From positions 1 through 64,000 of the forward strand of contig JAEUJY010000072.1 in the NCBI GenBank assembly GCA_016794525.1: a stretch of 64,000 nt of DNA, given 5' to 3'. A program made the translations under genes and the position numbers. This document shows positions 1-64,000 of this stretch, in pieces. This DNA is from Myxococcales bacterium. Lineage in GTDB: Bacteria; Myxococcota_A; Polyangia; Haliangiales; Haliangiaceae. The notes beneath the pieces were generated by a model, which worked only from the letters and a program-made list of their open reading frames with translations, was not told the DNA's origin and made no database searches. Numbering within the stretch: position 1 is the first letter of the stretch; every line of letters starts with the position of its first letter.

Positions 1-2
1 TG

Positions 3-80
3 CTCATCCAGGGCGACAGCTACCGCCTCAAGCAGAAGAAGCGAGCCGGGCTCCTCGGCTCAACCAAGACCAACCACTGA
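3..80 (+). CDS. istB: IstB-like IS21 transposition helper ATPase, C-terminal fragment
   Basis: A reading frame enters from the left edge and ends with TGA at 78-80. The visible tail contains GDSYRLKQKKRAGLL. A GxSYRLK segment close to the C-terminus is characteristic of the IstB AAA+ protein that assists the IstA transposase of IS21 elements. Only about 25 residues are present, so neither the Walker motifs nor the start can be judged. The multiple terminal repeats directly downstream support the call. It could instead be the tail of another IS-encoded helper protein. Confidence 0.55.
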   Translation, partial: LIQGDSYRLKQKKRAGLLGSTKTNH

Positions 81-89
81 ACACCTGGG

Positions 90-138
90 TGGGGGTCAGT
101 TTTACTGACGCCACGGGGGTCAACTTTAGTGGCGCTTG
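90..138 (+). repeat. Imperfect direct terminal repeats of the IS21-like element
   Basis: Two tandem units, each starting GGGGGTCA and each followed by a short A/T-rich patch and a G/C stretch, lie between the istB stop codon and the inferred IS end. In IS21 elements such units are the binding sites of the transposase. Confidence 0.5.
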
Positions 139-141
139 ACA

Positions 142-460
142 ACTTGATGACTCGATGCCGCGGGGAAACGCCGAGATCCGCGCCGTCGGCGTCGACGGTA
201 CACGCTACGCGGCACCCACGCTCATCCGCCACTACGTGGTGGTTCATCGCTACGCGCCGCCGCCGGCGTTCATCGACGCGGTCCTGCGACCTTCCCCGCA
301 CGAGTGGCACCACGCGCTGGCCGAAGATCTATGCTTCGTGTGTGGTGACGTACTCGAACGACGTGAGCAGTACCGATCCGGCGACGAGACGTTGATTACC
401 GCCGCCTGCCCTCGCTGCGGCGTCGACTACGAGCGGCGCAAGCCCCAAATGGTGGGGTAG
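142..460 (+). pseudogene. 5'-truncated copy of the gene at 1552-2115
   Basis: From 142 onward the DNA matches 1797-2115 with only a handful of substitutions (for example 228 T against C and 325 A against C). The frame from ATG 155 stays open to TAG at 458-460. Its 101-residue product differs from the paralogue at about four positions and keeps the C-terminal CxxC pairs. The N-terminal half, about 85 codons, is missing, and the junction coincides with the end of the IS21-like element. The open frame may still be translated from ATG 155, but no ribosome binding site is visible. The few differences suggest a recent duplication. Confidence 0.75.
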
Positions 461-475
461 CTCGTCCAGCGCCTC

Positions 476-540
476 GATCCGGGTCGCCCTCGATCCGGGT
501 CGCAACCGATCGGAACGCGGGGTCGCAACCGATCGGAACG
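476..540 (+). repeat. Cluster of short intergenic repeats (GGGTCGCAACCGATCGGA family)
   Basis: Two units of GGGTCGCAACCGATCGGA lie around 497-514 and 519-538, preceded by shorter related pieces (CGATCCGGGTCGC). The same 18-mer recurs at 1516-1533 on the other side of the lipoprotein gene, and diverged versions occur at 7113-7206. Confidence 0.7.
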
Positions 541-569
541 CTGCCCCGCCACCGCCACCGCCACTGGGA

Positions 570-575
570 TATGGT
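570..575 (+). promoter_or_regulatory. -10-like hexamer TATGGT placed 7 nt before GTG 583
   Basis: TATGGT overlaps the ATG at 571, so that ATG would lie inside the promoter. The spacing to GTG 583 matches many other genes in the window, so the hexamer argues for the later start. Confidence 0.45.
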
Positions 576-582
576 GCGGTCC

Positions 583-1470
583 GTGAAGCGCACGGTCACC
601 TTGCTCGCTTGCTGGTCGCTGGTCGTCGCGGGTTGCGGCGAGAAGAAGTCGGAGCACGCCGCCGCCGGCGCCCCCGCCGGCGACGAGGGCGCCGAGCCCG
701 CCGGCGTCGACCCCGCCGCGCCGTCGGACGAGGGCCTTCGGGTGCCGCACGTCGAGGACAAGGTCGGCGACACGGTCACCGAGGTCACCACCCGGATCCG
801 GAAGTTCACCGCCGAGGTCGGCGCCGGCCGGACCGTCGACGTGACGCAGACCAGCAAGCAAACGCTGGTCAAGGAGCTCGTTGCGGCCGACGGCGGGGAC
901 GGCCGCAAGCTGAAGATCACCTACGCGGAGCTGAGCGATTCGCAGACCGTGGATGGCAAGACCGAGAACCTGTACGGCCCGCTCGACGGCAAGACCTACC
1001 TGGTGTGGCGCGCGGGCGGCAAGCTCAAGGTCAGCCGCGAGGACGGCTCGGCGCCGTCGGCGAAGGAGGCCAAGCAGGTCCGGCAGGACAACGCGAACTT
1101 CGGCAAGCCGGATCCGATGGAGGGCTTCGTGTCCAGCCGCACCTGGAAGGTCGGCCAGCAGGTCGACGCGACCGCCGACGAGCTGGCGACGCTGAGCGCC
1201 GGCATGGGCGACGGCCGGAACCACCTCCGCGTCGCCAGCCTGGCGATGACCCTGCAGGCCACCGACGGCGTCACCGCGAGCTGGGCCACGACCATGACGA
1301 TGGTGGTGCGGGACGCCGCCGACGACGTGACCATGAACCTGTCCGGCACCCTCAAGATCGACGTGCCCCGCAGCCACCTGCTCGAGGTGACGATGCACGG
1401 CCCGTTCACCGGCTCCGCCCAGGGTGCGCCGCGCGGCACGGTGTCGATGAAGACGGTCAACCGCTACTGA
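583..1470 (+). CDS. Predicted lipoprotein of unknown function
   Basis: From GTG 583 the product has a short basic N-terminus, a hydrophobic stretch and a lipobox ending VAGC, followed by an Ala/Gly/Glu-rich linker of roughly 45 residues. The signal predicts export and lipidation. The mature part (about 230 residues) is rich in beta-strand-like segments with regular Thr/Val alternation and has no catalytic motif that I recognise. An in-frame ATG at 571 would add four residues, but the -10-like TATGGT at 570-575 favours 583. The gene sits between the two copies of the duplicated CxxC gene and is flanked on both sides by the 18-bp repeat family, as if it had been carried along with, or inserted into, the duplication. 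Confidence 0.8.
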   Translation: MKRTVTLLACWSLVVAGCGEKKSEHAAAGAPAGDEGAEPAGVDPAAPSDEGLRVPHVEDKVGDTVTEVTTRIRKFTAEVGAGRTVDVTQTSKQTLVKELVAADGGDGRKLKITYAELSDSQTVDGKTENLYGPLDGKTYLVWRAGGKLKVSREDGSAPSAKEAKQVRQDNANFGKPDPMEGFVSSRTWKVGQQVDATADELATLSAGMGDGRNHLRVASLAMTLQATDGVTASWATTMTMVVRDAADDVTMNLSGTLKIDVPRSHLLEVTMHGPFTGSAQGAPRGTVSMKTVNRY

Positions 1471-1515
1471 GTCCCTTCGAAGTGGCTTTCGCAAGGCCCT
1501 TCCGGCCCGACAACT

Positions 1516-1533
1516 GGGTCGCAACCGATCGGA
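1516..1533 (+). repeat. Single copy of the GGGTCGCAACCGATCGGA repeat
   Basis: This exact 18-mer also occurs twice in 497-538. It lies 18 nt before the ATG of the next gene, just upstream of its GGAGG ribosome binding site. Confidence 0.7.
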
Positions 1534-1551
1534 TCGCCGCTGGAGGACTCG

Positions 1552-2115
1552 ATGACCTGGTACGCCGACCTCAGCCCCTACACTTACCTGCGCGGCCAGC
1601 GTCCCGAGGCACCAGCGGTCAACGTCGGGTGGCTCGCACACGGGCACTCGTTCCCGACCGGCGATGTGCCCGCGGAGTTGGTGCCACGCCTCGCCGGGCT
1701 GATCGAGCACGCACCGACCCAAGTCACGCGCGGACTTCACGATTGCGAGTTCTGTCCACCGGTCACGGGCGACCCTCGCCGCGCGGCACGTTGGGGACTT
1801 GATGACTCGATGCCGCGGGGAAACGCCGAGATCCGCGCCGTCGGCGTCGACGGTACACGCTACGCGGCACCCACGCTCATCCGCCACTACGTGGCGGTTC
1901 ATCGCTACGCGCCGCCGCCGGCGTTCATCGACGCGGTCCTGCGACCTTCCCCGCACGAGTGGCACCACGCGCTGGCCCAAGATCTATGCTTCGTGTGTGG
2001 TGACGTGCTCGAACGACGTGAGCAGTACCGGTCCGGCGACGAGACGTTGCTTACCGCCGCCTGCCCTCGCTGCGGCGTCGACTACGAGCGGCGCAAGCCC
2101 CAGCGAGTGGGGTAG
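1552..2115 (+). CDS. Conserved hypothetical protein with C-terminal CxxC pairs
   Basis: The start ATG 1552 follows GGAGG at a good distance. The 187-residue soluble product begins with a Trp/Tyr-rich segment (MTWYADLSPYTYL) and has a central motif TRGLHDCEFC. It continues with a hydrophobic 'APTLIRHYV' region and ends with two Cys pairs, CFVCGD and CPRCGVDY, that could bind one zinc ion. I recall similar N-terminal sequences in uncharacterised proteins of actinobacteria and other GC-rich bacteria, but no function is known to me. A truncated near-identical copy lies at 142-460. The protein could be a small nucleic-acid or immunity-type accessory protein; that is speculation. Confidence 0.82.
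   Translation: MTWYADLSPYTYLRGQRPEAPAVNVGWLAHGHSFPTGDVPAELVPRLAGLIEHAPTQVTRGLHDCEFCPPVTGDPRRAARWGLDDSMPRGNAEIRAVGVDGTRYAAPTLIRHYVAVHRYAPPPAFIDAVLRPSPHEWHHALAQDLCFVCGDVLERREQYRSGDETLLTAACPRCGVDYERRKPQRVG
1797..2115 (+). repeat. Second copy of the 319-bp direct repeat (partner of 142-460)
   Basis: It is about 97% identical by eye to 142-460 in the same orientation, 1.65 kb away. Identity ends at the shared GTGGGGTAG stop region. Homologous recombination between the copies would delete the lipoprotein gene. Confidence 0.8.
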
Positions 2116-2183
2116 CCCAGGCGCGGCTCGCGCGGATCGGCTCGCACGTGAGGGGTCTGCGCGGGGCGGTCGATAGTCAGCGC

Positions 2184-2564
2184 ATGACTTCAACGACCGA
2201 TGGCCCTGGTGGCGCAGCTCGCCGAGACGGCACGATGACGATCGATGAGCTCCGTCAGGCGGGGCTGGGATCGCCGAGGCACGCGTGCGTCGAGGCGACC
2301 CTCGTCCGCGTCGGCGATAACGTGGACCTCCCGCGCAGCTTGGCGGCGCTCGAGTCCTCGCTGGCGTTCTACCGGCGGGAGCTGGATGAGATGCGCGCCA
2401 CGGCGCGCATGTGGGGGGCGCCCGTCCACGACGTCAGCGACAACGAGGACGAGTATGCAGCACGGTCCGTCGCGCTGTCGGATGCGGTCGAGGCGCTCCG
2501 TGCCGTGATGGCGACGCCGCCCACCGGGGGAGGCGGTCCAAGCCGGACCGCGTCGCGGCCTTGA
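2184..2564 (+). CDS. Small hypothetical protein with a predicted helical core
   Basis: The 126-residue product, from ATG 2184, is hydrophilic. It contains a likely helical segment of about 60 residues with heptad-like spacing (LPRSLAALESSLAFYRRELD), followed by an acidic stretch (DNEDEYAARS) and a Gly/Pro-rich tail. There is no signal peptide or membrane segment. An ATG at 2235 (MTIDELRQ) is an equally plausible start, and neither has a strong ribosome binding site. I do not recognise a family. It ends 127 nt before the WGR-domain gene and shares its direction. Confidence 0.6.
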   Translation: MTSTTDGPGGAARRDGTMTIDELRQAGLGSPRHACVEATLVRVGDNVDLPRSLAALESSLAFYRRELDEMRATARMWGAPVHDVSDNEDEYAARSVALSDAVEALRAVMATPPTGGGGPSRTASRP

Positions 2565-2691
2565 ATGCGCCCCCGCGATCGCTGCGGAGTCGACTGGCGG
2601 CGCGCGGGCGGATTCACGAGGGATCTCAGGTGCTCATGGCGTCCTCGCGGGGAGTTGAGGGGCCTGGGCGCAGTTGGTACGAGCGGAGGTC

Positions 2692-4782
2692 ATGGCGAAG
2701 AGCGCTACGGCCCCGGTCACCCGCCTCGAGTTCTCCGAAGGCACCAGCCACAAGTTCTGGGAGGTCAGGCAGTCGGGCAAGACGCTCCAGATGACCTGGG
2801 GGCGTATCGGCACCGCAGGCCAGGGGCAGACCAAGACGTTCGCGTCGCCGGCCGCGGCGCGAGCGGAGCTCGAGAAGCTCGTCGCGTCGAAGCGGCAGAA
2901 GGGCTACGCCGAGGCGGGGCGGCGCGCGGCGACGGCTCGGTCGAAGCCCGCCCGGACCCCGACCTCGAGCCGGACCGCGGCCGCGCCGCCGCCGCCCCCG
3001 AGCGCCGCGCCGCCGCGGCTGCGACCGCGGCGCACGGTGAGTCTGATGGAGCTGTCGGGGCTCGGGCAGATGGGCCCGGAGCTCGACGACGCGCTGAAGT
3101 ACCCCGAGCGAGTGCACTTCGTGCAGTACGCCGACGCCGACAAGAAGCTGCGGAAGTTCCCGCGCCTGCGCAAGCTCGAGCTGAGCGAGGAGGTCCCGGC
3201 GTGGATCGGTGACCTGAAGAGCCTGCGCACGTTGATCGGCACCGTCGGCAAGAAGCTGCCGGCGTCGCTGCTGACCTTGCCGCACCTGCGCTTCCTCCAC
3301 ATCGATGGCTCGGACGAGCTGGCCGACCTCCGCGGCCTCGACAAGCTACCTGCCCTCGAGACCGTGACCTGCGGCGACACCGCGCTGTCCGACGAGGAGC
3401 TGGCCGTGGCGGCCAAGCAGCTCGGGGCGACCGTGACCAGCTTCATGCCGGGGCTCGACTTCAAGCGCGTACCGCCGAAGCCACCGCGCGAGCGCAAGGC
3501 GATCGTGGCGGCGATGAACGCCGACACGCTGGCCGATCGCTCGGACCTGCGCGGGGTCGATCTGTCGGGGGCCACCTTCGAGCACGTCTACGTCACGCAC
3601 GACCTGCGCGGCGCCAACCTGGCGAACACGGTGTGGCGGTCGTGCGACTTCGAGTGGTGCCAGGCGTCGGGCGCCGACCTGACCGGCGCGACCTTCGAGG
3701 ACTGCTACTTCGGCAGCGCGATGACCGAGGGGCTCTTCGAGAAGACCAAGGCGCGGGGCGTGAGCTTCATCGGCTGCGGCGGGGATCTGTACCTGCAGCG
3801 CGCCGACGTGCGCGACGCGAAGCTCCTGGACCTGGAGTCCGACGTTCACCTCGACCTGACGCGCGCCGACGCGCGGGGCCTCACGTTGTGGTGCTCGTTC
3901 GCGAGCGAGAAGGAGCATCAGTTCTCGGCCAAGGGCGCCGACCTGCGCGGCGCCGCGCTCCACCTCGACGTGTCGGAGGGCCGACGGGACGAGCTGAAGA
4001 AGAAGAAGACCGCGCGCCTGGCCTGGGCGACCGATCACTTCAAGGGCGCGAAGACCGACAAGACCACCCGGATCGAGTACGCGACGCTCGACGAGCGCGC
4101 GATCGCCCCGGCCACGCGCCCAGCCCAGGCGACGGTCGCCGCCGACGGACCGGCGGCCACGATCCTGGGCACGATGTACGCGCCCAACGCCGGCCTGTGG
4201 ATGGTGATCGCCGACGCCGACGTCGCGTCGAGCTGGCGCGGCAGCGTCGACGAGGGCGACCCCAAGGATGACTTCCAGCGCGCGCTCGAGACCGACGATC
4301 GGCGCATCACGATCGGCGCCGGCCACGGCGTCTGCGTCCAGATCGGGCATCGCAGCGGCTGGTCGCACCTGTTCGAGCGCCGCGACGAGCCCGGGCTTCA
4401 CCTGGTCGACGCCGCGCTCAGCGTCAGCGATCGCGCGGTCCGCGATCGCGCGATCGCGCTGCGCGTGGGCCAGTGGCGCGCGGTGGCCAAGCCCAAGGTC
4501 ATCGGCAAGGTCGCGTGCCCGAGCGGCGTCCTCGCCTTGCTGTTGCCGTTCCGCGACGGGGTGTTCCCTGCGGCGATGCGCAAGCAGGCCAAGCAGGGGG
4601 CCGCGGTCGTCGAGCCGCGCGATCACGATCGCGCCCTCGTCGGCATGACGTCGGGCCCCGGCCTCTACGAGGTGACCCGCACCCCGTTTCGCCCCGACAA
4701 GGGCAAGGGCGACTACGAGGACGAGCTCGGCGAGTACGGCGACATCATCTCGATCCGATACGCCGGCAGCCTGCGCGGCTGA
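2692..4782 (+). CDS. WGR domain - leucine-rich repeat - pentapeptide repeat fusion protein
   Basis: ATG 2692 follows GGAGGT at an ideal distance. Residues of about 8-80 form a WGR domain (FSEGTSHKFWEV then MTWGRIGTAGQ), a module known from PARPs and bacterial MolR-like proteins, probably nucleic-acid or protein binding. A Pro/Ala-rich linker (about 90-112) leads to leucine-rich repeats of the STM4015 type (about 115-255). Next come pentapeptide repeats with the A(D/N)LxG/F pattern (about 285-440, such as GADLTGATF and GANLANTVW). The last 200 residues have no recognised domain but contain repeated D/R clusters. No signal peptide is present, so the protein is cytoplasmic. No enzyme motif is visible, and an adaptor or scaffold role is inferred from the domain types. 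Confidence 0.85.
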   Translation: MAKSATAPVTRLEFSEGTSHKFWEVRQSGKTLQMTWGRIGTAGQGQTKTFASPAAARAELEKLVASKRQKGYAEAGRRAATARSKPARTPTSSRTAAAPPPPPSAAPPRLRPRRTVSLMELSGLGQMGPELDDALKYPERVHFVQYADADKKLRKFPRLRKLELSEEVPAWIGDLKSLRTLIGTVGKKLPASLLTLPHLRFLHIDGSDELADLRGLDKLPALETVTCGDTALSDEELAVAAKQLGATVTSFMPGLDFKRVPPKPPRERKAIVAAMNADTLADRSDLRGVDLSGATFEHVYVTHDLRGANLANTVWRSCDFEWCQASGADLTGATFEDCYFGSAMTEGLFEKTKARGVSFIGCGGDLYLQRADVRDAKLLDLESDVHLDLTRADARGLTLWCSFASEKEHQFSAKGADLRGAALHLDVSEGRRDELKKKKTARLAWATDHFKGAKTDKTTRIEYATLDERAIAPATRPAQATVAADGPAATILGTMYAPNAGLWMVIADADVASSWRGSVDEGDPKDDFQRALETDDRRITIGAGHGVCVQIGHRSGWSHLFERRDEPGLHLVDAALSVSDRAVRDRAIALRVGQWRAVAKPKVIGKVACPSGVLALLLPFRDGVFPAAMRKQAKQGAAVVEPRDHDRALVGMTSGPGLYEVTRTPFRPDKGKGDYEDELGEYGDIISIRYAGSLRG

Positions 4783-4972
4783 CGATCCGTGTCGCGCGCG
4801 GGGGGGGCCTGGCCCTCGCCGCCGGTGGCGGTCCAGGCTCGCCGGCTCCCGGCGTTGGCGCACCGTCCGGCGGCGATGGCGTGGACTCGACCGGAGTGCG
4901 GGGTGCGACCTGCGCCCTCTGCGAGCAGAGCACCGATACCGATGCGGGGAGGTGACCGGGCCGCGGCCAAGC

Positions 4973-5197
4973 TCACGGCAGCCGGCACCCGAGCGCGCTG
5001 GCCTGTGCCCGCAGGGCGCGCAGCCGCCGTCGCAGCATCGCCAGCTCCCGGATGGTCTGTGGGTCGAGCGCCCCTCCATCCGTCAGCGCCTCGATCCGAC
5101 CTTCGATCTGCGCGATCTGCTGGGCCAGCGCGCTGCACTCGCCGTCGACATCGCGCGCGATCGTCACGGCGTAGCCCCCGGGGAGCTCGCTGGTCAC
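4973..5197 (-). CDS. Short coiled-coil protein or the 3' part of a start-less gene
   Basis: From GTG 5197 the frame gives 74 residues that include a helical segment rich in Leu, Gln and Arg (ALAQQIAQIEGRIEAL, then ELAMLRRRLRALRAQA), a good coiled-coil candidate. The same frame stays open upstream to TGA near 5305 with strongly coding-like codons (for example APTALAVGDRFQHDGAG), but no ATG, GTG or TTG occurs there. The gene therefore probably lost its 5' end and what remains is a remnant, although translation from GTG 5197 cannot be excluded. I do not recognise the family. Confidence 0.45.
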   Translation of the reverse strand: MTSELPGGYAVTIARDVDGECSALAQQIAQIEGRIEALTDGGALDPQTIRELAMLRRRLRALRAQASALGCRLP

Positions 5198-5320
5198 CTC
5201 GACGCGCAGGCCCGCGCCATCGTGCTGAAAGCGGTCGCCAACCGCCAGTGCGGTCGGCGCGCGGATCGCCGCCGGCGGGTTGCGCGGGATGCGTGCACGT
5301 TCAGGTCACCGACGAACTCG

Positions 5321-6730
5321 CTATGTGACCTTGCGTTGCTTCTTCGAAGGTCGAGGTGAGGTGCCGCCCGTTTGTTCTCGGTCCGCTGGTCCTTGCGACT
5401 CTCCCACAGGTCGCCACGAGGTCAATAGCCGTGCCAACCGCTCCGCCGCCTGCGGCACCGCGCAGAAGCGGCGAGGGATCGCGACCCGCACGTGAGTGGC
5501 TTCGGCGCCGCCGTCTCGCTCGCGAAGTACGAGCGCCGTGCTGGTGTCGTCAGCGGTCCACGTGCGAGCGCGGCGCAGCACTCCAACGATGTGGTTGACG
5601 GCGCGCGCCACTTGCGGCGCTTGGACGGAGAGCTGCCCGGCCAATGAGGCGATGTCCTCAGCGCCCGAGGGCTCTGCCACGGATATCCCGAACCCTTGCA
5701 GTTGCCGACCGGCAGCGAGGCTGGCGCGACGGTCGACCGGTCGCCAGATGATCCCAGCGAAGGACTCGTCGGCGCGGGTCTCGAGTTCGGGCGCACGGCG
5801 ATCGAAGGTCTCTTGATCCCGGTACCAGTATCGCGCGCTCCAGCCGGGAGGACTCTGGATGCCGACGATGTCCCGCTCCTGCAGTCCGGGCAGCGGGATC
5901 GCGAGCGCGGTGGCCCGCCCAGCGTGATCATTCTCCAAGCGATACGAGAACGACTGCGCGGGACAGCCGGGAGCGGCGCTTCTTGAGACCGCCGCATCGT
6001 CCTGGTGATGGGACCGGATCGCGATGGACTTCTTCAGTGGTTTCGAGATCCGGACGAAGTGGTAGACGCGAGCGGAGTTTGAATGGAAGTCCAAGTATGT
6101 AGACTTTCCCTTCTGGGAGACCTTGTAGAGGTTGTGGGAGCGAGAGAGGCCTGCGGCGGTGTTCACCCCGGCTTCCACCGCCCCGACCCCGACCGTCGAG
6201 AACGGCGTGCCCCAGGGATTGGCCGCGATGATGGAGTGCGCATCCGGCTCGTTGCCGCAAAGGGAGATCGCGTGCCTTGCGGTCTCCATCTTCCCATTCG
6301 ACTTCTTTCGCTCCCACTCGAGGAACGGGATGACGCCATCTCCGCGGAACATTCGCATCACGAGGTACGTCCAGTTGGAGAGAACCTTTCCGTTGTACGT
6401 CGTCGTCCCATCGCCGGAGTACTCAGTCACCTCCAGCGACGAGGTGGCGTGCATCTCCTCGATGTACCTCCGGATCCCACCCGCCACGCCTTGGTTCTGG
6501 GTGTAGATGAGATCGGTGAGCCGCTCGACCATCCGAGCGAGCTGTACTTGGAATTGCGCCTCGGCCGTGCTGTCGCTCGCCGAGGGCACGAGGGGGAGTG
6601 ATCGGTCCAGCGAGAGGGCGTACAGGGCCGATGCTGCCGCGTACGCGGCACAGTTGCCCGTGGACGTCTGCGTCGGCTCTGGATCGATGAACTTGTCCTT
6701 GGCGTCTTGAATCCCGACCCGGATATTCAT
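5321..6730 (-). CDS. Papain-like (calpain-type) cysteine peptidase family protein
   Basis: ATG 6730 follows AGGAGG. The 469-residue product has no signal peptide. A clan CA catalytic arrangement can be read: Gln21 and Cys27 in QTSTGNCAAYA, His153 in ETARHAISLCG and Asn171 in IIAANPWGT. The NPWG around the Asn is typical of calpain-like catalytic domains. The C-terminal 250 residues are unassigned and contain a Tyr/Trp-rich patch (PPGWSARYWYRDQE). Codon third positions carry more A/T than in neighbouring genes, and a 489-bp non-coding region precedes the gene, both consistent with horizontal acquisition. The protease call comes from motif spacing only; the domain could be a transglutaminase-like or inactive relative. 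Confidence 0.7.
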   Translation of the reverse strand: MNIRVGIQDAKDKFIDPEPTQTSTGNCAAYAAASALYALSLDRSLPLVPSASDSTAEAQFQVQLARMVERLTDLIYTQNQGVAGGIRRYIEEMHATSSLEVTEYSGDGTTTYNGKVLSNWTYLVMRMFRGDGVIPFLEWERKKSNGKMETARHAISLCGNEPDAHSIIAANPWGTPFSTVGVGAVEAGVNTAAGLSRSHNLYKVSQKGKSTYLDFHSNSARVYHFVRISKPLKKSIAIRSHHQDDAAVSRSAAPGCPAQSFSYRLENDHAGRATALAIPLPGLQERDIVGIQSPPGWSARYWYRDQETFDRRAPELETRADESFAGIIWRPVDRRASLAAGRQLQGFGISVAEPSGAEDIASLAGQLSVQAPQVARAVNHIVGVLRRARTWTADDTSTALVLRERDGGAEATHVRVAIPRRFCAVPQAAERLARLLTSWRPVGESQGPADREQTGGTSPRPSKKQRKVT

Positions 6731-7040
6731 GGCTCCTCCTGGAAACGTGGCGCGGCGTTTGACGTGGTTTGCATCCAACGATGCCAAGCGGGGCCGTGAA
6801 CCGACGCGGTCGCGCGCGTGAACTCGTCGTGAAACCAACCGGGCGTCGCGCAGGTGGCCACCTTCCGGCTCGTGCGGGTGTGTCCATGCCTCCTGCCGCC
6901 CCGCTGCGGAGACTGCATGGCGGGTGCCACGCGAAGGGCCGTACCCACGCGCTGCGGGCCGCTTCGTGTCCAGATCGCTGGATTGCAGCCTCGACAGCGT
7001 CGCAAGCCCTGGACGGATCAGAACGCGTAGGGCCCTCAAC

Positions 7041-7113
7041 GTGCGCGGCGTCGCACGATCCGCGGCTGGCGAGGTTGGTCGCTTTCCTGGCACCGGCGTG
7101 GTGGGGAGGGTGA
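7041..7113 (+). repeat. 73-bp dispersed intergenic repeat, copy A
   Basis: It matches the 11997-12070 copy at 66 of 73 positions (counted by eye), in the same orientation. Both copies contain TCGCACGATCCGCGGCTGGC and CGCTTTCCTGGCACCGGC, and both lie just upstream of a rightward gene. Confidence 0.78.
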
Positions 7114-7206
7114 CCCAGCGACCGGGTCGCAACCCAGCGACCGGGTCGCCCACAGACCGGGGTGCAACGGATGGGATCGCAAGCGACCGGGTCGCAGCCG
7201 ATCTGG
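7113..7206 (+). repeat. Diverged GGGTCGCA-type repeat array
   Basis: Repeated pieces such as CCAGCGACCGGGTCGC (twice), GGATGGGATCGCAAGCGACC and GGGTCGCAGCCGATCTGG run up to the promoter of the next gene. They are diverged relatives of the 18-mer at 497-538. Confidence 0.6.
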
Positions 7207-7212
7207 TAGGCT
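7207..7212 (+). promoter_or_regulatory. -10-like hexamer TAGGCT, 7 nt before ATG 7220
   Basis: TAGGCT lies directly after the repeat array. No ribosome binding site fits between it and the ATG, as expected for a leaderless transcript. Confidence 0.42.
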
Positions 7213-7219
7213 CGGCGCC

Positions 7220-8011
7220 ATGAGGCTGTCGGCGGTGTTCGGGCTGGCGGGCTTGGTCGTCTTGGGGGTCGGGGTGCACGAGTGTACAAAGGACGTGCCG
7301 TTTCATTCGGGTGGTGAGGCGGCTCCGGGCGCGGGCGCGTACGACGAGCTCGGCGTGCGCGCCGTCGGCGCCGGCTTGATCCTGGTCGGCGGTTTGACCG
7401 CGTCAGTCATGTTCGCGTTGTCGGTCCAGCGTGCCTCGAATGCCGAGCGACGGCCCGCGGCTCATGCCGCCCCAGGGGACGACCCGCGCGCACAGTTGCT
7501 CGAACGGCGGAGCATCGCGATGCTCGGACCACTGGGCGAGTCGAATACGGAGGTCATCATCGCGTCGCTGCTATTCCTCGACGACACCATGCCGGGTCAC
7601 GACATCGAACTGCGCATCGACTCACCCGGCGGTGCACTCGGCGACGTGATGGCGATCTGCGACACGATCCGCGATCTAAGGACCCCGGTCTCGACAGTGT
7701 GTACTGGCCGCGCGGTCGGCGGCGCGGCGCTGGTGCTGGCGGCCGGGAAGCCGGGCGCGCGCCGCGCGTTCCCGCGGGCGACGGTGCAGCTGGTCCCGCT
7801 CACCGCGCATCTGTCATCGGCGCCCGTCGCGATGCAGCGCGCTACCGCGACCGTGCTCGCGACCTTCGCGCACGCCACCAGCCGGACCGAGGCGGAGATC
7901 GCCGCTGCCATGGCGGCCCACCGCGTCTTCGACGCCCACGACGCGCGCGCGTTCGGGTTGATCGACGTGGTCCAAGAGTCGTTCGATGGCGTGACGACGG
8001 TCCGGCGGTGA
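7220..8011 (+). CDS. Membrane-anchored ClpP-like protein lacking the catalytic Ser and His
   Basis: Two hydrophobic segments (about residues 5-20 and 47-68) precede a ClpP/crotonase-fold domain (about 95-250). The fold is recognisable from IELRIDSPGGALGDVMA (the ClpP oxyanion-hole SPGG) and VSTVCTGRAVGGAALVLAAG (ClpP GQAASMGAFLLTAG). The nucleophile Ser of ClpP is replaced by Gly167 and the catalytic His of the HQP motif by Val192, so peptidase activity is not expected. Inactive ClpP relatives (ClpR) act as structural subunits in other bacteria. Here the membrane segments suggest a fixed scaffold or SppA/NfeD-like role, which is inference. The first 95 residues contain no recognisable domain besides the two helices. 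Confidence 0.82.
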   Translation: MRLSAVFGLAGLVVLGVGVHECTKDVPFHSGGEAAPGAGAYDELGVRAVGAGLILVGGLTASVMFALSVQRASNAERRPAAHAAPGDDPRAQLLERRSIAMLGPLGESNTEVIIASLLFLDDTMPGHDIELRIDSPGGALGDVMAICDTIRDLRTPVSTVCTGRAVGGAALVLAAGKPGARRAFPRATVQLVPLTAHLSSAPVAMQRATATVLATFAHATSRTEAEIAAAMAAHRVFDAHDARAFGLIDVVQESFDGVTTVRR

Positions 8012-8324
8012 GCACGGCGATGATGTTGCCGCGGCGCCCCCAGGAGACGCCTTCGCGATCCCGCCGAGCGTTTGATCTGCCGCGCGATGTTGCCGTGGAC
8101 GTCGTCGGTGAAGAGCGGCAGCTGGTCGGGATCGTCGTCGGCCGAGCAGAGGCAATGGTGGTGGTTCGATTGATTTCTCGCCTGGCTCTCCGATCTCGCT
8201 GCGCGGTCGTCCACGGTTGATACGGGATGCGGAGCCGTAGGGAGAGGTCCTCTCGCGCTGTCACCGCGATCGAGTCAAGCCTGCTCCTGAGCAAAGGAAC
8301 CCATGCGCGCGGTATCGTCCGCGC
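8012..8324 (+). other. 313-bp intergenic region with a possible fossil coding segment
   Basis: There is no intact gene. On the minus strand around 8063-8160 the codons look coding (CLCSADDDPDQLPLFTDD, then VHGNIARQIKRSAG), but the frame shifts afterwards and no start is convincing. This may be a decayed gene of unknown family. The right end holds the hexamer TATCGT (8313-8318) before GTG 8325. Confidence 0.35.
8313..8318 (+). promoter_or_regulatory. -10-like hexamer TATCGT, 6 nt before GTG 8325
   Basis: TATCGT-N6-GTG. The position supports the GTG start of the following gene, which otherwise lacks a ribosome binding site. Confidence 0.4.
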
Positions 8325-9149
8325 GTGGCACGTGCTCCGATTCGCCCACCCTCGGCCGCCTGGCGGCGCGCGCTCGTCGACGCATCAAGGCTCGGCACCG
8401 CCGCCCGAGATCGCGCGCACGGCGAACTCGTCGCCGCGGTGCGTGGCACCGAAGGGCGCGCCACCTTCGACGCGCTCATCGCGTCGATCCGCGTGCGCCA
8501 CGATCATGGCGTCTACGAGGGCACGTACAACGCGCTCTGGCGCTTCCCCGCCGAAGCGCTCGGCACGTGGTTCGCAGAGGCGCTGCCCGCGTTCCAGGCT
8601 CGGATGGGGCGGTACGATCAAGTGTCGCGCTTCTATGGCGCGATCCCGTCGCGACGTCGCACCCGCGCGAGCTTCGTGAAGCGCGTGCTCCGACTCCCGT
8701 CCGCGAAGCGCAAGCTGGTGATCGCCACGCTCCGCGCGTGGAGCGTCGAGCAGCCGGCGTGGGAGGGCGTCCTCCTCGACCTCGGCGCGCCCGTAGCGAA
8801 GCCCCCGGCGGCCGACGCGGCGCCGCCGGCGTGGCCGAAGCCGTGGCGCACGCTCCTCGCGCAGGTGCGTGCCGGCGCGAAGGACATGGTGGCGGCCTGG
8901 GGCGGCGACGGACGCCTGAGCGCGCTGCCGCGGGTGATCGCGTTCATGACGATCGATCACGGCCCGCGATGGCGCGAGGTCGACGCGCTCAGCAATCCGC
9001 TCTTCGCGGGGTTCGCGATGCGTCACTACCCGGCGTTCGTGGCGCAGGTGCGCGCGCTCCCTGCCGACGAACGCGCGCGCCTGCTCACCAACCTCGGCAA
9101 GGCGGCGCCGTGGAAGAAGCAGCGCCTCCACGCCGACCTGCGTAGATGA
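8325..9149 (+). CDS. Hypothetical Arg-rich protein
   Basis: The 274-residue product from GTG 8325 is basic, has no signal peptide or membrane segment, and is rich in Arg/Ala helices. Recognisable features are a Trp-containing middle (YEGTYNALWRFPAEALGTWF), a Lys/Arg stretch (LPSAKRKLVIATLRAW) and a C-terminal KAAPWKKQRLHADLRR. The alternating helical segments could form an armadillo/HEAT-like fold, but no repeat unit is clear. I do not recognise a family. It stands alone between the ClpP-like gene and a leftward gene pair. Confidence 0.7.
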   Translation: MARAPIRPPSAAWRRALVDASRLGTAARDRAHGELVAAVRGTEGRATFDALIASIRVRHDHGVYEGTYNALWRFPAEALGTWFAEALPAFQARMGRYDQVSRFYGAIPSRRRTRASFVKRVLRLPSAKRKLVIATLRAWSVEQPAWEGVLLDLGAPVAKPPAADAAPPAWPKPWRTLLAQVRAGAKDMVAAWGGDGRLSALPRVIAFMTIDHGPRWREVDALSNPLFAGFAMRHYPAFVAQVRALPADERARLLTNLGKAAPWKKQRLHADLRR

Positions 9150-9241
9150 ACGAGCGCCGTGGGTGAGCTTCGGTGGCGCGGCGAATGGCAGGTCGGCCAC
9201 GTCGCCCACGATTGAGGCACTCATCGGTCGAAACTCGCTGT

Positions 9242-9901
9242 TCAGCGCGGGGCGTCGGCGCGCCGACGTGCGATGACGAGCCGGTCGGTCATGGCGGTGG
9301 CGCTGTCGGCGGGAGGCCGCGGCCAGGTGACGCGTGTCGTGATGACAAAGCGCGCGGAGCGGGTGTCGTCGATGGCGACGTAGACGGCGCTGCCGTCCGG
9401 CGGCGGGGCCGCGATCCCCGTGAACGGTGGGCCGCGCGTGCCCAGCACGGCGAGCGCGATGGGAGCGCGCAGCTGGATCACGACATCGATCTCCTCGTAC
9501 TCGTCGGCGCTGGTCGGCTCGAAGCCGACCGGCCACACCTCGAGCGAGGCGAACACCGGCGGCGACGTGATCGTGATGCCGGTGTCCGTGCGGGCGTCGA
9601 ACGAACCGCCGAGCCGGGCGACGAGCTCGGGGCCGGCGGCGTACGCGGCCAGCACGGTCCGGACGCGATCGAGCTCGTCGAGTACGAACCGGTCGGCGGG
9701 CGCCACTGTGGTGGCGGGGGTAACCGGCGGCAGCGGCGCGCCCGCTCGTGCTGAGGCCGGTCGGACGGGCGCTGCCGCGGACGGGGATGCAACGATCGGC
9801 CCCGCGGGCGTGGCGGCGCGGTCGGTCAGTGGCGCCGCGTGGCGAGGGCCGCCGCAGGCCATGGCCGCCAACACGAGCGGCGCGCCGACCATGCGCGTCA
9901 C
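9242..9901 (-). CDS. Predicted lipoprotein of unknown function
   Basis: The GTG start at 9901 overlaps the TGA stop of the upstream gene (GTGA), so the two are probably translationally coupled. The N-terminus has a hydrophobic stretch and a plausible lipobox (LAAMAC), followed by a Pro/Ala/Thr-rich linker up to residue 70. The mature domain of about 140 residues has alternating Val/Ile/Thr segments (TDTGITITSPPVF, DVVIQLRAPIALAVL) that suggest a beta-sandwich. No catalytic motif is seen. It probably forms a two-gene unit with the gene at 9898-10341. Confidence 0.68.
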   Translation of the reverse strand: MTRMVGAPLVLAAMACGGPRHAAPLTDRAATPAGPIVASPSAAAPVRPASARAGAPLPPVTPATTVAPADRFVLDELDRVRTVLAAYAAGPELVARLGGSFDARTDTGITITSPPVFASLEVWPVGFEPTSADEYEEIDVVIQLRAPIALAVLGTRGPPFTGIAAPPPDGSAVYVAIDDTRSARFVITTRVTWPRPPADSATAMTDRLVIARRRADAPR

Positions 9902-10341
9902 GGCTGGGCCTCGAACGCCAGCGCGCCGCCGGCGCCGACCTCGTGCGCGTCACGCTCGTACGGGATGGCGCGGTAGGCGCGGTACTTACGACGCATGTGC
10001 GGTGTAGAGCTGAGGTCGGGCGCATCGCCGTTCCGTCGCGCCTGGGCACCAGCCGCCGCGGCAGGGGCGAACTCCGCGCGCGCGTCCGGTCGTAGCTTCG
10101 GCCACTCCGCGCGCTCGATCAGCCGCTCGAGTTCGTCGGCGAGCTCGGCGACGTTGTCGAGCGCGGCATCGGAGGGAGGCGCGCCGTCGTCATCGATGAA
10201 GCGGGTCTCGGTGGCCGGCAGGTGCAGCCCGAAGGGGTCATCCTCGACGCGGGCCGTCCCCGCAGCGGGTGCGACCCACCGCGACGGTGAACGAGGTCCT
10301 CCGTCAGGTTCCGAGGAAAAGGGCGTGCGGCTGGCCTTCAC
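9898..10341 (-). CDS. Hypothetical protein coupled to the downstream lipoprotein gene
   Basis: The coding-like part has an acidic middle (VEDDPFGLHLPATETRFIDD), a helical segment (NVAELADELERLIERAEW) and a basic C-terminus (MRRKYRAYRAIPYERD). The start is uncertain. GTG 10341 is chosen because upstream codons lose the expected third-base bias; an ATG at 10521 would overlap the divergent gene. The stop overlaps the next start by GTGA. No signal peptide, membrane segment or known family was recognised. Confidence 0.5.
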   Translation of the reverse strand: MKASRTPFSSEPDGGPRSPSRWVAPAAGTARVEDDPFGLHLPATETRFIDDDGAPPSDAALDNVAELADELERLIERAEWPKLRPDARAEFAPAAAAGAQARRNGDAPDLSSTPHMRRKYRAYRAIPYERDAHEVGAGGALAFEAQP

Positions 10342-10514
10342 GCGCGGGCTATCGGCCGCGTCGCCGCGCGGTTGCTGCAAAGCGGCGGGGGCCCCATGAC
10401 GCCGGGACCCGCCCGGTCCGGATCGACTGCCAGATCCGCTTGGCTGCGACGCCGGCAGCGGGCCGCGACGCCGGCGGCGCAACCGGGTGTCGTCCCGGTC
10501 GATACTCCGGCCAG

Positions 10515-11087
10515 ATGCCACCCGACGTGTCCGCCGATCATCCTGACCACGACCCCAACGCCGAGGCGGGGCCTGCCACGGCCACCTTCGAGTGCGCGGC
10601 CTGTCACGAGCGCCGCAGGGTCGCGCTCACGAAGGGCAGCGTCGGAGGCGGTACGCGCAGCGATCGCTTGGCGCTGCAACATCATCTGGAGTACGCGACG
10701 TGCCCGAGCTGCGGCGCGCGCAACGCCGCCGTCGTGGCGGAGCGTGCCCGGACGCGGACGCGCGATCGCCTGATGTTCGCCGGTGGGTACGCGGCGCTGG
10801 CGTTACTGGCCGTCGTGGTCCCGATGATCGCGCTCCTGCCTCCTGCCTATGGGTTGTTGCTCTGGGCGCTGACGCTGCGGACGCGTTGGCGACGGCGAAT
10901 GTGGCTTCCGATCGTGGGCGAGGCTGTGCTGTTCGGCACGATGGTCGCGTGGGTCATCGAGATGCCGCGGTACGCCTACGCGGTGCCGGTGAGCGTCGTC
11001 GCGATGGTGTTATGGCCGCGCAGCGACATCGACGAGCCATTCACCACCGCCACCGCGCAACTGACGTTCGGCGACCCGTTGCCGTGA
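10515..11087 (+). CDS. Zinc-ribbon integral membrane protein
   Basis: From ATG 10515 the product (190 residues) begins with a hydrophilic part carrying two Cys pairs, CAACHERR and CPSCGARN. These are about 40 residues apart, spacing that fits a zinc ribbon. Three or four hydrophobic segments follow (LMFAGGYAALALLAVVVPMI, ALLPPAYGLLLWALTL, VGEAVLFGTMVAWVIEM, VPVSVVAMVLW), so the protein sits in the inner membrane with the zinc ribbon presumably in the cytoplasm. This architecture is common among uncharacterised bacterial proteins. No partner gene is evident, because the neighbours face the other way. Confidence 0.75.
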   Translation: MPPDVSADHPDHDPNAEAGPATATFECAACHERRRVALTKGSVGGGTRSDRLALQHHLEYATCPSCGARNAAVVAERARTRTRDRLMFAGGYAALALLAVVVPMIALLPPAYGLLLWALTLRTRWRRRMWLPIVGEAVLFGTMVAWVIEMPRYAYAVPVSVVAMVLWPRSDIDEPFTTATAQLTFGDPLP

Positions 11088-11260
11088 GCGTCGCGACATC
11101 CGAGACCGGTCAGGACGGCGCGTGGGTCGATGCGCACCCTCGCGTGGGGCCTTCGTGCCGGCAGGGCGGTGAGCACGGAGCCTGGCGCCACGCACGCAAC
11201 CCGCGGTGGCGCGCCCTTCGGTGATCTCCACCGTCCGCGCCGCGCCGTGGGAGACGACCG

Positions 11261-11890
11261 CTACCCCGCGGTCATCATCGAGCAGGTGATCGTGGACCAG
11301 TCGGGGGTCTTCTTCTTGGCCTGCGCGGTCGGCAGGGTGCAGGTGAAGACGACCGCGGACTCGGACTCGCCTGACGGGGTCTCGAACGCGAGCGTGTACT
11401 CGGTCTGGTCGCCGTTGCGGGTGACGGCTGTGCGGACCTTGGGGAAGTCCGTGGACACGAAGTTGACCATCTGCACCATCGCGGCGCGGTCGGCCGTGAC
11501 CGCGAGTTCGATGCCGGCCGGGATCTTCTTCTGCTTCTTGCGCAGCTTCTGCTCCTGCACGGTGAGCGCGCGGATGCACGTCCGGTCCGCGGTCGACAGC
11601 GCGGGATCCTTCTTGGTGGTCGGCTCGTACCAGTCGCCGTCCATGACGAACACCCGCGTGAGCTCGGGCGCCTTGAAGATCTTGCCGCCCAGGGCGTAGG
11701 GGACGTTGCGCAGCACGCGGGCGGCGAGCGGCGAGCCCAGCTTCGACACGTCGCAGCCGCTGTCGCGCAGGTTGGCGTACGCGCTGCGGAGGTCACCCAT
11801 GTCGTCGCCGCCTCCGGCGCGGGCGGCGCCGGCGCCGACGGTGAGCGTGAGGGTGGAGACCAGTGCGAGCGCGACGCGGGTTGAGGCCAT
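11261..11890 (-). CDS. Secreted protein with a YARHG-like domain
   Basis: ATG 11890 starts a clear signal peptide (MASTRVALALVSTLTLTVGA, cleavage near AARA). The mature part contains LRNVPYALGGKIFKAPELTR followed by DGDWYEPT. This matches the YARHG pattern (LRN-x-x-YA-x-x-G-x-x-FK-x-PEL ... WY), a small extracellular domain often found with peptidases or envelope proteins. The remaining 110 residues are rich in charged helices and end with a Cys-containing beta region (VVFTCTLPTA, STITCSMM). Two earlier in-frame ATGs would add an improbable N-terminus. The function is unknown, and a cell-surface role is inferred. Confidence 0.75.
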   Translation of the reverse strand: MASTRVALALVSTLTLTVGAGAARAGGGDDMGDLRSAYANLRDSGCDVSKLGSPLAARVLRNVPYALGGKIFKAPELTRVFVMDGDWYEPTTKKDPALSTADRTCIRALTVQEQKLRKKQKKIPAGIELAVTADRAAMVQMVNFVSTDFPKVRTAVTRNGDQTEYTLAFETPSGESESAVVFTCTLPTAQAKKKTPDWSTITCSMMTAG

Positions 11891-11996
11891 CAGGCCATGA
11901 TGATCCATTCCACCGACCGCAAGCAAGACGGGGCGCGAGTCGCAGCGCTCGCTGGCATGGCAGTGACCTGGCGGTTGGCGAGCGGCGCGTGACGAT

Positions 11997-12070
11997 GTGC
12001 GCGACGTCGCACGATCCGCGGCTGGCGAGCGTGATCGCTTTCCTGGCACCGGCGCGATGGGTAGGGTGAC
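11997..12070 (+). repeat. 73-bp dispersed intergenic repeat, copy B
   Basis: It is the partner of 7041-7113 (7 mismatches). It runs directly into the start region of the following gene and supplies the -10-like TAGGGT used there, so the repeat appears to carry a promoter end. Confidence 0.78.
12062..12067 (+). promoter_or_regulatory. -10-like hexamer TAGGGT, 6 nt before ATG 12074
   Basis: The hexamer is within the end of the 73-bp repeat. Copy A has GAGGGT at the same place, so the TA is copy-specific. Confidence 0.4.
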
Positions 12071-12073
12071 CTC

Positions 12074-12706
12074 ATGAAGCGCGGATGCTTGCTGGTGGTC
12101 GTCGTCGCCGCCTGTGCCGATCCCCAGGACCTGCCGGCGCCGACGATCACGACGATCACGCCGGCGGCCACGTGCGGGCGCGACGTCACGCCGGTGCAGA
12201 TCGTCGGCACGGGCTTTGCCGACGACGCCTAGGTGGTGTTCGAGCGTCCGGGCGGTGGCGGCTACACGCCCTCGCCGGGCGCGGTGTCGACCTTCGGCGA
12301 CGCGCTGATCGTGGTGCTCACCAACGCAGCGGAGGGCGGGCCGGCGGCGCTCGAGCCACCGATCGTCTACGACGTGGTGGTGCGGAATCCCGATGGCAAG
12401 GAGGCCCGTCTCCCGGCGGCGCTCACCAAGTACGCGGAGCTGAGCATCAGCAACGTGATGCCGCCGCTGGGCGCGCGCGGCACCACGGTCGACGTCACGA
12501 TCAACGGGCTGGGCTTCTACAACGATCTCGAGGTCCGCCTCGGCGTCGGCGCGCCAGCGCGCGTGCAGTGGGTGCCGGCGACGTCCCGCTCGACCGCGGC
12601 TGCGAGCTTCGACCTGGCCGGGGTCGCCGCCGGCAGCTACGCGGTGGTCGTCACGAATCGGGGCGGCTGCAGCGCTGGCCTCGACGGCGCGTTCCTGGTC
12701 GAGTAA
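12074..12706 (+). pseudogene. IPT/TIG-domain lipoprotein interrupted by an in-frame amber codon
   Basis: From ATG 12074 a lipoprotein signal (MKRGCLLVVVVAAC) leads into an IPT/TIG-like start (ITTITPAATCGRDVTPVQIV, GTGFADDA). The frame then meets TAG at 12230-12232 (codon 53). The same frame continues immediately with coding-like sequence (VVFERPGGGGYTPS) and contains a second IPT/TIG-like repeat (VMPPLGARGTTVDVTINGLG). It ends with TAA at 12704-12706. One base change (TCG or TGG to TAG) would explain the break, so this is a recent pseudogene, a read-through case or a sequencing error. The intact form would be a surface lipoprotein of about 210 residues. Confidence 0.75.
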
Positions 12707-12741
12707 CGGATCCGCGGGGCAACCGGATCGGGGCGCTCGAA

Positions 12742-13482
12742 ATGCGCTACGAGATCGCGATGACGAACAAGCGCGGAGCGGTGGTCCTCGGTGCCTCGGG
12801 CTCGGTGGGCGGAGCGGTGATCGCCGCGCTGGTGCGCGATGGGACGCTGGGGCCGATCGTGAGCGTGGTGCGGCGGTCGCAGCCGGAGCACGTGGCGCTG
12901 GCGCGGGCGGCGGGGGTGGAGCTGCGCGAGGTGCTGGTGCCGACGATGGCGCCGGCGGAGCTCGCGCGGGCGACGCGGGAAGCGAGCGCGGGCGCGGCGG
13001 TGGGCTTGAGCGCGCTCGGGGTGGGCGCGGGCACCGGCAAGCTGACGATCGACGAGCACCGCGCGATCGACGTGGAGCTGAACGCGGCGTTCGCGCGCGG
13101 CCTGGCCGCGGCGGGGGTCAAGCACCTGGCGTTCCTGTCGGCGGCGGGCGCGAACCCGGCGGCGAAGACGACGGGCTCCGGGGCCGCGGGGATGGCGCGC
13201 TACGCCCGTGTGAAGGGCGAGGCCGAGGAGGCCGTGAAGCGCGACGGCCCGCCCGTGGTGAGCATCTTCCGACCGGGCATGATCATCGGTTCGCAGCACA
13301 CGCCGTGGCTGCTCGAGAAGGTGCTGCCCGTGTTCTCGTTCGCGACGCCGAAGAAGTACCGATCGATCACGGTCGACACGATCGCGCGGGCGATGGTCGC
13401 GACCTCGCGCCAGCCGCCCGCGACCTCGGCCGTCTACCACTATCCGGAGATGACGCAGCTGGCCGCGGGGACGACGCGATGA
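12742..13482 (+). CDS. NAD(P)-binding oxidoreductase-like protein (atypical SDR)
   Basis: The N-terminus shows a Rossmann nucleotide-binding motif, VVLGASGSVGGAVIAAL (GxxGxxG). Further on come VKHLAFLSAAGAN, YARVKGEAEEAV with the Tyr-x-x-x-Lys pair, and VSIFRPGMIIGS. This order matches atypical short-chain dehydrogenases of the NmrA/HTATIP2 type, which often act as redox sensors or on unknown substrates. The protein has 246 residues, a normal length for this group. ATG 12742 is used, and ATG 12760 six codons later (MTNKRG) is equally possible since neither has a good ribosome binding site. It is soluble with no signal peptide. Confidence 0.82.
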   Translation: MRYEIAMTNKRGAVVLGASGSVGGAVIAALVRDGTLGPIVSVVRRSQPEHVALARAAGVELREVLVPTMAPAELARATREASAGAAVGLSALGVGAGTGKLTIDEHRAIDVELNAAFARGLAAAGVKHLAFLSAAGANPAAKTTGSGAAGMARYARVKGEAEEAVKRDGPPVVSIFRPGMIIGSQHTPWLLEKVLPVFSFATPKKYRSITVDTIARAMVATSRQPPATSAVYHYPEMTQLAAGTTR

Positions 13483-13582
13483 TCGTGCAAGGCCTTGTCC
13501 GTGCCGATGGCTTCCATGTGGCGCCGGCCTGACCTCGACGGCAGCGCCGTGGCACGATGGGCCGAGCCGTGACGGTGAGCGA

Positions 13583-14203
13583 ATGATCCCGAACGCATGC
13601 AACGCGTGCGGCAAGGTCGTCTTGGAGCTCGCCGGTCAGCACGAGCGCCTAGACTCGTACTACCTCGAAGCTGGCGGGCCCCCGGCGGAGTCGGCGGGAG
13701 ACTGGCATAGCAAGTGTCTCCGCGAGAGTACGGTCGGCGGCGCGTGGCAGCGCGCGCGGCTGCGCAGCTTCACCGACGTGCGGGGATACTCGGTCACCGC
13801 TGAGCTCGAGGCTTGGACGGTGATCGCGGACCCGCGGCGCGGGACGCGGATCGGCTTGGCGACCCATGGGGCGTTGCTGACGCTGCCCCGTGCCGTCGAG
13901 GTCGTGCCGATGCTGGGCGGCGCGTACTATCGGGAGCGGACCAGCGATTACAACCTGCACCTGCCCGACCGCGAACTGATCGCAGAGATGCAGCGCGCGC
14001 TGGTCCGCGACGGCGTGTGCCCGATGTCGCAGATGTTCCGCCGCCTCGACCTCGGGTCGTGCCGCGATCACCCCGACGTGCTCGCCGACGCGCGCTTCAT
14101 CCATGACGAGGAGTTGCGCGAAGAGTGGGGCCCCGACTGGCTCAGCGCCAACGCCGAGTGCAACGTCTTCATCCCCGCGGAGCTGATCCCGTTCTGCGTC
14201 TGA
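13583..14203 (+). CDS. Hypothetical protein with an N-terminal Cys pair
   Basis: The 206-residue soluble product begins MIPNACNACGKVVLEL, a possible half zinc site; a third Cys follows in WHSKCLRES. The rest contains mixed alpha/beta segments and a Trp/Asp-rich C-terminus (EEWGPDWLSANAECNVFIP). No signal peptide or membrane segment is present. The family is not recognised. It points the same way as the small helical gene that follows after 43 nt, so the two may be co-transcribed. Confidence 0.75.
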   Translation: MIPNACNACGKVVLELAGQHERLDSYYLEAGGPPAESAGDWHSKCLRESTVGGAWQRARLRSFTDVRGYSVTAELEAWTVIADPRRGTRIGLATHGALLTLPRAVEVVPMLGGAYYRERTSDYNLHLPDRELIAEMQRALVRDGVCPMSQMFRRLDLGSCRDHPDVLADARFIHDEELREEWGPDWLSANAECNVFIPAELIPFCV

Positions 14204-14246
14204 CCCTCACGATGCCATCAACCTGACTGCGATCGGACGCGATGCC

Positions 14247-14678
14247 ATGGACGCCGGCTACAGCGAGGAAGACGTGCAGGCGCTGCTGGCACGACTCTCG
14301 TCCGCGGAGCCGAAGCGTCGCGCCAACGCCCTGCGGGGCCTCGCCGAGGCGCCGCTCGCTGACCGCCGCGTCTTGGCTGCCGCCGAAGCCCTGCTCCACG
14401 ACGAGACGCTGACGTTGCTGTCTATTCCGTACGTGTTCGGTGAAGTCCGATGGCACGCCGCGGCGGCGGTGGCGGCGCTTCGCGGGGCACTGCAGATGAG
14501 CGAGGTCGTGCGGATCCCAGATGTTCCGGTGGCGTTGACCACCGACAAGATCGGCGCCCTGGCCAGGGCCGCCGGGCTGGCGCCGGGCCGGGGTGGAATC
14601 GAAGGTGTGCTCGAGACGCTGGCGCGGCTGCGCCAGCTCGGGCTCGTGCCGAGGCGGACCCTCGTGCGTCGGCCCTGA
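14247..14678 (+). CDS. Small HEAT-like helical protein
   Basis: The 143-residue product starts at ATG 14247 and is almost entirely amphipathic helix (VQALLARLSSAEPKRRANAL, GEVRWHAAAAVAAL). The second segment resembles HEAT or armadillo repeat helices, where R/H-W-x-A-A-x-A-L is common. The protein could be a small adaptor. There is no signal peptide. It lies 43 nt after the Cys-pair gene in the same direction. Confidence 0.65.
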   Translation: MDAGYSEEDVQALLARLSSAEPKRRANALRGLAEAPLADRRVLAAAEALLHDETLTLLSIPYVFGEVRWHAAAAVAALRGALQMSEVVRIPDVPVALTTDKIGALARAAGLAPGRGGIEGVLETLARLRQLGLVPRRTLVRRP

Positions 14679-14773
14679 CGAGCCCGACATTGATGCTGGT
14701 GTCTCGCGCCTGACGCAGCCCCAGAACCGGGTGGCGGCCGTCGAACGAGCTGGAATCCGGGGCCCGCGGCGCA

Positions 14774-14779
14774 TAGCTT
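14774..14779 (+). promoter_or_regulatory. -10-like hexamer TAGCTT, 6 nt before GTG 14786
   Basis: TAGCTT-N6-GTG. It supports GTG 14786 as the start of the next gene, which has no ribosome binding site. Confidence 0.42.
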
Positions 14780-14785
14780 CGTGGC

Positions 14786-15640
14786 GTGACGGGCCGGTGC
14801 ATCTACGTCTTCGGTAACGGTGCGATGTCGTTCGACGACTTCCGAGGGCTCTACGTCCCGGCGATCGACAGCGCGCTGGAGCGAGCCGCGACGTCGTGGG
14901 TGGTCTGCGACTTCCGCGGCGTCGACACGCTGACGATGGAGTACCTGAAGACGCGGACGGCGGCGGTGTCAGTGCTTCATGTCGGAAGCGCGCCGCGCTA
15001 CCTGCCGGACCGCCGCCACACGCACGTCGATGAGTGGACGATCCGCGGTGGCTTCGCAGATGACGCCGCGCGCGATCAGATGGCGCTGGCGAGCGCGACC
15101 CACTTCCTGGCGGTCGACCGCTTCTCGACGCCCAAGCGGCCGACCGCGACGGCCCGGCTCGTCGACAAGGCGATGTCCGCCGGGCGCGTGCCGCTCGTGG
15201 CGGACCCCGCCCGCGCGGTGGCGCTGGCCCGGGCGCGCGCGCAGATCGACGACGCGCCGGTGCATTCGACGGCGCGGAGCTTCGCTAACCTCTTGCTCGA
15301 CCTTTTCCCGCCGTGGTTCGACTTCGCGCCCGAGCACCTGGCGATCCTGCGGTGGTCGCTTGGGCTGCACCTGGTGGTGACGGGGCCCGGGCGAGATCGG
15401 GACGCGCCCGTGGCGATCATCACGACGTCGGACTCGCGAAGGATCTCCATCGCGGTCCATCACAGCGATCGCGTCGGCGGCGAGACCGCGGACATCTCGA
15501 TGCACTACTCGCCCAGCGACGAGCATCGCGCGCACGCGCGCGCCAGCATCGCCCTTGCGCTGCACGCCTTGTTTCCGACGCAGCCGATCGACCCGGGGCT
15601 AGCCGCGCAGGGACCGGGGGGCAAGGTCTTCCCGGGGTAG
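14786..15640 (+). CDS. Hypothetical protein with a Rossmann-like N-terminal domain
   Basis: From GTG 14786 the product has 284 residues and no signal peptide. The first 130 residues contain RCIYVFGNGAMSFDDF, TSWVVCDFRGVDTLTMEYLK and RYLPDRRHTHVDEW, ending in ASATHFLAVDRFS. I recall this set of motifs from uncharacterised proteins in distant phyla, with a fold reminiscent of TIR/nucleoside-2-deoxyribosyltransferase proteins. I cannot name the family with certainty. The C-terminal half (about 165-284) differs and has alternating beta-like stretches (VAIITTSDSRRISIAVHH). A nucleotide-related role is speculative. Confidence 0.72.
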   Translation: MTGRCIYVFGNGAMSFDDFRGLYVPAIDSALERAATSWVVCDFRGVDTLTMEYLKTRTAAVSVLHVGSAPRYLPDRRHTHVDEWTIRGGFADDAARDQMALASATHFLAVDRFSTPKRPTATARLVDKAMSAGRVPLVADPARAVALARARAQIDDAPVHSTARSFANLLLDLFPPWFDFAPEHLAILRWSLGLHLVVTGPGRDRDAPVAIITTSDSRRISIAVHHSDRVGGETADISMHYSPSDEHRAHARASIALALHALFPTQPIDPGLAAQGPGGKVFPG

Positions 15641-15681
15641 GCCCGCCTGGGGACGGCGCAAGGCACGACGCGCCTGTGGGT

Positions 15682-15687
15682 TACCCT
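15682..15687 (+). promoter_or_regulatory. -10-like hexamer TACCCT, 7 nt before ATG 15695
   Basis: TACCCT-N7-ATG. No Shine-Dalgarno sequence lies between the hexamer and the start. Confidence 0.4.
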
Positions 15688-15694
15688 GGGCACG

Positions 15695-17134
15695 ATGGAT
15701 ATTCGGGTTGGCAAGGCAGGCTCGGAGCTCGGGCGGGCCACGCTGGTGATCGGCGACGAGCGCTACCACCGTCGACGTGGGGACGAGCTCGAGCTCGTGG
15801 TCGACGGCATCGAGCAGCGCCTCGCGGTGACCTCGCCGATGGTCCTCGACAAGGTCGAGCGCGTCGAGCGCTGGGGCGACCTGGCCGCCGATCCGGTGGC
15901 GCAGCTGTTCGCCGACATCGCACCTGGCGACCATGTCGCGTGCGAGCTGGAGGGCTGGCGGATCGCTCCGGGCACGCGGGTCGCGCTCGCCGGCGAGGGC
16001 GACGAGGTCGTGGTCCTGGCGATCGTGGGAGAGGACGAGGCCGGCGCGCGCGCCCGCGTCGCCGAGGCCATGGCGGCGCGCCAGGCCGGCGCTGCGCGCG
16101 CGGTGGTGAAGCCGGCGAAGGATCCCGCACCACGTCGACCCTGGCGCAGGACCATCGCCGTGTGCGGCGGCCTCGGGTTCGCGGGGGTGCTCGCGTCGGC
16201 GATCACCTGGACCGATCCACGGGCGTTCATCGGCCAGCGATCGTCCACGCCGATCGCGCTCGGCGTGATGGCCCCGAGCCTGGTGCTGATCTCGATGGCG
16301 CTCCTGCTCGGGCTGACGCGGCCCTGGTTCGAGGTCGTCGACACCCGGACCACGCCTCCCCAGCGGCGGGCGCCGTGGAGTCGCGGAGGTCTGGTGTTCG
16401 CGCTGATCACGGGCTTCGTCATGACAGACCTCTGTGTCGGGCTGCTCTTCCTCTGGCTCCATCCGATGATCGCAGCGCCGGTCCGGCTCTTCGTGGTCGC
16501 CGTGGTCGCGGTCAGCGCGCTCGTGCTCGCGATCCGAGGGCAGCGCGCGCAACACCGGCTCATCCGACTCCTCCGTGGCTCCAACGGCACGCGCGGGACG
16601 CTCGTCGCGGAGGGGCCGCCGCTCGCCTGCGCCATCCGCTACGACCGGTTCACGCGCGTCGATGGCTACGGTGACCGCGCGCGAGTGTCGATCTGGTACG
16701 ACGGGATCAGGACCGAACACACGTGCCAGCCGTTCTCGATCGCGGCCGAGGGCACGACCCGCCCGGTCTCCGGCGAGCGCGTCCTGTGGGGGGCGCCGCT
16801 CGAGTACGTCCCGTTGACGGCGGTCGAACGCGCCGGCGCGAAGGTGGTCGCGAAGACCCGCGCGCAGATCGAGCCTGGCGCCGCCGTGCTCGTGCGCGGC
16901 AAGGCGACGCTCGTCGATGGGATCCCGAAGTACCAGGCGACCGGCGCCGAGGCGTTCGTGATGTTCGGGGCCCGCGGCGACGCGCGCCGCGCGCTCCGCC
17001 GGCTCGTCGTCCGCTGGTACGCGGGCGCGGCGATCCTGGTCGCGATCACGGTGGGTTCGATCGGGCTCGGGATCCACCTGCTCACGCTCGAGCGACGGCC
17101 CCCCGCGCGATCAGTCCCCGCGGAGCGCGGATGA
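15695..17134 (+). CDS. Multi-pass membrane protein of unknown function
   Basis: The 479-residue product has a hydrophilic N-terminal domain (1-150), then four hydrophobic segments (about 153-172, 191-208, 235-256, 262-282). A beta-rich hydrophilic domain follows (about 295-445; for example RARVSIWYDGIRTEHTC, EPGAAVLVRGKATLVDG) and a last membrane segment near 448-470. The position of the beta domain between membrane helices and its 'VLVRGKA' repeat recall GIDE-type domains of MULAN-like proteins, but the match is weak. It is a single gene with its own -10-like element. No enzyme motif is seen. Confidence 0.78.
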   Translation: MDIRVGKAGSELGRATLVIGDERYHRRRGDELELVVDGIEQRLAVTSPMVLDKVERVERWGDLAADPVAQLFADIAPGDHVACELEGWRIAPGTRVALAGEGDEVVVLAIVGEDEAGARARVAEAMAARQAGAARAVVKPAKDPAPRRPWRRTIAVCGGLGFAGVLASAITWTDPRAFIGQRSSTPIALGVMAPSLVLISMALLLGLTRPWFEVVDTRTTPPQRRAPWSRGGLVFALITGFVMTDLCVGLLFLWLHPMIAAPVRLFVVAVVAVSALVLAIRGQRAQHRLIRLLRGSNGTRGTLVAEGPPLACAIRYDRFTRVDGYGDRARVSIWYDGIRTEHTCQPFSIAAEGTTRPVSGERVLWGAPLEYVPLTAVERAGAKVVAKTRAQIEPGAAVLVRGKATLVDGIPKYQATGAEAFVMFGARGDARRALRRLVVRWYAGAAILVAITVGSIGLGIHLLTLERRPPARSVPAERG

Positions 17135-17173
17135 TCCTGGCGCCCAGGACTCGATCGCACCCGGACGACGACG

Positions 17174-17920
17174 TCAGAGATCGGGATACGGGTAGAACAG
17201 TTCGGGCGTGAGCACGGCGCACCGGAACGGCGGCAGCTCGAGCCACGCGCGGCGTCCCCACGCGGGCGGCGGGGTGACACCGCCGCCGGTCGCCGCGCGC
17301 CCGCGATCGCCGTCGGTCCACCAGGCGGTCGGGCTGCCCTCGGGGTTGTGCTCGAAGCCGAGGTAGCGCAGCCGCGTCTCGCACGCGGCGATGCGGTCGA
17401 TCGCGGCGAGCCCGAGCCCGGTGCCCGAGAGATCGAGCCAGCACAGGTCGGCGAACGCCGGGTCGTCGACCAGCGCCTCGACGTCGGCCAGCGTCTGCGC
17501 GCCTTCGAGCGCGAGCGACCGTAGGCCGGCGAGGTGCCCGACGAGCGCTCGGCCGGGCCCGTGGGCGTCGAGGTGGAGCAACGGCCACCGCGCGCGCAGC
17601 GCGGCGCCGGCCCGTCGCCACGTCGCGCCGTCGGTCCGGACCTGCTCGGGGACGCCGCGCGCGAACCCGAAGGTGACGCCGGCCTCGACCGGCGCCCAGC
17701 GCGCGCGGTTGGCCCGCAAGAGCCGCGCGGCCCGGCTGACGAGCGCGTCGCTCTCGGCGGTGTCGCCGTCGGCGGCGAGCGTGCAGCGCAGCGCGTCGAT
17801 GCTCGCGGTGATGTGCTCGGCGAGCGCGGCGTCGTGCGGCCGCACCGCCGCCGCCCAGGCGCGGCGCGGCGCGGTCGCCAGCGGCGCCAGGCGCACCGCG
17901 TCCGGCAGCTCGACGGTCAC
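17174..17920 (-). CDS. Leucine-rich-repeat-like protein, coupled to the upstream gene
   Basis: GTG 17920 overlaps the TGA of the upstream gene (GTGA), which favours it over an in-frame ATG 108 nt earlier inside that gene. The 248-residue product contains LRR-like phrases (LLHLDAHGPGRAL, LAGLRSLALEGAQTL, FADLCWLDLSGTGLG, LRYLGFEHNPEG) from residue 130 on, with L-x-x-L-x-L spacing. No signal peptide is present. It is likely co-translated with the duplicated-domain protein and may bind it, although this is inference from the overlap only. Confidence 0.75.
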   Translation of the reverse strand: MTVELPDAVRLAPLATAPRRAWAAAVRPHDAALAEHITASIDALRCTLAADGDTAESDALVSRAARLLRANRARWAPVEAGVTFGFARGVPEQVRTDGATWRRAGAALRARWPLLHLDAHGPGRALVGHLAGLRSLALEGAQTLADVEALVDDPAFADLCWLDLSGTGLGLAAIDRIAACETRLRYLGFEHNPEGSPTAWWTDGDRGRAATGGGVTPPPAWGRRAWLELPPFRCAVLTPELFYPYPDL

Positions 17921-19545
17921 GCCGCCGCCGGCGCTAGCACGAGCTCGATCGGCAGGTAGGGCGCGTCGAGCTGGAGCGCCAGGCCGCGCTGCACCGCGGC
18001 CTGCAGTGGCGCGAGCAGGCCGAGGCACATCAAGCCGTCGGCGCTGGTGCGCAGCGGACCGCTGAGCAAGTAGCGGTGGCCATCCATGCTCGCGTCGAGC
18101 GCCGCCTGCACGGCGGCGTCGTCGCCGATGTGGACGGCGTGGTGGAGCGCGGCGAGCGGCTGCGCGACGCGCTTGGCGAACGGCTCCTTCCAGCGCCGCG
18201 CGGCGAGCGCGCCGAGCTCCGCGGTGATCGACGCGCCTCCGTCGCCCGCGAGCAGCAGGTCGATCACCTCGCGCAGCCCCGGCGCCGCCGCGGTGTCATC
18301 GGCCCACCGGTCGCGCGGCACCTCGCGCAGCGACGCCGCGCACCCGGCCCAGGTGCACACGCTGTGGAAGCGCCAGAACTCGTACGGGGCGAGCATGCCC
18401 GGCGCGAGAGCGCCGGTGGTCGCGGCCTCGGCGAACGCGCGGGCCCCGGCCTCGAGGCGCGTCCGGACCTCCGCCAGCGGACGCCCCAGCGCGAAGGCGA
18501 CCTGGGCAGCGTTGAGCCACGCGGTCGCGGCCTCCACGTGCCGACCGGTCGGCACCGCGACCGCGCCGCGCGCGCGGCGGTCCTTGCGCTTGGCGGACGC
18601 GGCCGCCTGCTGCGCCGCGGCCGGACTCGTGAGCCAGGTGGCGGCGGCGAGCTCTTCCCGCTCGAACACGAGCGCGTCATCGCGCGTCATCTTCAGCTGC
18701 GCGATGTCGACCCGCTGGGCCGGGACCGCCACCGGCGGGGCGGTGGTGGTGACGCGCGGCGGTGCGGTCACGGTCGCCCCCGCGTCTGGGCCCGGGGCGA
18801 GCAGCTCGAGCGTCAGGTACGGTGTGTCGAGCTCGAACGCGAGGCCGCGCTGCACGGCGACCTGCAGCGGGCCGAGCAGCCCGAGGCACATCAGCCCGTC
18901 TGTGTGGTGCCGCAGCTCACCCCGGACCATGTAGAGGTGACCGTCGACGACCCCGCGCAACCCAGCCTGGAACGCGGCGGCGTCGCCGACGCGGAGCGCG
19001 TGGTGGAGGGCGGCGAGCGGCTGCGCGACGCGCGTGGCGAACGGCTCCTTCCAGCGTCGCGCGGCGAGCGCGCCGAGCTCGGCCGTGATCGTCGCGCCGC
19101 CATCCTCGGCGAGGAGCAGGTCGATGACCTCGCGCAGCCCCGGCACCGCCGACCCGTCCTCGTTGGACCACGCCTCGCGGGGCAGCCGCCGCAAGGGCGC
19201 CGCGCAGCCGGCCCAGGTGCACAGGCTGTGGAAGCGCCAGAACCCGTACGGCACGCTCTCGATCGCGCCGGCCGCGGCGGCGTCGGCGAAGGCGTGAGCG
19301 GCGGTCTCGAGGCGCGCGCGGACGTCGGCGAGGGGGCGCCCGAGCGCGTGGCCGACCTGCGCGGCCGCGAGCCAGACCTCCGCGGCCGTCTCCAGGCGGC
19401 CCTCGCCCACCAGCCACGCGGCATCGGCGAGGTCGCGACGCTCGATCGTCTCGAGGCGCTCGACCGGGATCGAGTTGAGGCGTGGGCGCGGGGCAGTCGC
19501 CATCGGCGGCGGGCTCGGGGCGGCGGGGGCGGGGCGACGTGCCAT
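17917..19545 (-). CDS. Protein made of two tandem homologous halves, family unknown
   Basis: ATG 19545 follows GAGGT. Residues of about 30-255 and 276-536 are clear duplicates. Both contain FWRFHS(L/V)CTWAGCAA, LREVIDLLLA followed by DGG, and the shared stretch ITAELGALAARRWKEPFA. The last two end in LMCLGLL, then LQ-x-AVQRGLA. The halves differ at their N-termini and are joined by a Pro/Ala/Thr linker. The conserved Cys, His and Trp residues suggest a structured all-helical domain, and no catalytic motif is known to me. No signal peptide is present. It starts a two-gene unit with the LRR-like gene. Confidence 0.78.
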   Translation of the reverse strand: MARRPAPAAPSPPPMATAPRPRLNSIPVERLETIERRDLADAAWLVGEGRLETAAEVWLAAAQVGHALGRPLADVRARLETAAHAFADAAAAGAIESVPYGFWRFHSLCTWAGCAAPLRRLPREAWSNEDGSAVPGLREVIDLLLAEDGGATITAELGALAARRWKEPFATRVAQPLAALHHALRVGDAAAFQAGLRGVVDGHLYMVRGELRHHTDGLMCLGLLGPLQVAVQRGLAFELDTPYLTLELLAPGPDAGATVTAPPRVTTTAPPVAVPAQRVDIAQLKMTRDDALVFEREELAAATWLTSPAAAQQAAASAKRKDRRARGAVAVPTGRHVEAATAWLNAAQVAFALGRPLAEVRTRLEAGARAFAEAATTGALAPGMLAPYEFWRFHSVCTWAGCAASLREVPRDRWADDTAAAPGLREVIDLLLAGDGGASITAELGALAARRWKEPFAKRVAQPLAALHHAVHIGDDAAVQAALDASMDGHRYLLSGPLRTSADGLMCLGLLAPLQAAVQRGLALQLDAPYLPIELVLAPAAA

Positions 19546-19611
19546 GGCTACCTCTTCGCACGCGCGCGGCGCGGCGACGACTCGCCCCGCGGCCGCCGGG
19601 TATCCCTGAGG

Positions 19612-19790
19612 CTACGGCAGCTTGGCCCGTCCGCGCCAGACGTGCTCGCGGCCGAGCGGGTGCGGATCCGCTCGTCGCCCATCGTCGGCGACGTCGGGCG
19701 TGCCGGCGAGGCCGCTCACGGCCAGGCGCTCCTGCTCGAAGATGCCTCCGAGCCGCTCGGCCGCGGCCAGGCGCGCTACGATGGAGGCCG
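19612..19790 (-). pseudogene. Fossil fragment of a paralogue of the 25679-26254 gene
   Basis: The minus-strand frame has no start codon but reads RLGGIFEQERLAVSGLAG followed by TPDVADDG. The intact gene at 25679-26254 reads AVASIFEQERQAVTSLAG followed by TPDASDDG. The nucleotide match covers about 19677-19760. The frame then diverges and ends at TAG 19612-19614. The fragment lies between a leftward gene and the TPR gene. The similarity is strong but short, about 26 codons. Confidence 0.6.
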
Positions 19791-19792
19791 CT

Positions 19793-20665
19793 ATGGCCAG
19801 CGATGAATCGAGCGCCGCAGAACAGGCGCTCGCCGCGGCGATCGCCGAGCGCGGCGAAGGTCATCTCGACGTCGCCTACCGACGTGTCGACCTTGCCCTG
19901 GCGCGCAGAGACGCGGGGGACCTGCCGCGCGCGGCAGGCCTCCTCGAAGCGGCCCTCGCGGTGATGGTGCCCGCGCTCGGCGAGGGCGCCGACGACGTGG
20001 TCGACATACGCGCCGCCCTGGCCCAGGTGCTGCTGGCGTCCGGCGATCTCCGCGGCGCCAGGGCCGTGCTCGAGGAGGCGCTCGCCGCGGTCACCGACCG
20101 CGACGATCGCGACATGCACGTCTGCCTGTGTCGCGTCACCCTCGCGTCGGTGCTCACGGAGCTGGGGGACCTACCGGGCGCCAAGGTCCTGCTCGAGCGA
20201 GTCCTGGCCACCACGATCGCGAACTTCGGTGCCGACCATCCCGACGTCGGCGCCGTCTACAATCAACTCGGTGGGGTCCTCGTTGGCCTCGGTGACAGGT
20301 CCGGAGCGCAGACGATGTTCGCGAACTCCCTCGCGATCACCGTCGCGCACTTCGGCGAAGACCATCCCGCAGGCGCCGCGCCACGCTTCAACCTCGCGGC
20401 GCTCCACGAGCTCGCCGGCGACCTCGAGCAGGCATACGGCCTGCTGGCCGCCGCGCTCGCCATCGAGGAGCGCACCCAGGGTGCGGCCCACGCGTCCACC
20501 GCCACGACGCGGGTCCGCGTGGCGGCGGTCCTCCACAAGCTCGGTCGCCACGACGAGGCGCGTGCCGCCGCCGCGCGCGCGCTGGCCGACGTCAGCAGCG
20601 CGCCGACGGACTCCAGGGATCGGCGCTCCGTCGAGGTCGTCGTGCGTCAGATCCTCGAGCGGTAG
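19793..20665 (+). CDS. Tetratricopeptide-repeat protein
   Basis: ATG 19793 follows GGAGG. The 290-residue product consists of TPR units of the kinesin-light-chain type. Characteristic are LARRDAGDLPRAAGLLEAAL, LAQVLLASGDLRGARAVLEE, LASVLTELGDLPGAKVLLER and YNQLGGVLVGLGDRSGAQTM, with 'FGADHPDV' and 'FGEDHPAG' between units. Such arrays bind other proteins. No signal peptide, membrane segment or enzyme domain is present. In myxobacteria similar arrays are often fused to Ser/Thr kinases; here the array stands alone. Confidence 0.88.
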   Translation: MASDESSAAEQALAAAIAERGEGHLDVAYRRVDLALARRDAGDLPRAAGLLEAALAVMVPALGEGADDVVDIRAALAQVLLASGDLRGARAVLEEALAAVTDRDDRDMHVCLCRVTLASVLTELGDLPGAKVLLERVLATTIANFGADHPDVGAVYNQLGGVLVGLGDRSGAQTMFANSLAITVAHFGEDHPAGAAPRFNLAALHELAGDLEQAYGLLAAALAIEERTQGAAHASTATTRVRVAAVLHKLGRHDEARAAAARALADVSSAPTDSRDRRSVEVVVRQILER

Positions 20666-20754
20666 CGTGGTGCCGGTGCGGCGCAGCTCGATCACCGGCG
20701 GCGCGCAAGATGTTCGACCCGGCCCGACGAGGCCGTGCGTCGAGGTGCAGGTGG

Positions 20755-21462
20755 CTACGGACAGCGCACGTCGGCGCGCGCGACCTCGACGTCGAAGCGC
20801 TGGCTGAGCTCGGCGGGGAGCGAGCGCTCGTCGCCCATCAAGACGCCGGTCAGCCGAAGTCCGAGCGAGCGGTCCGGCACGAACACCAGCGAGAACTCGG
20901 CCGCGCCCTCGGCGTCGGCGTAGATGGCGCAGCTCGCCGTCGGCGTGGCGTCGGCGAGGGGATCGTTGATGCAGGCGAACTGGTAGCCTCGCTGCTCGTC
21001 GCCCGCGTGGCGCGCGCTGGCGGCGGAGAGCCGGGCCAGCGCCTGGTCGATCTCGACGCCGCATCGCCAGCCGGCGCTGACGGGCACCGCGTGGCGCTCG
21101 CCATCGATGTTGCGCAGCTCGAAGACGCCGAAACGCGGATCGAGCACCCGGGACCATGGCTGCGCCCCGGCGAGCAGCGCCCCGACGAACGCCTGGGTCG
21201 CGACCTCGGGCCGCTCGGCGGGACTGCCCATGCCGGTGCGCTTGCCCGCCCGCAACGCGTCCTCCCGGCTGACCGAGGGTGGGCGCGGCGCGGCGGCGAT
21301 CGTCGAACTCGCATCCAGGTTCGGCGGTGCCTCCGCGTCGGCCGGAAGCACCGACGGCGGCGCGCCGGCAGACCGGGACCGACAGGCCAGGAGCGACGCG
21401 AGCCACAGCGCACGCCCGATACGGCCAAGGCTCGTACGCGGACGCCGGTACCGACGGAACAC
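20755..21462 (-). CDS. Predicted lipoprotein of unknown function
   Basis: GTG 21462 is chosen over GTG 21501. A TACCGT hexamer at 21469-21474 lies 6 nt before it, and it gives a compact basic N-terminus followed by ALWLASLLAC, a good lipobox. The linker is Pro/Ala/Ser-rich. The mature part (about 190 residues) contains FGVFELRNIDGERHAVPV, YQFACINDPLADA and a C-terminal SQRFDVEVARADVRCP. It may be surface exposed. The family is not recognised. Confidence 0.7.
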   Translation of the reverse strand: MFRRYRRPRTSLGRIGRALWLASLLACRSRSAGAPPSVLPADAEAPPNLDASSTIAAAPRPPSVSREDALRAGKRTGMGSPAERPEVATQAFVGALLAGAQPWSRVLDPRFGVFELRNIDGERHAVPVSAGWRCGVEIDQALARLSAASARHAGDEQRGYQFACINDPLADATPTASCAIYADAEGAAEFSLVFVPDRSLGLRLTGVLMGDERSLPAELSQRFDVEVARADVRCP

Positions 21463-21468
21463 GGCCGG

Positions 21469-21474
21469 ACGGTA
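21469..21474 (-). promoter_or_regulatory. -10-like hexamer TACCGT, 6 nt before GTG 21462
   Basis: It lies inside the frame that would be translated from GTG 21501, and so decides for the later start. Confidence 0.42.
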
Positions 21475-21537
21475 GAGCCTCAGGGAGGGCCGCACAACCA
21501 CCCCGACGTGCGGCCGCGATGCGCACGTCCCGCCGCC

Positions 21538-22254
21538 TCAGGTCAGCTGGCCATTCGGCTGCAGCGTGAGGCCGGTCAGCAGGTCCTGCACCAGCTCGAA
21601 GAACCAGACGAGGCAGACCGGCGCGTCGATGGCGTCGACGCCCCAGAACGCGGGGTACGCGCCGAGCGAGCCGGACTTCGAGACGGCGAGCGCGAAGGTC
21701 TCGCCATCGGGCGCGTAGATCTCGGGCGAGCTGCGCTTGCGCCGCAGCGCGGGCTTGAGCACGCGCTCGTGCAGGTTGCCGACGCGGAGCGCGGCGGTCT
21801 GGGCCCGGCCCCACGCGAGGTACGAAGCCCAGCTGGTGGCGTCACCGATCGCGGGCCACTCACACCACGCGACCGCGTGGTGCGCGGCCGACGCCTGGTC
21901 GCCGAGGTCGACGGCGCGCTGCGCAGCGTTGACGGCGTGGCGCCAGCGGGTCGGCGCGACGTCTGGCTGCACGAGCAACACCAGCGCTGCACCGAGCTTG
22001 GCCTTGGGTGGGGCAACGAGCTTCGCCCGCGCCAGGTCCCAGCTGGCCACCGCGGTCAGGGGCTCGATGACGTCGTAGCGACCCGGCGGGATCCGCTGCG
22101 CCAGCGATGGCACGTCGCGATCGAGCATGCCGCCCAGCGCGAGCTCGCCAGTCGGGCAGGGTAACGCGCCCACCTCGCGCACGGCGCTCGTCCCGCGCGC
22201 GGCGCGCACCTGCCGCTCGAACCGTGTCAAGAACTCCGCGAGCGACGCGTTCAC
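21538..22254 (-). CDS. Hypothetical soluble protein, weakly DUF4241-like
   Basis: The 238-residue product from GTG 22254 has no signal peptide. VGALPCPTGELALGGML and QRIPPGRYDVIEPL resemble the 'PTG-x-(I/V) ... (V/I)PPG-x-Y-x-V' pattern of DUF4241 proteins. The C-terminal part (GNLHERVLKPALRRKRSSPE, AYPAFWGVDAIDAPV) does not add support, so the assignment is tentative. A -10-like TAGTAT lies 9 nt upstream. The downstream gene starts outside this unit, so it is probably monocistronic. Confidence 0.68.
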   Translation of the reverse strand: MNASLAEFLTRFERQVRAARGTSAVREVGALPCPTGELALGGMLDRDVPSLAQRIPPGRYDVIEPLTAVASWDLARAKLVAPPKAKLGAALVLLVQPDVAPTRWRHAVNAAQRAVDLGDQASAAHHAVAWCEWPAIGDATSWASYLAWGRAQTAALRVGNLHERVLKPALRRKRSSPEIYAPDGETFALAVSKSGSLGAYPAFWGVDAIDAPVCLVWFFELVQDLLTGLTLQPNGQLT

Positions 22255-22263
22255 CGAGCGGCG

Positions 22264-22269
22264 ATACTA
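22264..22269 (-). promoter_or_regulatory. -10-like hexamer TAGTAT, 9 nt before GTG 22254
   Basis: This is one of the most A/T-rich hexamers near a start in the window. No ribosome binding site lies between it and the GTG. Confidence 0.42.
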
Positions 22270-22290
22270 TCGTCGGCCGAGCGCCCCGCG

Positions 22291-23589
22291 CTACTTCAGC
22301 GCGACGCCGAAGAGGGCGAGCACCTTCTTCTTGGCCTTGTTGTAGACCACGACCGGGAAGCGGCCTTGCACCATCACGCTCAGGTTCGGCTTGAGGCCGG
22401 CGGCGTACGCGGTGGGCACGGTCTCCGGCGAGGACTCGTCGGGGACGTCGCCGCGCTCGGCGCACTGCTTCTCGCCGTAGCGGGTCTCCCAGCGCAGGCA
22501 CACGTCCGCGGCGACCCCGGTCTTGAAGCTGATCGTGGTCTCGTCGTCCTGCTTGGTCAGCTTCTTCACCTCGCCGAACGTCGGGTTGCCGTTGCCCTTG
22601 TCCACGCCGAGGAGGCGCACGTAGGTCTTGCCTTCGTCGCGCAGGTAGTACGAGGCGTCGGCGAACCGCGGCTTGTATCCGTCGACGGCGATCTTGCTCA
22701 GCGCGAGCGAGCGCCACCCCAGGTGCGCGCTCATCGCCGGGACCGTCACCACCTGGCCGAGCACCCGATCCATCGAGGGGTGGATGCTGTAGCCGCACGC
22801 CGCCCACGCGGCCGTCGTGACGTAGGCCTCGGTCGTCGTGGTCACGTAGGACATGTAGTCCTCGAGCGTCTCGGTCTCCCAGGGGATCTTCTTCGCGACC
22901 GCGCGCACGAGCTTCTCGAACGGCGGCCGCGTGAGCGCGTCGCACCCATCGAAGCCGGGATCGTTCCGCTTGCCGCTGCGCACCGCGTCCCGGAGCTTGG
23001 CGAAGAGCGCGACCTCGCTGGCGTGGCCCGCGGCGTAGGCCGCCCACTCCTTCTTCCCGGCCTCGACGTCGTTCAGCAGCTTCTGCAGGCCCGGGTCGCG
23101 CTTGGCCTCCTCGTCGAGCCTGTCGACCACGGCCTTGGCGTTGGCGTAGTCCTGCTTGATGCGCGCCATCGTGCTCGCGCGTTCATCGGCCGCCACGCCG
23201 GCGGCGACGAGCTCGGCCTCGACCTTGGCCAGATCGAGCGCCGCGAAGTCGGACCGGCACATCGCCCACGGCATCAGATACGTGCTCGCGTCGTTGGTGC
23301 CGAAGCACTCGCGCATCATCGCGGCGCGCCCGAGCTGGCTCAGGCGATCGCCGAGCTCGTCGGCGAGGACCATCCAGCCGTCCCACGACGGAAAGCCGTA
23401 CCGCCGGCTCACCTCGTCCGGCATGTACTGCTGCGCCGCGGTCCACGACGCCAACGGCGCGCGCGGGTCGGGCAGCTTCACGCCCTGGATGTAGTCGGGA
23501 TCGGCGGCGGCGGAGCCGTGCGTCGAGGTGAGCAGCGCGCCGCTCACGAGGAGGGTGGAGAGACCGGTCAGGAGCCTGCGTGGGTTCAT
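22291..23589 (-). CDS. Secreted hypothetical protein
   Basis: ATG 23589 opens a 432-residue product with a clear signal peptide (RRLLTGLSTLLVSGALL, cleavage near GSAAA). The mature protein has an N-terminal YIQGVKLPDPRAPLASW segment and a helical middle part (KVEAELVAAGVAADERASTM). The beta-rich C-terminus (KTYVRLLGVDKGNGNPTFGE, KPNLSVMVQGRFPVVVY) contains four Cys residues likely to form disulphides in the periplasm. No known domain was recognised. It is isolated from its neighbours by its own non-coding flanks. Confidence 0.78.
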   Translation of the reverse strand: MNPRRLLTGLSTLLVSGALLTSTHGSAAADPDYIQGVKLPDPRAPLASWTAAQQYMPDEVSRRYGFPSWDGWMVLADELGDRLSQLGRAAMMRECFGTNDASTYLMPWAMCRSDFAALDLAKVEAELVAAGVAADERASTMARIKQDYANAKAVVDRLDEEAKRDPGLQKLLNDVEAGKKEWAAYAAGHASEVALFAKLRDAVRSGKRNDPGFDGCDALTRPPFEKLVRAVAKKIPWETETLEDYMSYVTTTTEAYVTTAAWAACGYSIHPSMDRVLGQVVTVPAMSAHLGWRSLALSKIAVDGYKPRFADASYYLRDEGKTYVRLLGVDKGNGNPTFGEVKKLTKQDDETTISFKTGVAADVCLRWETRYGEKQCAERGDVPDESSPETVPTAYAAGLKPNLSVMVQGRFPVVVYNKAKKKVLALFGVALK

Positions 23590-23783
23590 GCGCGCATGGC
23601 ATTGCAGCCGCCGTACCGCGCCCTAGATCTGCGATCGGACGGGCTGTCGGGGCGTCGAGACGGTGCCGCGCACAGGTTGACCGCTCGATTCGACCGCACA
23701 AGTCGGCACCCCGCCCCGGACCGCGCAGCGCGTCGGCGCGTGACCTGCGCCCGGCAACCGACGCACGGCGCTCCCTGGAGCGC

Positions 23784-24374
23784 TCACAGCGTCCAGCCGA
23801 GCAGCAGGTTGGCCATCGGGCGCACGCGATCGGGGCCGACCATGTCGCCCTCGTAGGTGTCGAGGTCCCGCCGCCACGCCGCGCCGAGCTGGGCGGTGAT
23901 CGACGCACCGGGCGCGACGGTCCACTTGCCGCCGACCCACAGCGACGCCTCGGCGCCGTCGCCCACGATCACCGGCGTGACGTCGCCGGGGACCTCTCGC
24001 TGGTCGAGCGACGAGATCTGCCCCTCGAGGCCGACCGCCACGCCGGTCGAGAACGAGCCGAGCACGTAGTACCCGATCGAGGCGCCGAACGACATGCCGA
24101 AGTTCGCGCGCTCGTCGGGGCCGTCGGCGGCGCGCACGCCCAGCATGACCGCGACGGCCAGCCGCGGCAGGCCCGGCATCGAGGTCTCGACGGTGACCTC
24201 GATCATGTCGGCGGCGAGGTGCATCGGCGAGAACGAGGCGGTGCCGTGCGGCGGCGACGACCGCGGCGGCATCGCCTCCAGCGAGCGCGGCGTCATCGCC
24301 GGCGGCGCCACCTGCGCGGCGGCGGCGGCGGGCGCGGTGGCGATGGCGACGGTCGGGAGCACCCACGCGCGCAT
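23784..24374 (-). CDS. Outer-membrane beta-barrel-like protein
   Basis: ATG 24374 starts a signal peptide rich in Ala (MRAWVLPTVAIATAPAAAAA). The mature part has alternating beta-strand segments with paired aromatic ends: NFGMSFGASIGYYVLGSFST, VAVGLEGQISS, EASLWVGGKWTVAPG and SITAQLGAAWRRDLDTYEG. It ends MANLLLGWTL, a typical hydrophobic C-terminal strand. This pattern fits a small outer-membrane barrel of about 8 strands. The TACACT hexamer 6 nt before the start suggests a leaderless transcript. Confidence 0.72.
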   Translation of the reverse strand: MRAWVLPTVAIATAPAAAAAQVAPPAMTPRSLEAMPPRSSPPHGTASFSPMHLAADMIEVTVETSMPGLPRLAVAVMLGVRAADGPDERANFGMSFGASIGYYVLGSFSTGVAVGLEGQISSLDQREVPGDVTPVIVGDGAEASLWVGGKWTVAPGASITAQLGAAWRRDLDTYEGDMVGPDRVRPMANLLLGWTL

Positions 24375-24380
24375 CGATCC

Positions 24381-24386
24381 AGTGTA
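24381..24386 (-). promoter_or_regulatory. -10-like hexamer TACACT, 6 nt before ATG 24374
   Basis: TACACT-N6-ATG, with no intervening Shine-Dalgarno sequence. Confidence 0.43.
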
Positions 24387-24439
24387 GCGCGGCTGGCGGT
24401 GGTCCTGCGCGACGCCCGGCGTGGCCGGCGGGCGTGCGG

Positions 24440-25042
24440 TCACGGGGCGCGTTCGAACAGCTGGGTGCCCACGGCCGCGCCGCCCATCGTGCGGAAGCGG
24501 AACGGGCTGCCGGGGGCCGCGCCGGCGTCGACGACGAAGCCGCGGGGCTCCTCGGTCCACGTGCCCGTCACGGTGGTCGGCGTGCCTCGGATGGTCGTGG
24601 TGATCGACGCGGTGCCGGTGGCCTCGACCACGAGGCGCTCGGAGACGAGCGCGTCGGTGGCGTAGTCCGCGACCCACGTTCCGACGATCCCGGCCGGCGC
24701 GCCCTCGGGCAAGTACGGCTTGATCATCAGCTGATCCCCGGCGATCAGGATGTCGCCCTCGTACCGCCAGCGCACGCCGCCCTGGAACGTGAGCCAGGTG
24801 GCGCCATCGATGAGGTACGTGCCCGCGTCGGCGCCGAACGTGCCCTCGGCCGACCAGCGCTGCCCCGCCGAGAACGTCAGCCGCTCGACGCCATCGGGGC
24901 CGACCACGGGGACGCGGACCCACGTCCCGAGCAGCGGATCGTCGGTCGCGTCGGTCGCGTCCGCGGCGTCGATCGCCCCGCCGCCGTCATCCGCGCCGTC
25001 GCACGCCGCCAGGCACACCGCCAGCGCGATCGCTTGCTTCAT
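24440..25042 (-). CDS. Predicted lipoprotein, possibly lipocalin/META-like
   Basis: ATG 25042 gives MKQAIALAVCLAACDGA, a strong lipoprotein signal, followed by an Asp/Ala linker. The mature 165 residues are dominated by short beta segments around repeated 'GTW' phrases (LLGTWVRVP, IVGTWVADY, TVTGTWTEE). This suggests a small beta-barrel with three related units, as in lipocalin-like or 'GTW' domains of myxobacterial lipoproteins. No ligand residues can be identified. It lies leftward in a run of leftward genes, without overlap. Confidence 0.75.
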   Translation of the reverse strand: MKQAIALAVCLAACDGADDGGGAIDAADATDATDDPLLGTWVRVPVVGPDGVERLTFSAGQRWSAEGTFGADAGTYLIDGATWLTFQGGVRWRYEGDILIAGDQLMIKPYLPEGAPAGIVGTWVADYATDALVSERLVVEATGTASITTTIRGTPTTVTGTWTEEPRGFVVDAGAAPGSPFRFRTMGGAAVGTQLFERAP

Positions 25043-25139
25043 GCGCACAGGGTCGCGCAGCGGTCGCCCCGCCGCCAACGATCGAGATCACATCGGGCAG
25101 CGGCGCCGACTGGCGTGACGTGGGCCACCTCGCAGCGCG

Positions 25140-25652
25140 CTACGCGGTCGACTTGAAGACGAGCTGGCTGGCTCCGAGCGCGATGCGGTCGCCATCGACC
25201 AGCTCGAAGCGCTCCACGCGCACTCCGTTGACGAAGACGTCGGCGGCCTCGATCGCGACCAGCGTGAAGTCGTACGCGCCGCGGGCGAGCCGGCAGTGGG
25301 CGAGCGCCAGGGTCGGATCCGCGATCACGATCTCCGCGGGCGGCGCCGAGCCGATCACCGCGCTCGCGCCGAGCTGGAACGTCGTGCCGACGGCGGGGCC
25401 GGCGACGGCGACCAGCCGCGCCACCACCGGGGTGTCGACCTGGTTCGATAGGAACATGCCCATCGTCTTGGTCGGCGCGTACGCGACGCAGTGGCCCTTG
25501 CGCGCGAGCCGCCAGACGCCCTCGGCCTCGTGGGTGAGGTGGACGTCCTGGTGGCACGCCTCGCAGTGCCGCACGCCCGGGCGCCGGGTCGGCTTCAGCG
25601 ACTCCCAGGTGCGCGAGCACGCGAACGCGGGTATGGGATCCGCGGGCGGCAT
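25140..25652 (-). CDS. Zinc-knuckle protein with a degenerate FHA domain
   Basis: ATG 25652 is preceded by a TACCAT hexamer. The N-terminal 60 residues carry ACSRTWESLKPTRRPG and HCEACHQDVHLT, a Cys/His arrangement that could bind zinc. Residues 80-170 have the outline of an FHA domain (VIGSAPPAEIVIADPTLALA, then YDFTLVAIEAADVFVNGVRV, then DGDRIALGASQLVF). The phosphothreonine-binding signature is altered: the IGR turn is IGS, and the SRxH segment reads ALAH. Binding of pThr is therefore doubtful. The protein may act in the kinase/FHA signalling common in myxobacteria. Confidence 0.75.
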   Translation of the reverse strand: MPPADPIPAFACSRTWESLKPTRRPGVRHCEACHQDVHLTHEAEGVWRLARKGHCVAYAPTKTMGMFLSNQVDTPVVARLVAVAGPAVGTTFQLGASAVIGSAPPAEIVIADPTLALAHCRLARGAYDFTLVAIEAADVFVNGVRVERFELVDGDRIALGASQLVFKSTA

Positions 25653-25661
25653 ACCGGTGCG

Positions 25662-25667
25662 ATGGTA
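25662..25667 (-). promoter_or_regulatory. -10-like hexamer TACCAT, 9 nt before ATG 25652
   Basis: It lies in the 26-nt gap after the upstream gene, so the FHA-like gene could be expressed separately from the coupled unit above it. Confidence 0.38.
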
Positions 25668-25678
25668 CGCCGGCGAGT

Positions 25679-26254
25679 CTAGGGATAGACCGCCGACAGC
25701 ATGTCGAGCCAATGCCGGGTGTATGCGCTGCTGAACTCCTCGGCGCGCTCGTGGCCCAGCAGCGCTGCGAGGCGGCTCTTCCGCTGCTCGATAAGGTTGG
25801 CGTGGACCCCATCGTCGGAGGCGTCGGGTGTGCCAGCGAGGCTGGTGACCGCCTGCCGCTCTTGCTCGAAGATCGAGGCGACCGCCCCGCGGGTCACGTC
25901 GTCGAGCCCGAGCTCGTCGCACGCCAGGCGTTGTGCCTCGATGCGCGCGGTGCGGCTCGCCTCGATCGCGTCGCGCATCTCGGCGAGCTCGCGGTCGCGC
26001 GTGCGGGTCGCGTTCGTGCTGTCCGTGCGCAGGCGCAGGCGCGGTGGGCGAAACGTCCGCGGCCGGCCCGGCGCGGGGTGGTCGGCTGTGTCGGGCCCGC
26101 CGTCCGCGGGGACCCCATCGGCGACGGTACGGTCTGCGACCCGCACCGCGTGCGCGTCGGCGCGCGAAGGGCGCCATGCACGGGTGTGGGCGACGAAGAC
26201 GCCGCCAAGCCCGACGAGCAGAACGCCGCCCGCGATGATCCATCGGGCCTTCAT
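25679..26254 (-). CDS. Membrane-anchored protein with a helical Spy-like region
   Basis: ATG 26254 overlaps the stop of the 23-codon micro-ORF (ATGA). One hydrophobic segment (WIIAGGVLLVGLGGVFVA) anchors the N-terminus. A Pro/Arg linker follows, then a helical region (EMRDAIEASRTARIEAQRLA, IFEQERQAVTSLAG, LIEQRKSRLAALLG). The pattern of long charged helices after an N-terminal anchor is reminiscent of CpxP/Spy-type periplasmic proteins, but the LTxxQ signature is absent. A fossil fragment of a paralogue lies at 19612-19790. Its regulation and partners are suggested by the coupling to the genes upstream. Confidence 0.7.
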   Translation of the reverse strand: MKARWIIAGGVLLVGLGGVFVAHTRAWRPSRADAHAVRVADRTVADGVPADGGPDTADHPAPGRPRTFRPPRLRLRTDSTNATRTRDRELAEMRDAIEASRTARIEAQRLACDELGLDDVTRGAVASIFEQERQAVTSLAGTPDASDDGVHANLIEQRKSRLAALLGHERAEEFSSAYTRHWLDMLSAVYP

Positions 26255-26322
26255 GGGATCACGGCGTCGGCCACGTCGCGCGCGGCCACCGTCGAGCAGT
26301 TGTAGTTGGGCCGTCGGGTCAT
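26251..26322 (-). CDS. 23-codon micro-ORF linking two genes by double ATGA overlaps
   Basis: ATG 26322 overlaps the TGA of the gene at 26319-27002, and its own TGA overlaps ATG 26254 of the next gene. The frame (MTRRPNYNCSTVAARDVADA plus three residues) fills the gap exactly, with no spare base. Neither junction has a Shine-Dalgarno sequence, so translation of the downstream gene is likely to depend on ribosomes that pass through the micro-ORF. The peptide has no known family. It is either a coupling device or a real small protein; proof needs data beyond sequence. Confidence 0.5.
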   Translation of the reverse strand: MTRRPNYNCSTVAARDVADAVIP

Positions 26323-27002
26323 GGCGCGTCGAGGTCGTCGAGTGGGCGGACCGCCCAGCCGACGAGGTCGGCCCAGGCGTGGACGCCGGCCGCGGCATCG
26401 CCGGCGGGGTCGCAGGCGAACTGTAGCCGGTCGCCGTGCCAGACCTCACCGCCGAGGGCGGTCCAGGCGATCTCGCCGGGGGGCGCCGCCGAGACCCAGA
26501 TGGCGTTGTGGTCGGCGCGAGCCAGGATCGGGAGCGCTAGCCGTGTGCGCGTGCGGTCGTGCACCCGGTGGTTGGCCTCGAGCGCGCCATCGACGATCCC
26601 GCCGATGAGGAGGCCGGCCATCCCGCCGAGGCCGGGGTGGCCGAACGCGCGGCCGAGCGCGCGGCCGGCATCGGCCAGGTCGCCGACTTGCGGATCGTGG
26701 CAGCGACCAGCGGGCACGAACCCGACGCCGCCCTCGGCGAAGACGACCACGCCGTGCATCGCGGGCAGCGCGACGTGGCCACCGGTGTTCGTGAGCCGCG
26801 TGACCGAGATGCGCCCCAGCACCGGACCCTGTTCGGCGACCGCGCTCGCTTCGAACGCGGCGAGCTCGCCTACCCGCGCCTCGAGTTCGGCGGCGACGGC
26901 GCGTTGCCCGTCGGGCGTGAGCCCTCCGAAGTAGTGCGCAGCCACGAGCGCATCGTCGTCTTCGCGCGCCCACCGCGCCCGGATCATGTCCACGCTGACC
27001 AT
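26319..27002 (-). CDS. Hypothetical protein, first gene of an ATGA-coupled unit
   Basis: ATG 27002 follows GGAGGAC. The 227-residue soluble product starts with a helical part (RARWAREDDDALVAAHYFGG, TPDGQRAVAAELEARVGELA) and continues with a Gly-rich stretch (FGHPGLGGMAGLLIGGIVDG). Trp-containing segments near the C-terminus include ARADHNAIWVSAAPPGEIAW. It lacks a signal peptide and known motifs. It heads a leftward unit with the micro-ORF and the Spy-like gene. Confidence 0.72.
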   Translation of the reverse strand: MVSVDMIRARWAREDDDALVAAHYFGGLTPDGQRAVAAELEARVGELAAFEASAVAEQGPVLGRISVTRLTNTGGHVALPAMHGVVVFAEGGVGFVPAGRCHDPQVGDLADAGRALGRAFGHPGLGGMAGLLIGGIVDGALEANHRVHDRTRTRLALPILARADHNAIWVSAAPPGEIAWTALGGEVWHGDRLQFACDPAGDAAAGVHAWADLVGWAVRPLDDLDAP

Positions 27003-27085
27003 GCCGTCCTCCGCTGTCCGTTGGCCGAGCTATCGGCCGGCACGCGGCGCGGTTGCGTACGATCTGCCTGCCGGTGTCGATCGGG

Positions 27086-27547
27086 TCAGCGGGGCCCAGG
27101 CGTCAGGCACGGCGTCAGCGCCGGCTCCGGCAGGACCTCGAGGTCGTAGTAGTGGGGATCGCGGCGGCGCAGCTCGGTGGTCACGCTGACGACGGTCGCG
27201 CAGTCGCCGGCCGCCGCGGCGTCGAGCGCGCGCAGCAGCATCGCCTCGAGGTCGCGCTGGTGCGTGACCTCGGGGCCCGGCGGGGGCTGGGTGGTCTCGT
27301 CGGCCAGCGGCCCGGGATCACGAAGCAGGCCGATCGCGCCAGTGACGGTCAGCGCGGTGCCCGCGAACACCGCGACCAGCGCGAGCTTCGCCTGCGGCGC
27401 CAGCCCCGGGCCATCGGACTCGGCGGTCGCGCCCAGCACGATCGAGCTGGTCAGGAAGGCCAGCCCGGTGCCCAGCGCGACCTTGTTCGAGCGCGGCGTG
27501 GCGCAGGCGCATGGCACGATCAGCGCGAGGGCGACGAGGCGGCGCAC
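27086..27547 (-). CDS. Small predicted lipoprotein with two hydrophobic segments
   Basis: GTG 27547, with a TAGCAT hexamer 7 nt upstream, starts VRRLVALALIVPCAC. That stretch may be a lipobox with an unusual Cys-Ala-Cys. Two further hydrophobic segments (VALGTGLAFLTSSIVLGATA, KLALVAVFAGTALTVTGAIG) form a hairpin. A hydrophilic C-terminus follows (QRDLEAMLLRALDAAAAGDC, TELRRRDPHYYDLEVLPEPA) with an 'RRRDP-x-YYD' motif that I have seen in uncharacterised myxobacterial envelope proteins. The function is unknown. Confidence 0.65.
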   Translation of the reverse strand: MRRLVALALIVPCACATPRSNKVALGTGLAFLTSSIVLGATAESDGPGLAPQAKLALVAVFAGTALTVTGAIGLLRDPGPLADETTQPPPGPEVTHQRDLEAMLLRALDAAAAGDCATVVSVTTELRRRDPHYYDLEVLPEPALTPCLTPGPR

Positions 27548-27554
27548 GATGGCG

Positions 27555-27560
27555 ATGCTA
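27555..27560 (-). promoter_or_regulatory. -10-like hexamer TAGCAT, 7 nt before GTG 27547
   Basis: TAGCAT-N7-GTG. It supports the GTG start, since no ATG is available in frame. Confidence 0.42.
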
Positions 27561-27600
27561 CCGCGCCGCGCGGGCACGCGGCGCGCGGCGAGCCCGCGCG

Positions 27601-28395
27601 CTACCGCGGAGGCAGCAGGCCGAGCAACGCCGGCGGCATCGGCTCGACGGCGGTGCAGTCGTACGGGAAGGCGTCGTCCAGCGCCGGCGCGCGGACCGAG
27701 CACCGATAGCGGAGCAGCTCGTCGTCGCGCGCCGTCGCGGTCGCGGGTCGGAGGATCGCGTCGACGTTGTAGCGCAGCAGCTCGCCGTCGACGTAGTCCC
27801 GGCGGAAGCGCGTCGACCACTGCGAGTTCGAGCCCCACCCCGTCGACAGGTCCTGGCACGGGCGGTCGCGTCGCACGTGCGCCCAGTACAGCGTCGAGGT
27901 GCAGGCGACCTGGTGGTCGATGACGTCGGCGCCGGCGCGGATGCGCCCACCGGCCCGCGCGAACAGCATCTGTCCCCACATCAAGCATGGCCACACCAGC
28001 TCGAGCAGCGTCGGCGCCGCGGCGGGATCCGGATCGGGCTCGACGTCGACGATCTCGACGAAGAACGGGTGGAACACCCGCGGCGCGACCGGGGTCATCC
28101 CCAGCCCGCGCCACAGGTCGACGTACGCGTCGACGGTCACGTCGATCGGCCGACCGTCCCCGTGGGCGGGGCGCTGGAAGCCCTGCCGGAGCCAGGCGTC
28201 GACCCGGTGGATCGCGTAGGCGTCGAACAACGTGGCTGGATCCGCCGGCGCCCAGGCGCGGAGCGGCGACAGCTCGGCGAGCGCCGACGCGAGCACGGCG
28301 TGGGCCGCGGGCGCCCGGGCCTTGTCGATCGGGTCACGCTCGCCGGCGAGCGAGTGGTACACGGCGCGAACGGTGTCCGGCGGCTCGTGACCCAT
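27601..28395 (-). CDS. Hypothetical soluble protein
   Basis: The 264-residue product from ATG 28395 has no signal peptide. Sequence highlights are YAIHRVDAWLRQGFQRPAHG, a Trp/His-rich middle (DLWRGLGMTPVAPRVFHPFF) and a region with two Cys (LVWPCLMWGQMLFARAGG, DHQVACTSTLYWAHVRRDR). It ends YDCTAVEPMPPALLGLLPPR. The family is not recognised. The aromatic content suggests a folded domain rather than a linker protein. It has its own -10-like element (TAGGCT). Confidence 0.7.
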   Translation of the reverse strand: MGHEPPDTVRAVYHSLAGERDPIDKARAPAAHAVLASALAELSPLRAWAPADPATLFDAYAIHRVDAWLRQGFQRPAHGDGRPIDVTVDAYVDLWRGLGMTPVAPRVFHPFFVEIVDVEPDPDPAAAPTLLELVWPCLMWGQMLFARAGGRIRAGADVIDHQVACTSTLYWAHVRRDRPCQDLSTGWGSNSQWSTRFRRDYVDGELLRYNVDAILRPATATARDDELLRYRCSVRAPALDDAFPYDCTAVEPMPPALLGLLPPR

Positions 28396-28401
28396 ACCGC
28401 T

Positions 28402-28407
28402 AGCCTA
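28402..28407 (-). promoter_or_regulatory. -10-like hexamer TAGGCT, 6 nt before ATG 28395
   Basis: It is the same hexamer as at 7207, with nearly the same spacing to the start. Confidence 0.42.
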
Positions 28408-28472
28408 ACCGGTCGGTCGCCGGCTACCAGGTCGCCGTGTTGTGGCGCGCTGGGCGCGGCGGCTCGACCGCG

Positions 28473-29057
28473 TCACCTCGGAGCGGGGACGCGCGCCTCG
28501 CGCACCACCGCCGTGATCTGCCCCTCGTCGGTCGTGACGCGGTAGCGCCAGCCCGGCGCGAGGACCAAGAGCGCCCGGGTGCCGTCGGGGATCATGACCG
28601 CGACGACGCCGGCAGGATCGGGCTCGGCGACCGCCCAGTCATCGCCGGGCGCGTAGCCCGCGCCGGTCGTCAGGTCGGTGAGCGAGCTGGCGCCCTCGAC
28701 GCGCAGCTCCGGCAGGCGGATGCACCGCGACGGCGCGCCGCACACCGGGTCGTCGGCGAGGGCGGGCTTGAGCGCGGTGGTGCCTGCCGGGCATGCGCAC
28801 CCTGGATCGCCCGCGCTCTGATCCGCGGCGCACACCGGCGGGCACACCGCCTCGGCGTCCGCCTCGCGGTCGACGTTCGCGGGCACCACGCCGCAGCAGG
28901 GGTGGTCCGCGGTCACCAGCGGGCCGGGCGACACCCAGAAGCGACGACCCGCGACCTCGGCCTCGCGCAGCGGCTGGCCGTGAGGCGGCGGGGGGACTCC
29001 ACCGCAGGCGACGAGACCGGTGGTCAACAGCAGCGCGAGCGATCGCATGGACGGCAT
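28473..29057 (-). CDS. Predicted Cys-rich lipoprotein
   Basis: The start is ATG 29057 or, three codons later, 29048. Both give a signal ending LLTTGLVAC, a clear lipobox. The mature part has a Cys-rich centre (DHPCCGVVPANVDREADAEA, VCPPVCAADQSAGDPGCACP, DPVCGAPSRCIRLPEL) with eight or more Cys residues in paired spacing, probably disulphide bonded. A beta-like C-terminus follows. Surface exposure is likely. The family is not recognised. Confidence 0.75.
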   Translation of the reverse strand: MPSMRSLALLLTTGLVACGGVPPPPHGQPLREAEVAGRRFWVSPGPLVTADHPCCGVVPANVDREADAEAVCPPVCAADQSAGDPGCACPAGTTALKPALADDPVCGAPSRCIRLPELRVEGASSLTDLTTGAGYAPGDDWAVAEPDPAGVVAVMIPDGTRALLVLAPGWRYRVTTDEGQITAVVREARVPAPR

Positions 29058-29132
29058 CGCAGTTCGAACGTGCGGACGCGCGTCCCTAGTCCCGCGGCCG
29101 CGCGGCGCTCGCGGTCGCGTGGCCGGACGCGT

Positions 29133-29138
29133 TACGAT
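29133..29138 (+). promoter_or_regulatory. -10-like hexamer TACGAT, 6 nt before ATG 29145
   Basis: TACGAT-N6-ATG. The preceding leftward gene starts 75 nt away, so this is a divergent promoter region. Confidence 0.43.
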
Positions 29139-29144
29139 GCGGGG

Positions 29145-30659
29145 ATGAGGGGTCGTTCGATCGTCGTCGCCGTGGTCGTGGTCGCGGGGTGCGGGCGCTC
29201 CAGCGAGAAGCCGCGACCGCCGCTCGCGTCGCAGGCGCCGACCGTCGCTGACGCCAAGGCGCTGCTCGACGAGAGCGTCGCGCCGCCGCGGGTGCTGGTG
29301 ATCGTCGCGGCGGACGGCTCGCTCGGCGTGGCCGACGCGCCCGAGGCGCCGACGGCCGTCGCGCAGTGGGCGGCGCTCGATCAGCCGCCGCGGCGCGCCC
29401 CCGTCGCGATCGATCGGCAGGCGCTGCCGGACCTGGTCCGCGAGGCCGCGGCGTCCAACACCAAGATCGAGCCGAGCGCCAAGCTGGTCGCCGGCGGTGG
29501 CGCCCCGCCGACCCGGCCAATCGGCGTCGCTGCCGAGTCCGACGATCCGCCGCCGCCGCCCGAGGAAGATCCGGAGGACGACGGCGCGGACGAGTCGGGC
29601 GGCACCGGCACCTGGGTCATGCTCGAGGAGGGGAAGATGGGGAAGAAGCACACGGATCGCACCGAGGGGCGGTACGAGATGGAGTTCGCGGGCTCCGACC
29701 CGGAGTTCGCCGCAGCGATCCGCGCCGCCCGTCGCGCGGGCATCCTCGGGGCGCGTCGCGACGGCGGTGCCGACCTGACGAGCGCGGCCGCGATCGACAA
29801 CGCCAACCCCGACCTGCCGGTCCGCGCGGCGCCCGTGGTCGGAACTGCCCGCGACCCACACGACCGGCCGGCGCGCGCGCTGGTGATCGCCGCGCCCACC
29901 GCCAAGGCCGCGCCGGTCGTCGACCTGCTCGCCGCCATCGACGGGGCCGTGCTCGCCGTCGCGTCCCAGGGCCGCCTGCGCGCGCTGCGGATCGGCTTTG
30001 GCCTCGCGCGCGAGGTGGCGACGATCCCCCCGCTGGGGCGGCCGTGGATCGAGGTCCGCGTCGGCGCCAGCGAGCTGACCGTCGAGGCGGTGCCCAGCCC
30101 CGCGAGCACGATCCCGCTCGCCGCCGGCGCGGTCGACGCCACCGCCGTCGCGACGGCCTACCTCGCGGCGCGCCTGTCGCTGGACGACGCGGCTCGCCGC
30201 GACGTCGACGTGCTGGTCGGTCCGGACGCCGACGTGCAGCGGTTGGTGGAGGTGGTCGCGGCGCTCGACGGTGCGGGCGCGCGGATCGTCTCGCTCGGCC
30301 ACATGCCGCCCGCCGCCGAGCTGGCCAAGCGCGGCAAGCGCATCCCCCGGGTCTTCATCGGCCAGCCACAGTCGGTCGGTGGGCTCGACAAGCAGCTCCT
30401 CCGCGATCGCGTGAAGGCCGAGCTGCCGAAGGTCAAGGCCTGCTACGAGCAGGCGCTCGCTGTCCACCCCGAGCTGGCGGGCACGGTGCAGACCCAGTTC
30501 TTCATCTCGCCCAACGGCGTGGTGGCGGCGAGCAACGCCAGCGGCGTCGCCGCCGACGTCGCGACGTGCGTCGCCGCCGTCATCCGGGCGATCGAGTTCC
30601 CCAAGCCCGCGGGTGGTGGCGGCGTCCAGGTGAACTACCCGTTCACGTTTCGCAACTGA
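29145..30659 (+). CDS. Lipoprotein with an AgmX/PglI-type C-terminal domain
   Basis: The lipobox VVVAGC lies near residue 17. A long low-complexity region with acidic and proline runs (about 120-160) separates the N-terminal part from a central alpha/beta segment with two related units (GVADAPEAPTAVAQWAALDQ and neighbours). The last 100 residues (LRDRVKAELPKVKACYEQAL, LAGTVQTQFFISPNGVVAAS, VAAVIRAIEFPKP) match the AgmX/PglI C-terminal domain seen in many myxobacterial proteins. That domain is related to the TonB C-terminal fold and is linked to gliding and envelope machinery in Myxococcus. It probably binds a periplasmic partner. Confidence 0.85.
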   Translation: MRGRSIVVAVVVVAGCGRSSEKPRPPLASQAPTVADAKALLDESVAPPRVLVIVAADGSLGVADAPEAPTAVAQWAALDQPPRRAPVAIDRQALPDLVREAAASNTKIEPSAKLVAGGGAPPTRPIGVAAESDDPPPPPEEDPEDDGADESGGTGTWVMLEEGKMGKKHTDRTEGRYEMEFAGSDPEFAAAIRAARRAGILGARRDGGADLTSAAAIDNANPDLPVRAAPVVGTARDPHDRPARALVIAAPTAKAAPVVDLLAAIDGAVLAVASQGRLRALRIGFGLAREVATIPPLGRPWIEVRVGASELTVEAVPSPASTIPLAAGAVDATAVATAYLAARLSLDDAARRDVDVLVGPDADVQRLVEVVAALDGAGARIVSLGHMPPAAELAKRGKRIPRVFIGQPQSVGGLDKQLLRDRVKAELPKVKACYEQALAVHPELAGTVQTQFFISPNGVVAASNASGVAADVATCVAAVIRAIEFPKPAGGGGVQVNYPFTFRN

Positions 30660-30664
30660 TGCCG

Positions 30665-30688
30665 GCGCCGCGCGTGCCTGCGCGGCGC
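30665..30688 (+). terminator. GC-rich stem-loop after the AgmX-domain gene
   Basis: A perfect 9-bp inverted repeat (GCGCCGCGC / GCGCGGCGC) with a 6-nt loop starts 5 nt after the stop codon. No T-run follows, so intrinsic termination would have to rely on the stem alone. Confidence 0.4.
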
Positions 30689-30748
30689 GAGTCATCGCCG
30701 GTCGGCGCCAATCGGGACGCGTCGGCCCGTCGGATCCGGGACCGGCGG

Positions 30749-30778
30749 CAGACAGGCGTGGCGGCCCCTGGGTATGAT
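30749..30778 (+). promoter_or_regulatory. Sigma-70-like promoter of the small lipoprotein gene
   Basis: TATGAT at 30773-30778 is a near-consensus -10. A weak -35 (CAGACA, 30749-30754) lies 18 nt upstream. It would give a leader of about 45 nt that includes the AGGAG ribosome binding site before ATG 30828, unlike the leaderless-type genes nearby. Confidence 0.4.
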
Positions 30779-30827
30779 GGGCGAGCGTGGTCGCGTGCGA
30801 CCGTGCGAACCCCTACAGGAGCAACGC

Positions 30828-31118
30828 ATGCGTGATCGGATGATGATGGTCGGGATCTTGGCGCTCGTCGCGACGCTCGCGGGCGGCTGCGCGTCGTCGT
30901 CGCCGGCGCCGGCCGCGCCGGCGAACGCGAGCGGCGAGGAGGCGGCGGCCACCGGCGAGGGGCCGAAGGTCGTCTGCCACCTGTCTTGCTCGGGGACCGA
31001 GGCGAAGGGGTACGGCGCGACCGAGGAGGCGGCGCGCGAGGACGTCTCGCAGTACATCGATCAGAACTGCAAGCCCGAGGACGGGCAGTACTTCATCTTC
31101 TGCGATCCGCCGCAGTAG
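30828..31118 (+). CDS. Small predicted lipoprotein
   Basis: ATG 30828 follows AGGAG at a good distance, so the earlier in-frame ATG at 30774 is not needed. The signal (MMMVGILALVATLAGGC) ends in a clear lipobox. The mature protein, about 70 residues after a Pro/Ala linker, has four Cys residues (VVCHLSCSGTEAKGYGATEE, YIDQNCKPEDGQYFIFCDPP) that can form two disulphides. A compact periplasmic or surface domain is likely; the family is not recognised. A strong inverted repeat lies 44 nt downstream. Confidence 0.75.
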   Translation: MRDRMMMVGILALVATLAGGCASSSPAPAAPANASGEEAAATGEGPKVVCHLSCSGTEAKGYGATEEAAREDVSQYIDQNCKPEDGQYFIFCDPPQ

Positions 31119-31161
31119 CCGCGGGCGCGCTCGAACATGACCATGGCGGGTCGCGCCCACC

Positions 31162-31217
31162 GTGCGCCGGCGCTCACCGGGCGCACTCCGCACGCTGCGC
31201 GGTGAGCGCCAGCGCAC
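31162..31217 (+). other. Long inverted repeat (18-bp arms, one mismatch)
   Basis: The left arm (31162-31179) and right arm (31200-31217) are complementary except for one position; the loop is 20 nt. It lies between a lipoprotein gene and the PA2779-like pair, and could end transcription of the former or control the latter. No T-run follows. Confidence 0.55.
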
Positions 31218-31277
31218 GGGCGCCAGGCGCGACGGGCAGTTGCGCCGCTGGCATCGACGCTGCACCAGGTGGCGCCC

Positions 31278-31559
31278 ATGACCACGCTCATCCGACTCGC
31301 GACCGCCCTCGCGCTCATCGCCGCGCCGCTCGCGGCGCGGGCTGACGACCCGCGTCCGGTCGCCACCGCTGCCACCCACGACGTCGCGCCCGCGAGCCGC
31401 GCCGCAGCGCCGCCGGCCGATGGCGAGGCCGCGCGCTACGCCGAGCGTGAGCGCGCGCATCCGCAGGCCGCCGACTTTCGCGGCGGCGGACGGATCGTGA
31501 TCGCGGGATCGACCACCGCGCTGGTCGTGCTGCTCATCATCCTGGTGATCCTGCTGTGA
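31278..31559 (+). CDS. PA2779-like small membrane protein
   Basis: ATG 31278 lies shortly after AGGTGG; a GTG at 31269 is an alternative. The 93-residue product has a signal peptide (RLATALALIAAPLAARADD), a hydrophilic middle and a C-terminal membrane helix (IVIAGSTTALVVLLIILVIL). Its stop overlaps the GTG start of the next gene (GTGA). Small proteins of this type, with a signal and a C-terminal helix, are commonly encoded beside C39-like PA2778 peptidases, and that arrangement is seen here. The role is unknown. Confidence 0.72.
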   Translation: MTTLIRLATALALIAAPLAARADDPRPVATAATHDVAPASRAAAPPADGEAARYAERERAHPQAADFRGGGRIVIAGSTTALVVLLIILVILL

Positions 31560-32134
31560 GGGCGCGTGTCGTCGCGGTGGCGTTCTTGCTGACGACGCTG
31601 TCGGCCGCGTGCACCGCCGCCTACCGCGGCGACGCGCGCCCGATCGCGCCGGGCCAGGTGCGCGCCGCCGATGGCTGGGTGCAGGCGACCGCGCCGGCGA
31701 TCGCGCAGCGCGCCGATGCCGACTGCGGCGCCGCGGCGCTGGCGATGGTGGTGCATCGCTGGCGGCCGTCGCTCGACCGCGCCGCGATCGCGCGGGCCGC
31801 GCCCCCGGAGGACGGCGGCATCAGCCTCGGGAGGTTGCGCGACCTGGCCCGCGCGGAGGGGCTCGACGCCTACGCGATCGCCGGCGACCGCGCCACGATC
31901 GTGCACGAGCTGCGGCTCGGCCGACCGCTGGTGGTCGGGCTGGTCCGGCCGTACGAGGGCGGTCAGCTCCGCAGCCACTACGAGGTGATCATCGCCGCGC
32001 ATCCCGACGGCCGCGTCGTCACGATCGATCCCGGCGACGCCGGCTGGCGCGTCCGCTCGTGGGCCGGCCTCGACGCTGAGTGGGCGCCCGGCGGCTATCC
32101 GACGCTCGTCGTGCTCGGGCCGAAGGCGCGGTAG
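31556..32134 (+). CDS. PA2778-like C39-family cysteine peptidase, lipoprotein
   Basis: GTG 31556 overlaps the upstream stop. The signal ends LLTTLSAAC, a lipobox. The mature part has Gln51 and Cys57 in AQRADADCGAAALAMV, His141 in LRSHYEVIIA and Asp158 in VTIDPGD, the order Q-C-H-D of papain-like C39 peptidases. Such domains cut leader peptides at double-glycine sites in bacteriocin export; here no ABC transporter or leader peptide is nearby. The pair with the small membrane protein suggests an envelope processing function (inference). Confidence 0.85.
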   Translation: MRARVVAVAFLLTTLSAACTAAYRGDARPIAPGQVRAADGWVQATAPAIAQRADADCGAAALAMVVHRWRPSLDRAAIARAAPPEDGGISLGRLRDLARAEGLDAYAIAGDRATIVHELRLGRPLVVGLVRPYEGGQLRSHYEVIIAAHPDGRVVTIDPGDAGWRVRSWAGLDAEWAPGGYPTLVVLGPKAR

Positions 32135-32249
32135 CGAGGCCGGCGCGCACGCTCGGCCGTGCGGCGCCGCTCGATCGTGCGCCCGCGCCACGGCGCGTCG
32201 GGTCTGGCGCGCGGCGGTGCGCGGCACGGCGCCTGCACTCGATCGACGC

Positions 32250-32753
32250 ATGCGTACCAACACCGTCGCCTACATGCTCCTGGGACTCGCGCTCGCGGCC
32301 GGCTGTGCGCGCTCGCAACGCGCGGACACCGTGCCGGCGGCGCCCGACTTCGCCGAGGGCGCCGCGCCGCCCGCCCGTCCGGCGCTGGCGGCGTCCGACG
32401 GCGACCGCGCGATCCCGCCGGAGGATCAGGTGCTGTTCGCGTTCGACTCGACCGAGCTCGACGGCGCGTCGCGCGCGATCCTCGACGACGTCGCGCGCTG
32501 GCTGCAGGCCGAGCCGGATCGCACCGTGCTGGTGCAAGGGCACGCCGATCGCATCGGGCCGGCCGTGTACAACGACGATCTCGCGGAGCGGCGCGCCGCG
32601 GTGGTGGCGGGCTACCTGCGCACCCAGGGCGTGCGCGCGGCGCAGCTGGTGATGACGGCGCGCGGCGAGCGCGACGCCGCGGTGGTGCCGGGCCGCGGGA
32701 ACCGCCGCGTCCTCATCTTCGCCACCGCCGAGGCCGCGACGCCAGCGACCTGA
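32250..32753 (+). CDS. OmpA-family peptidoglycan-binding lipoprotein
   Basis: From ATG 32250 the signal (MLLGLALAAGC) predicts a lipoprotein. After a Pro/Ala linker, the OmpA C-terminal domain occupies about residues 58-165: VLFAFDSTELDGASRAILDD, VLVQGHADRIGPAVYNDDLA, ERRAAVVAGYLRTQG and ARGERD. The Asp and Arg residues that contact diaminopimelate in peptidoglycan (the GHxDxxG and LxxRRA motifs) are present, with Asp in GHADRIG and Arg in LAERRA. It is similar in length and layout to Pal and so anchors the envelope to the cell wall. There is no Tol cluster around it. Confidence 0.88.
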   Translation: MRTNTVAYMLLGLALAAGCARSQRADTVPAAPDFAEGAAPPARPALAASDGDRAIPPEDQVLFAFDSTELDGASRAILDDVARWLQAEPDRTVLVQGHADRIGPAVYNDDLAERRAAVVAGYLRTQGVRAAQLVMTARGERDAAVVPGRGNRRVLIFATAEAATPAT

Positions 32754-32866
32754 GCACCACTGCGCGCACACGCAAGCGCGCGGCGTGCGGTTCGGCTCAC
32801 GCGAGGGCCTGGCGCGCGCCGTGCGCAGCGCATGCCGCGGGCACGCGGCTTGCTCGACATCGTCGG

Positions 32867-33733
32867 ATGATGACCCCACCTGCTACGACCGGTCCTGTCG
32901 TCGTCGCGCTGACGCCTGACGACGATCGCGCGGTGCTCGCCACCGCGGCGGCCGCGGCGGCCGCCGGCGATGAGCGGCTCGTGATCTGCTCGGTGGTCGA
33001 TAGCGACCGCGAGCGCGAGCCGGTGCGCGCCGCGCTGGCCGAGCAGCTCGCCGAGGCGCAGCTGTCCACGCCGCCGACGCTGACCGTGCGCGTCGGCGAC
33101 CGCACCGCGGAGGTGCTGGCGTGCGCAGCCGATCACCACGCCGCGATGGTCGTGACCGGCCCCGCGACCGCGCGTGACGGCGTGGTCGCGCGCTGGTTGC
33201 ACCCGACGCTGCCGTCGACGCTGGTGCGGGCCGCGCCCGCCGCGCTGCTGGTGGTGCGCGCCGCCGGGGCCAGCGGCGGGATCGTCGCGGCCACGGATCT
33301 GTCGACGCCCGAGCAGGCCGTGCTGCGCGCCGCGGCCGACGCCCAGGCGCGCGGCGGCGGCGACGTCACCGCGCTGCACTGCGTGACCAGCGCGCCGCCG
33401 ACCATGCTCGAGGATCTCGACGCGCCGCTCGTGACCCTCGCCGAGGTGACCAACACCGCGGCCGCGGCGCTGCGCGAGGCGCTGTGCGAGGCCGGCCTGC
33501 CCGCGGCCGCCGGACGTGTCGAGCTGGGCACGCCCGCCGACACCGCGTTGCGCCTGGCCAGCGAGCTCGACGCCGAGCTGCTGGTGGTGGGCACGCATGG
33601 CCGCACCGGGCTGAGCCGCCTGCTGTTCGGCAACCTTGCCGAGGAGCTGGTCGCGCGGGCGCCGTGCAGCGTGCTGGTGGTGCCGCTCGCGCCGCCCGCG
33701 TCGCCTGATCCCGACGCGCCGAAGCCGACCTGA
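32867..33733 (+). CDS. Universal stress protein with two UspA domains
   Basis: ATG 32867 or the adjacent ATG 32870 starts a 288-residue cytoplasmic protein. Two UspA domains follow one another. The first (about 8-135) has a degenerate nucleotide site (VTGPATARDGVVARWLHP). The second (about 140-280) has VGTHGRTGLSRLLFGNLAEE, the classical G-2x-G-9x-G(S/T)-type ATP motif with Asn in the last position, followed by APCSVLVVP. Tandem Usp proteins function as stress-linked nucleotide-binding regulators. Strong palindromes lie just downstream. Confidence 0.9.
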   Translation: MMTPPATTGPVVVALTPDDDRAVLATAAAAAAAGDERLVICSVVDSDREREPVRAALAEQLAEAQLSTPPTLTVRVGDRTAEVLACAADHHAAMVVTGPATARDGVVARWLHPTLPSTLVRAAPAALLVVRAAGASGGIVAATDLSTPEQAVLRAAADAQARGGGDVTALHCVTSAPPTMLEDLDAPLVTLAEVTNTAAAALREALCEAGLPAAAGRVELGTPADTALRLASELDAELLVVGTHGRTGLSRLLFGNLAEELVARAPCSVLVVPLAPPASPDPDAPKPT

Positions 33734-33741
33734 TCGCGGCG

Positions 33742-33792
33742 TGTTGGCGGCCGCCAACAGGCCGGGGGCGCGCGTGTTGGCCGCGCCCAACA
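33742..33792 (+). promoter_or_regulatory. Two 18-bp palindromes 33 bp apart
   Basis: TGTTGGCGGCCGCCAACA (33742-33759) is a perfect palindrome. TGTTGGCCGCGCCCAACA (33775-33792) shares the TGTTGG/CCAACA arms and is extended by GC-rich flanks. Their centres are 33 bp apart, about three helical turns. They lie between the Usp gene and a lipoprotein gene and may be operators or tandem terminator hairpins. Confidence 0.5.
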
Positions 33793-33861
33793 GGCGCGCG
33801 TCGAAGACCGCGCAATCCGGGCCTGGCGCCGCTGGTCTGAGGCGTGCAAGTCGGGTCGGCG

Positions 33862-34392
33862 ATGCTCCGATGCTCCGCCGTCGCGCTCCTCGCGCTCACC
33901 GCCTGCACCTCCCTCGATGAGGGGATCACCGATGACGACGTCGCGGCCGCCGCCGCGCTCGCCGAGGCCCCCGCCGCGGGCGTCGACTACGACGCGCAGA
34001 TCGCGCTGTGGTGTCCAGGCGCCGATCGCGCCGCCGGCGTCCCGTCGTACCGCGGCCTGGCCGGGACGTTCACGCGCCTCGGGCTGCCAGCGCCGGGCGA
34101 GCCGTCCAAGCTCAGCTTCGCGCCGACGCGCGACGAACCCGACGCCGCGGGTGCGTTCACCGGCCGCGTCGGCACCGCGACCGGCACGACGCGCCCGTAC
34201 GCTGGCGCGTTCCTCGCGCTCCCCGACAACCCGGCCATCGGCGCGGTCATCGGGCTCGACATCGGCGGCGACGGCACCGTCGATCAGACGTCATTCGTGC
34301 TCGCGCTCCGCCGCTCGCCGCTCGGCACGCTCACCGGGCTCTGCCTCGCCGGCCGCGACCATCCGTTCTTGCTCAGCCGGACGCTCTTCTGA
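33862..34392 (+). CDS. Predicted lipoprotein of unknown function
   Basis: ATG 33862 gives a compact signal (MLRCSAVALLALTAC) with a lipobox. A GTG at 33844 would add six residues. The mature part of about 160 residues has a helical start (TDDDVAAAAALAEAPAAGVD) and then beta-like segments with Gly (SYRGLAGTFTRLGLPAPG, ARPYAGAFLALPDNP-like phrases, IGLDIGGDGTVDQTSFVLAL). No motif of known function was found. The double palindrome lies 70 nt upstream and could regulate it. Confidence 0.72.
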   Translation: MLRCSAVALLALTACTSLDEGITDDDVAAAAALAEAPAAGVDYDAQIALWCPGADRAAGVPSYRGLAGTFTRLGLPAPGEPSKLSFAPTRDEPDAAGAFTGRVGTATGTTRPYAGAFLALPDNPAIGAVIGLDIGGDGTVDQTSFVLALRRSPLGTLTGLCLAGRDHPFLLSRTLF

Positions 34393-34416
34393 GCGGGGCG
34401 CGTCGACCCGCGCGCC

Positions 34417-34863
34417 TCACCCGCCCGAGAACGACCCACCCGGCGTGTTGTCGCAGGCCTGCTTGGCCGTCGCGGCGGTGCCAGGCGCATACGTATACGC
34501 CTTGTTGGTGATCCCGCCGGCCTCGGCCTTGGTGCACGTCCCGACCGCGCCGGCGCGGCAGGGCCCGTCACTCCAGGTCCCCACGCTCTCACACGCCGAC
34601 TTGATGGGCGTCACGTCGGCCGAGCCGTAGTAGTCCGAGCACGCGAGGTTCGCGATGGCGCAGCTACCCAGCAGCTTGTCCGCCGCCGGCGCCGCCGCGG
34701 GTGGCGCGGCCACCGGTGCGGGTGGCGTTGGCGCGGTCGGTGCCGCGCCGGTGGCTGGCCCGCTCGTGACCGCCGCGGGTGGCGCCGCCGGCGGTTTCGA
34801 CTCGCTCTTGCCGCACGCCACCAGGCTCAGCACCGCGACTACCAAGCACGAAGAAGTACGCAT
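34417..34863 (-). CDS. Predicted small lipoprotein with a disulphide-rich domain
   Basis: ATG 34863 follows AAGGAGT. The signal (MRTSSCLVVAVLSLVAC) contains a lipobox. A Pro/Ala-rich linker (about 50 residues, including APTAPTPPAPVAAPPAAAPA) leads to a compact C-terminal domain with six Cys residues (LLGSCAIANLACSDYYGSAD, SACESVGTWSDGPCRAGAVG, CTKAEAGGITNKAYTYAPGT). That domain probably has three disulphides. The long linker projects the domain away from the membrane. I do not recognise the family. Confidence 0.75.
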   Translation of the reverse strand: MRTSSCLVVAVLSLVACGKSESKPPAAPPAAVTSGPATGAAPTAPTPPAPVAAPPAAAPAADKLLGSCAIANLACSDYYGSADVTPIKSACESVGTWSDGPCRAGAVGTCTKAEAGGITNKAYTYAPGTAATAKQACDNTPGGSFSGG

Positions 34864-35006
34864 GGGCGTCGACTCCTTGACGCGGATGACTCCGCGCCGG
34901 GCTGATCCCACCCGTCGCCAGTGTCGGGGCGGTCGTCAATCGCGGGCGGGGCTGGCACGATGTCGCATGCTCGAGGTGGCCCGCCGCTTGCTGTCGTAGC
35001 GCGACC

Positions 35007-36107
35007 ATGTCCCGCGCTGTCGTTCTTGCCATCGCCCTGTCGCTGAATCCTGCATGTGGTGGTGGCGATGGCGACACTTCGGTCGACGCGACGCCCGCCG
35101 ACGCGGCGCCGGACGCGGCCCCGGCCTGGGCGGCGGTCGACGAGGCGGTCGGCGCCGCGTTGACGGCCAACGGCAACACCGCCGCGGGGCTCATCATCTT
35201 CGACGCCGACGACCACGAGCTGCACCGCGCGACGTGGAACGGGTTCGCGATCGATCAGCGCGTCGCGATCGCCTCGGCGTCGAAGATGATCTCGGGCCTG
35301 GTCCTGTTCGACGTGGTGCGCACCGGGCAGCTCACGCTCGACTCGACGACCGGCGGCGTGCTGGGGTGGACCGGTCCCAACGCGGCCATCACGCTGCGCG
35401 ATCTGCTGTCGTTCACGTCGGGCCTGCCGCGCGACCACGCGTGCACCAGCCAGGCCGGCGTGACGCTCGCCGAGTGCGTCGCCGCGATCGCCGCCGAGCC
35501 GCTGGTCGCCGCGCCGGGCACGCGGTTCGACTACGGCTCGACGCACTTGCAGGTCGCGGCCCGGATGGCCGAGGTCGCGACCGGGCGCACGTGGGCCGAG
35601 CTGTTCCGCGCGCGGCTGGCCGATCCGCTGGGGCTGCCGGCGGAGGTCGCGTACTTCACGTTCCCGCGCCAGAGCCTCGGGCAACAGAACCCGCTGGTCG
35701 CCGGCGGCCTGCGCGCGTCGATGGCCGAGTACGCGCCGATGCTGCGGTTGGTCTTCCACCGCGGCGTGACGTCGGCGCTGACGGTCGGCACCGCCGAGGC
35801 GTTCGCGGCGCAGGCCACCGAGCCACACCCGGGCGCGACGATCGGCGTCTCCCCCGCGGCCGGGCACGGGCTCGACTGGCACTACGGCCTGACCGCGTGG
35901 CTCGAGTGTCCGCCGCCCGCCACCGCGTGCCCGCGGCTGTCGTCGGCGGGCGCGTTCGGCTTCACGCCGTGGGTCGATCGCGAGCACGGCTACTACGCGA
36001 TCCTCGGCATGCAGCTCGACACCACCGGCACCGACGGCATCGCCAACTTCGCGCTCGACGTCGAGCAGGCGGTCCAGCCGCTCATCGTCGCCGAGCTGGC
36101 GCGGTGA
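35007..36107 (+). CDS. Serine hydrolase of the beta-lactamase / penicillin-binding fold
   Basis: A signal peptide with a lipobox (ALSLNPAC) and an Asp/Ala-rich linker precede the domain. The catalytic SxxK motif is S90-A-S-K93 (AIASASKMISGLVL). The YxS/N motif is Y176 in FDYGSTHLQVAA, as in class C-like esterases and DD-peptidases. LRDLLSFTSGLPRDHAC and LGLPAEVAYFTFPRQ fit the family. It is therefore an envelope-bound hydrolase acting on peptides, beta-lactams or esters; the substrate is not readable from sequence. It is not related in layout to the BTRD1-type hydrolase at 48358. Confidence 0.88.
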   Translation: MSRAVVLAIALSLNPACGGGDGDTSVDATPADAAPDAAPAWAAVDEAVGAALTANGNTAAGLIIFDADDHELHRATWNGFAIDQRVAIASASKMISGLVLFDVVRTGQLTLDSTTGGVLGWTGPNAAITLRDLLSFTSGLPRDHACTSQAGVTLAECVAAIAAEPLVAAPGTRFDYGSTHLQVAARMAEVATGRTWAELFRARLADPLGLPAEVAYFTFPRQSLGQQNPLVAGGLRASMAEYAPMLRLVFHRGVTSALTVGTAEAFAAQATEPHPGATIGVSPAAGHGLDWHYGLTAWLECPPPATACPRLSSAGAFGFTPWVDREHGYYAILGMQLDTTGTDGIANFALDVEQAVQPLIVAELAR

Positions 36108-36134
36108 CGTCGGGCTGCGGCGCGCGGCCGCCGG

Positions 36135-36656
36135 TCAGCGCTTGCCGAAGCCGGGGAGGGCGGTCGCTTGCGTCATCCACGCCGCCACCTGGCGCTCGTC
36201 GAGATCGCCGACCGACGCGAGGTCGACGCCGCGCGAGTCCTTGCCCATGCCGATCGGCGTGACCGGCGGGACCGGCGTCAGCGACGTGCCGCGCCCGAAC
36301 GTGAGCTTGACGTGACCGGCGAAGCCGCCGCACGAGAAGCACCAGCCGTCGCCGACGCCGTACCAGGCCATGCCCCACTTCACCGAGCGCTGGAGCGCCG
36401 GCAGGGTCCTGGCTGCCAGGGCATCGACGCGCGTGGCGATCGATCGCTGAGGCTCGGGCAGGCTCGCGATGTACGCGAAGACCGGCGCGTCGCCGAGCGC
36501 GGCCTTCGCGGGGCTCGCGCGGCCGGTCATGGCGGCCGGCAACGTGGCGAGCACCTTTGGCTTGGCCGCGGGCTTTGGCTTGGCCGCGGGCTTTGGCTTG
36601 GCCGCGGGCCTGGGCTTGACCGCGGGCTTTGGCTTCGAGGCGGTCCGCGAGGTCAT
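36135..36656 (-). CDS. DUF1801 protein with a Lys/Pro/Ala repeat tail
   Basis: The N-terminal 40 residues are a Lys/Pro/Ala repeat (KPKPAAKPKPAAKPK), resembling histone-H1-like tails, encoded by 18-bp direct repeats (36555-36640). The rest matches the DUF1801 (YdhG-like) fold: VFAYIASLPEPQRSIATRVD, SVKWGMAWYGVGDGWCFSCG and FAGHVKLTFGRGTSL. DUF1801 is a small domain of unknown function found widely. The basic tail suggests DNA binding (inference). No signal peptide is present. Confidence 0.85.
   Translation of the reverse strand: MTSRTASKPKPAVKPRPAAKPKPAAKPKPAAKPKVLATLPAAMTGRASPAKAALGDAPVFAYIASLPEPQRSIATRVDALAARTLPALQRSVKWGMAWYGVGDGWCFSCGGFAGHVKLTFGRGTSLTPVPPVTPIGMGKDSRGVDLASVGDLDERQVAAWMTQATALPGFGKR
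36555..36640 (-). repeat. 18-bp tandem repeat encoding Lys/Pro/Ala units
   Basis: CTTTGGCTTGGCCGCGGG occurs three times (36555-36608), followed by degenerate copies to about 36640, all in phase with the reading frame. Copy number is likely to vary among strains. Confidence 0.8.
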
Positions 36657-36719
36657 GCTTGATTCTCGCTGGACCGGCGGGCGGCGTCTCGCCGCGGCGC
36701 GCGTATCGGGGACCGCGCG

Positions 36720-37529
36720 CTACTTGACGCAGCGGGCGCGACCGCCCGTGTTGTCCTTCGCGAGCAGGTCGTAGTAGCTGTACATCGCGTTGTGCTTGAC
36801 GTAGAGGCCCTGATACCAGTCGGCGCCGTCGTCGATCTCGCCGGCGAGCTGGGTCAGGAAGCACGCGGCGGCGCCGCCCTCGCTCGGCACCATCGCCACC
36901 GTGTTCGCGGTGAGCGCGAAGTTGAAGAACTCGCCGAGGTTCTGGCTCACGGTGATGCAGCTCGCGGTGGCGTAGGCGCGGCCGTCGACGCTGCCCTGGA
37001 GCTTCCAGTTGGTGCCGTCGTTGACGATCGTCACCGAGTCACCGGCGCTCTGGAACGCGCCGTGGGCGTAGCCGAGCCGGTTGGTCTTCACCTCGGTGAG
37101 GAAGCAATAGCGGCCCGCGGCGACCGGGGCCAGGATCGCCGGGGCCTGGCCGGTCGTCCACGTGACCGGGGCGGTGCGCGTCGCGTTGGTGATGCAGCGC
37201 GCCCACGCTGACACCCGCTGTCCCGAATACAGCGTGTCGATGTACAGCTCCCAGTTGCCGCTCGCGTTGACGCGCACGCCCGCGCCGGCGCTGGTGCCCG
37301 CGGTCGGGAACGCCCAGGTCGTGATGTTCCCGGCGACGCCCGACAGGTAGCAGGCGCGCCCGGTCGCGCTGCCCAGGTTCATCGTCGCGTCGACGGTGTC
37401 GGCGAGAACGTAGCCAGTGTGGCCCGTGACGTCCTGCGTCTCGTCGCCGAGCTGCTCGTCTTCCGGGGAGTCGGTCATGCAGCCAGCGCCGAGCGCCAGA
37501 GCCATCGCAAGCGTGATCGCGTTCTTCAT
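36720..37529 (-). CDS. Predicted lipoprotein with three Cys-paired repeats
   Basis: ATG 37529 follows GGAGA. The signal (LAMALALGAGC) contains a lipobox. The mature protein has three repeats of about 75 residues, each with an aromatic opening and a Cys pair: ACYLSGVAGNITTWAFPTAG and SAWARCI, then YCFLTEVKTNRLGYAHG and YATASCI, then ACFLTQLAGEIDDGADWYQG and GRARCV. This fits a beta-rich surface domain. The family is not recognised. It may be an adhesin-type or envelope protein. Confidence 0.75.
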   Translation of the reverse strand: MKNAITLAMALALGAGCMTDSPEDEQLGDETQDVTGHTGYVLADTVDATMNLGSATGRACYLSGVAGNITTWAFPTAGTSAGAGVRVNASGNWELYIDTLYSGQRVSAWARCITNATRTAPVTWTTGQAPAILAPVAAGRYCFLTEVKTNRLGYAHGAFQSAGDSVTIVNDGTNWKLQGSVDGRAYATASCITVSQNLGEFFNFALTANTVAMVPSEGGAAACFLTQLAGEIDDGADWYQGLYVKHNAMYSYYDLLAKDNTGGRARCVK

Positions 37530-37638
37530 CGGAATCTCCATGTGCCGTCGAGTTGCGGCGAGCAATGGAGCCAAGCGCGACCATGCCTGTGACCGCGGTG
37601 CCGTTCATTGCCGGCCACGTCGCGCCGACGCACGACCG

Positions 37639-38751
37639 CTACCCCGCGTCGTGGGCGGCGCGCTCGTCGGGCGTCGCGGCGCGGAAGGTCGAGTACGGGT
37701 ACCACCAGCCTTCTTGCCAGTCCCAGTCGTCGGGCATGTACGGGCTGCTGCCGTATTCGGGGAAGAGCCGCAGCTCGTCGAGCGGCGTGTCGGGGAGCGC
37801 GGCGATCCACTCCTTGTCGTCCGGGCCGGTCGGGGCCGGGTTCTTTCGCACGACGTAGAACGTGTAGAGGTTGCCGACGCCGACGATGCCGAGTTCGGCC
37901 TGGAGTCGACCGAGGCGCTCGAAGGCGTGCGGCGAGCTCGGCGCCGTGGCCGGTCGCCAGGTCGTGTGCGCCTCGGACATGAGGACCGACCCGCCGACGC
38001 CGCTCCAGACCGTGGCGCGGAACGGCGCGTCGTCGCCGGGACCATCGCCGCGCGCGATCCGACACGCGAGCTTGCCGTCCTCGGCGACGAACAGCGCACC
38101 CGGCAGCGCTGTCGGCAGATCGGCGGGGAGGGGCGCGGCGGGCGGCGCGGGGACGCGCGGCGTCGGCGGCGCGGGGGCGGCCGGTGGGCCGCACCGTCGG
38201 ATCGTCTGCGAGACGTCCGGCAGCGTCACCCCGGCCGTCTCGATCTCGCAGGCGTAGAACTGCTCGTAGCGCGTGTCGCAGAACGGGCAGCGCAGCGCGC
38301 GCTCGACGAAGTCGATCTTGCCCTCGCTCGAGCGGCGCTCGTCGACGATCTCGAGCCACGCCAGGTCGACCGGCGCGCCGCTCCACCGGTCGGCGGGTTC
38401 GATCAGGTCGGGATACCGCGCGCAGACGTCACAGTCGGCGCGCGCGAGCAGCGCGCCCGCGGCCGGCGTGCGCAGGGGCCGCCCGAGGACACCGCGCTCG
38501 ACCAGCAGCTCGGCGATACCCGGGCAGCGGACCATCGCGAGGCCGAGCGCCGTCTCGCCGCGCGGCCCGACGACGTCGAGCCGTGCGCCGCGCTCGATCA
38601 GCAGGCGCGCCACCTCGCGATGGCCCTCGGCGCACGCGATCATGAGCGGCGTGCGCCCGTCGGTGTCGGGCGCGTCGATCGCCGCGCCGGCGTCCAGGGC
38701 GGCGCGGACCGCCACGAGCGCGCCGTCCCGGACCCGATCGACGAGCGGCAT
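37639..38751 (-). CDS. Ankyrin-repeat protein with zinc-binding Cys pairs
   Basis: ATG 38751 follows the TACCGT hexamer. Residues 1-110 carry three ankyrin repeats (DGALVAVRAALDAGAAIDAP, DGRTPLMIACAEGHREVARL, LIERGARLDVVGPRGETALG). Then come Cys pairs CDVCARYP and CPFCDTRYEQFYAC, a Pro/Ala linker and a C-terminal region rich in Asp, Trp and Gly (EYGSSPYMPDDWDWQEGWWY). No signal peptide is present. Ankyrin proteins mediate protein-protein contacts; the C-terminal half is not assigned. Confidence 0.85.
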   Translation of the reverse strand: MPLVDRVRDGALVAVRAALDAGAAIDAPDTDGRTPLMIACAEGHREVARLLIERGARLDVVGPRGETALGLAMVRCPGIAELLVERGVLGRPLRTPAAGALLARADCDVCARYPDLIEPADRWSGAPVDLAWLEIVDERRSSEGKIDFVERALRCPFCDTRYEQFYACEIETAGVTLPDVSQTIRRCGPPAAPAPPTPRVPAPPAAPLPADLPTALPGALFVAEDGKLACRIARGDGPGDDAPFRATVWSGVGGSVLMSEAHTTWRPATAPSSPHAFERLGRLQAELGIVGVGNLYTFYVVRKNPAPTGPDDKEWIAALPDTPLDELRLFPEYGSSPYMPDDWDWQEGWWYPYSTFRAATPDERAAHDAG

Positions 38752-38757
38752 CGGCCG

Positions 38758-38763
38758 ACGGTA
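38758..38763 (-). promoter_or_regulatory. -10-like hexamer TACCGT, 6 nt before ATG 38751
   Basis: TACCGT-N6-ATG. It is the same hexamer as at 21469, in the same spacing. Confidence 0.42.
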
Positions 38764-38866
38764 CGCGCTCGGGTGGGCCGTCGGCAATCGGGTCGGTGTG
38801 CCGGGGCGGATCCGAAATCGCCCGCGGTCGCGGGGCGACCACGCAACCGCGGCGCGGCGTGGCCGA

Positions 38867-38872
38867 TAGCGT
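38867..38872 (+). promoter_or_regulatory. -10-like hexamer TAGCGT, 4 nt before ATG 38877
   Basis: TAGCGT-N4-ATG, directly before a small membrane-protein gene. It is the same hexamer as before the M36 protease gene. Confidence 0.38.
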
Positions 38873-38876
38873 CACC

Positions 38877-39101
38877 ATGAACGACCCGCACCGGTACGAG
38901 TTCGCGCAACCCCGGACCTCGCTGGGGCGCTTCCGCGTCTACGCCGGCCTGACGTTCCTGATCGGCGGCCTGCTGGCCGCCGCCGTCGGCATGTCGCTCG
39001 GCGCCGACGGCGAGACGCTGATGTTCGTGGGCATCTGCGCGGCGTTCCTCGGCGCCGCGCGCCTGCTCCGCGGCCTGATCGGCGTGTCCTACGAGGACTG
39101 A
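38877..39101 (+). CDS. Small membrane protein with two helices
   Basis: From ATG 38877 a 74-residue product has a short cytoplasmic part and two hydrophobic segments (FRVYAGLTFLIGGLLAAAVG, ETLMFVGICAAFLGAARLLR). It could be a small integral membrane protein of unknown function. It faces the leftward gene that ends at 39221. Confidence 0.62.
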   Translation: MNDPHRYEFAQPRTSLGRFRVYAGLTFLIGGLLAAAVGMSLGADGETLMFVGICAAFLGAARLLRGLIGVSYED

Positions 39102-39220
39102 CGCGATGCATACTGGTGGCATGGCGGGCGCCTGGCGGACGCGGCTGGCTGCGCACGTCGCCAGCGCCGTGTGCAGCCCGAGGCTCATCAACGCGGGTTA
39201 CGGTGCGCGGCGCCGCGGGC

Positions 39221-40789
39221 TCAGCCCGGCTCGGCGCGCAGCTTCCGGATCCGCAGGCTCGGCCGCTTGTGCACGACGAAGTACAGGAAGGCGCCGATCG
39301 CGACGGTGCCGACGCCCGAGAAGAACACCGTCGCGGCGGTGTCGCTGGTGAACGACCGGTTCTCGCAATCGTCGGGGCCCGACGTGGCGGCGCTGCACAC
39401 CGACTGCCCGGCCTTGTTCAAGAGGCCCATGGCCACCGCGGTGCCGAGCGCGGCGCTGCCGCCGGTGATCATCAACCCCTCGCCGATGTACTTGGCGGCG
39501 TAGCGTCGACCGGGCACGACGGTGACGTCGAGATCGGCGTCGACCTCGAGCGACCGCACCAGCTCGTCGTTGCCGAGCCCGGCGCGCCGCAGCGTCACCT
39601 GCAGCGGACCCGGCGGCGCCGCGAAGCGGCAGTCGCTGCCGCGGCAGTACTGCCGGAGGCCGATCGGCCGTCCATCGAACCGCGTCGCCCCCGTGGCCAG
39701 CCGCGGCGCGCCCGGCAGCTCGCGCAGGATGATCGTGTACATGCCGTCGCGCGGTGCGCCGATCGACGGGCCCGACTCGCCGGCGATCAACCGGCGGGCC
39801 GCGTCGGCCGCGTCCGCCCAGCTGGCGCGCAGGGTGCCCCGCGGCGCACCGTCGCGATCCGACAGCACCAGGCGCACCTCGGAGCCTTCGTCCATCACGA
39901 CGAGGCTGGCCCCGCCCGGCGGCGCGGTGGGGCCGAGCGCCGTGGCCACGCTGCTCGCGTCGCGACCGACTCGCTCGCTGCGCGCGTACGCGCTCGCGTA
40001 GGTCAGCGTCAGCGCGTCGCCGACGATCGGCAGCACGTCGAGGTCCACCAGCGCCAGCGGCGCGGGGACCACCTCGCCGGCCGGGATGCGGACCAGCGGG
40101 CTGCACCGCATCGTCGCGCGGCAGCGCACGTGGACCAGCGCGTCGCGATCGGCGGGGACGTCGAACTCGACCGTGTCGCCCCGCAGTCGCGCGTCGGCGG
40201 GCAACCCATCGACGTAGATCGCGGGCAGGTCGTGCGTGCCGGCGGCGCGCGAGCGGAACATCGACGCCAGCACGGTCGCGGTCCGGGTCGACCTGCTGTC
40301 GCGGTCGAGGCACCGCGCGGCGAGTCGAGCGGCGCCGGCGAAGCGGTCCCACGCGTAGTACGGGGCGCGGGGCCCGTCGGGCGGGTTGCCGGCGGCGCGC
40401 GCGAGGATCGCGGCCGCCAGGGTGACCGCCGCGGTGTCGCCGTGTGGGGATGGCGGCGCGGTGCCGTCCGTCCAGCACGTGCGCTCCACCAGGCCCGCGG
40501 CCTCGTCGAGCTCGGCGGTGGTCGCCGGCAGGTACGCGTCGCGGGTGCGGTCCTGCCACGCCTGCGCCTGGGCCGCGCGATCGATGCCCTGGGCGTGGGC
40601 GATCTGGTCGGCGAGGGCGAGCAGCGCGACGTGGTGCGCGCCGCCCTTGGCCTCGGCGATCAGCACGGTGATCGGCTCGGTCGGCGCGTCGTCGTCCGCT
40701 CGCGCCGGGCGCGGCGCGACCATCGCTGCGACCGCGACGCATCCCGCCACGACGGCGAGGCGAGCCTTCTGCGAGTTGCGGCGCGGCAC
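39221..40789 (-). CDS. Secreted membrane-anchored protein of unknown function
   Basis: GTG 40789 starts a signal peptide (ARLAVVAGCVAVAAMVA, cleavage near PARA). The mature protein (about 490 residues) has an N-terminal helical part (HHVALLALADQIAHAQGIDR), a beta-rich middle (LRGDTVEFDVPADRDALVHV, LALVDLDVLPIVGDALTLT) and a C-terminal beta region (LQVTLRRAGLGNDELVRSLE). It ends in a hydrophobic segment (AATVFFSGVGTVAIGAFLYF) followed by a basic tail, so it is likely anchored. The family is not recognised. Confidence 0.75.
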   Translation of the reverse strand: MPRRNSQKARLAVVAGCVAVAAMVAPRPARADDDAPTEPITVLIAEAKGGAHHVALLALADQIAHAQGIDRAAQAQAWQDRTRDAYLPATTAELDEAAGLVERTCWTDGTAPPSPHGDTAAVTLAAAILARAAGNPPDGPRAPYYAWDRFAGAARLAARCLDRDSRSTRTATVLASMFRSRAAGTHDLPAIYVDGLPADARLRGDTVEFDVPADRDALVHVRCRATMRCSPLVRIPAGEVVPAPLALVDLDVLPIVGDALTLTYASAYARSERVGRDASSVATALGPTAPPGGASLVVMDEGSEVRLVLSDRDGAPRGTLRASWADAADAARRLIAGESGPSIGAPRDGMYTIILRELPGAPRLATGATRFDGRPIGLRQYCRGSDCRFAAPPGPLQVTLRRAGLGNDELVRSLEVDADLDVTVVPGRRYAAKYIGEGLMITGGSAALGTAVAMGLLNKAGQSVCSAATSGPDDCENRSFTSDTAATVFFSGVGTVAIGAFLYFVVHKRPSLRIRKLRAEPG

Positions 40790-40943
40790 GCTCGCGCATA
40801 CAGCAAGCGCGGTGCCAGGCGTACGTGCGTCGAGACCGGCCGCGCGGGCCTCCGGGCTGGCAAAGTTCTGACGGCGAGTGTCGATCGACGCGGCGCCTCC
40901 GTCCGGAACCCGCCGGCCGGGTCGCGGCCGGCGCGGCGTTGGT

Positions 40944-41867
40944 TCAGTAGGTGAGCGTCGTGGTCTCGGTCATGCGCGACGCCGAGCGCATCCGCGGCGA
41001 GCTGTCGCCGCGGGCGTCGACGATCGCGACGCTGCGCAGGCGGCCGGTGGCGACCTCGACGCCGAACGTCAGGCTCACGCCGCGCACCTCGGCGCCAGCC
41101 GGCGCGGTCGAGGTGAAGAACGCGAAGCGGAACGTCGCGACGCCGTCGGCCACCGTCGCCAAGGTCAGGTAGATCGGCACGTCGAGCGGGTCGCCGCTGC
41201 CGGCGATCGCCTGCTCCTCGGCCGTCAGCGTGACGGTCTCGCCGACGCGCAACGTGCGGCCCTTCAGCACGGTGAGCAGCGGCGCGTCGCGGCCCAGCTC
41301 GCCGCCGCCGTAGATGTTCTCGAGCTCCTCGCGCTCGCGATCGCCGATCGGGTAGCCGCTGCCGGCGCGGCTGACCGCGACCGCCGGGCCGTCGCCGCGC
41401 ACCTCGACCCGGTACTCGCCCGACACCAGCGTCTGCGCCTTGGGCGCGTCGTCGTCGAACGTCACGGTCTCGCGGCCGTCGTCGAACGCCGCGTCGAGGG
41501 CGGTCGCGCGGCCGCCGCCGACGGCGGTGACGCGCTCGTCGGCGTGGAAGTGGCGCACGGTGCGCTGGCGGCGGATGTCGTCGTCCCACCCGCTCGTGTA
41601 CAGCGCGAGGTGCGCGATGTCGCGGGTCCGGCGCTCGCCGACCGCCGCGGGGGCCCACGTGATCGCGATCGGCGCGCCGCTCGGGCTCGACGCCGGCCCG
41701 GCGAACTCCGCCGGATTGGGCGGCGGCGCCTCGGGCACCGGATCGGCCGCGACGCTGGCGGGCGCCTCGGGCGACGGCGCGGGATCGAGCGTTGGGTAGT
41801 CGGGCTTGCCGGCGGGCACACCGCAGGCGAACAGCCCGACCATCACGAGCGACAGGCGGAGGCGCAT
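40944..41867 (-). CDS. Predicted lipoprotein of unknown function
   Basis: ATG 41867 gives MRLRLSLVMVGLFAC, a clear lipoprotein signal, then a Pro/Asp/Ala linker (about 20-60). The mature 245 residues contain a beta-rich fold with alternating V/T/I segments (RGDGPAVAVSRAGSGYPIGD, LRVGETVTLTAEEQAIAG, VATFRFAFFTSTAP) and no catalytic motif. It lies leftward between two other envelope genes. The function is unknown. Confidence 0.72.
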   Translation of the reverse strand: MRLRLSLVMVGLFACGVPAGKPDYPTLDPAPSPEAPASVAADPVPEAPPPNPAEFAGPASSPSGAPIAITWAPAAVGERRTRDIAHLALYTSGWDDDIRRQRTVRHFHADERVTAVGGGRATALDAAFDDGRETVTFDDDAPKAQTLVSGEYRVEVRGDGPAVAVSRAGSGYPIGDREREELENIYGGGELGRDAPLLTVLKGRTLRVGETVTLTAEEQAIAGSGDPLDVPIYLTLATVADGVATFRFAFFTSTAPAGAEVRGVSLTFGVEVATGRLRSVAIVDARGDSSPRMRSASRMTETTTLTY

Positions 41868-41957
41868 CGCGCGATCGTGCCACAGCGCCGGCGGGGAGCG
41901 CGTCACCCCGCGCCGGCGTGTGGTCGATGGCTACCTGGGCGCGAGGCCCCGGGCGGC

Positions 41958-44900
41958 TCAGCGCCGCGCGCGGCGGCGCCGCAGCAGCACGAGCAGCGGC
42001 AGCCCGGCCAGCGCCAGCTGACCCGGCGCGGCGTCGTCGCCGTTGGTGCTGCAGCCGCAGCCGCCGTTGTCGGCGTCCGCGACCTTGACGACCACGCTGA
42101 CCGTGGCCGGCGCGCTCACGACGGCGTCGGGGTTGGTGACCACGAGCCGGAACGTCAGCACCAGGTCGGCGCTGGTGGCGGGCGCCGCGAAGCGCGGGCG
42201 GGCCGCGGTCGCGTCGTCGAGCGTCACCGTCGGGCCGGCGATCTGCACCCACTGGTACGTGAGGGTGCGGCCGTCGGGATCCGCGCTGGCGCTGCCGTCG
42301 AGCTGCACCTGCGCGCCCGGGGTCGTGATGACCGTCGCGCCGGCGTCGGCCACCGGCGTGCGCAGCGCCGGGCTGACGGTGACCGTGACGGTCGCCGCCG
42401 CGCTCGCCAGGCCGAGCGAGTCGCTCACCACCAGCGACAGGTCGTAGGTGGTCGCCGCGGTCACCGTCGGCGCGACGAACGTCGGCGTCGCGCTGGTCGC
42501 GTCGCTCAGCGTGATGCCGGCGGGCGCGGTCCAGGTCCACGCGAAGTGGGTGTCGCCGTCGGCGTCGGTCGCCGAACCCATCAGCGCGACCAGCTCGCCG
42601 CTGCGCGCCGTGAACGCGGTGCCGGCGTTGGCCACCGGCGCCTGGTTCACGTTGGTCACGGTGATGTCGACGGTCGCCGGCGTGCTGGCCGCCGCCGCCG
42701 GATCCGTCACCACCAGGGTCAGCGTGTAGACGGTGTCGCTGGTCACCATCGGCGCGGTGAAGGTCGGCGCCGCCACGGTCGCGTCGCTCAGCGTGATGCC
42801 GGCGGGCGCGGTCCAGGCGTAGGTCAGCGGCGCGTCACCCTCGGGGTCGGTCGCCGAACCGGCCAGCGTCACCAGCGTGCCCTCGACGACGGTCTGCGCC
42901 GGGCCGGCCACCGCGGCGGGGGCCTGGTTGACCGGCTGCACGGTGACGGTCACCGCCGCGGCGGCGCTGGTGGCCAGCCCGTCGCCGACGACCAGCTCGA
43001 AGGTGAGGTCGGTCGCGGTCGTGATCTCGGGCGCCGTGAACGACGGCTGCGCGGCGGTCGCCGACGACAGGGTCACGGTCGGCCCGGCCGTCTGCGTCCA
43101 CGCGTAGGTGAGCGTGTCGTCGCTGTCCGGGTCGCTGCTGGCGCGACCGTCGAGCCCGACGACGCTGCGCTCGGGCGCGACCACGGTGGTGCCGGCGTTG
43201 GCGACCGGCGGCCGGTTGACGTTGGTGACCGTCACCGTCGTGGTCGCCGGCGCGCTGGACGCCGCGCCGTCGGTGGCCACCACCGCGAACGTGAGCGTCG
43301 TGGTGCCGGCGCGCGGCACGACCGGCGCGGTGAACGTGGGCTGGGCCGCGGCGGCGTCGCTCAGCGCCACCATCGGGCCGCCGGTCTGGGCCCAGGCGAA
43401 GGCCACCGCGCTGCCCTCGGGGTCGACGCTGCCCGACGCGTCGAGCGTGACCGTCACCGGTCCGAACGTCGGCGCGGGGGTGAACTCGGCGACGGTCTGG
43501 GCGGCGCCGGCGCTGGCCACCGGCGCGCGGTTGACGTCGCGCACCGAGATCGTCACGGTCGACGCGGCGCTCGCGGTCAGGCCATCGTTGACCACCAGCC
43601 GGAACGTCAGGTCGGTCGCGGCGGTGACCTCGGGCGCGGTGAAGGTCGGCCGCGCCACCGTGGCCGACGACAGCGTCGCCGTCGGGCCCGCGGTCTGCGT
43701 CCACGCGTAGGTGAGCGTGTCGTCGCTGTCGGGATCGGCGCTGCCGCTCCCGTCGAGCGTGACCACCGCCCGCTCGTCGACGGTCTGCGCCGTCCCGGCG
43801 GCGGCCACCGGCGGGCGGTTGACGTTGGTGACGTTGATCTGGAGGTACGCCGGCGCGCTGGCGCTGACGCCGTCGTTGACGGTCAACTGGAAGAACAGCA
43901 CCGCCGGGCTCGCCGCGCGGGTCACCAGCGGCGCCGTGAACGTCGGCTGCCGCGCCGTCGCGTCGCTCAGCGTGACCGGCAGGCCGCCGGTCTGCAGCCA
44001 CTGGTAGGTGAGCGGCTGGCCGTCGGCGTCGAAGCTGGCCGAGCCGTCGAGGGTCACCGTCACCGGGCCGAACGCCGGCGACGCGGTGAGCTCACCGACC
44101 GCGCGGGACAGGCCCGGGTTGGCGACCGGCGCGTTGTTGCAGCCGGCCGGCTGACCGACGACCGCGTAGAACGGCGGCGCCGTGACGCCCGCCACCTGGA
44201 TGTCGTCGATGTCCCAGCCCGGCGAGCTGGTGCCGGCGTCGGACGCGATGCGGAAGCGGAGCTGCACCAGCTTGCCGGCGTAGGCCGTCCCGAGATCGAC
44301 GGTGCGCGGCGCGAAGGCCGGGTAGCCGGTGCTCTGGTTGACGTACGCGGCGCGGCCCCCGATCGGGTTGGCCGAGGCGGTGCCGAGCGTGCCGTTGTAG
44401 CCGGCGGCGGTCGCGCCGACGTCGGTCCAGGTGGTGCCGCCATCGCTGGTGATCTCGATGACGCCGCCGTCGAAGACCGGCGACTCGAACGAGTAGCGGT
44501 GGCGGAACGTCAGCACCAGCGGCTGGCTGGCCGAGACGAACATCGCGGGCGAAACCAGGTCCGAGGTCCCGGCCTGCGACGCGCTCGCGCCCGCCCAGCG
44601 GTGGTCGGTCGTCGATACCGTCAGGCGCTGCCAGATCTCGGTGGCGCCCAGCGAGGCCGGCGTGTTGGTCACCTGCCACGCCGTGGCGGAGGCCTCGACG
44701 GTGTCGGTGAAGGCGGCGTTGGCGACCACGTCGTAGTTGCCGAGGAGCGAGAACGTCGCCGGCGCCGGCGCGCCGCCGCCGAGGTCGGGCACGGTGACGG
44801 TGACGTCGTAGGCCGTCGCGGCCGCCGGCAGGCCGGCCATCGCGATCGGCACGGTCGCGGTGACGGTCTGGAACTGACCGACCGCGGGGAGGGCGACGGT

Positions 44901-47654
44901 GGTGCCGCTGGGGAACGTGATGCCGGCGGTGGGGCTGCTCACGGTGGCGGTCGACGGCGCCAGCGCGGCGTTGCCGACGTTGCGGAACGTGATCTGGAGC
45001 GTGCCGGTCTCGCCGTTGTCGAGCACGCCGTCGGCGTTGCACGCGGGCGCGACGTCGTCGACGACGACCGCGCTCGTCGCGACGATCGCGGCGCCGACGC
45101 TGAAGCTCTCGACGACCGGGGTGTTGGTGGCGCTGGCGCGGTCGGGCGCGACCGCGAAGGCGCCGGCGCCGCGCTTGGCGAACGCCTGGGTGAAGCGGGC
45201 GTAGTCGACGGCGTCGGTCGCGAGCGCGACGCCGAGCAGCGCGTCGCGGGCCTCGAGCAGCGTCGGGTTGGCCGGGGTCAGCTTGTAGGCGGCGACCAGG
45301 TAGTTGCGCCAGCGATCGCGGGCCTGCTCGAAGGTCAGCCGCGGCGACGCGCCCTGGGTGTCACGGAGCAGCGCCGCGTAGCACTCCCACAGCATCGTGG
45401 CCCAGACCTCGCCGGTGTTGTGGACCTCCGAGTTGGTCGCCGCGTTGGCGTTGACCGGCGGGCCGACCGGCAGCGGGTTGCTGTCGCTGATGTGCTTGAA
45501 GGTCAGCGGGTTCTTGGTCAGGTCCGTCGAGTACGGGTAGCGGCGGATGCCGAAGTAGTAGGGGTTGTTGCGCGCGAAGCTGCCGCCGGCGTAGCCGGTC
45601 AGCGCGTAGACGCCGTTCCAGGTGGCGTTGGTGGGCTCGGCGTCGTCGCCGCGGCGCACCGTCTGCAGCATGGCGTGGGTGTCGGCCCAGCCCTCGCCGA
45701 GGCCGCGCGCCATGTTGGTGCCCAGGCCGTTGGCGTTGAACACCAGGCGGTTCGAGATGTAGTGGCCCCACTCGTGGGCCATCACCTGGTTGTCGATGTC
45801 GCCGTCGCGCAGCGCGGTCGTGCGCGTCATGCCGGCGGTGCCGGGCCCGCCCGCGACGGCGGCGCGGAGCGTGTTGCCGTCGGCGAGGTTCACCGACAGC
45901 GCCGGGATGGTGGGCGGGGTCTGGCCGGCGGTGAGCGCCATGCCCGGCGCGACGGTCGGGTTGGCCGACGCCGCGACGTTGGCGATGATCACGCCGGCCG
46001 CGCCGGCGGCCTGCGCCGTGGCGGCCTTCACGCTGAAGCCGCAGGTGCCGCGGTCGACGACCACGATCGTGCCGGTGTAGGTACCGGTCAGCGCGGTGCA
46101 GGCGTCGGCGGGCACGCCGCGGACGATCGCCGTGGTGCCCGGGAGCGCGAAGTTGGTGGCGCCCCAGCCCGACGGCAGACCGACGGTGTCGATCGTCGCC
46201 GCGGTCGGCGCGGTCAAGGTGATGCGGGCCGAGGAGAAGTCCCACAGGAACATCTGCATGCGCGGGCGCCCGCCGTCGGCCGGCGTGCTCATGTTCGCGT
46301 TGTTCTTGCCGCTGGCGTCCTGGGCTTCGCCGCGGATCGCGTCGCCCTGCAGGCCGCCGCGCCCGTAGTTCACCATCTGGGCGTTGCCGGCGCGCTCGTC
46401 GAAGCCGGCCACGTAGTACCAGTCGTGCCAGAAGTTCACGTTGTAGAAGAGCTGGGTGATCGCCGCCTTCTGCGCGGTCACGCTGACCGGATCGATCGCC
46501 GTGTCGAGGACGCGGTCGAAGGTGTCAGGCGCGGTGACCTCGGCGCGGAAGTCGGTGCCCGGCGTGAAGCCGTCGGGGTTGGTGATGTCGGCGTAGGCGT
46601 CGACGTTGTTGCCCAGCGTCTCGGTCGCGCCCGGCGGCAGCCAGTCGTCGTGGACGCCGAGCGTGGTGAGGCTCGACAGCGTCAGGCTGACCGGCGGCAG
46701 GAACGGCACGGTGTAGGCGTTGGTGCTGGCGCCGGGGAGCGGCGTCGTGGCGTTGCCCTGCGGACCGTCGTCGGGGAGCGGCAGCTGGCCCGGCGTCGTG
46801 TCGGCCCACACGCGGTACGTGACCGGGTGGTCGGAGGCCGACAGGTCGTTCTTGAACAGCACCGCGCCGTCGGTGGCCGACACGACGTACGCGAAGTAGC
46901 GCGGGGCGCCGGTCGCGTCGTTGCCGGCGTCGACCTCGACGTAGTAGGCGTCGACGAGCGCGTGGTCCGCGGCGCGGAACCACACCTTCTTGAGGCGGAC
47001 CGGATCCCGGGTCGCGCGAGTGGCGAACTCCTGGTAGCCGCCGTCCGCGGTCCGCGGCGCGGCGACGCTCGCGAGGTCGATCGCGATCCCGCCGGCGTCG
47101 GTCACCGCGTCGGCCACCGCGCGCCCGGGCGGCAGCGCGAAGCTGGGGCGGATGCCGCCCTTGGCGGCGCGCGGCAGGTCGCCGGTGACGAAGCCCGACA
47201 GCGCCACCGCGTCGAGGCGGCGATCCATCGCCACCGCGACGACCTCGTTCCACACCTCGACGCCGTCGATCTGACGGGCGAAGCGGGCGATGATCGCGCC
47301 GTCGCCGGTGTCGTGGAGATCGCGCAGCGCGAGCGTCGAGACGTCCTGCGCGCGCAGCCGGTACAGCGAGCCGTACGCGCGCAGGTGCTCGCGCGCCGCG
47401 TCCTCGGCGGTCGTGATGCCCCGGCTGGCGATGACGCCCTTGAGCGCCGGATCGGCCCACACGAACGCTGGCACGTTCGCGCGTTCGTCGCGTGACACGA
47501 CGTACGGCGACGGCGGCGTCGTCGTCGCGACCGCGCCTGCGACGGCGGCATCACTGCCGGGCCCGACCACCTGCGGGTCGGACGAGCAGCTCGCCAGCGC
47601 GAGCGCGGCGAAGGTTAGTGTGAAGAGACTCCCAGACGTCGGCATCCGCTCCAT
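41958..47654 (-). CDS. M36 (fungalysin) metalloprotease with PA domain, seven PKD-like repeats and a MYXO-CTERM-like tail
   Basis: ATG 47654 starts a signal ending LALASC, a possible lipobox. The product (about 1900 residues) has an FTP-like propeptide region (residues about 50-280) and then the M36 catalytic domain. The zinc motif HEWGH lies at residues 627-631 (MAHEWGHYISNRLV), and GEGWADTHAML supplies the third ligand. A PA domain is inserted before it (FSVKAATAQAAGAAGVIIAN). After the protease come a beta-sandwich, then seven PKD-like repeats that start with N(R/Q)PPVA-type sequences (about residues 1170-1860). The end (GCGCSTNGDD, then LALAGLPLLVLLRRRRARR) fits the MYXO-CTERM signal. It is a secreted or surface protease; substrate and maturation are not readable. 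Confidence 0.9.
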   Translation of the reverse strand: MERMPTSGSLFTLTFAALALASCSSDPQVVGPGSDAAVAGAVATTTPPSPYVVSRDERANVPAFVWADPALKGVIASRGITTAEDAAREHLRAYGSLYRLRAQDVSTLALRDLHDTGDGAIIARFARQIDGVEVWNEVVAVAMDRRLDAVALSGFVTGDLPRAAKGGIRPSFALPPGRAVADAVTDAGGIAIDLASVAAPRTADGGYQEFATRATRDPVRLKKVWFRAADHALVDAYYVEVDAGNDATGAPRYFAYVVSATDGAVLFKNDLSASDHPVTYRVWADTTPGQLPLPDDGPQGNATTPLPGASTNAYTVPFLPPVSLTLSSLTTLGVHDDWLPPGATETLGNNVDAYADITNPDGFTPGTDFRAEVTAPDTFDRVLDTAIDPVSVTAQKAAITQLFYNVNFWHDWYYVAGFDERAGNAQMVNYGRGGLQGDAIRGEAQDASGKNNANMSTPADGGRPRMQMFLWDFSSARITLTAPTAATIDTVGLPSGWGATNFALPGTTAIVRGVPADACTALTGTYTGTIVVVDRGTCGFSVKAATAQAAGAAGVIIANVAASANPTVAPGMALTAGQTPPTIPALSVNLADGNTLRAAVAGGPGTAGMTRTTALRDGDIDNQVMAHEWGHYISNRLVFNANGLGTNMARGLGEGWADTHAMLQTVRRGDDAEPTNATWNGVYALTGYAGGSFARNNPYYFGIRRYPYSTDLTKNPLTFKHISDSNPLPVGPPVNANAATNSEVHNTGEVWATMLWECYAALLRDTQGASPRLTFEQARDRWRNYLVAAYKLTPANPTLLEARDALLGVALATDAVDYARFTQAFAKRGAGAFAVAPDRASATNTPVVESFSVGAAIVATSAVVVDDVAPACNADGVLDNGETGTLQITFRNVGNAALAPSTATVSSPTAGITFPSGTTVALPAVGQFQTVTATVPIAMAGLPAAATAYDVTVTVPDLGGGAPAPATFSLLGNYDVVANAAFTDTVEASATAWQVTNTPASLGATEIWQRLTVSTTDHRWAGASASQAGTSDLVSPAMFVSASQPLVLTFRHRYSFESPVFDGGVIEITSDGGTTWTDVGATAAGYNGTLGTASANPIGGRAAYVNQSTGYPAFAPRTVDLGTAYAGKLVQLRFRIASDAGTSSPGWDIDDIQVAGVTAPPFYAVVGQPAGCNNAPVANPGLSRAVGELTASPAFGPVTVTLDGSASFDADGQPLTYQWLQTGGLPVTLSDATARQPTFTAPLVTRAASPAVLFFQLTVNDGVSASAPAYLQINVTNVNRPPVAAAGTAQTVDERAVVTLDGSGSADPDSDDTLTYAWTQTAGPTATLSSATVARPTFTAPEVTAATDLTFRLVVNDGLTASAASTVTISVRDVNRAPVASAGAAQTVAEFTPAPTFGPVTVTLDASGSVDPEGSAVAFAWAQTGGPMVALSDAAAAQPTFTAPVVPRAGTTTLTFAVVATDGAASSAPATTTVTVTNVNRPPVANAGTTVVAPERSVVGLDGRASSDPDSDDTLTYAWTQTAGPTVTLSSATAAQPSFTAPEITTATDLTFELVVGDGLATSAAAAVTVTVQPVNQAPAAVAGPAQTVVEGTLVTLAGSATDPEGDAPLTYAWTAPAGITLSDATVAAPTFTAPMVTSDTVYTLTLVVTDPAAAASTPATVDITVTNVNQAPVANAGTAFTARSGELVALMGSATDADGDTHFAWTWTAPAGITLSDATSATPTFVAPTVTAATTYDLSLVVSDSLGLASAAATVTVTVSPALRTPVADAGATVITTPGAQVQLDGSASADPDGRTLTYQWVQIAGPTVTLDDATAARPRFAAPATSADLVLTFRLVVTNPDAVVSAPATVSVVVKVADADNGGCGCSTNGDDAAPGQLALAGLPLLVLLRRRRARR
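42070..44133 (-). repeat. Seven PKD-like repeat units within the M36 protease gene
   Basis: Units of about 90-100 codons each begin with phrases such as PPVAAAGTAQTVDE and contain LTY(A/Q)W-x-Q and PTFTAP. Some adjacent units are closely related at DNA level. They are coding repeats, not CRISPR or satellite DNA. Confidence 0.85.
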
Positions 47655-47661
47655 GGCGCGG

Positions 47662-47667
47662 ACGCTA
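47662..47667 (-). promoter_or_regulatory. -10-like hexamer TAGCGT, 7 nt before ATG 47654
   Basis: TAGCGT-N7-ATG. It supports ATG 47654 over the ATG nine bases further in (47645). Confidence 0.42.
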
Positions 47668-47767
47668 ACACGGAGTCCGTCGTGGTCAGTCGCGGACCGC
47701 GCGGCGCGCGTGCGTCGAGCGCCGTGCCATCGTGGCGCGGTCTCCACTCCGGATCGCCGCGGCGCGA

Positions 47768-48136
47768 TCAGGCCCGCAGGATCTTGGCCATGGGCTTACC
47801 TTTGGCCAGTTCGTCGACGAGCTTGTCGAGGTAGCGGATCTTGCGCATCAGCGGGTCGGCGACCTCTTCGACGCGGACGCCACAGACGACCCCGGTGATC
47901 AGCCCGACGTTGGGGTGCAGGCGCGGCGCGTCGGTGAAGAAGGTCGCGATGTCGACCTTGGCGTCGATCGCGCGGCGCAGCTGCGCGGCGCTGTACCCGG
48001 TGAGCCAGGTGATGACCTGATCGACCTCGGCCTGGGTGCGGCCCTTCTTCGCGACCTTCTGCACGTACAGCGGGTACACGCTGGCGAAGGACATCGCGAA
48101 GATCCGGGGCGGCTTGGTCGGCGCGGGTGAGGCCAT
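47768..48136 (-). CDS. DUF2200 family protein
   Basis: ATG 48136 starts a 122-residue soluble protein that matches DUF2200 from end to end. Characteristic are [60 protein letters not shown] and [20 protein letters not shown], with the terminal [13 protein letters not shown]. The family is widespread in bacteria without a known function. A TAGCGT hexamer lies 14 nt upstream, further than at most other genes here. An upstream in-frame ATG would add an unlikely Arg/Ala-rich tail. Confidence 0.9.
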
Positions 48137-48357
48137 CGGTGCGTGGCGCGACGCTATCACTGCCGCGCGTGGCGCGGCGGCCGTCCGATGCGCCCGCCGC
48201 GACGTGATGGCGCAGCGACGCGGGTTCGCGGCGGCGACGACGGGGCACGACGCGGCAACGCGCGGCATGTCGACGATCACGCGCGGAACGCTGTCACGGT
48301 GGGCGCGCGGGGCGCTCTAGGGGCGGGCAACACGGACCTCGTCCGAAAGGAATGCTC

Positions 48358-50328
48358 ATGTCGCCCCGCGCTTCGCTTCGTTCCATCGCCTCTTCCGCCA
48401 CTCTCGCCGTCGTCGCGTCCGCGATGACCGGGTGCACCGACCCGGAGTTCGAGCCCCCCACCACGACTGCCACCGAGGAGCTGGTCGTGACCGCGACGCC
48501 GGATCTCACCGTGCTCGCGCCGACGCCGTGGGTTGCGCGGCACGGCATGACCGCTGCCGAGTACCAGGCCGAGTTCGACCAGTGGGTCGGGCAGGGTTAC
48601 CGGCTGACCGACGTGAGCGGCTACAACGTCAACGGCACGGTCCGCTACGCCGCGCTGTGGGAGAAGAAGGCCGGCCCGGAGTGGGTCGCGCGCCACGGCA
48701 TGACCTCGGCCGACTACCAGGGCTACTACAACACCTACGCCAGCCAGGGCTATCGGCTGACGCTCGTCGACGGCTACGAGTCGGGCGGCCAGGCGCGCTA
48801 CGCCGCGATCTGGGAGAAGACCACCGGCCCAGCGCTGGTCGCGCGCCACGGCCTGACCAGCGCCCAGTACCAGGCCCAGTACGATCAGTGGGTCGGGCAG
48901 GGCTACCGGCTGGCGCTCGTCGAGGGCTACGGCGTCGGCGGCACCGACTACTACGCCGCGATCTGGGAGAAGACCACCGGCCCGGCGCTGGTCGCGCGTC
49001 ACGGCATGACCGCCGCCACGTACCAGAGCAACTTCGACAGCTTCGTCGGGCAGGGCTACCGCCTGACCCACGTCAGCGCCTACCAGGTCGCGGGGGCCGA
49101 TCGCTACGCGGCGATCTGGGAGAAGGTCAGCGGCGGGGCGTCGGTGGCGCGCCACCGGCTGACCGCGCGCGACTACCAGCACGCGGTCATCGATCGCCAG
49201 CTGCAGGGCTATCGCCTGAAGAACATCGACGGCTACGCGCTGTCGCTGGCGGATCGCTACGCGGCGATCTGGGAGGCCGAGCCGACCTCGGTGACCGGCG
49301 ACTACTGCCGCAACGGCCAGTGCTTCGACCTCGGCGTGCTCGCCGCCGAGCTCGAGGACGCGATCGACCCCACGACGGCCAAGTGGGGCTTCGAGGTGCG
49401 GCGCGGGCGGACCGTCATCCAGCGCGCCGACGGGCCGGGCCGCACCGCGGCCGATCTGCCGATGACCGACTTCGGCGTGCACGACCGGTTCAACCCGGCC
49501 AGCGTGTCGAAGTCCATCACGTCGGTGGCGCTGCTGCAGCTGCTGGCCGAGCAGAACATCGCGATCGACACGCCGATCTGGACCTACCTGCCGGCGCACT
49601 GGGTGATCCCGGCCAACAACAAGACGATCACGTTCGCCGAGATCCTCAACCACACCAGCGGGCTGCGCAACGACGACGCCGGCGGCGCCTACAAGTACGC
49701 CAACATGGAGACGCTGATGGAGCACGAGATCGCCTTGGAGGACAAGGTCGACTCGTACGCCAACGTCAACACCGCGCTGGCGCGGGTGCTGGTGGCGAGC
49801 CTCGACGGCTACACCAGCTGGCTGACCGACCCCGACGGTAGTGCCGCCCGCTTCATCACCTACGTCAACCGCGAGGTGTTCGCGCCGCTCGGCATCTACG
49901 ACGTCGCGTACAAGGCGACTGGCGACGCGCCGACGCTGTTCTACCCGAACCCACCCGGCGCGGCGCACGGCACCGCCTACGGCGATTGGTCGCTCCAGCC
50001 GGGCAGCGCCGGCGCCCACGTCTCGCTGCACGAGCTGACCGTGTTCGCGGCCGCGACGTTCAAGGGCCTGCTGCTGCCGAGCTCGAAGATCGCCGAGATC
50101 AAGACCCACGAGCTGGGCTTCGCCGACTACGGGACCTACGCCGACGGCACCAAGTGCTACGGCAAGGGCGGCTACTTCCCGGGCGGCAACATGAACGGCG
50201 GCGCCGAGCTGTCCACCGTGCTCATCTACTGCGACAACGGCGTCGCCGCCGCGGTGATGATCAACGGCGGGTTGAACGCCGGGGAGCGCTTCAAGGCGGC
50301 CATGACCGCGGCGTTCGCGCCGCAGTGA
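48358..50328 (+). CDS. Secreted serine hydrolase with five BTRD1 repeats (polyglycine-hydrolase-like)
   Basis: ATG 48358 follows AAGGA at 6 nt. The signal ends VASAMTGC. Five repeats of about 48 residues (residues about 56-300) each read as W(V)ARHGMT ... YQ ... WVGQGYRL ... GY ... RYAA(I/L)WEK, the Bacterial Tandem Repeat Domain 1 pattern found with polyglycine hydrolases. A beta-lactamase-fold domain follows, with S382-V-S-K385 (NPASVSKSITSVALL), Y467-A-N (SYANVNTALARVL) and HTSGLRND. Fungal polyglycine hydrolases combine these parts to cut plant chitinases. Here the substrate is unknown, but an extracellular peptidase or esterase acting on glycine-rich protein is plausible. Confidence 0.88.
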   Translation: MSPRASLRSIASSATLAVVASAMTGCTDPEFEPPTTTATEELVVTATPDLTVLAPTPWVARHGMTAAEYQAEFDQWVGQGYRLTDVSGYNVNGTVRYAALWEKKAGPEWVARHGMTSADYQGYYNTYASQGYRLTLVDGYESGGQARYAAIWEKTTGPALVARHGLTSAQYQAQYDQWVGQGYRLALVEGYGVGGTDYYAAIWEKTTGPALVARHGMTAATYQSNFDSFVGQGYRLTHVSAYQVAGADRYAAIWEKVSGGASVARHRLTARDYQHAVIDRQLQGYRLKNIDGYALSLADRYAAIWEAEPTSVTGDYCRNGQCFDLGVLAAELEDAIDPTTAKWGFEVRRGRTVIQRADGPGRTAADLPMTDFGVHDRFNPASVSKSITSVALLQLLAEQNIAIDTPIWTYLPAHWVIPANNKTITFAEILNHTSGLRNDDAGGAYKYANMETLMEHEIALEDKVDSYANVNTALARVLVASLDGYTSWLTDPDGSAARFITYVNREVFAPLGIYDVAYKATGDAPTLFYPNPPGAAHGTAYGDWSLQPGSAGAHVSLHELTVFAAATFKGLLLPSSKIAEIKTHELGFADYGTYADGTKCYGKGGYFPGGNMNGGAELSTVLIYCDNGVAAAVMINGGLNAGERFKAAMTAAFAPQ

Positions 50329-50361
50329 GGTCAGGGCGCGGCGCACGCCGCGGCCCGACGG

Positions 50362-50526
50362 TCAGATCCCGCTGGTGGGTCTGCGCACGTGCTTGCGGAG
50401 CGGGACGCAGGTCACGTCGGCGCCCCTGACGTGCCAGATCACGCTGACGTAGCTGTGAAAGCGCAGCGCCTATTGGTCGGCCACCTCGGCTAGGCCTGGG
50501 TACCGCGACAGCGCCCCACCGGGCCG
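50362..50526 (-). pseudogene. Gene remnant with an internal amber codon
   Basis: On the minus strand, in the same frame as the stop of the gene at 50530, coding-like sequence reads ALSRYPGLAEVADQ, then TAG, then ALRFHSYVSVIWHVRG and DVTCVPLRKHVRRP, ending with TGA at 50362-50364. TGG to TAG (Trp to stop) would explain the amber codon, but no start is visible. It is a fossil of an unknown gene. Confidence 0.45.
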
Positions 50527-50529
50527 ACC

Positions 50530-51624
50530 TTACTCGGGTTCGCTACAACCAGAGACACAGAACTCTACGCAGAACCACTTGCACTGGCCGTCGCCCCACC
50601 CGCGTTCACAAGAAATGTCGATCAAGGCGCCATCACTGGTCGTCTGCTCGGCATGGAGCGAGCCGCTGCAGACGGAGGCGGTGCCCTCGAAGCCTCCGCC
50701 GCTTCCTTGTGTTGTCACTGGATCGAGCAGCAGGTCGATTGGATCGGGTTCAAACTGCGCGGCGGCCTCCAAGAACTCGCAGCCTTCGCGGACCGTCGGA
50801 TCAGCAAGCTTGGCGACGGCGTTTGCCGCGTCAATGATCATGGTTCGAATCAGCGTCGTCACTCCGACGGTGCCGGCGAAGACGGCCCCGCCGGCGCCGA
50901 CAGTCCAGAGGAGTGCGCCACCGGTCATCATCGAGATTGCGGCGGAGTTGGCGGTGTTCATGCCATACAGTTCAATGAACGCGCCGGCCCAGGAGCCAAT
51001 GTCCGCGCACGTGAGGCTACCTGCCGCTGCGTCGATCGAGAGAAGCTCTCCAGTGACCACGTCGCCGGCCCCGTTCGTCACGACGCTTTCGTAGACGAAG
51101 CTGGTGCCTCGGATATCAAGCGTCATCGTGGCGAAGAAGTCGTCGATGCTCGGTGCCACGTAAGCTGTGCCCGTCCACAGCGGCACCGCACGCGTGAATC
51201 TCAAGCCGCTGAGTTGCTCGATGTGTATTGCGCCGCCGCCCGCGCGGACGTGCAAGTCGGTTATCGACGCGAGGCTGATCAGGTATCCGCCGTAGCAGGC
51301 CCCTGCAGTCGCGCTCGTCGGACATGGTACGTCCGAGAGCGCATAGGTCCGATAGCGGATGCCACGGCCGACGGTGAAGGCCACGCAGCCGTCGACCGGG
51401 ATCAGCGGAGCTGCAGCGGCCTCAGCTTGACAGGCGTGCCAGCTCAAGAGCGGGTCCGTTTCGCCGGCGGCTGCGAGGATCCTCGTGACCGTCCCTGAAT
51501 CTAGCGGTGCACCAGCGAACCTGGCAGTTGCGATCGGTGACGGTGATGAGGAACCCGTAGCGGCCAAGACCGACGAGGACATGGTTGTGGCGAGGATGAC
51601 GAGACCCCAATGAAGCATATGCAT
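50530..51624 (-). CDS. Secreted protein with atypical codon use
   Basis: ATG 51624 gives a signal peptide (MHMLHWGLVILATTMSSSVL, cleavage near LAA). The 364-residue product has a beta-rich N-terminal half (FAGAPLDSGTVTRILAAAGE, LRFTRAVPLWTGTAYVAPSI), a hydrophobic stretch (GALLWTVGAGGAVFAGTVGV) and a Cys-rich C-terminus (ISCERGWGDGQCKWFCVEFC). Third codon positions carry much more A/T than neighbouring genes, which suggests recent transfer. No homologue is recalled; the hydrophobic stretch could be a membrane or core segment. Confidence 0.72.
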   Translation of the reverse strand: MHMLHWGLVILATTMSSSVLAATGSSSPSPIATARFAGAPLDSGTVTRILAAAGETDPLLSWHACQAEAAAAPLIPVDGCVAFTVGRGIRYRTYALSDVPCPTSATAGACYGGYLISLASITDLHVRAGGGAIHIEQLSGLRFTRAVPLWTGTAYVAPSIDDFFATMTLDIRGTSFVYESVVTNGAGDVVTGELLSIDAAAGSLTCADIGSWAGAFIELYGMNTANSAAISMMTGGALLWTVGAGGAVFAGTVGVTTLIRTMIIDAANAVAKLADPTVREGCEFLEAAAQFEPDPIDLLLDPVTTQGSGGGFEGTASVCSGSLHAEQTTSDGALIDISCERGWGDGQCKWFCVEFCVSGCSEPE

Positions 51625-51948
51625 GGCGGTCTGCTGTTGCAGCGGACGTACCACTGAGCGACGTCGGCAACGCCGCGAACTATCGCGACCCACGTGGGCC
51701 ATGAATGGCGAACCATGAGCGGAGTGCTTGATTCTCAGCGGATCACGAGCATCGAACCTCCGCGGCCGCCCGGCCCGCCTCCTACGGAAGTGGCGGGTCA
51801 TGGCGCCCTGTCAGAATCGTCGTGGCGATGGCTGGGTCTCGATCCCGAGAGTCCGGCACGTCGACAAGAGAGCCCGCTGCGCGCCACGCCGCGCGCACAG
51901 CGCGGGCGAACGCTGGCGGCGACGACGTCGAGCGACTGCCCTGGCGAC
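51625..51948 (+). other. 324-bp intergenic region holding a fossil of the sigma-54 gene's 5' region
   Basis: No intact gene is visible. On the plus strand, 51799-51867 resembles 52685-52772 around the start of the sigma-54 activator, including ATGGCTGGG, ATCGTCGTGGCG and CACGTCGAC-type matches, and can be read as a diverged N-terminus. The rest shows nothing recognisable. Confidence 0.5.
51799..51867 (+). repeat. Diverged copy of the 52685-52772 start region
   Basis: Shared blocks are CATGGCGCC, ATCGTCGTGGCG, ATGGCTGGG and ACGTCGAC, in the same order. The copy lacks the 16-nt insert that holds the -10-like TAGATT. Translated, MAGSRSRESGTST matches [13 protein letters not shown]. Confidence 0.55.
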
Positions 51949-52626
51949 TCATCGCAGCCGGCGCCATAGCTCGGCGAGGTCGGCGAGCAGGGCGGTGGTG
52001 GGCTGGCCCTTGATCGCGAGGCCACACGACATCACCTGGTCGGCGCGCCACGCGGCGAGGAGGTGCCAGGTCTGGGGCCACGTGGGGTCGGTCGCAGCGT
52101 GGCGCACCAGCAGGGCGGCGGGCCAGCCGCCGCCGCGGGCGCGCGGGTGCGCGAGCGGTGCGCGCCACGCCACCTCGTAGCCAGGGGGCGACGCGGCCAT
52201 CGCGTCGACACAGCGATCGAGCGGTGGCGCCTGGGCGGCGAACGCCAGCGGTCGCGCGAACACGGTGGCCTGCGGCGGCGCGGTCCACGCCGCGCCGCTG
52301 GCGACGGAGGTGCGCGCCCATACCGCTGGGACGCTCACCATCACGCCGTCGACGTCGTGATCGATCCAGCGGCCGTCGCTCGGCGGCGCCGGGTCCAGGA
52401 GCTGGCTCGCGACCCTGCGCAGTAGGTCGCGACGGAAGCCCGCCACCGGAGCGACGAGCGCGGGGGCGATCGGCCTGGCGCCGGGCCCGCCGGGCACGGC
52501 GGCGTGGATCGCTTCGAGGGCGGAGCGCACGACGGCGGCCGGCTCGCTGGGCGGCGTCGGCTTGGGAAGCGGGCCGGGGGGTGGTGCGCCGAGGAACGTG
52601 GGCTCGCGGGGAGGCTTGTCGGTCAT
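51949..52626 (-). CDS. Hypothetical soluble protein
   Basis: The 225-residue product from ATG 52626 has a Pro-rich N-terminus (PTFLGAPPPGPLPKPTPPSE), an Arg/Ala middle and a C-terminal helical part (WHLLAAWRADQVMSCGLAIK, TTALLADLAELWRRLR). It is cytoplasmic by sequence. The family is not recognised. It lies divergently from the sigma-54 activator gene and shares its upstream region. Confidence 0.65.
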   Translation of the reverse strand: MTDKPPREPTFLGAPPPGPLPKPTPPSEPAAVVRSALEAIHAAVPGGPGARPIAPALVAPVAGFRRDLLRRVASQLLDPAPPSDGRWIDHDVDGVMVSVPAVWARTSVASGAAWTAPPQATVFARPLAFAAQAPPLDRCVDAMAASPPGYEVAWRAPLAHPRARGGGWPAALLVRHAATDPTWPQTWHLLAAWRADQVMSCGLAIKGQPTTALLADLAELWRRLR

Positions 52627-52716
52627 GCCATCGCGACCAGCAAGGCTCGGGCCGACGAGGCCCGCGGCTTGCAGTCGCGTCGGCCATGGCGCCTTTGATC
52701 GGATCGTCGTGGCGTG

Positions 52717-52722
52717 TAGATT
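52717..52722 (+). promoter_or_regulatory. -10-like hexamer TAGATT, 5 nt before ATG 52728
   Basis: TAGATT with a TG one base upstream (extended -10 type), then N5-ATG. It is absent from the fossil copy at 51799. Confidence 0.42.
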
Positions 52723-52727
52723 CGCGG

Positions 52728-54503
52728 ATGATGGCTGGGCCGCGACCTCCAGAGACCGGGACGTCGACGATGGCGTCGGCCGGGCTGGACGAGCGGCGGG
52801 AGGAGCAGCGGGTGCTGGTGGTGCTGCGGCACGGGGCGATCGAGGAGCGGACGCTGCCGCCGGCGGGGACGCTGACGATCGGGCGGGACGAGGCGGTCGA
52901 CGTCACGATCGCCGATCGGTCGGTGTCGCGGCACCACGCGACGTTGCGCATCGAGGCGGACGGCGTGGTGACGGTGGCCGACGAGGGCAGCCGCAACGGC
53001 ACGACGGTCGGCGGGCGCCGGGTCGGCCGCGAGCCGGTGGTCGTCGGGGAGCGCGAGACGCTGGTCTTCGGCGACGTCGCCTGCCACCTGATGACGACGC
53101 GGCGGTCGGCGTTCCGCTCGGACCTGCGGCTCGAGGCCGCCGAGTTCGATCGCCGGCTGGCCCACGAGGGCGAGCGGGCGCTGCGCTACGAGCACAGCGT
53201 CAGCGTGCTGGCGATCCGGTTCGTGCCCGGCGACGCCGAGGCGCTGGGCCGGGCCCTGCGGGCGGTCTCCGGCAACCTCACCGACCTCGATCTATACGTC
53301 GCCCGCGACGCCGAGGCGGTCGACGTCATGCTGGTCGAGACCGACCGCGCCGAGGCCCGGATCGAGGCCGACCGGCTGGCGGCGGCGCTGGCCGAGGTGC
53401 ACCCCGCGCGGATCGGCGTCGCCACGTTCCCCGGCGACTCGCCGTCGCCCGCGCTGCTGGCCGCCGCCGCCGACCTGGCCGCCCGCGGCGCCGCCGGTCC
53501 GGGCGTGTACCCGGCCACCGACGCGGTCCGCGTGCTGCGGTTCGCCGACCGCGAGGTGATCGTCGCCGACCGCGCGATGCACCGGGTGTTCGGGCTGATC
53601 GAGCGGGTCGCGCCGACCGAGCTGAGCGTGCTGTTCACCGGCGAGACCGGCACCGGCAAGGAGGTCGCGGCCACCGCGCTGCACGCGCTGGGGCCGCGCA
53701 AGCGCGCGCCGCTGGTCAGCCTCAACTGCGCGGCGTTGCCCGAGCAGCTGCTCGAGAGCGAGCTGTTCGGCCACGAGCGCGGCGCGTTCTCGGGGGCGGT
53801 GGCGGCCAAGCCGGGGCTGTTCGAGCAGGCCGCCGGCGGCACGCTCTTCCTCGACGAGATCGGCGAGATGAGCCCGCCGCTCCAGGCCAAGCTCCTGCGC
53901 GTCCTCGAGACCAAGCGGCTGCGCCGGGTCGGTGGCGTCGACGAGCGCGCCGTCGACGTGCGCGTGGTCTCGGCGACCCACCGCGATCTCGACCGCGAGG
54001 TCGCGACCGGCGGCTTCCGCGCCGACCTGCTGTACCGGCTGCGCGGCATGCAGATCGAGCTGCCGCCGCTGCGCGCGCGCCCCCACGAGATCCCGATCCT
54101 GGCGGCGCGGTTCGTCGCCGAGACGCTGCGCGCCGCCGGCCGCGAGGTGCTGCCGATCGCCGATGACGCCCAGGCGGCGCTGCGCGCGTACCGCTGGCCG
54201 GGCAACGTGCGCGAGCTGCGCCACGCGCTGACCAGCGCAGCGGTGCTGGCGGAGGGCGCCGCGATCACCGCGGCCGACCTGCCGGAGACCGTGCGCGCCG
54301 GGGGCGGATCGTCGCCGGGCCTGCGGGTGTCGGAGCCGGGCGACGACGGGCTGGCGCTCGACGAGGCGGTGCGCGCCTACGAGCGCGATCGCATCGAGCG
54401 CGCGATGGCCTCGGTCGGCGGCAACCAGACCCAGGCCGCCAAGCTGCTCGGCATCCCCCGCAAGACGCTGGTGTCGAAGCTGAAGATCCTCGGGCTGCGC
54501 TGA
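52728..54503 (+). CDS. FHA-domain sigma-54-dependent transcriptional activator
   Basis: An FHA domain (about 30-115; IGRDE, S67-R-H-H, NGT at 91) senses phosphothreonine. A region of about 130-255 resembles a degenerate GGDEF-type cyclase without the active motif. The AAA+ domain (275-500) has Walker A GETGTGKE (305-312), the sigma-54 contact loop GAFSGA (352-357, Ser in place of the usual Thr), Walker [12 protein letters not shown] (370-380) and WPGNVREL. A Fis-type helix-turn-helix lies at the end (about 555-591). Such FHA-sigma54 proteins in myxobacteria link Ser/Thr kinase signals to transcription. The target promoters are unknown. Confidence 0.93.
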
Positions 54504-54574
54504 CGCGGCGTCCGCGTAGGTGGCGGCTCGCGACGAGCGCGTGGGGCGGCGCGCGACGGCCGCGCGCCTGCGGC

Positions 54575-55453
54575 TCACAGCATCGGGCCGCCGTACGGCG
54601 CGGCGCCCATCGTCGCCGGGTTCCAGCTGGTGAACACCTGCACCGGGTAGTCGAACGCCGGGCCGCCGGCCGGGTCGGTGCACGTCGTCGGGTAGCGCTG
54701 CGCGGTCGCGCCGGCGTAGGCGCAGGTCGCGGCGCTGTACATCGTGCGCGCGCTGTAGTGGTTGCAGATCGTGAGGCCGCCGGGGCACACGCGCTGCGAC
54801 TCGTCGGGCGCGTTCGCGGCGTGGCCGCCGATGACGACCTCGGGGCGATTCGCGAACAGGTTACCGGCCGCGGCGAGCTCCTGGTACGAGTACGCGGCGG
54901 GGCAGTCGGGGGTGAACTCGGTCTTGATGCAGATCTCGACGGCGTTCGCGTAGAAGTCGACGTTCACCGCCAAGCCGGCGGTGATGATCGACTGCACGCG
55001 GTCGTTCCACGGCGAGGTCAGGGCGCTGCGCGCGAGCCCGAACGCGCCGGCGGTCGCGGTGCCGGTCGCCGGGTTGGCGACCACGTCGCCCTTGCCGGCA
55101 CCGACGCGGATGATGTAGCGGAGCAGATCGCTGCGCACTGGATCGACGCCCACCCACGCGCGCCACTCCGCGGCGAGCGCGCACGAGGTGCCGCCGGCGG
55201 TGGTCGTCGCGGTGCCGGGCTGACACAGCGCGCGGATCGCTCCGCCGGGCAACGCGATGCCCGCGGGCCCGAGCACGGGCGGCCCGAGCTCCAGCGGCGC
55301 TCGCTGCCAGCTCCCCGGCGGCAGGCCGTTGTCATCGCAGGTCGTGCACTTCGACGCGGCCTGATCAGCGGCGCCGAGCGACGGCTCGTCGACCGTGTCG
55401 ACACAGGCGGCCAGCGAGGCGAGTGCGGCGAGTGACAGGACACGGGTGAGCAT
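54575..55453 (-). CDS. Predicted lipoprotein with conserved Cys residues
   Basis: ATG 55453 follows GGAGG. The signal (MLTRVLSLAALASLAAC) has a lipobox. The mature part of about 275 residues contains CTTCDD, CQPGTATTTAGGTSCALAAE, DFYANAVEICIKTEFTPDCP, CPGGLTICNHYSARTM and CAYAGATAQRYPTTC, at least ten Cys in pairs. This indicates a disulphide-rich fold outside the cytoplasm. Phrases such as SWNPATMGAAPYGGPML at the C-terminus recall myxobacterial lipoproteins of the same type. The function is unknown. Confidence 0.78.
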   Translation of the reverse strand: MLTRVLSLAALASLAACVDTVDEPSLGAADQAASKCTTCDDNGLPPGSWQRAPLELGPPVLGPAGIALPGGAIRALCQPGTATTTAGGTSCALAAEWRAWVGVDPVRSDLLRYIIRVGAGKGDVVANPATGTATAGAFGLARSALTSPWNDRVQSIITAGLAVNVDFYANAVEICIKTEFTPDCPAAYSYQELAAAGNLFANRPEVVIGGHAANAPDESQRVCPGGLTICNHYSARTMYSAATCAYAGATAQRYPTTCTDPAGGPAFDYPVQVFTSWNPATMGAAPYGGPML

Positions 55454-55613
55454 CGACAGGGTCCTCCGTTGTAGGGGAGCGTACACGAGCGACGCAGGAC
55501 ACTGCACGGGTCGATCCACCGGCCGGGGTGCCTCGACCGCGCCGAACTGCTCGGAACTCCGATGCCGGGACCGCGTGCTCGACCGGTGGGTGCTCTGATT
55601 CCAGCACCCCTGC

Positions 55614-59612
<3,999 letters not shown>

Positions 59613-59652
59613 GATACCGGCTCCGCAGCACGCCGCGTGCCAGCCAACAGGC

Positions 59653-60603
59653 TCACCGCCCCAGCGACGCCTCGAACATCCCGCGCGGCACCCAGCTGAT
59701 CGCGATCCACCTCCAGCTCGCGCCGTCCTTCTCGACCAGGATGATCGGCACCAGCTCGACCGCCTTGGCCCCGACCTTGCGGGCGGCGGTGCCCCACAGG
59801 AACGCCGCGTTGCCGCGCTCGACCGCCGCGAGGTAGGTGATGTCGAGCGGGAGCTGATCCCAGGTCCGCGCGAGCTGTGCGATCGCCGCCGGCTTGGTCG
59901 CGAGCTCCTTGGGCCCGGTCCCGGCGGCGCCGATCGCCCGCGGGCTCACGTGATCGGCGAAGTGGCCGACCCACGACATGACCTCCTTCGCGACGCCGGT
60001 CGCGGGCGCCAGATGGCGGATGGCCGGCTGCGTGGCCTCGTCGAGCAGCCGGCGCTCGGGCAGAGACGGCGCGTACGCGACCGCGGCGATCTTCCACGCA
60101 CCCTGCTGATCGACGGCGATGCCGGTCAGCCGCAGCGTGGTCTTGCCCTTGATCGTGACGTCGACGTCGGCACCCGGGCTGCCGTCGACCGACAGCTTGA
60201 CCGCGACCTGGAAGAACGCGACGTGGTTCGCGTCGTCGACGTAGATCGCGGGCTTGCCGACCGAGGCGTACTTGTACGAGCCGAGGATGTCGGTCGCGCG
60301 CTCGTAGAGGTTGAACGGACTCTTGCAGGCGTCCGGGTCGTCGGGGCATCCGAACGCGGTGCTGTCGGCGCTGCCGTCGGGACGGGTGATGTGCGCGCCG
60401 TCGGCGAGCGTGCTCAGGAACGCGCCCTCGGTCTTGATCGACGCGGCGATGTGCGCGCGCACCAGCTTGTCGACCGCGGCGGTGCTGCGCTGATCGGCGA
60501 CCGCGGGGCCGGCCGCGGCGACGACGAGGACGCAGGCCAGCGCGCACACGCGCAGGGGTGGGACGACAGGCGCGAGCGTGATGGTGCGACGGTTCCGGAT
60601 CAT
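59653..60603 (-). CDS. Secreted protein of unknown function, possibly SnoaL-like
   Basis: ATG 60603 follows GGGAG. The signal peptide (VCALACVLVVAAAGPAVADQ) leads to a 280-residue mature protein. Its parts are TAAVDKLVRAHIAASIKTEG, an N-terminal helix, and two units with the phrases KYASVGKPAIYVDDANHVAF / GAWKIAAVAYAPSL and LAAVERGNAAFLWGTAARKV / ASWRWIAISWVPRGMFEASL. The 'x-x-W-(K/R)-(I/W)-x-x-(V/I)' closing strand of each unit resembles the cystatin-like SnoaL or DUF4440 fold, so two tandem domains may be present. That reading is tentative. Confidence 0.72.
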   Translation of the reverse strand: MIRNRRTITLAPVVPPLRVCALACVLVVAAAGPAVADQRSTAAVDKLVRAHIAASIKTEGAFLSTLADGAHITRPDGSADSTAFGCPDDPDACKSPFNLYERATDILGSYKYASVGKPAIYVDDANHVAFFQVAVKLSVDGSPGADVDVTIKGKTTLRLTGIAVDQQGAWKIAAVAYAPSLPERRLLDEATQPAIRHLAPATGVAKEVMSWVGHFADHVSPRAIGAAGTGPKELATKPAAIAQLARTWDQLPLDITYLAAVERGNAAFLWGTAARKVGAKAVELVPIILVEKDGASWRWIAISWVPRGMFEASLGR

Positions 60604-60751
60604 GGCGCTCCCTTCGGTCGGCTGACCAGCGAGACCGCCTGAGCACGTCCCATGCCATCGCCGTCGTGAACAAACGGCGGCGCGTGCGCTTGGAGTGTGT
60701 CGGCCACGGCGTCGTGCCGCGGCTCACCCAACCCGTTCACCAGGAACCGAC

Positions 60752-61204
60752 ATGAAGCGCCTCTCGATGATCATGCTGATGGCCGCGGCGATCGCGGTGG
60801 CCGGATGCAAGAAGAAGAGCCAACCCAAGCCCGCTCCGACGGCGGGGACGGGGACGCCCGCGGCGGGGACGGGGACGCCCGCGGCGATGTCCGACGCCGA
60901 GCTCGAGGCGCAGATGGCCGAGTACCTGACGATGATGGTCGCGCTCGGGAAGGCGCTCGATGACGCGGGCGGGGACTGCGGCAAGACCTCCGCTGGGATG
61001 AACGCGGTGCTCGACAAGTACGCGGCCGCGCTGGCCCGCGGCAAGGCGCTCACCCAGGACCCGGCGACCAAGGGTCGGATCGAGGCGTGGGGGCAGAAGC
61101 ACATGAGTGAGGTGATGGCACTCTCGATGAAGGTGGCGTCGGCCGGGCAGAAGTGCGGCAGCGACCCGGCGTTCCAGCAGACGATCGCGCGCCTCTCGCC
61201 CTGA
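60752..61204 (+). CDS. Predicted lipoprotein with a helical domain
   Basis: ATG 60752 follows AGGA. The signal (MLMAAAIAVAGC) has a lipobox. The mature part begins KKKSQPKPAPTAGTGTPAAG, with a 21-bp direct repeat (60841-60882) encoding GTGTPAA twice. A 100-residue helical domain with two Cys follows (LEAQMAEYLTMMVALGKALD, GGDCGKTSAGMNAVLDKYAA, VMALSMKVASAGQKCGSDPA). The family resembles small myxobacterial lipoproteins; no function is known. Confidence 0.75.
   Translation: MKRLSMIMLMAAAIAVAGCKKKSQPKPAPTAGTGTPAAGTGTPAAMSDAELEAQMAEYLTMMVALGKALDDAGGDCGKTSAGMNAVLDKYAAALARGKALTQDPATKGRIEAWGQKHMSEVMALSMKVASAGQKCGSDPAFQQTIARLSP
60841..60882 (+). repeat. 21-bp direct repeat in the lipoprotein linker
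   Basis: Two perfect copies of a 21-bp unit (each starting GGCGGGGACGGGGACGCCC) are in phase with the gene and encode GTGTPAA-type linkers. Confidence 0.75.
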
Positions 61205-61364
61205 CGCCTCGCGCGGGTGCTGGGATCTCGGCACGTGCTCTCGGATCGCCAGGGCCGCGGACCGCGGCCGCCGCAACGCGGTGAGACGACGACCGGGCGT
61301 GCTGGCGTGGGCCTTGCTGAGTTGACCGCGGCGGGCATCCACGCTCGCGTCTCGGAGGTCACTC

Positions 61365-62870
61365 ATGCTCGCTCTGCGCGGGATCGTCTCGTTCGTCGTG
61401 GCCCTTGCCAGCGTCGCCGGCGCGCGCGTCGCGGTCGCCGACACCTCGTGCGCCGCCTTCCGCAAGGAGCAGCGCGTCGACGCGAAGAAGGATGGCGGCT
61501 GGGTCAGGTCGACGGTCGTCCGCTGCGATCCGCGCAAGGGCTACCTGATCCACTTCGACGGCTACGGGTCGGCCAACGACGCGTGGCTGTCCGACGCCGA
61601 CATCCGCGCGGCGGGCACCGCGCCGGCGCCGCCGCCCACCGCCGCGCCCGGCTACCGATCGAACGACTACGTCTACGTCCAGCGCGCGTCGGACCCCGCG
61701 CCGTTCGTGGCGAAGCTGTGGAACGCCGGCCCGACGACGTGGAGCATCATGCTCGGCAGCGGTGAGAGCCGCATCGAGCCCGGCGACATCAAGGGCAAGT
61801 GGGACCCCGCGTCGATGAAGTACAAGGTCGGGCAGAAGGTCCGCTACGTCGCCGGCGGCTTCTACCCCGCGACGATCCGCGCGATCGAGGCCGGCGGCTA
61901 CCGCGCCGACATCACCGGCGGCGTGACCGACACCAACGTCTTGCCCGAGGCGTCGTTCGTCGACGACTGGCGCTACGAGGCGTTCGAGCAGGCCTTGGCG
62001 CCGGTGCGTCAGCTCAAGGACATGAAGCTCGAGTGGGCCGAGGCGTTCGATCGCGATCGGTCGGTGGGGCTCCAGCCTCCCCACGAGACCGCCGTCGACG
62101 CGGTCCCCGAGTTCGAGAAGGTCCTCGCGGCCTACGCGCAGGTGGACCGCACGCTCGAGCAGGAGTTCACCGACCTGCCGCCGTTGCTCGCGGCCGACTG
62201 CCGCTTCTGCCCGCGCCGGCTGGCCGACGTGGTCGCGCGCCACAAGCAGATCTTCGAGCGCGCGGTGCCGCTGGATCCCGCGTCGGCGGTCGAGGAGTTC
62301 CTGCGCAACATGCAGCCGAGCGAGGACTGGTACCTGAACGACTACCGGCCGTGCGACGAGTGCGACGTGCTGTCGGCGAAGGACCCGAGCAAGAAGGCCC
62401 ACGAGGTGCTGGTCAAGCGCATCGGTCAGCAGGTGGCGTACGCGCGGGCGCTGGGCATCCCGCCCCGCGCCGACCTGCCGGCGCTCGACGCCAAGATCGC
62501 CGCGTACATCACCACGTGGGACGGCATGGTCCGCGCGAAGGCGCCGATGCTCGACAGCTTCGCGAAGGAGGGCACCTCGCTCAAGGGCAAGGACGCCAAG
62601 CTGATCGGCCCCGCGAAGGCGTACCTCGCCGCGACGTACCCGACCGCGAGGTGCAAGCTGATCGGCAGCGAGAAGCACGGCTGGCGCGCCCACGGCGACG
62701 GCGACGATCACGTCGGCCGCTACAAGTACGTGGCGTTCGACTGCACCGATCCGGACTACCGCTACCCGTTCGCGGTCGCGGTGGCGGTCGAGCAGGCGCA
62801 CCTCGGCTTCGGCAAGTACACGCCCGGCGGTCAGGGGGCGTGGCACATCGAGTCGTACTACCGGCGGTGA
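61365..62870 (+). CDS. Secreted protein with Tudor/agenet-like N-terminal modules
   Basis: ATG 61365 follows GGAGG. The signal is MLALRGIVSFVVALASVAGA (cleavage near VAVA). Residues of about 40-85 (GWVRSTVVRCDPRKGYLIHF and the DGYGSANDAWL loop) and about 95-190 (YVQRASDPAPFVAKLWNAGP, KYKVGQKVRYVAGGFYPATI) resemble Tudor/agenet/chromo-like beta-barrels, in which a W(V/D)-x-(A/S)-x-(V/I) strand is common. The following part is mainly helical, with Cys pairs (ADCRFCPRRL, RPCDECDVL). It is exported; a peptide- or polymer-binding role is possible. Confidence 0.75.
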   Translation: MLALRGIVSFVVALASVAGARVAVADTSCAAFRKEQRVDAKKDGGWVRSTVVRCDPRKGYLIHFDGYGSANDAWLSDADIRAAGTAPAPPPTAAPGYRSNDYVYVQRASDPAPFVAKLWNAGPTTWSIMLGSGESRIEPGDIKGKWDPASMKYKVGQKVRYVAGGFYPATIRAIEAGGYRADITGGVTDTNVLPEASFVDDWRYEAFEQALAPVRQLKDMKLEWAEAFDRDRSVGLQPPHETAVDAVPEFEKVLAAYAQVDRTLEQEFTDLPPLLAADCRFCPRRLADVVARHKQIFERAVPLDPASAVEEFLRNMQPSEDWYLNDYRPCDECDVLSAKDPSKKAHEVLVKRIGQQVAYARALGIPPRADLPALDAKIAAYITTWDGMVRAKAPMLDSFAKEGTSLKGKDAKLIGPAKAYLAATYPTARCKLIGSEKHGWRAHGDGDDHVGRYKYVAFDCTDPDYRYPFAVAVAVEQAHLGFGKYTPGGQGAWHIESYYRR

Positions 62871-62960
62871 GCGCGCCCAGCGCTGAGGTCGCGGCGATCG
62901 TGCGCGCGACGGCGCTCGGTGCGCGCCGCCGCCCCGCCCACGCGGCGCGGCCAGCGAGCG

Positions 62961-63227
62961 TCAGCGCCCAGGGCGTGCGGCCCCGCGCCTCACCACCATG
63001 CGGTACACGGCGAGCAGGGTGACCGCGCCGATCACCGCGGCGATGAAGCCGGCGGGCTCGCCGGCGCGGTACCAGCCGGCGCTGCGGCCGACCATGCCCG
63101 CGATCATCGAGCCTGCGACGCCGATGAGCGCGGTGACGATGAAGCCGCCAGGGTCGCTGCCCGGCATGAGCAACTTGGCGATCGCGCCGATGACGAGTCC
63201 GATAACCAGCATCCAGATGATGTCCAT
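62961..63227 (-). CDS. GlsB/YeaQ/YmgE-family stress-associated membrane protein
   Basis: ATG 63227 follows GGAG. The 88-residue product fits the GlsB/YeaQ/YmgE (transglycosylase-associated) family: three hydrophobic segments and the phrase LVIGLVIGAIAKLLMPGSDP, then GGFIVTALIGVAGSMIAGMV and IAAVIGAVTLLAVYRMVVRR. Family members are small inner-membrane proteins linked to stress responses. An earlier in-frame ATG would add 43 unlikely residues. Confidence 0.88.
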   Translation of the reverse strand: MDIIWMLVIGLVIGAIAKLLMPGSDPGGFIVTALIGVAGSMIAGMVGRSAGWYRAGEPAGFIAAVIGAVTLLAVYRMVVRRGAARPGR

Positions 63228-63300
63228 GACGCCACTCCTCCGTTGTTGACGTCCGCTACTGCGAGCGTCGTGCCAGACATCTCCAGACACTGGGTGCGCG

Positions 63301-63981
63301 CTAGACGTCCACGCCCACCAGGCGCCAGGCCTCGGCGAGGCGGTCGCGCCAGCCATCCTCGATGATCGCGGCGTGCGCGACGATCAGGCGCTTGGCGGGG
63401 CGATCGAGGATCGCGCGGACGGCGCGCGCGGCGGCGGCCTTGTCGGCGACGCGCTTCTTGACGTCGGGCGGGACCCGCACGCGCTGGTAGCAGCCGGTGA
63501 CGCGCGCGGCCCAGCGCCACGTCCAGTGGTCGTCGGCGTCGGCGGTGAGCACCAGGTCGGCGCCCAGCAGCGTCTGGGTGGGCCGGTGGTAGAGCACGGT
63601 CTCGTCGAGGAACGGCACGCCGGTGAGCGGCAGCGCCTCGACCTCGGGGAGGTGCGCGCCGAACGCCGCGTCGGCGATGTCGACGTCGATGCGCAGGGCG
63701 GGGTTCTTGGACGCCGCGGACGCCGGGCCGATCACCCGCGCGTCGGGGAAGCACGCCGCGGCTGCGGGCGTGCCGAGGTGGTGGAAGCCGTTGGGGATCA
63801 CCAGCCAGCGCACCGGTCCCAGCGCGCGGAGCTCGGCCGCCCGCGCGTCGGTGGGCGGCGCCGGGCTGTGGATCAGCAGGCCGCCGTCGTCGAGGCGGAC
63901 GACGGTCGTGCGCGCGCGCAGGCGCACGCCGCTGAACCACACCGGCCGCTCCGTCGCCCAGATGCGATCGGGGACGACCAC
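63301..63981 (-). CDS. DUF4336 (metallo-beta-lactamase-like) protein, 5' end near the window edge
   Basis: The start is uncertain. GTG 63981 is the last in-frame start in the window, but the frame stays open to 64000 (ALTVVVPDRIWATERP), so the gene may begin beyond the window. Phrases IWATERPVWFSGVRL, TTVVRLDDGGLLIHSPAPPT and WLVIPNGFHHLGTPAAAA match DUF4336, a branch of the metallo-beta-lactamase fold with an altered metal site (HHLG in place of HxHxDH). The product would be soluble, 226 residues as annotated. The enzyme activity, if any, is unknown. Confidence 0.82.
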   Translation of the reverse strand: MVVPDRIWATERPVWFSGVRLRARTTVVRLDDGGLLIHSPAPPTDARAAELRALGPVRWLVIPNGFHHLGTPAAAACFPDARVIGPASAASKNPALRIDVDIADAAFGAHLPEVEALPLTGVPFLDETVLYHRPTQTLLGADLVLTADADDHWTWRWAARVTGCYQRVRVPPDVKKRVADKAAAARAVRAILDRPAKRLIVAHAAIIEDGWRDRLAEAWRLVGVDV

Positions 63982-64000
63982 CGTGAGCGCGCGGTCAGCC

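Follow-up and report, generated by a model that had tools for sequence, protein, structure and literature searches.

A 23-codon micro-ORF lies between two genes of no known family, gene A and gene B, on the minus strand of the window (the whole 64,000-nucleotide stretch of DNA that was analysed), and is chained to both by ATGA overlaps. This arrangement had been correctly seen in an earlier note on this DNA but is ordinary, and one property of the micro-ORF is above chance, namely its codon signature. The reading that we tentatively prefer is that the micro-ORF is a translated transit frame, which may lead ribosomes leaving gene A on to gene B along an A-micro-ORF-B transcript, and that its peptide is probably without a function.

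Arrangement of the locus

Gene A (P0003, 26319-27002, minus strand) encodes 227 amino acids and is preceded by a strong Shine-Dalgarno sequence, GGAGGA, about 5 nt before its own ATG (read from the sequence at approximately 27006-27012, minus strand). Gene A ends with CCA-TGA, and the final A of CCA together with TGA forms the ATGA of junction 1 (26319-26322, minus strand), where the micro-ORF (MTRRPNYNCSTVAARDVADAVIP, 26251-26322, minus strand) starts at 26322. The micro-ORF likewise ends with CCA-TGA, and gene B (P0002, 25679-26254, minus strand, 191 amino acids) begins at 26254 inside the ATGA of junction 2 (26251-26254, minus strand). Each reading frame is -1 with respect to the preceding one, and both junctions are -4 overlaps in which stop and start share ATGA. 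The coordinates, frames and overlaps in the earlier note proved exact, as did its statement that neither junction has a Shine-Dalgarno sequence: no GGAG, GAGG or AGGA was found upstream of the micro-ORF start or the gene B start when both junctions were inspected. The distance from gene A to gene B without the micro-ORF is 64 nt, and the micro-ORF occupies 72 nt. Both flanking genes, with the same coordinates, were also returned by an independent codon-based gene caller trained on the same genome.

The start region of gene B is moderately structured, at the 28th percentile of 521 starts ranked by folding energy. A scan of 25600-27700 in both directions revealed neither promoter-like nor terminator-like sites, so co-transcription of gene A with gene B is putative. 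The two junctions share CCATGA followed by similar bases, but a tandem duplication was rejected: the local alignment score of their surroundings was only 12.5, a level also attained in 342 of 2000 pairs after shuffling and in 938 of 1987 pairs drawn at random from the window. Programmed frameshifting at either junction is not favoured, no classic slippery heptamer being apparent by eye.

Frequency of bridged gaps in the genome

Genes were called in 840 kb (74% GC) and then in 1.24 Mb of the same genome, the larger sample being 12.7% of the assembly, in contigs that were picked non-randomly and include the window. A same-strand gap of 20-250 nt was counted as bridged if a frame shared 4 or 1 nt with the stop of the upstream gene and likewise 4 or 1 nt with the start of the downstream gene. 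In the 1.24 Mb sample, 16 of 340 gaps were bridged (by 17 frames, one gap being counted twice), compared with 14.40 expected from shuffled gap interiors and 14.31 from transplanted real gap sequence; in the first 840 kb, the count was 8 of 233 with 8.06 expected. Gaps with ATG at both ends (ATG...ATGA) numbered five (six frames) in the 1.24 Mb sample, with 3.85 and 3.86 expected. The exact packing, which had been taken as a sign of a coupling cistron or an overlooked small protein, is therefore no evidence by itself, because chance predicts as many bridged gaps in this genome.

The codon scores of the remaining bridged frames are, for the most part, clearly non-coding. Among gaps of 60-130 nt, coding-like stretches occurred in two of 11 bridged gaps and two of 140 unbridged ones (p = 0.027), but no association between bridging and coding-like stretches is claimed, since p rises to 0.19 once the micro-ORF locus is removed. 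A second coding-like bridged gap was observed at locus L135 (G000:C113:70884-70976, minus strand), where a 31-codon frame (VILDGITPPGWHEVVYTYIDHLADLWHKGCA) with a GTG start and an ATGA end has a score of 4.1, the second most coding-like of the bridged frames; a search of 55 other genomes with its peptide gave no match below E 0.1.

Codon usage of the micro-ORF

The GC contents of codon positions 1, 2 and 3 are 61, 57 and 91% in the micro-ORF, 82, 53 and 89% in gene A, and 76, 56 and 88% in gene B. As in both genes, GC of the micro-ORF is highest at the third position, while its first and second positions are nearly equal. When the coding signal was followed in steps of 12 codons, it lay in the frame of gene A up to junction 1, in the frame of the micro-ORF between the junctions, and in the frame of gene B after junction 2.

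The codon score of the micro-ORF, 5.48, is the best of all bridged frames found. In 102 comparable gaps, 25 of 2666 open stretches of 22 codons attain this score, and eight of 101 comparable gaps hold a stretch that scores at least as high in some frame; outside the frame of the downstream gene, it was reached by eight of 2751 open stretches, located in three of 150 other gaps. Shuffling the interiors 20,000 times gave such a score in 0.13% of cases; segments taken in the wrong frame reached it in 0.05% of 5600 cases, and open intergenic segments, with no restriction on strand, frame or gap size, in 6.3% of 6812. As a coding segment the micro-ORF is weak, since 12.8% of the 3465 real coding segments have an equal or lower score. 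The number of bridged gaps in the 1.24 Mb sample expected to score at least as high is 0.02 by shuffling or 0.06 by transplanted gap sequence, values that serve as a guide rather than a clean p-value because the threshold is the micro-ORF's own score; the number observed is one, the micro-ORF locus itself. The micro-ORF thus looks moderately coding.

Shine-Dalgarno sequences in the genome

With start codons chosen by codon score only, GGAG, GAGG or AGGA was present at -17 to -5 of 239 of 997 starts, compared with 61 of 997 at a control position, leaving 758 starts with no such site. The missing Shine-Dalgarno sequences at the two junctions, which the earlier note had pointed out, are not unusual but the norm in this genome. 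Starts in -4 overlaps account for 105 of the 997, and 47 of these 105 have a Shine-Dalgarno-like site, about twice the frequency seen at starts after gaps of 20-250 nt in the 1.24 Mb sample (70 of 342). A pattern search of the whole assembly for the 16S rRNA 3′ tail (GGNTCACCTCCTT) found no occurrence, and ribosomal RNA genes may be missing from the assembly; the anti-Shine-Dalgarno sequence is therefore assumed, on the strength of the enrichment of GGAG-like sites.

Homologues and predicted structures

Gene A and gene B were each found only in their own genome out of 95, the 94 others without a match including six of the same genus. A wider search of 376 other genomes gave matches to gene A in 16 (E 3e-4 to 0.01) that are short, in many cases interrupted by internal stops, and were read as compositional noise, and matches to gene B in 20 (E 8e-5 to 0.01), also read as noise, many of which span only the disordered linker. 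No homologue of gene A was found among genome contigs, viral contigs, plasmids or phages, and none of gene B among genome contigs or viral contigs. For the micro-ORF peptide, the best non-self match among 56 genomes had an E value of 0.49, and those genomes offer no orthologous locus for comparison because neither gene A nor gene B has a credible homologue. The peptide has no Pfam match, no hydrophobic segment and no recognised motif.

By sequence, gene B matched no solved structure and gene A matched one, a designed protein, at E 0.047. The AlphaFold model of gene A, made with no alignment, was unusable (pLDDT 36.3), whereas that of gene B (pLDDT 73.8, likewise with no alignment) contains a confident helical bundle; the predicted protein consists of a hydrophobic N-terminal helix (residues 7-25), a disordered linker, and the C-terminal bundle (residues 79-189). 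Foldseek returned nothing for this model at E 0.001 or better, and VIA-align gave Z scores of up to 8.4, with Spy at 4.8 and CnrX at up to 4.9, neither of which stood out. No fold was assigned, as Z 8.4 is below the level that helical bundles reach through their common arrangement.

The neighbourhood of genes A and B, as judged by these searches, is rich in orphan genes. A 264-residue neighbour (27604-28395, minus strand) has no Pfam match and is absent from 29 other genomes of the family, and about 6 kb from gene B, 66 bases (19678-19743, minus strand) are 83% identical to part of its coding sequence with no matching intact gene around them, apparently a decayed partial copy of gene B. Of eight neighbours scanned against Pfam, the only one to pass the cut-off is directly downstream of gene B (25143-25652, minus strand), a predicted FHA-domain protein (FHA and Yop-YscD_cpl above cut-off) with a cysteine-containing N-terminal segment.

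A possible relay between gene A and gene B

If gene A, the micro-ORF and gene B share a transcript, ribosomes that terminate on gene A at 26319 would reinitiate at the micro-ORF AUG overlapping this stop, translate the 23 codons up to the stop at 26251, and reinitiate once more at the gene B AUG that overlaps it; translation of gene B would then depend on that of the micro-ORF. An uncoupled gap of 64 nt would thereby be turned into two -4 overlaps. According to PMC10666635, a distance of about 20 nt almost abolishes coupling in six tested gene pairs, overlaps or very short distances being needed, so a gap of 64 nt should not couple gene A to gene B; the same source reports that coupling needs no more than the final 15 nt of the upstream gene, so the 72 nt of the micro-ORF are long enough. 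Delivery of a ribosome to the next gene by short ORFs is described in a review (PMC12548453), and in mycobacteria the linkage of RTGA-coupled small ORFs to the next gene can persist while the peptide does not (PMC4633059). Counting against a relay, removal of the Shine-Dalgarno sequence cut reinitiation by 60-90% in three Escherichia coli pairs in the work described in PMC6728339, and the sequence was essential in one, so reinitiation without such a sequence is often weaker. Of the coupling cistron proposed in the earlier note, the argument from packing is lost, and what stands is modest and independent of it: coding-like codons in exactly this frame and the published work on -4 overlaps. A more specific proposal, that a 23-codon cistron was selected for coupling only, keeping two lineage-specific genes in a fixed ratio with no Shine-Dalgarno sequence at the restarts, is doubtful; the bridge at L135 could be another example.

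The micro-ORF could quite possibly be instead a short open stretch that arose by chance in a GC-rich gap, is not usefully translated and has no role, with gene B initiating alone without a Shine-Dalgarno sequence as most genes here appear to do. The chance-level frequency of bridged gaps, including those with ATG at both ends, the non-coding scores of most other bridged frames, and the 758 starts with no Shine-Dalgarno-like site all agree with this, and it comes close behind the relay because the geometry is at chance level and reinitiation without a Shine-Dalgarno sequence is often weak (PMC6728339). What it accommodates poorly is that the frame in question has the top codon score of all bridged frames, a score expected in a small fraction of one gap in the sample.

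The codon usage has two further explanations. The micro-ORF may be the N-terminal part of a gene B extended to about 215 amino acids that was split by a one-base change near 26254, whether real or an error of sequencing or assembly, in which case the coding-like codons are accounted for and junction 1 is a single ordinary ATGA overlap with gene A. One base would be enough, the frame of gene B being -1 to that of the micro-ORF, and the coding signal does shift to the frame of gene B right at junction 2. However, the ATG of gene B stands exactly at the expected beginning of an N-terminal anchor (MKARWIIAGGVLLVGLGG; residues 7-25 form a helix in the model), which would be a coincidence if the gene had been split; the homopolymer run at the junction is just three C; and no high frameshift rate is evident, the places in the genome that match the kinase domain PF00069 having no internal stops among the matches listed. 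A split gene B is therefore unlikely. Less probable still is that the micro-ORF encodes a functional 23-residue protein made in a fixed ratio with the products of genes A and B: its codon use is coding-like, but the peptide lacks a homologue among the 56 genomes, a Pfam match, a hydrophobic segment and a recognised motif, and genes A and B themselves have no credible homologue. The suggestion of an overlooked functional small protein thus gained no positive evidence.

Comparison with known systems and implications

Pairs of genes with -4 overlaps are known to undergo termination-reinitiation (PMC6728339, PMC10666635). Both junctions here are of the ATGA type, the commonest; the differences from the pairs described in these sources are that the middle partner has only 23 codons, that both junctions are without a Shine-Dalgarno sequence, and that coupling is here a prediction. 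In Mycobacterium, small ORFs of 5-50 codons, in which the TGA stop is part of an RTGA shared with an annotated gene's start codon, have been proposed to deliver ribosomes downstream (PMC4633059), and the micro-ORF agrees with these in its 23 codons and in the overlap at junction 2. The mycobacterial small ORFs, as described in that source, open a leaderless transcript at its 5′ end, which is unlikely for the micro-ORF because it begins within gene A's stop codon. They are also enriched over chance, whereas bridged gaps here are not, and for this reason the micro-ORF is not filed with the mycobacterial class but would only work like it. The two-codon minigene of the axe-txe operon (PMC8708949) is likewise a tiny ORF within an operon and acts in cis on how the following gene is translated, but it has only two codons, the authors favour protection of the mRNA, and in that case spacing and reading frame are important. 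The literature searched yielded no description of a small ORF joined by overlaps to the genes on both sides.

A lesson from the controls is that chance frames exactly bridge about one in 20 same-strand gaps in a genome of 74% GC. A hidden gene should therefore not be inferred from packing alone; the codon signature of the frame that bridges the gap serves as a useful second filter. If the relay is true, genes too distant for direct coupling can be coupled through a short frame that overlaps each of them, and the locus would be a simple place to test the distance rule that governs reinitiation.
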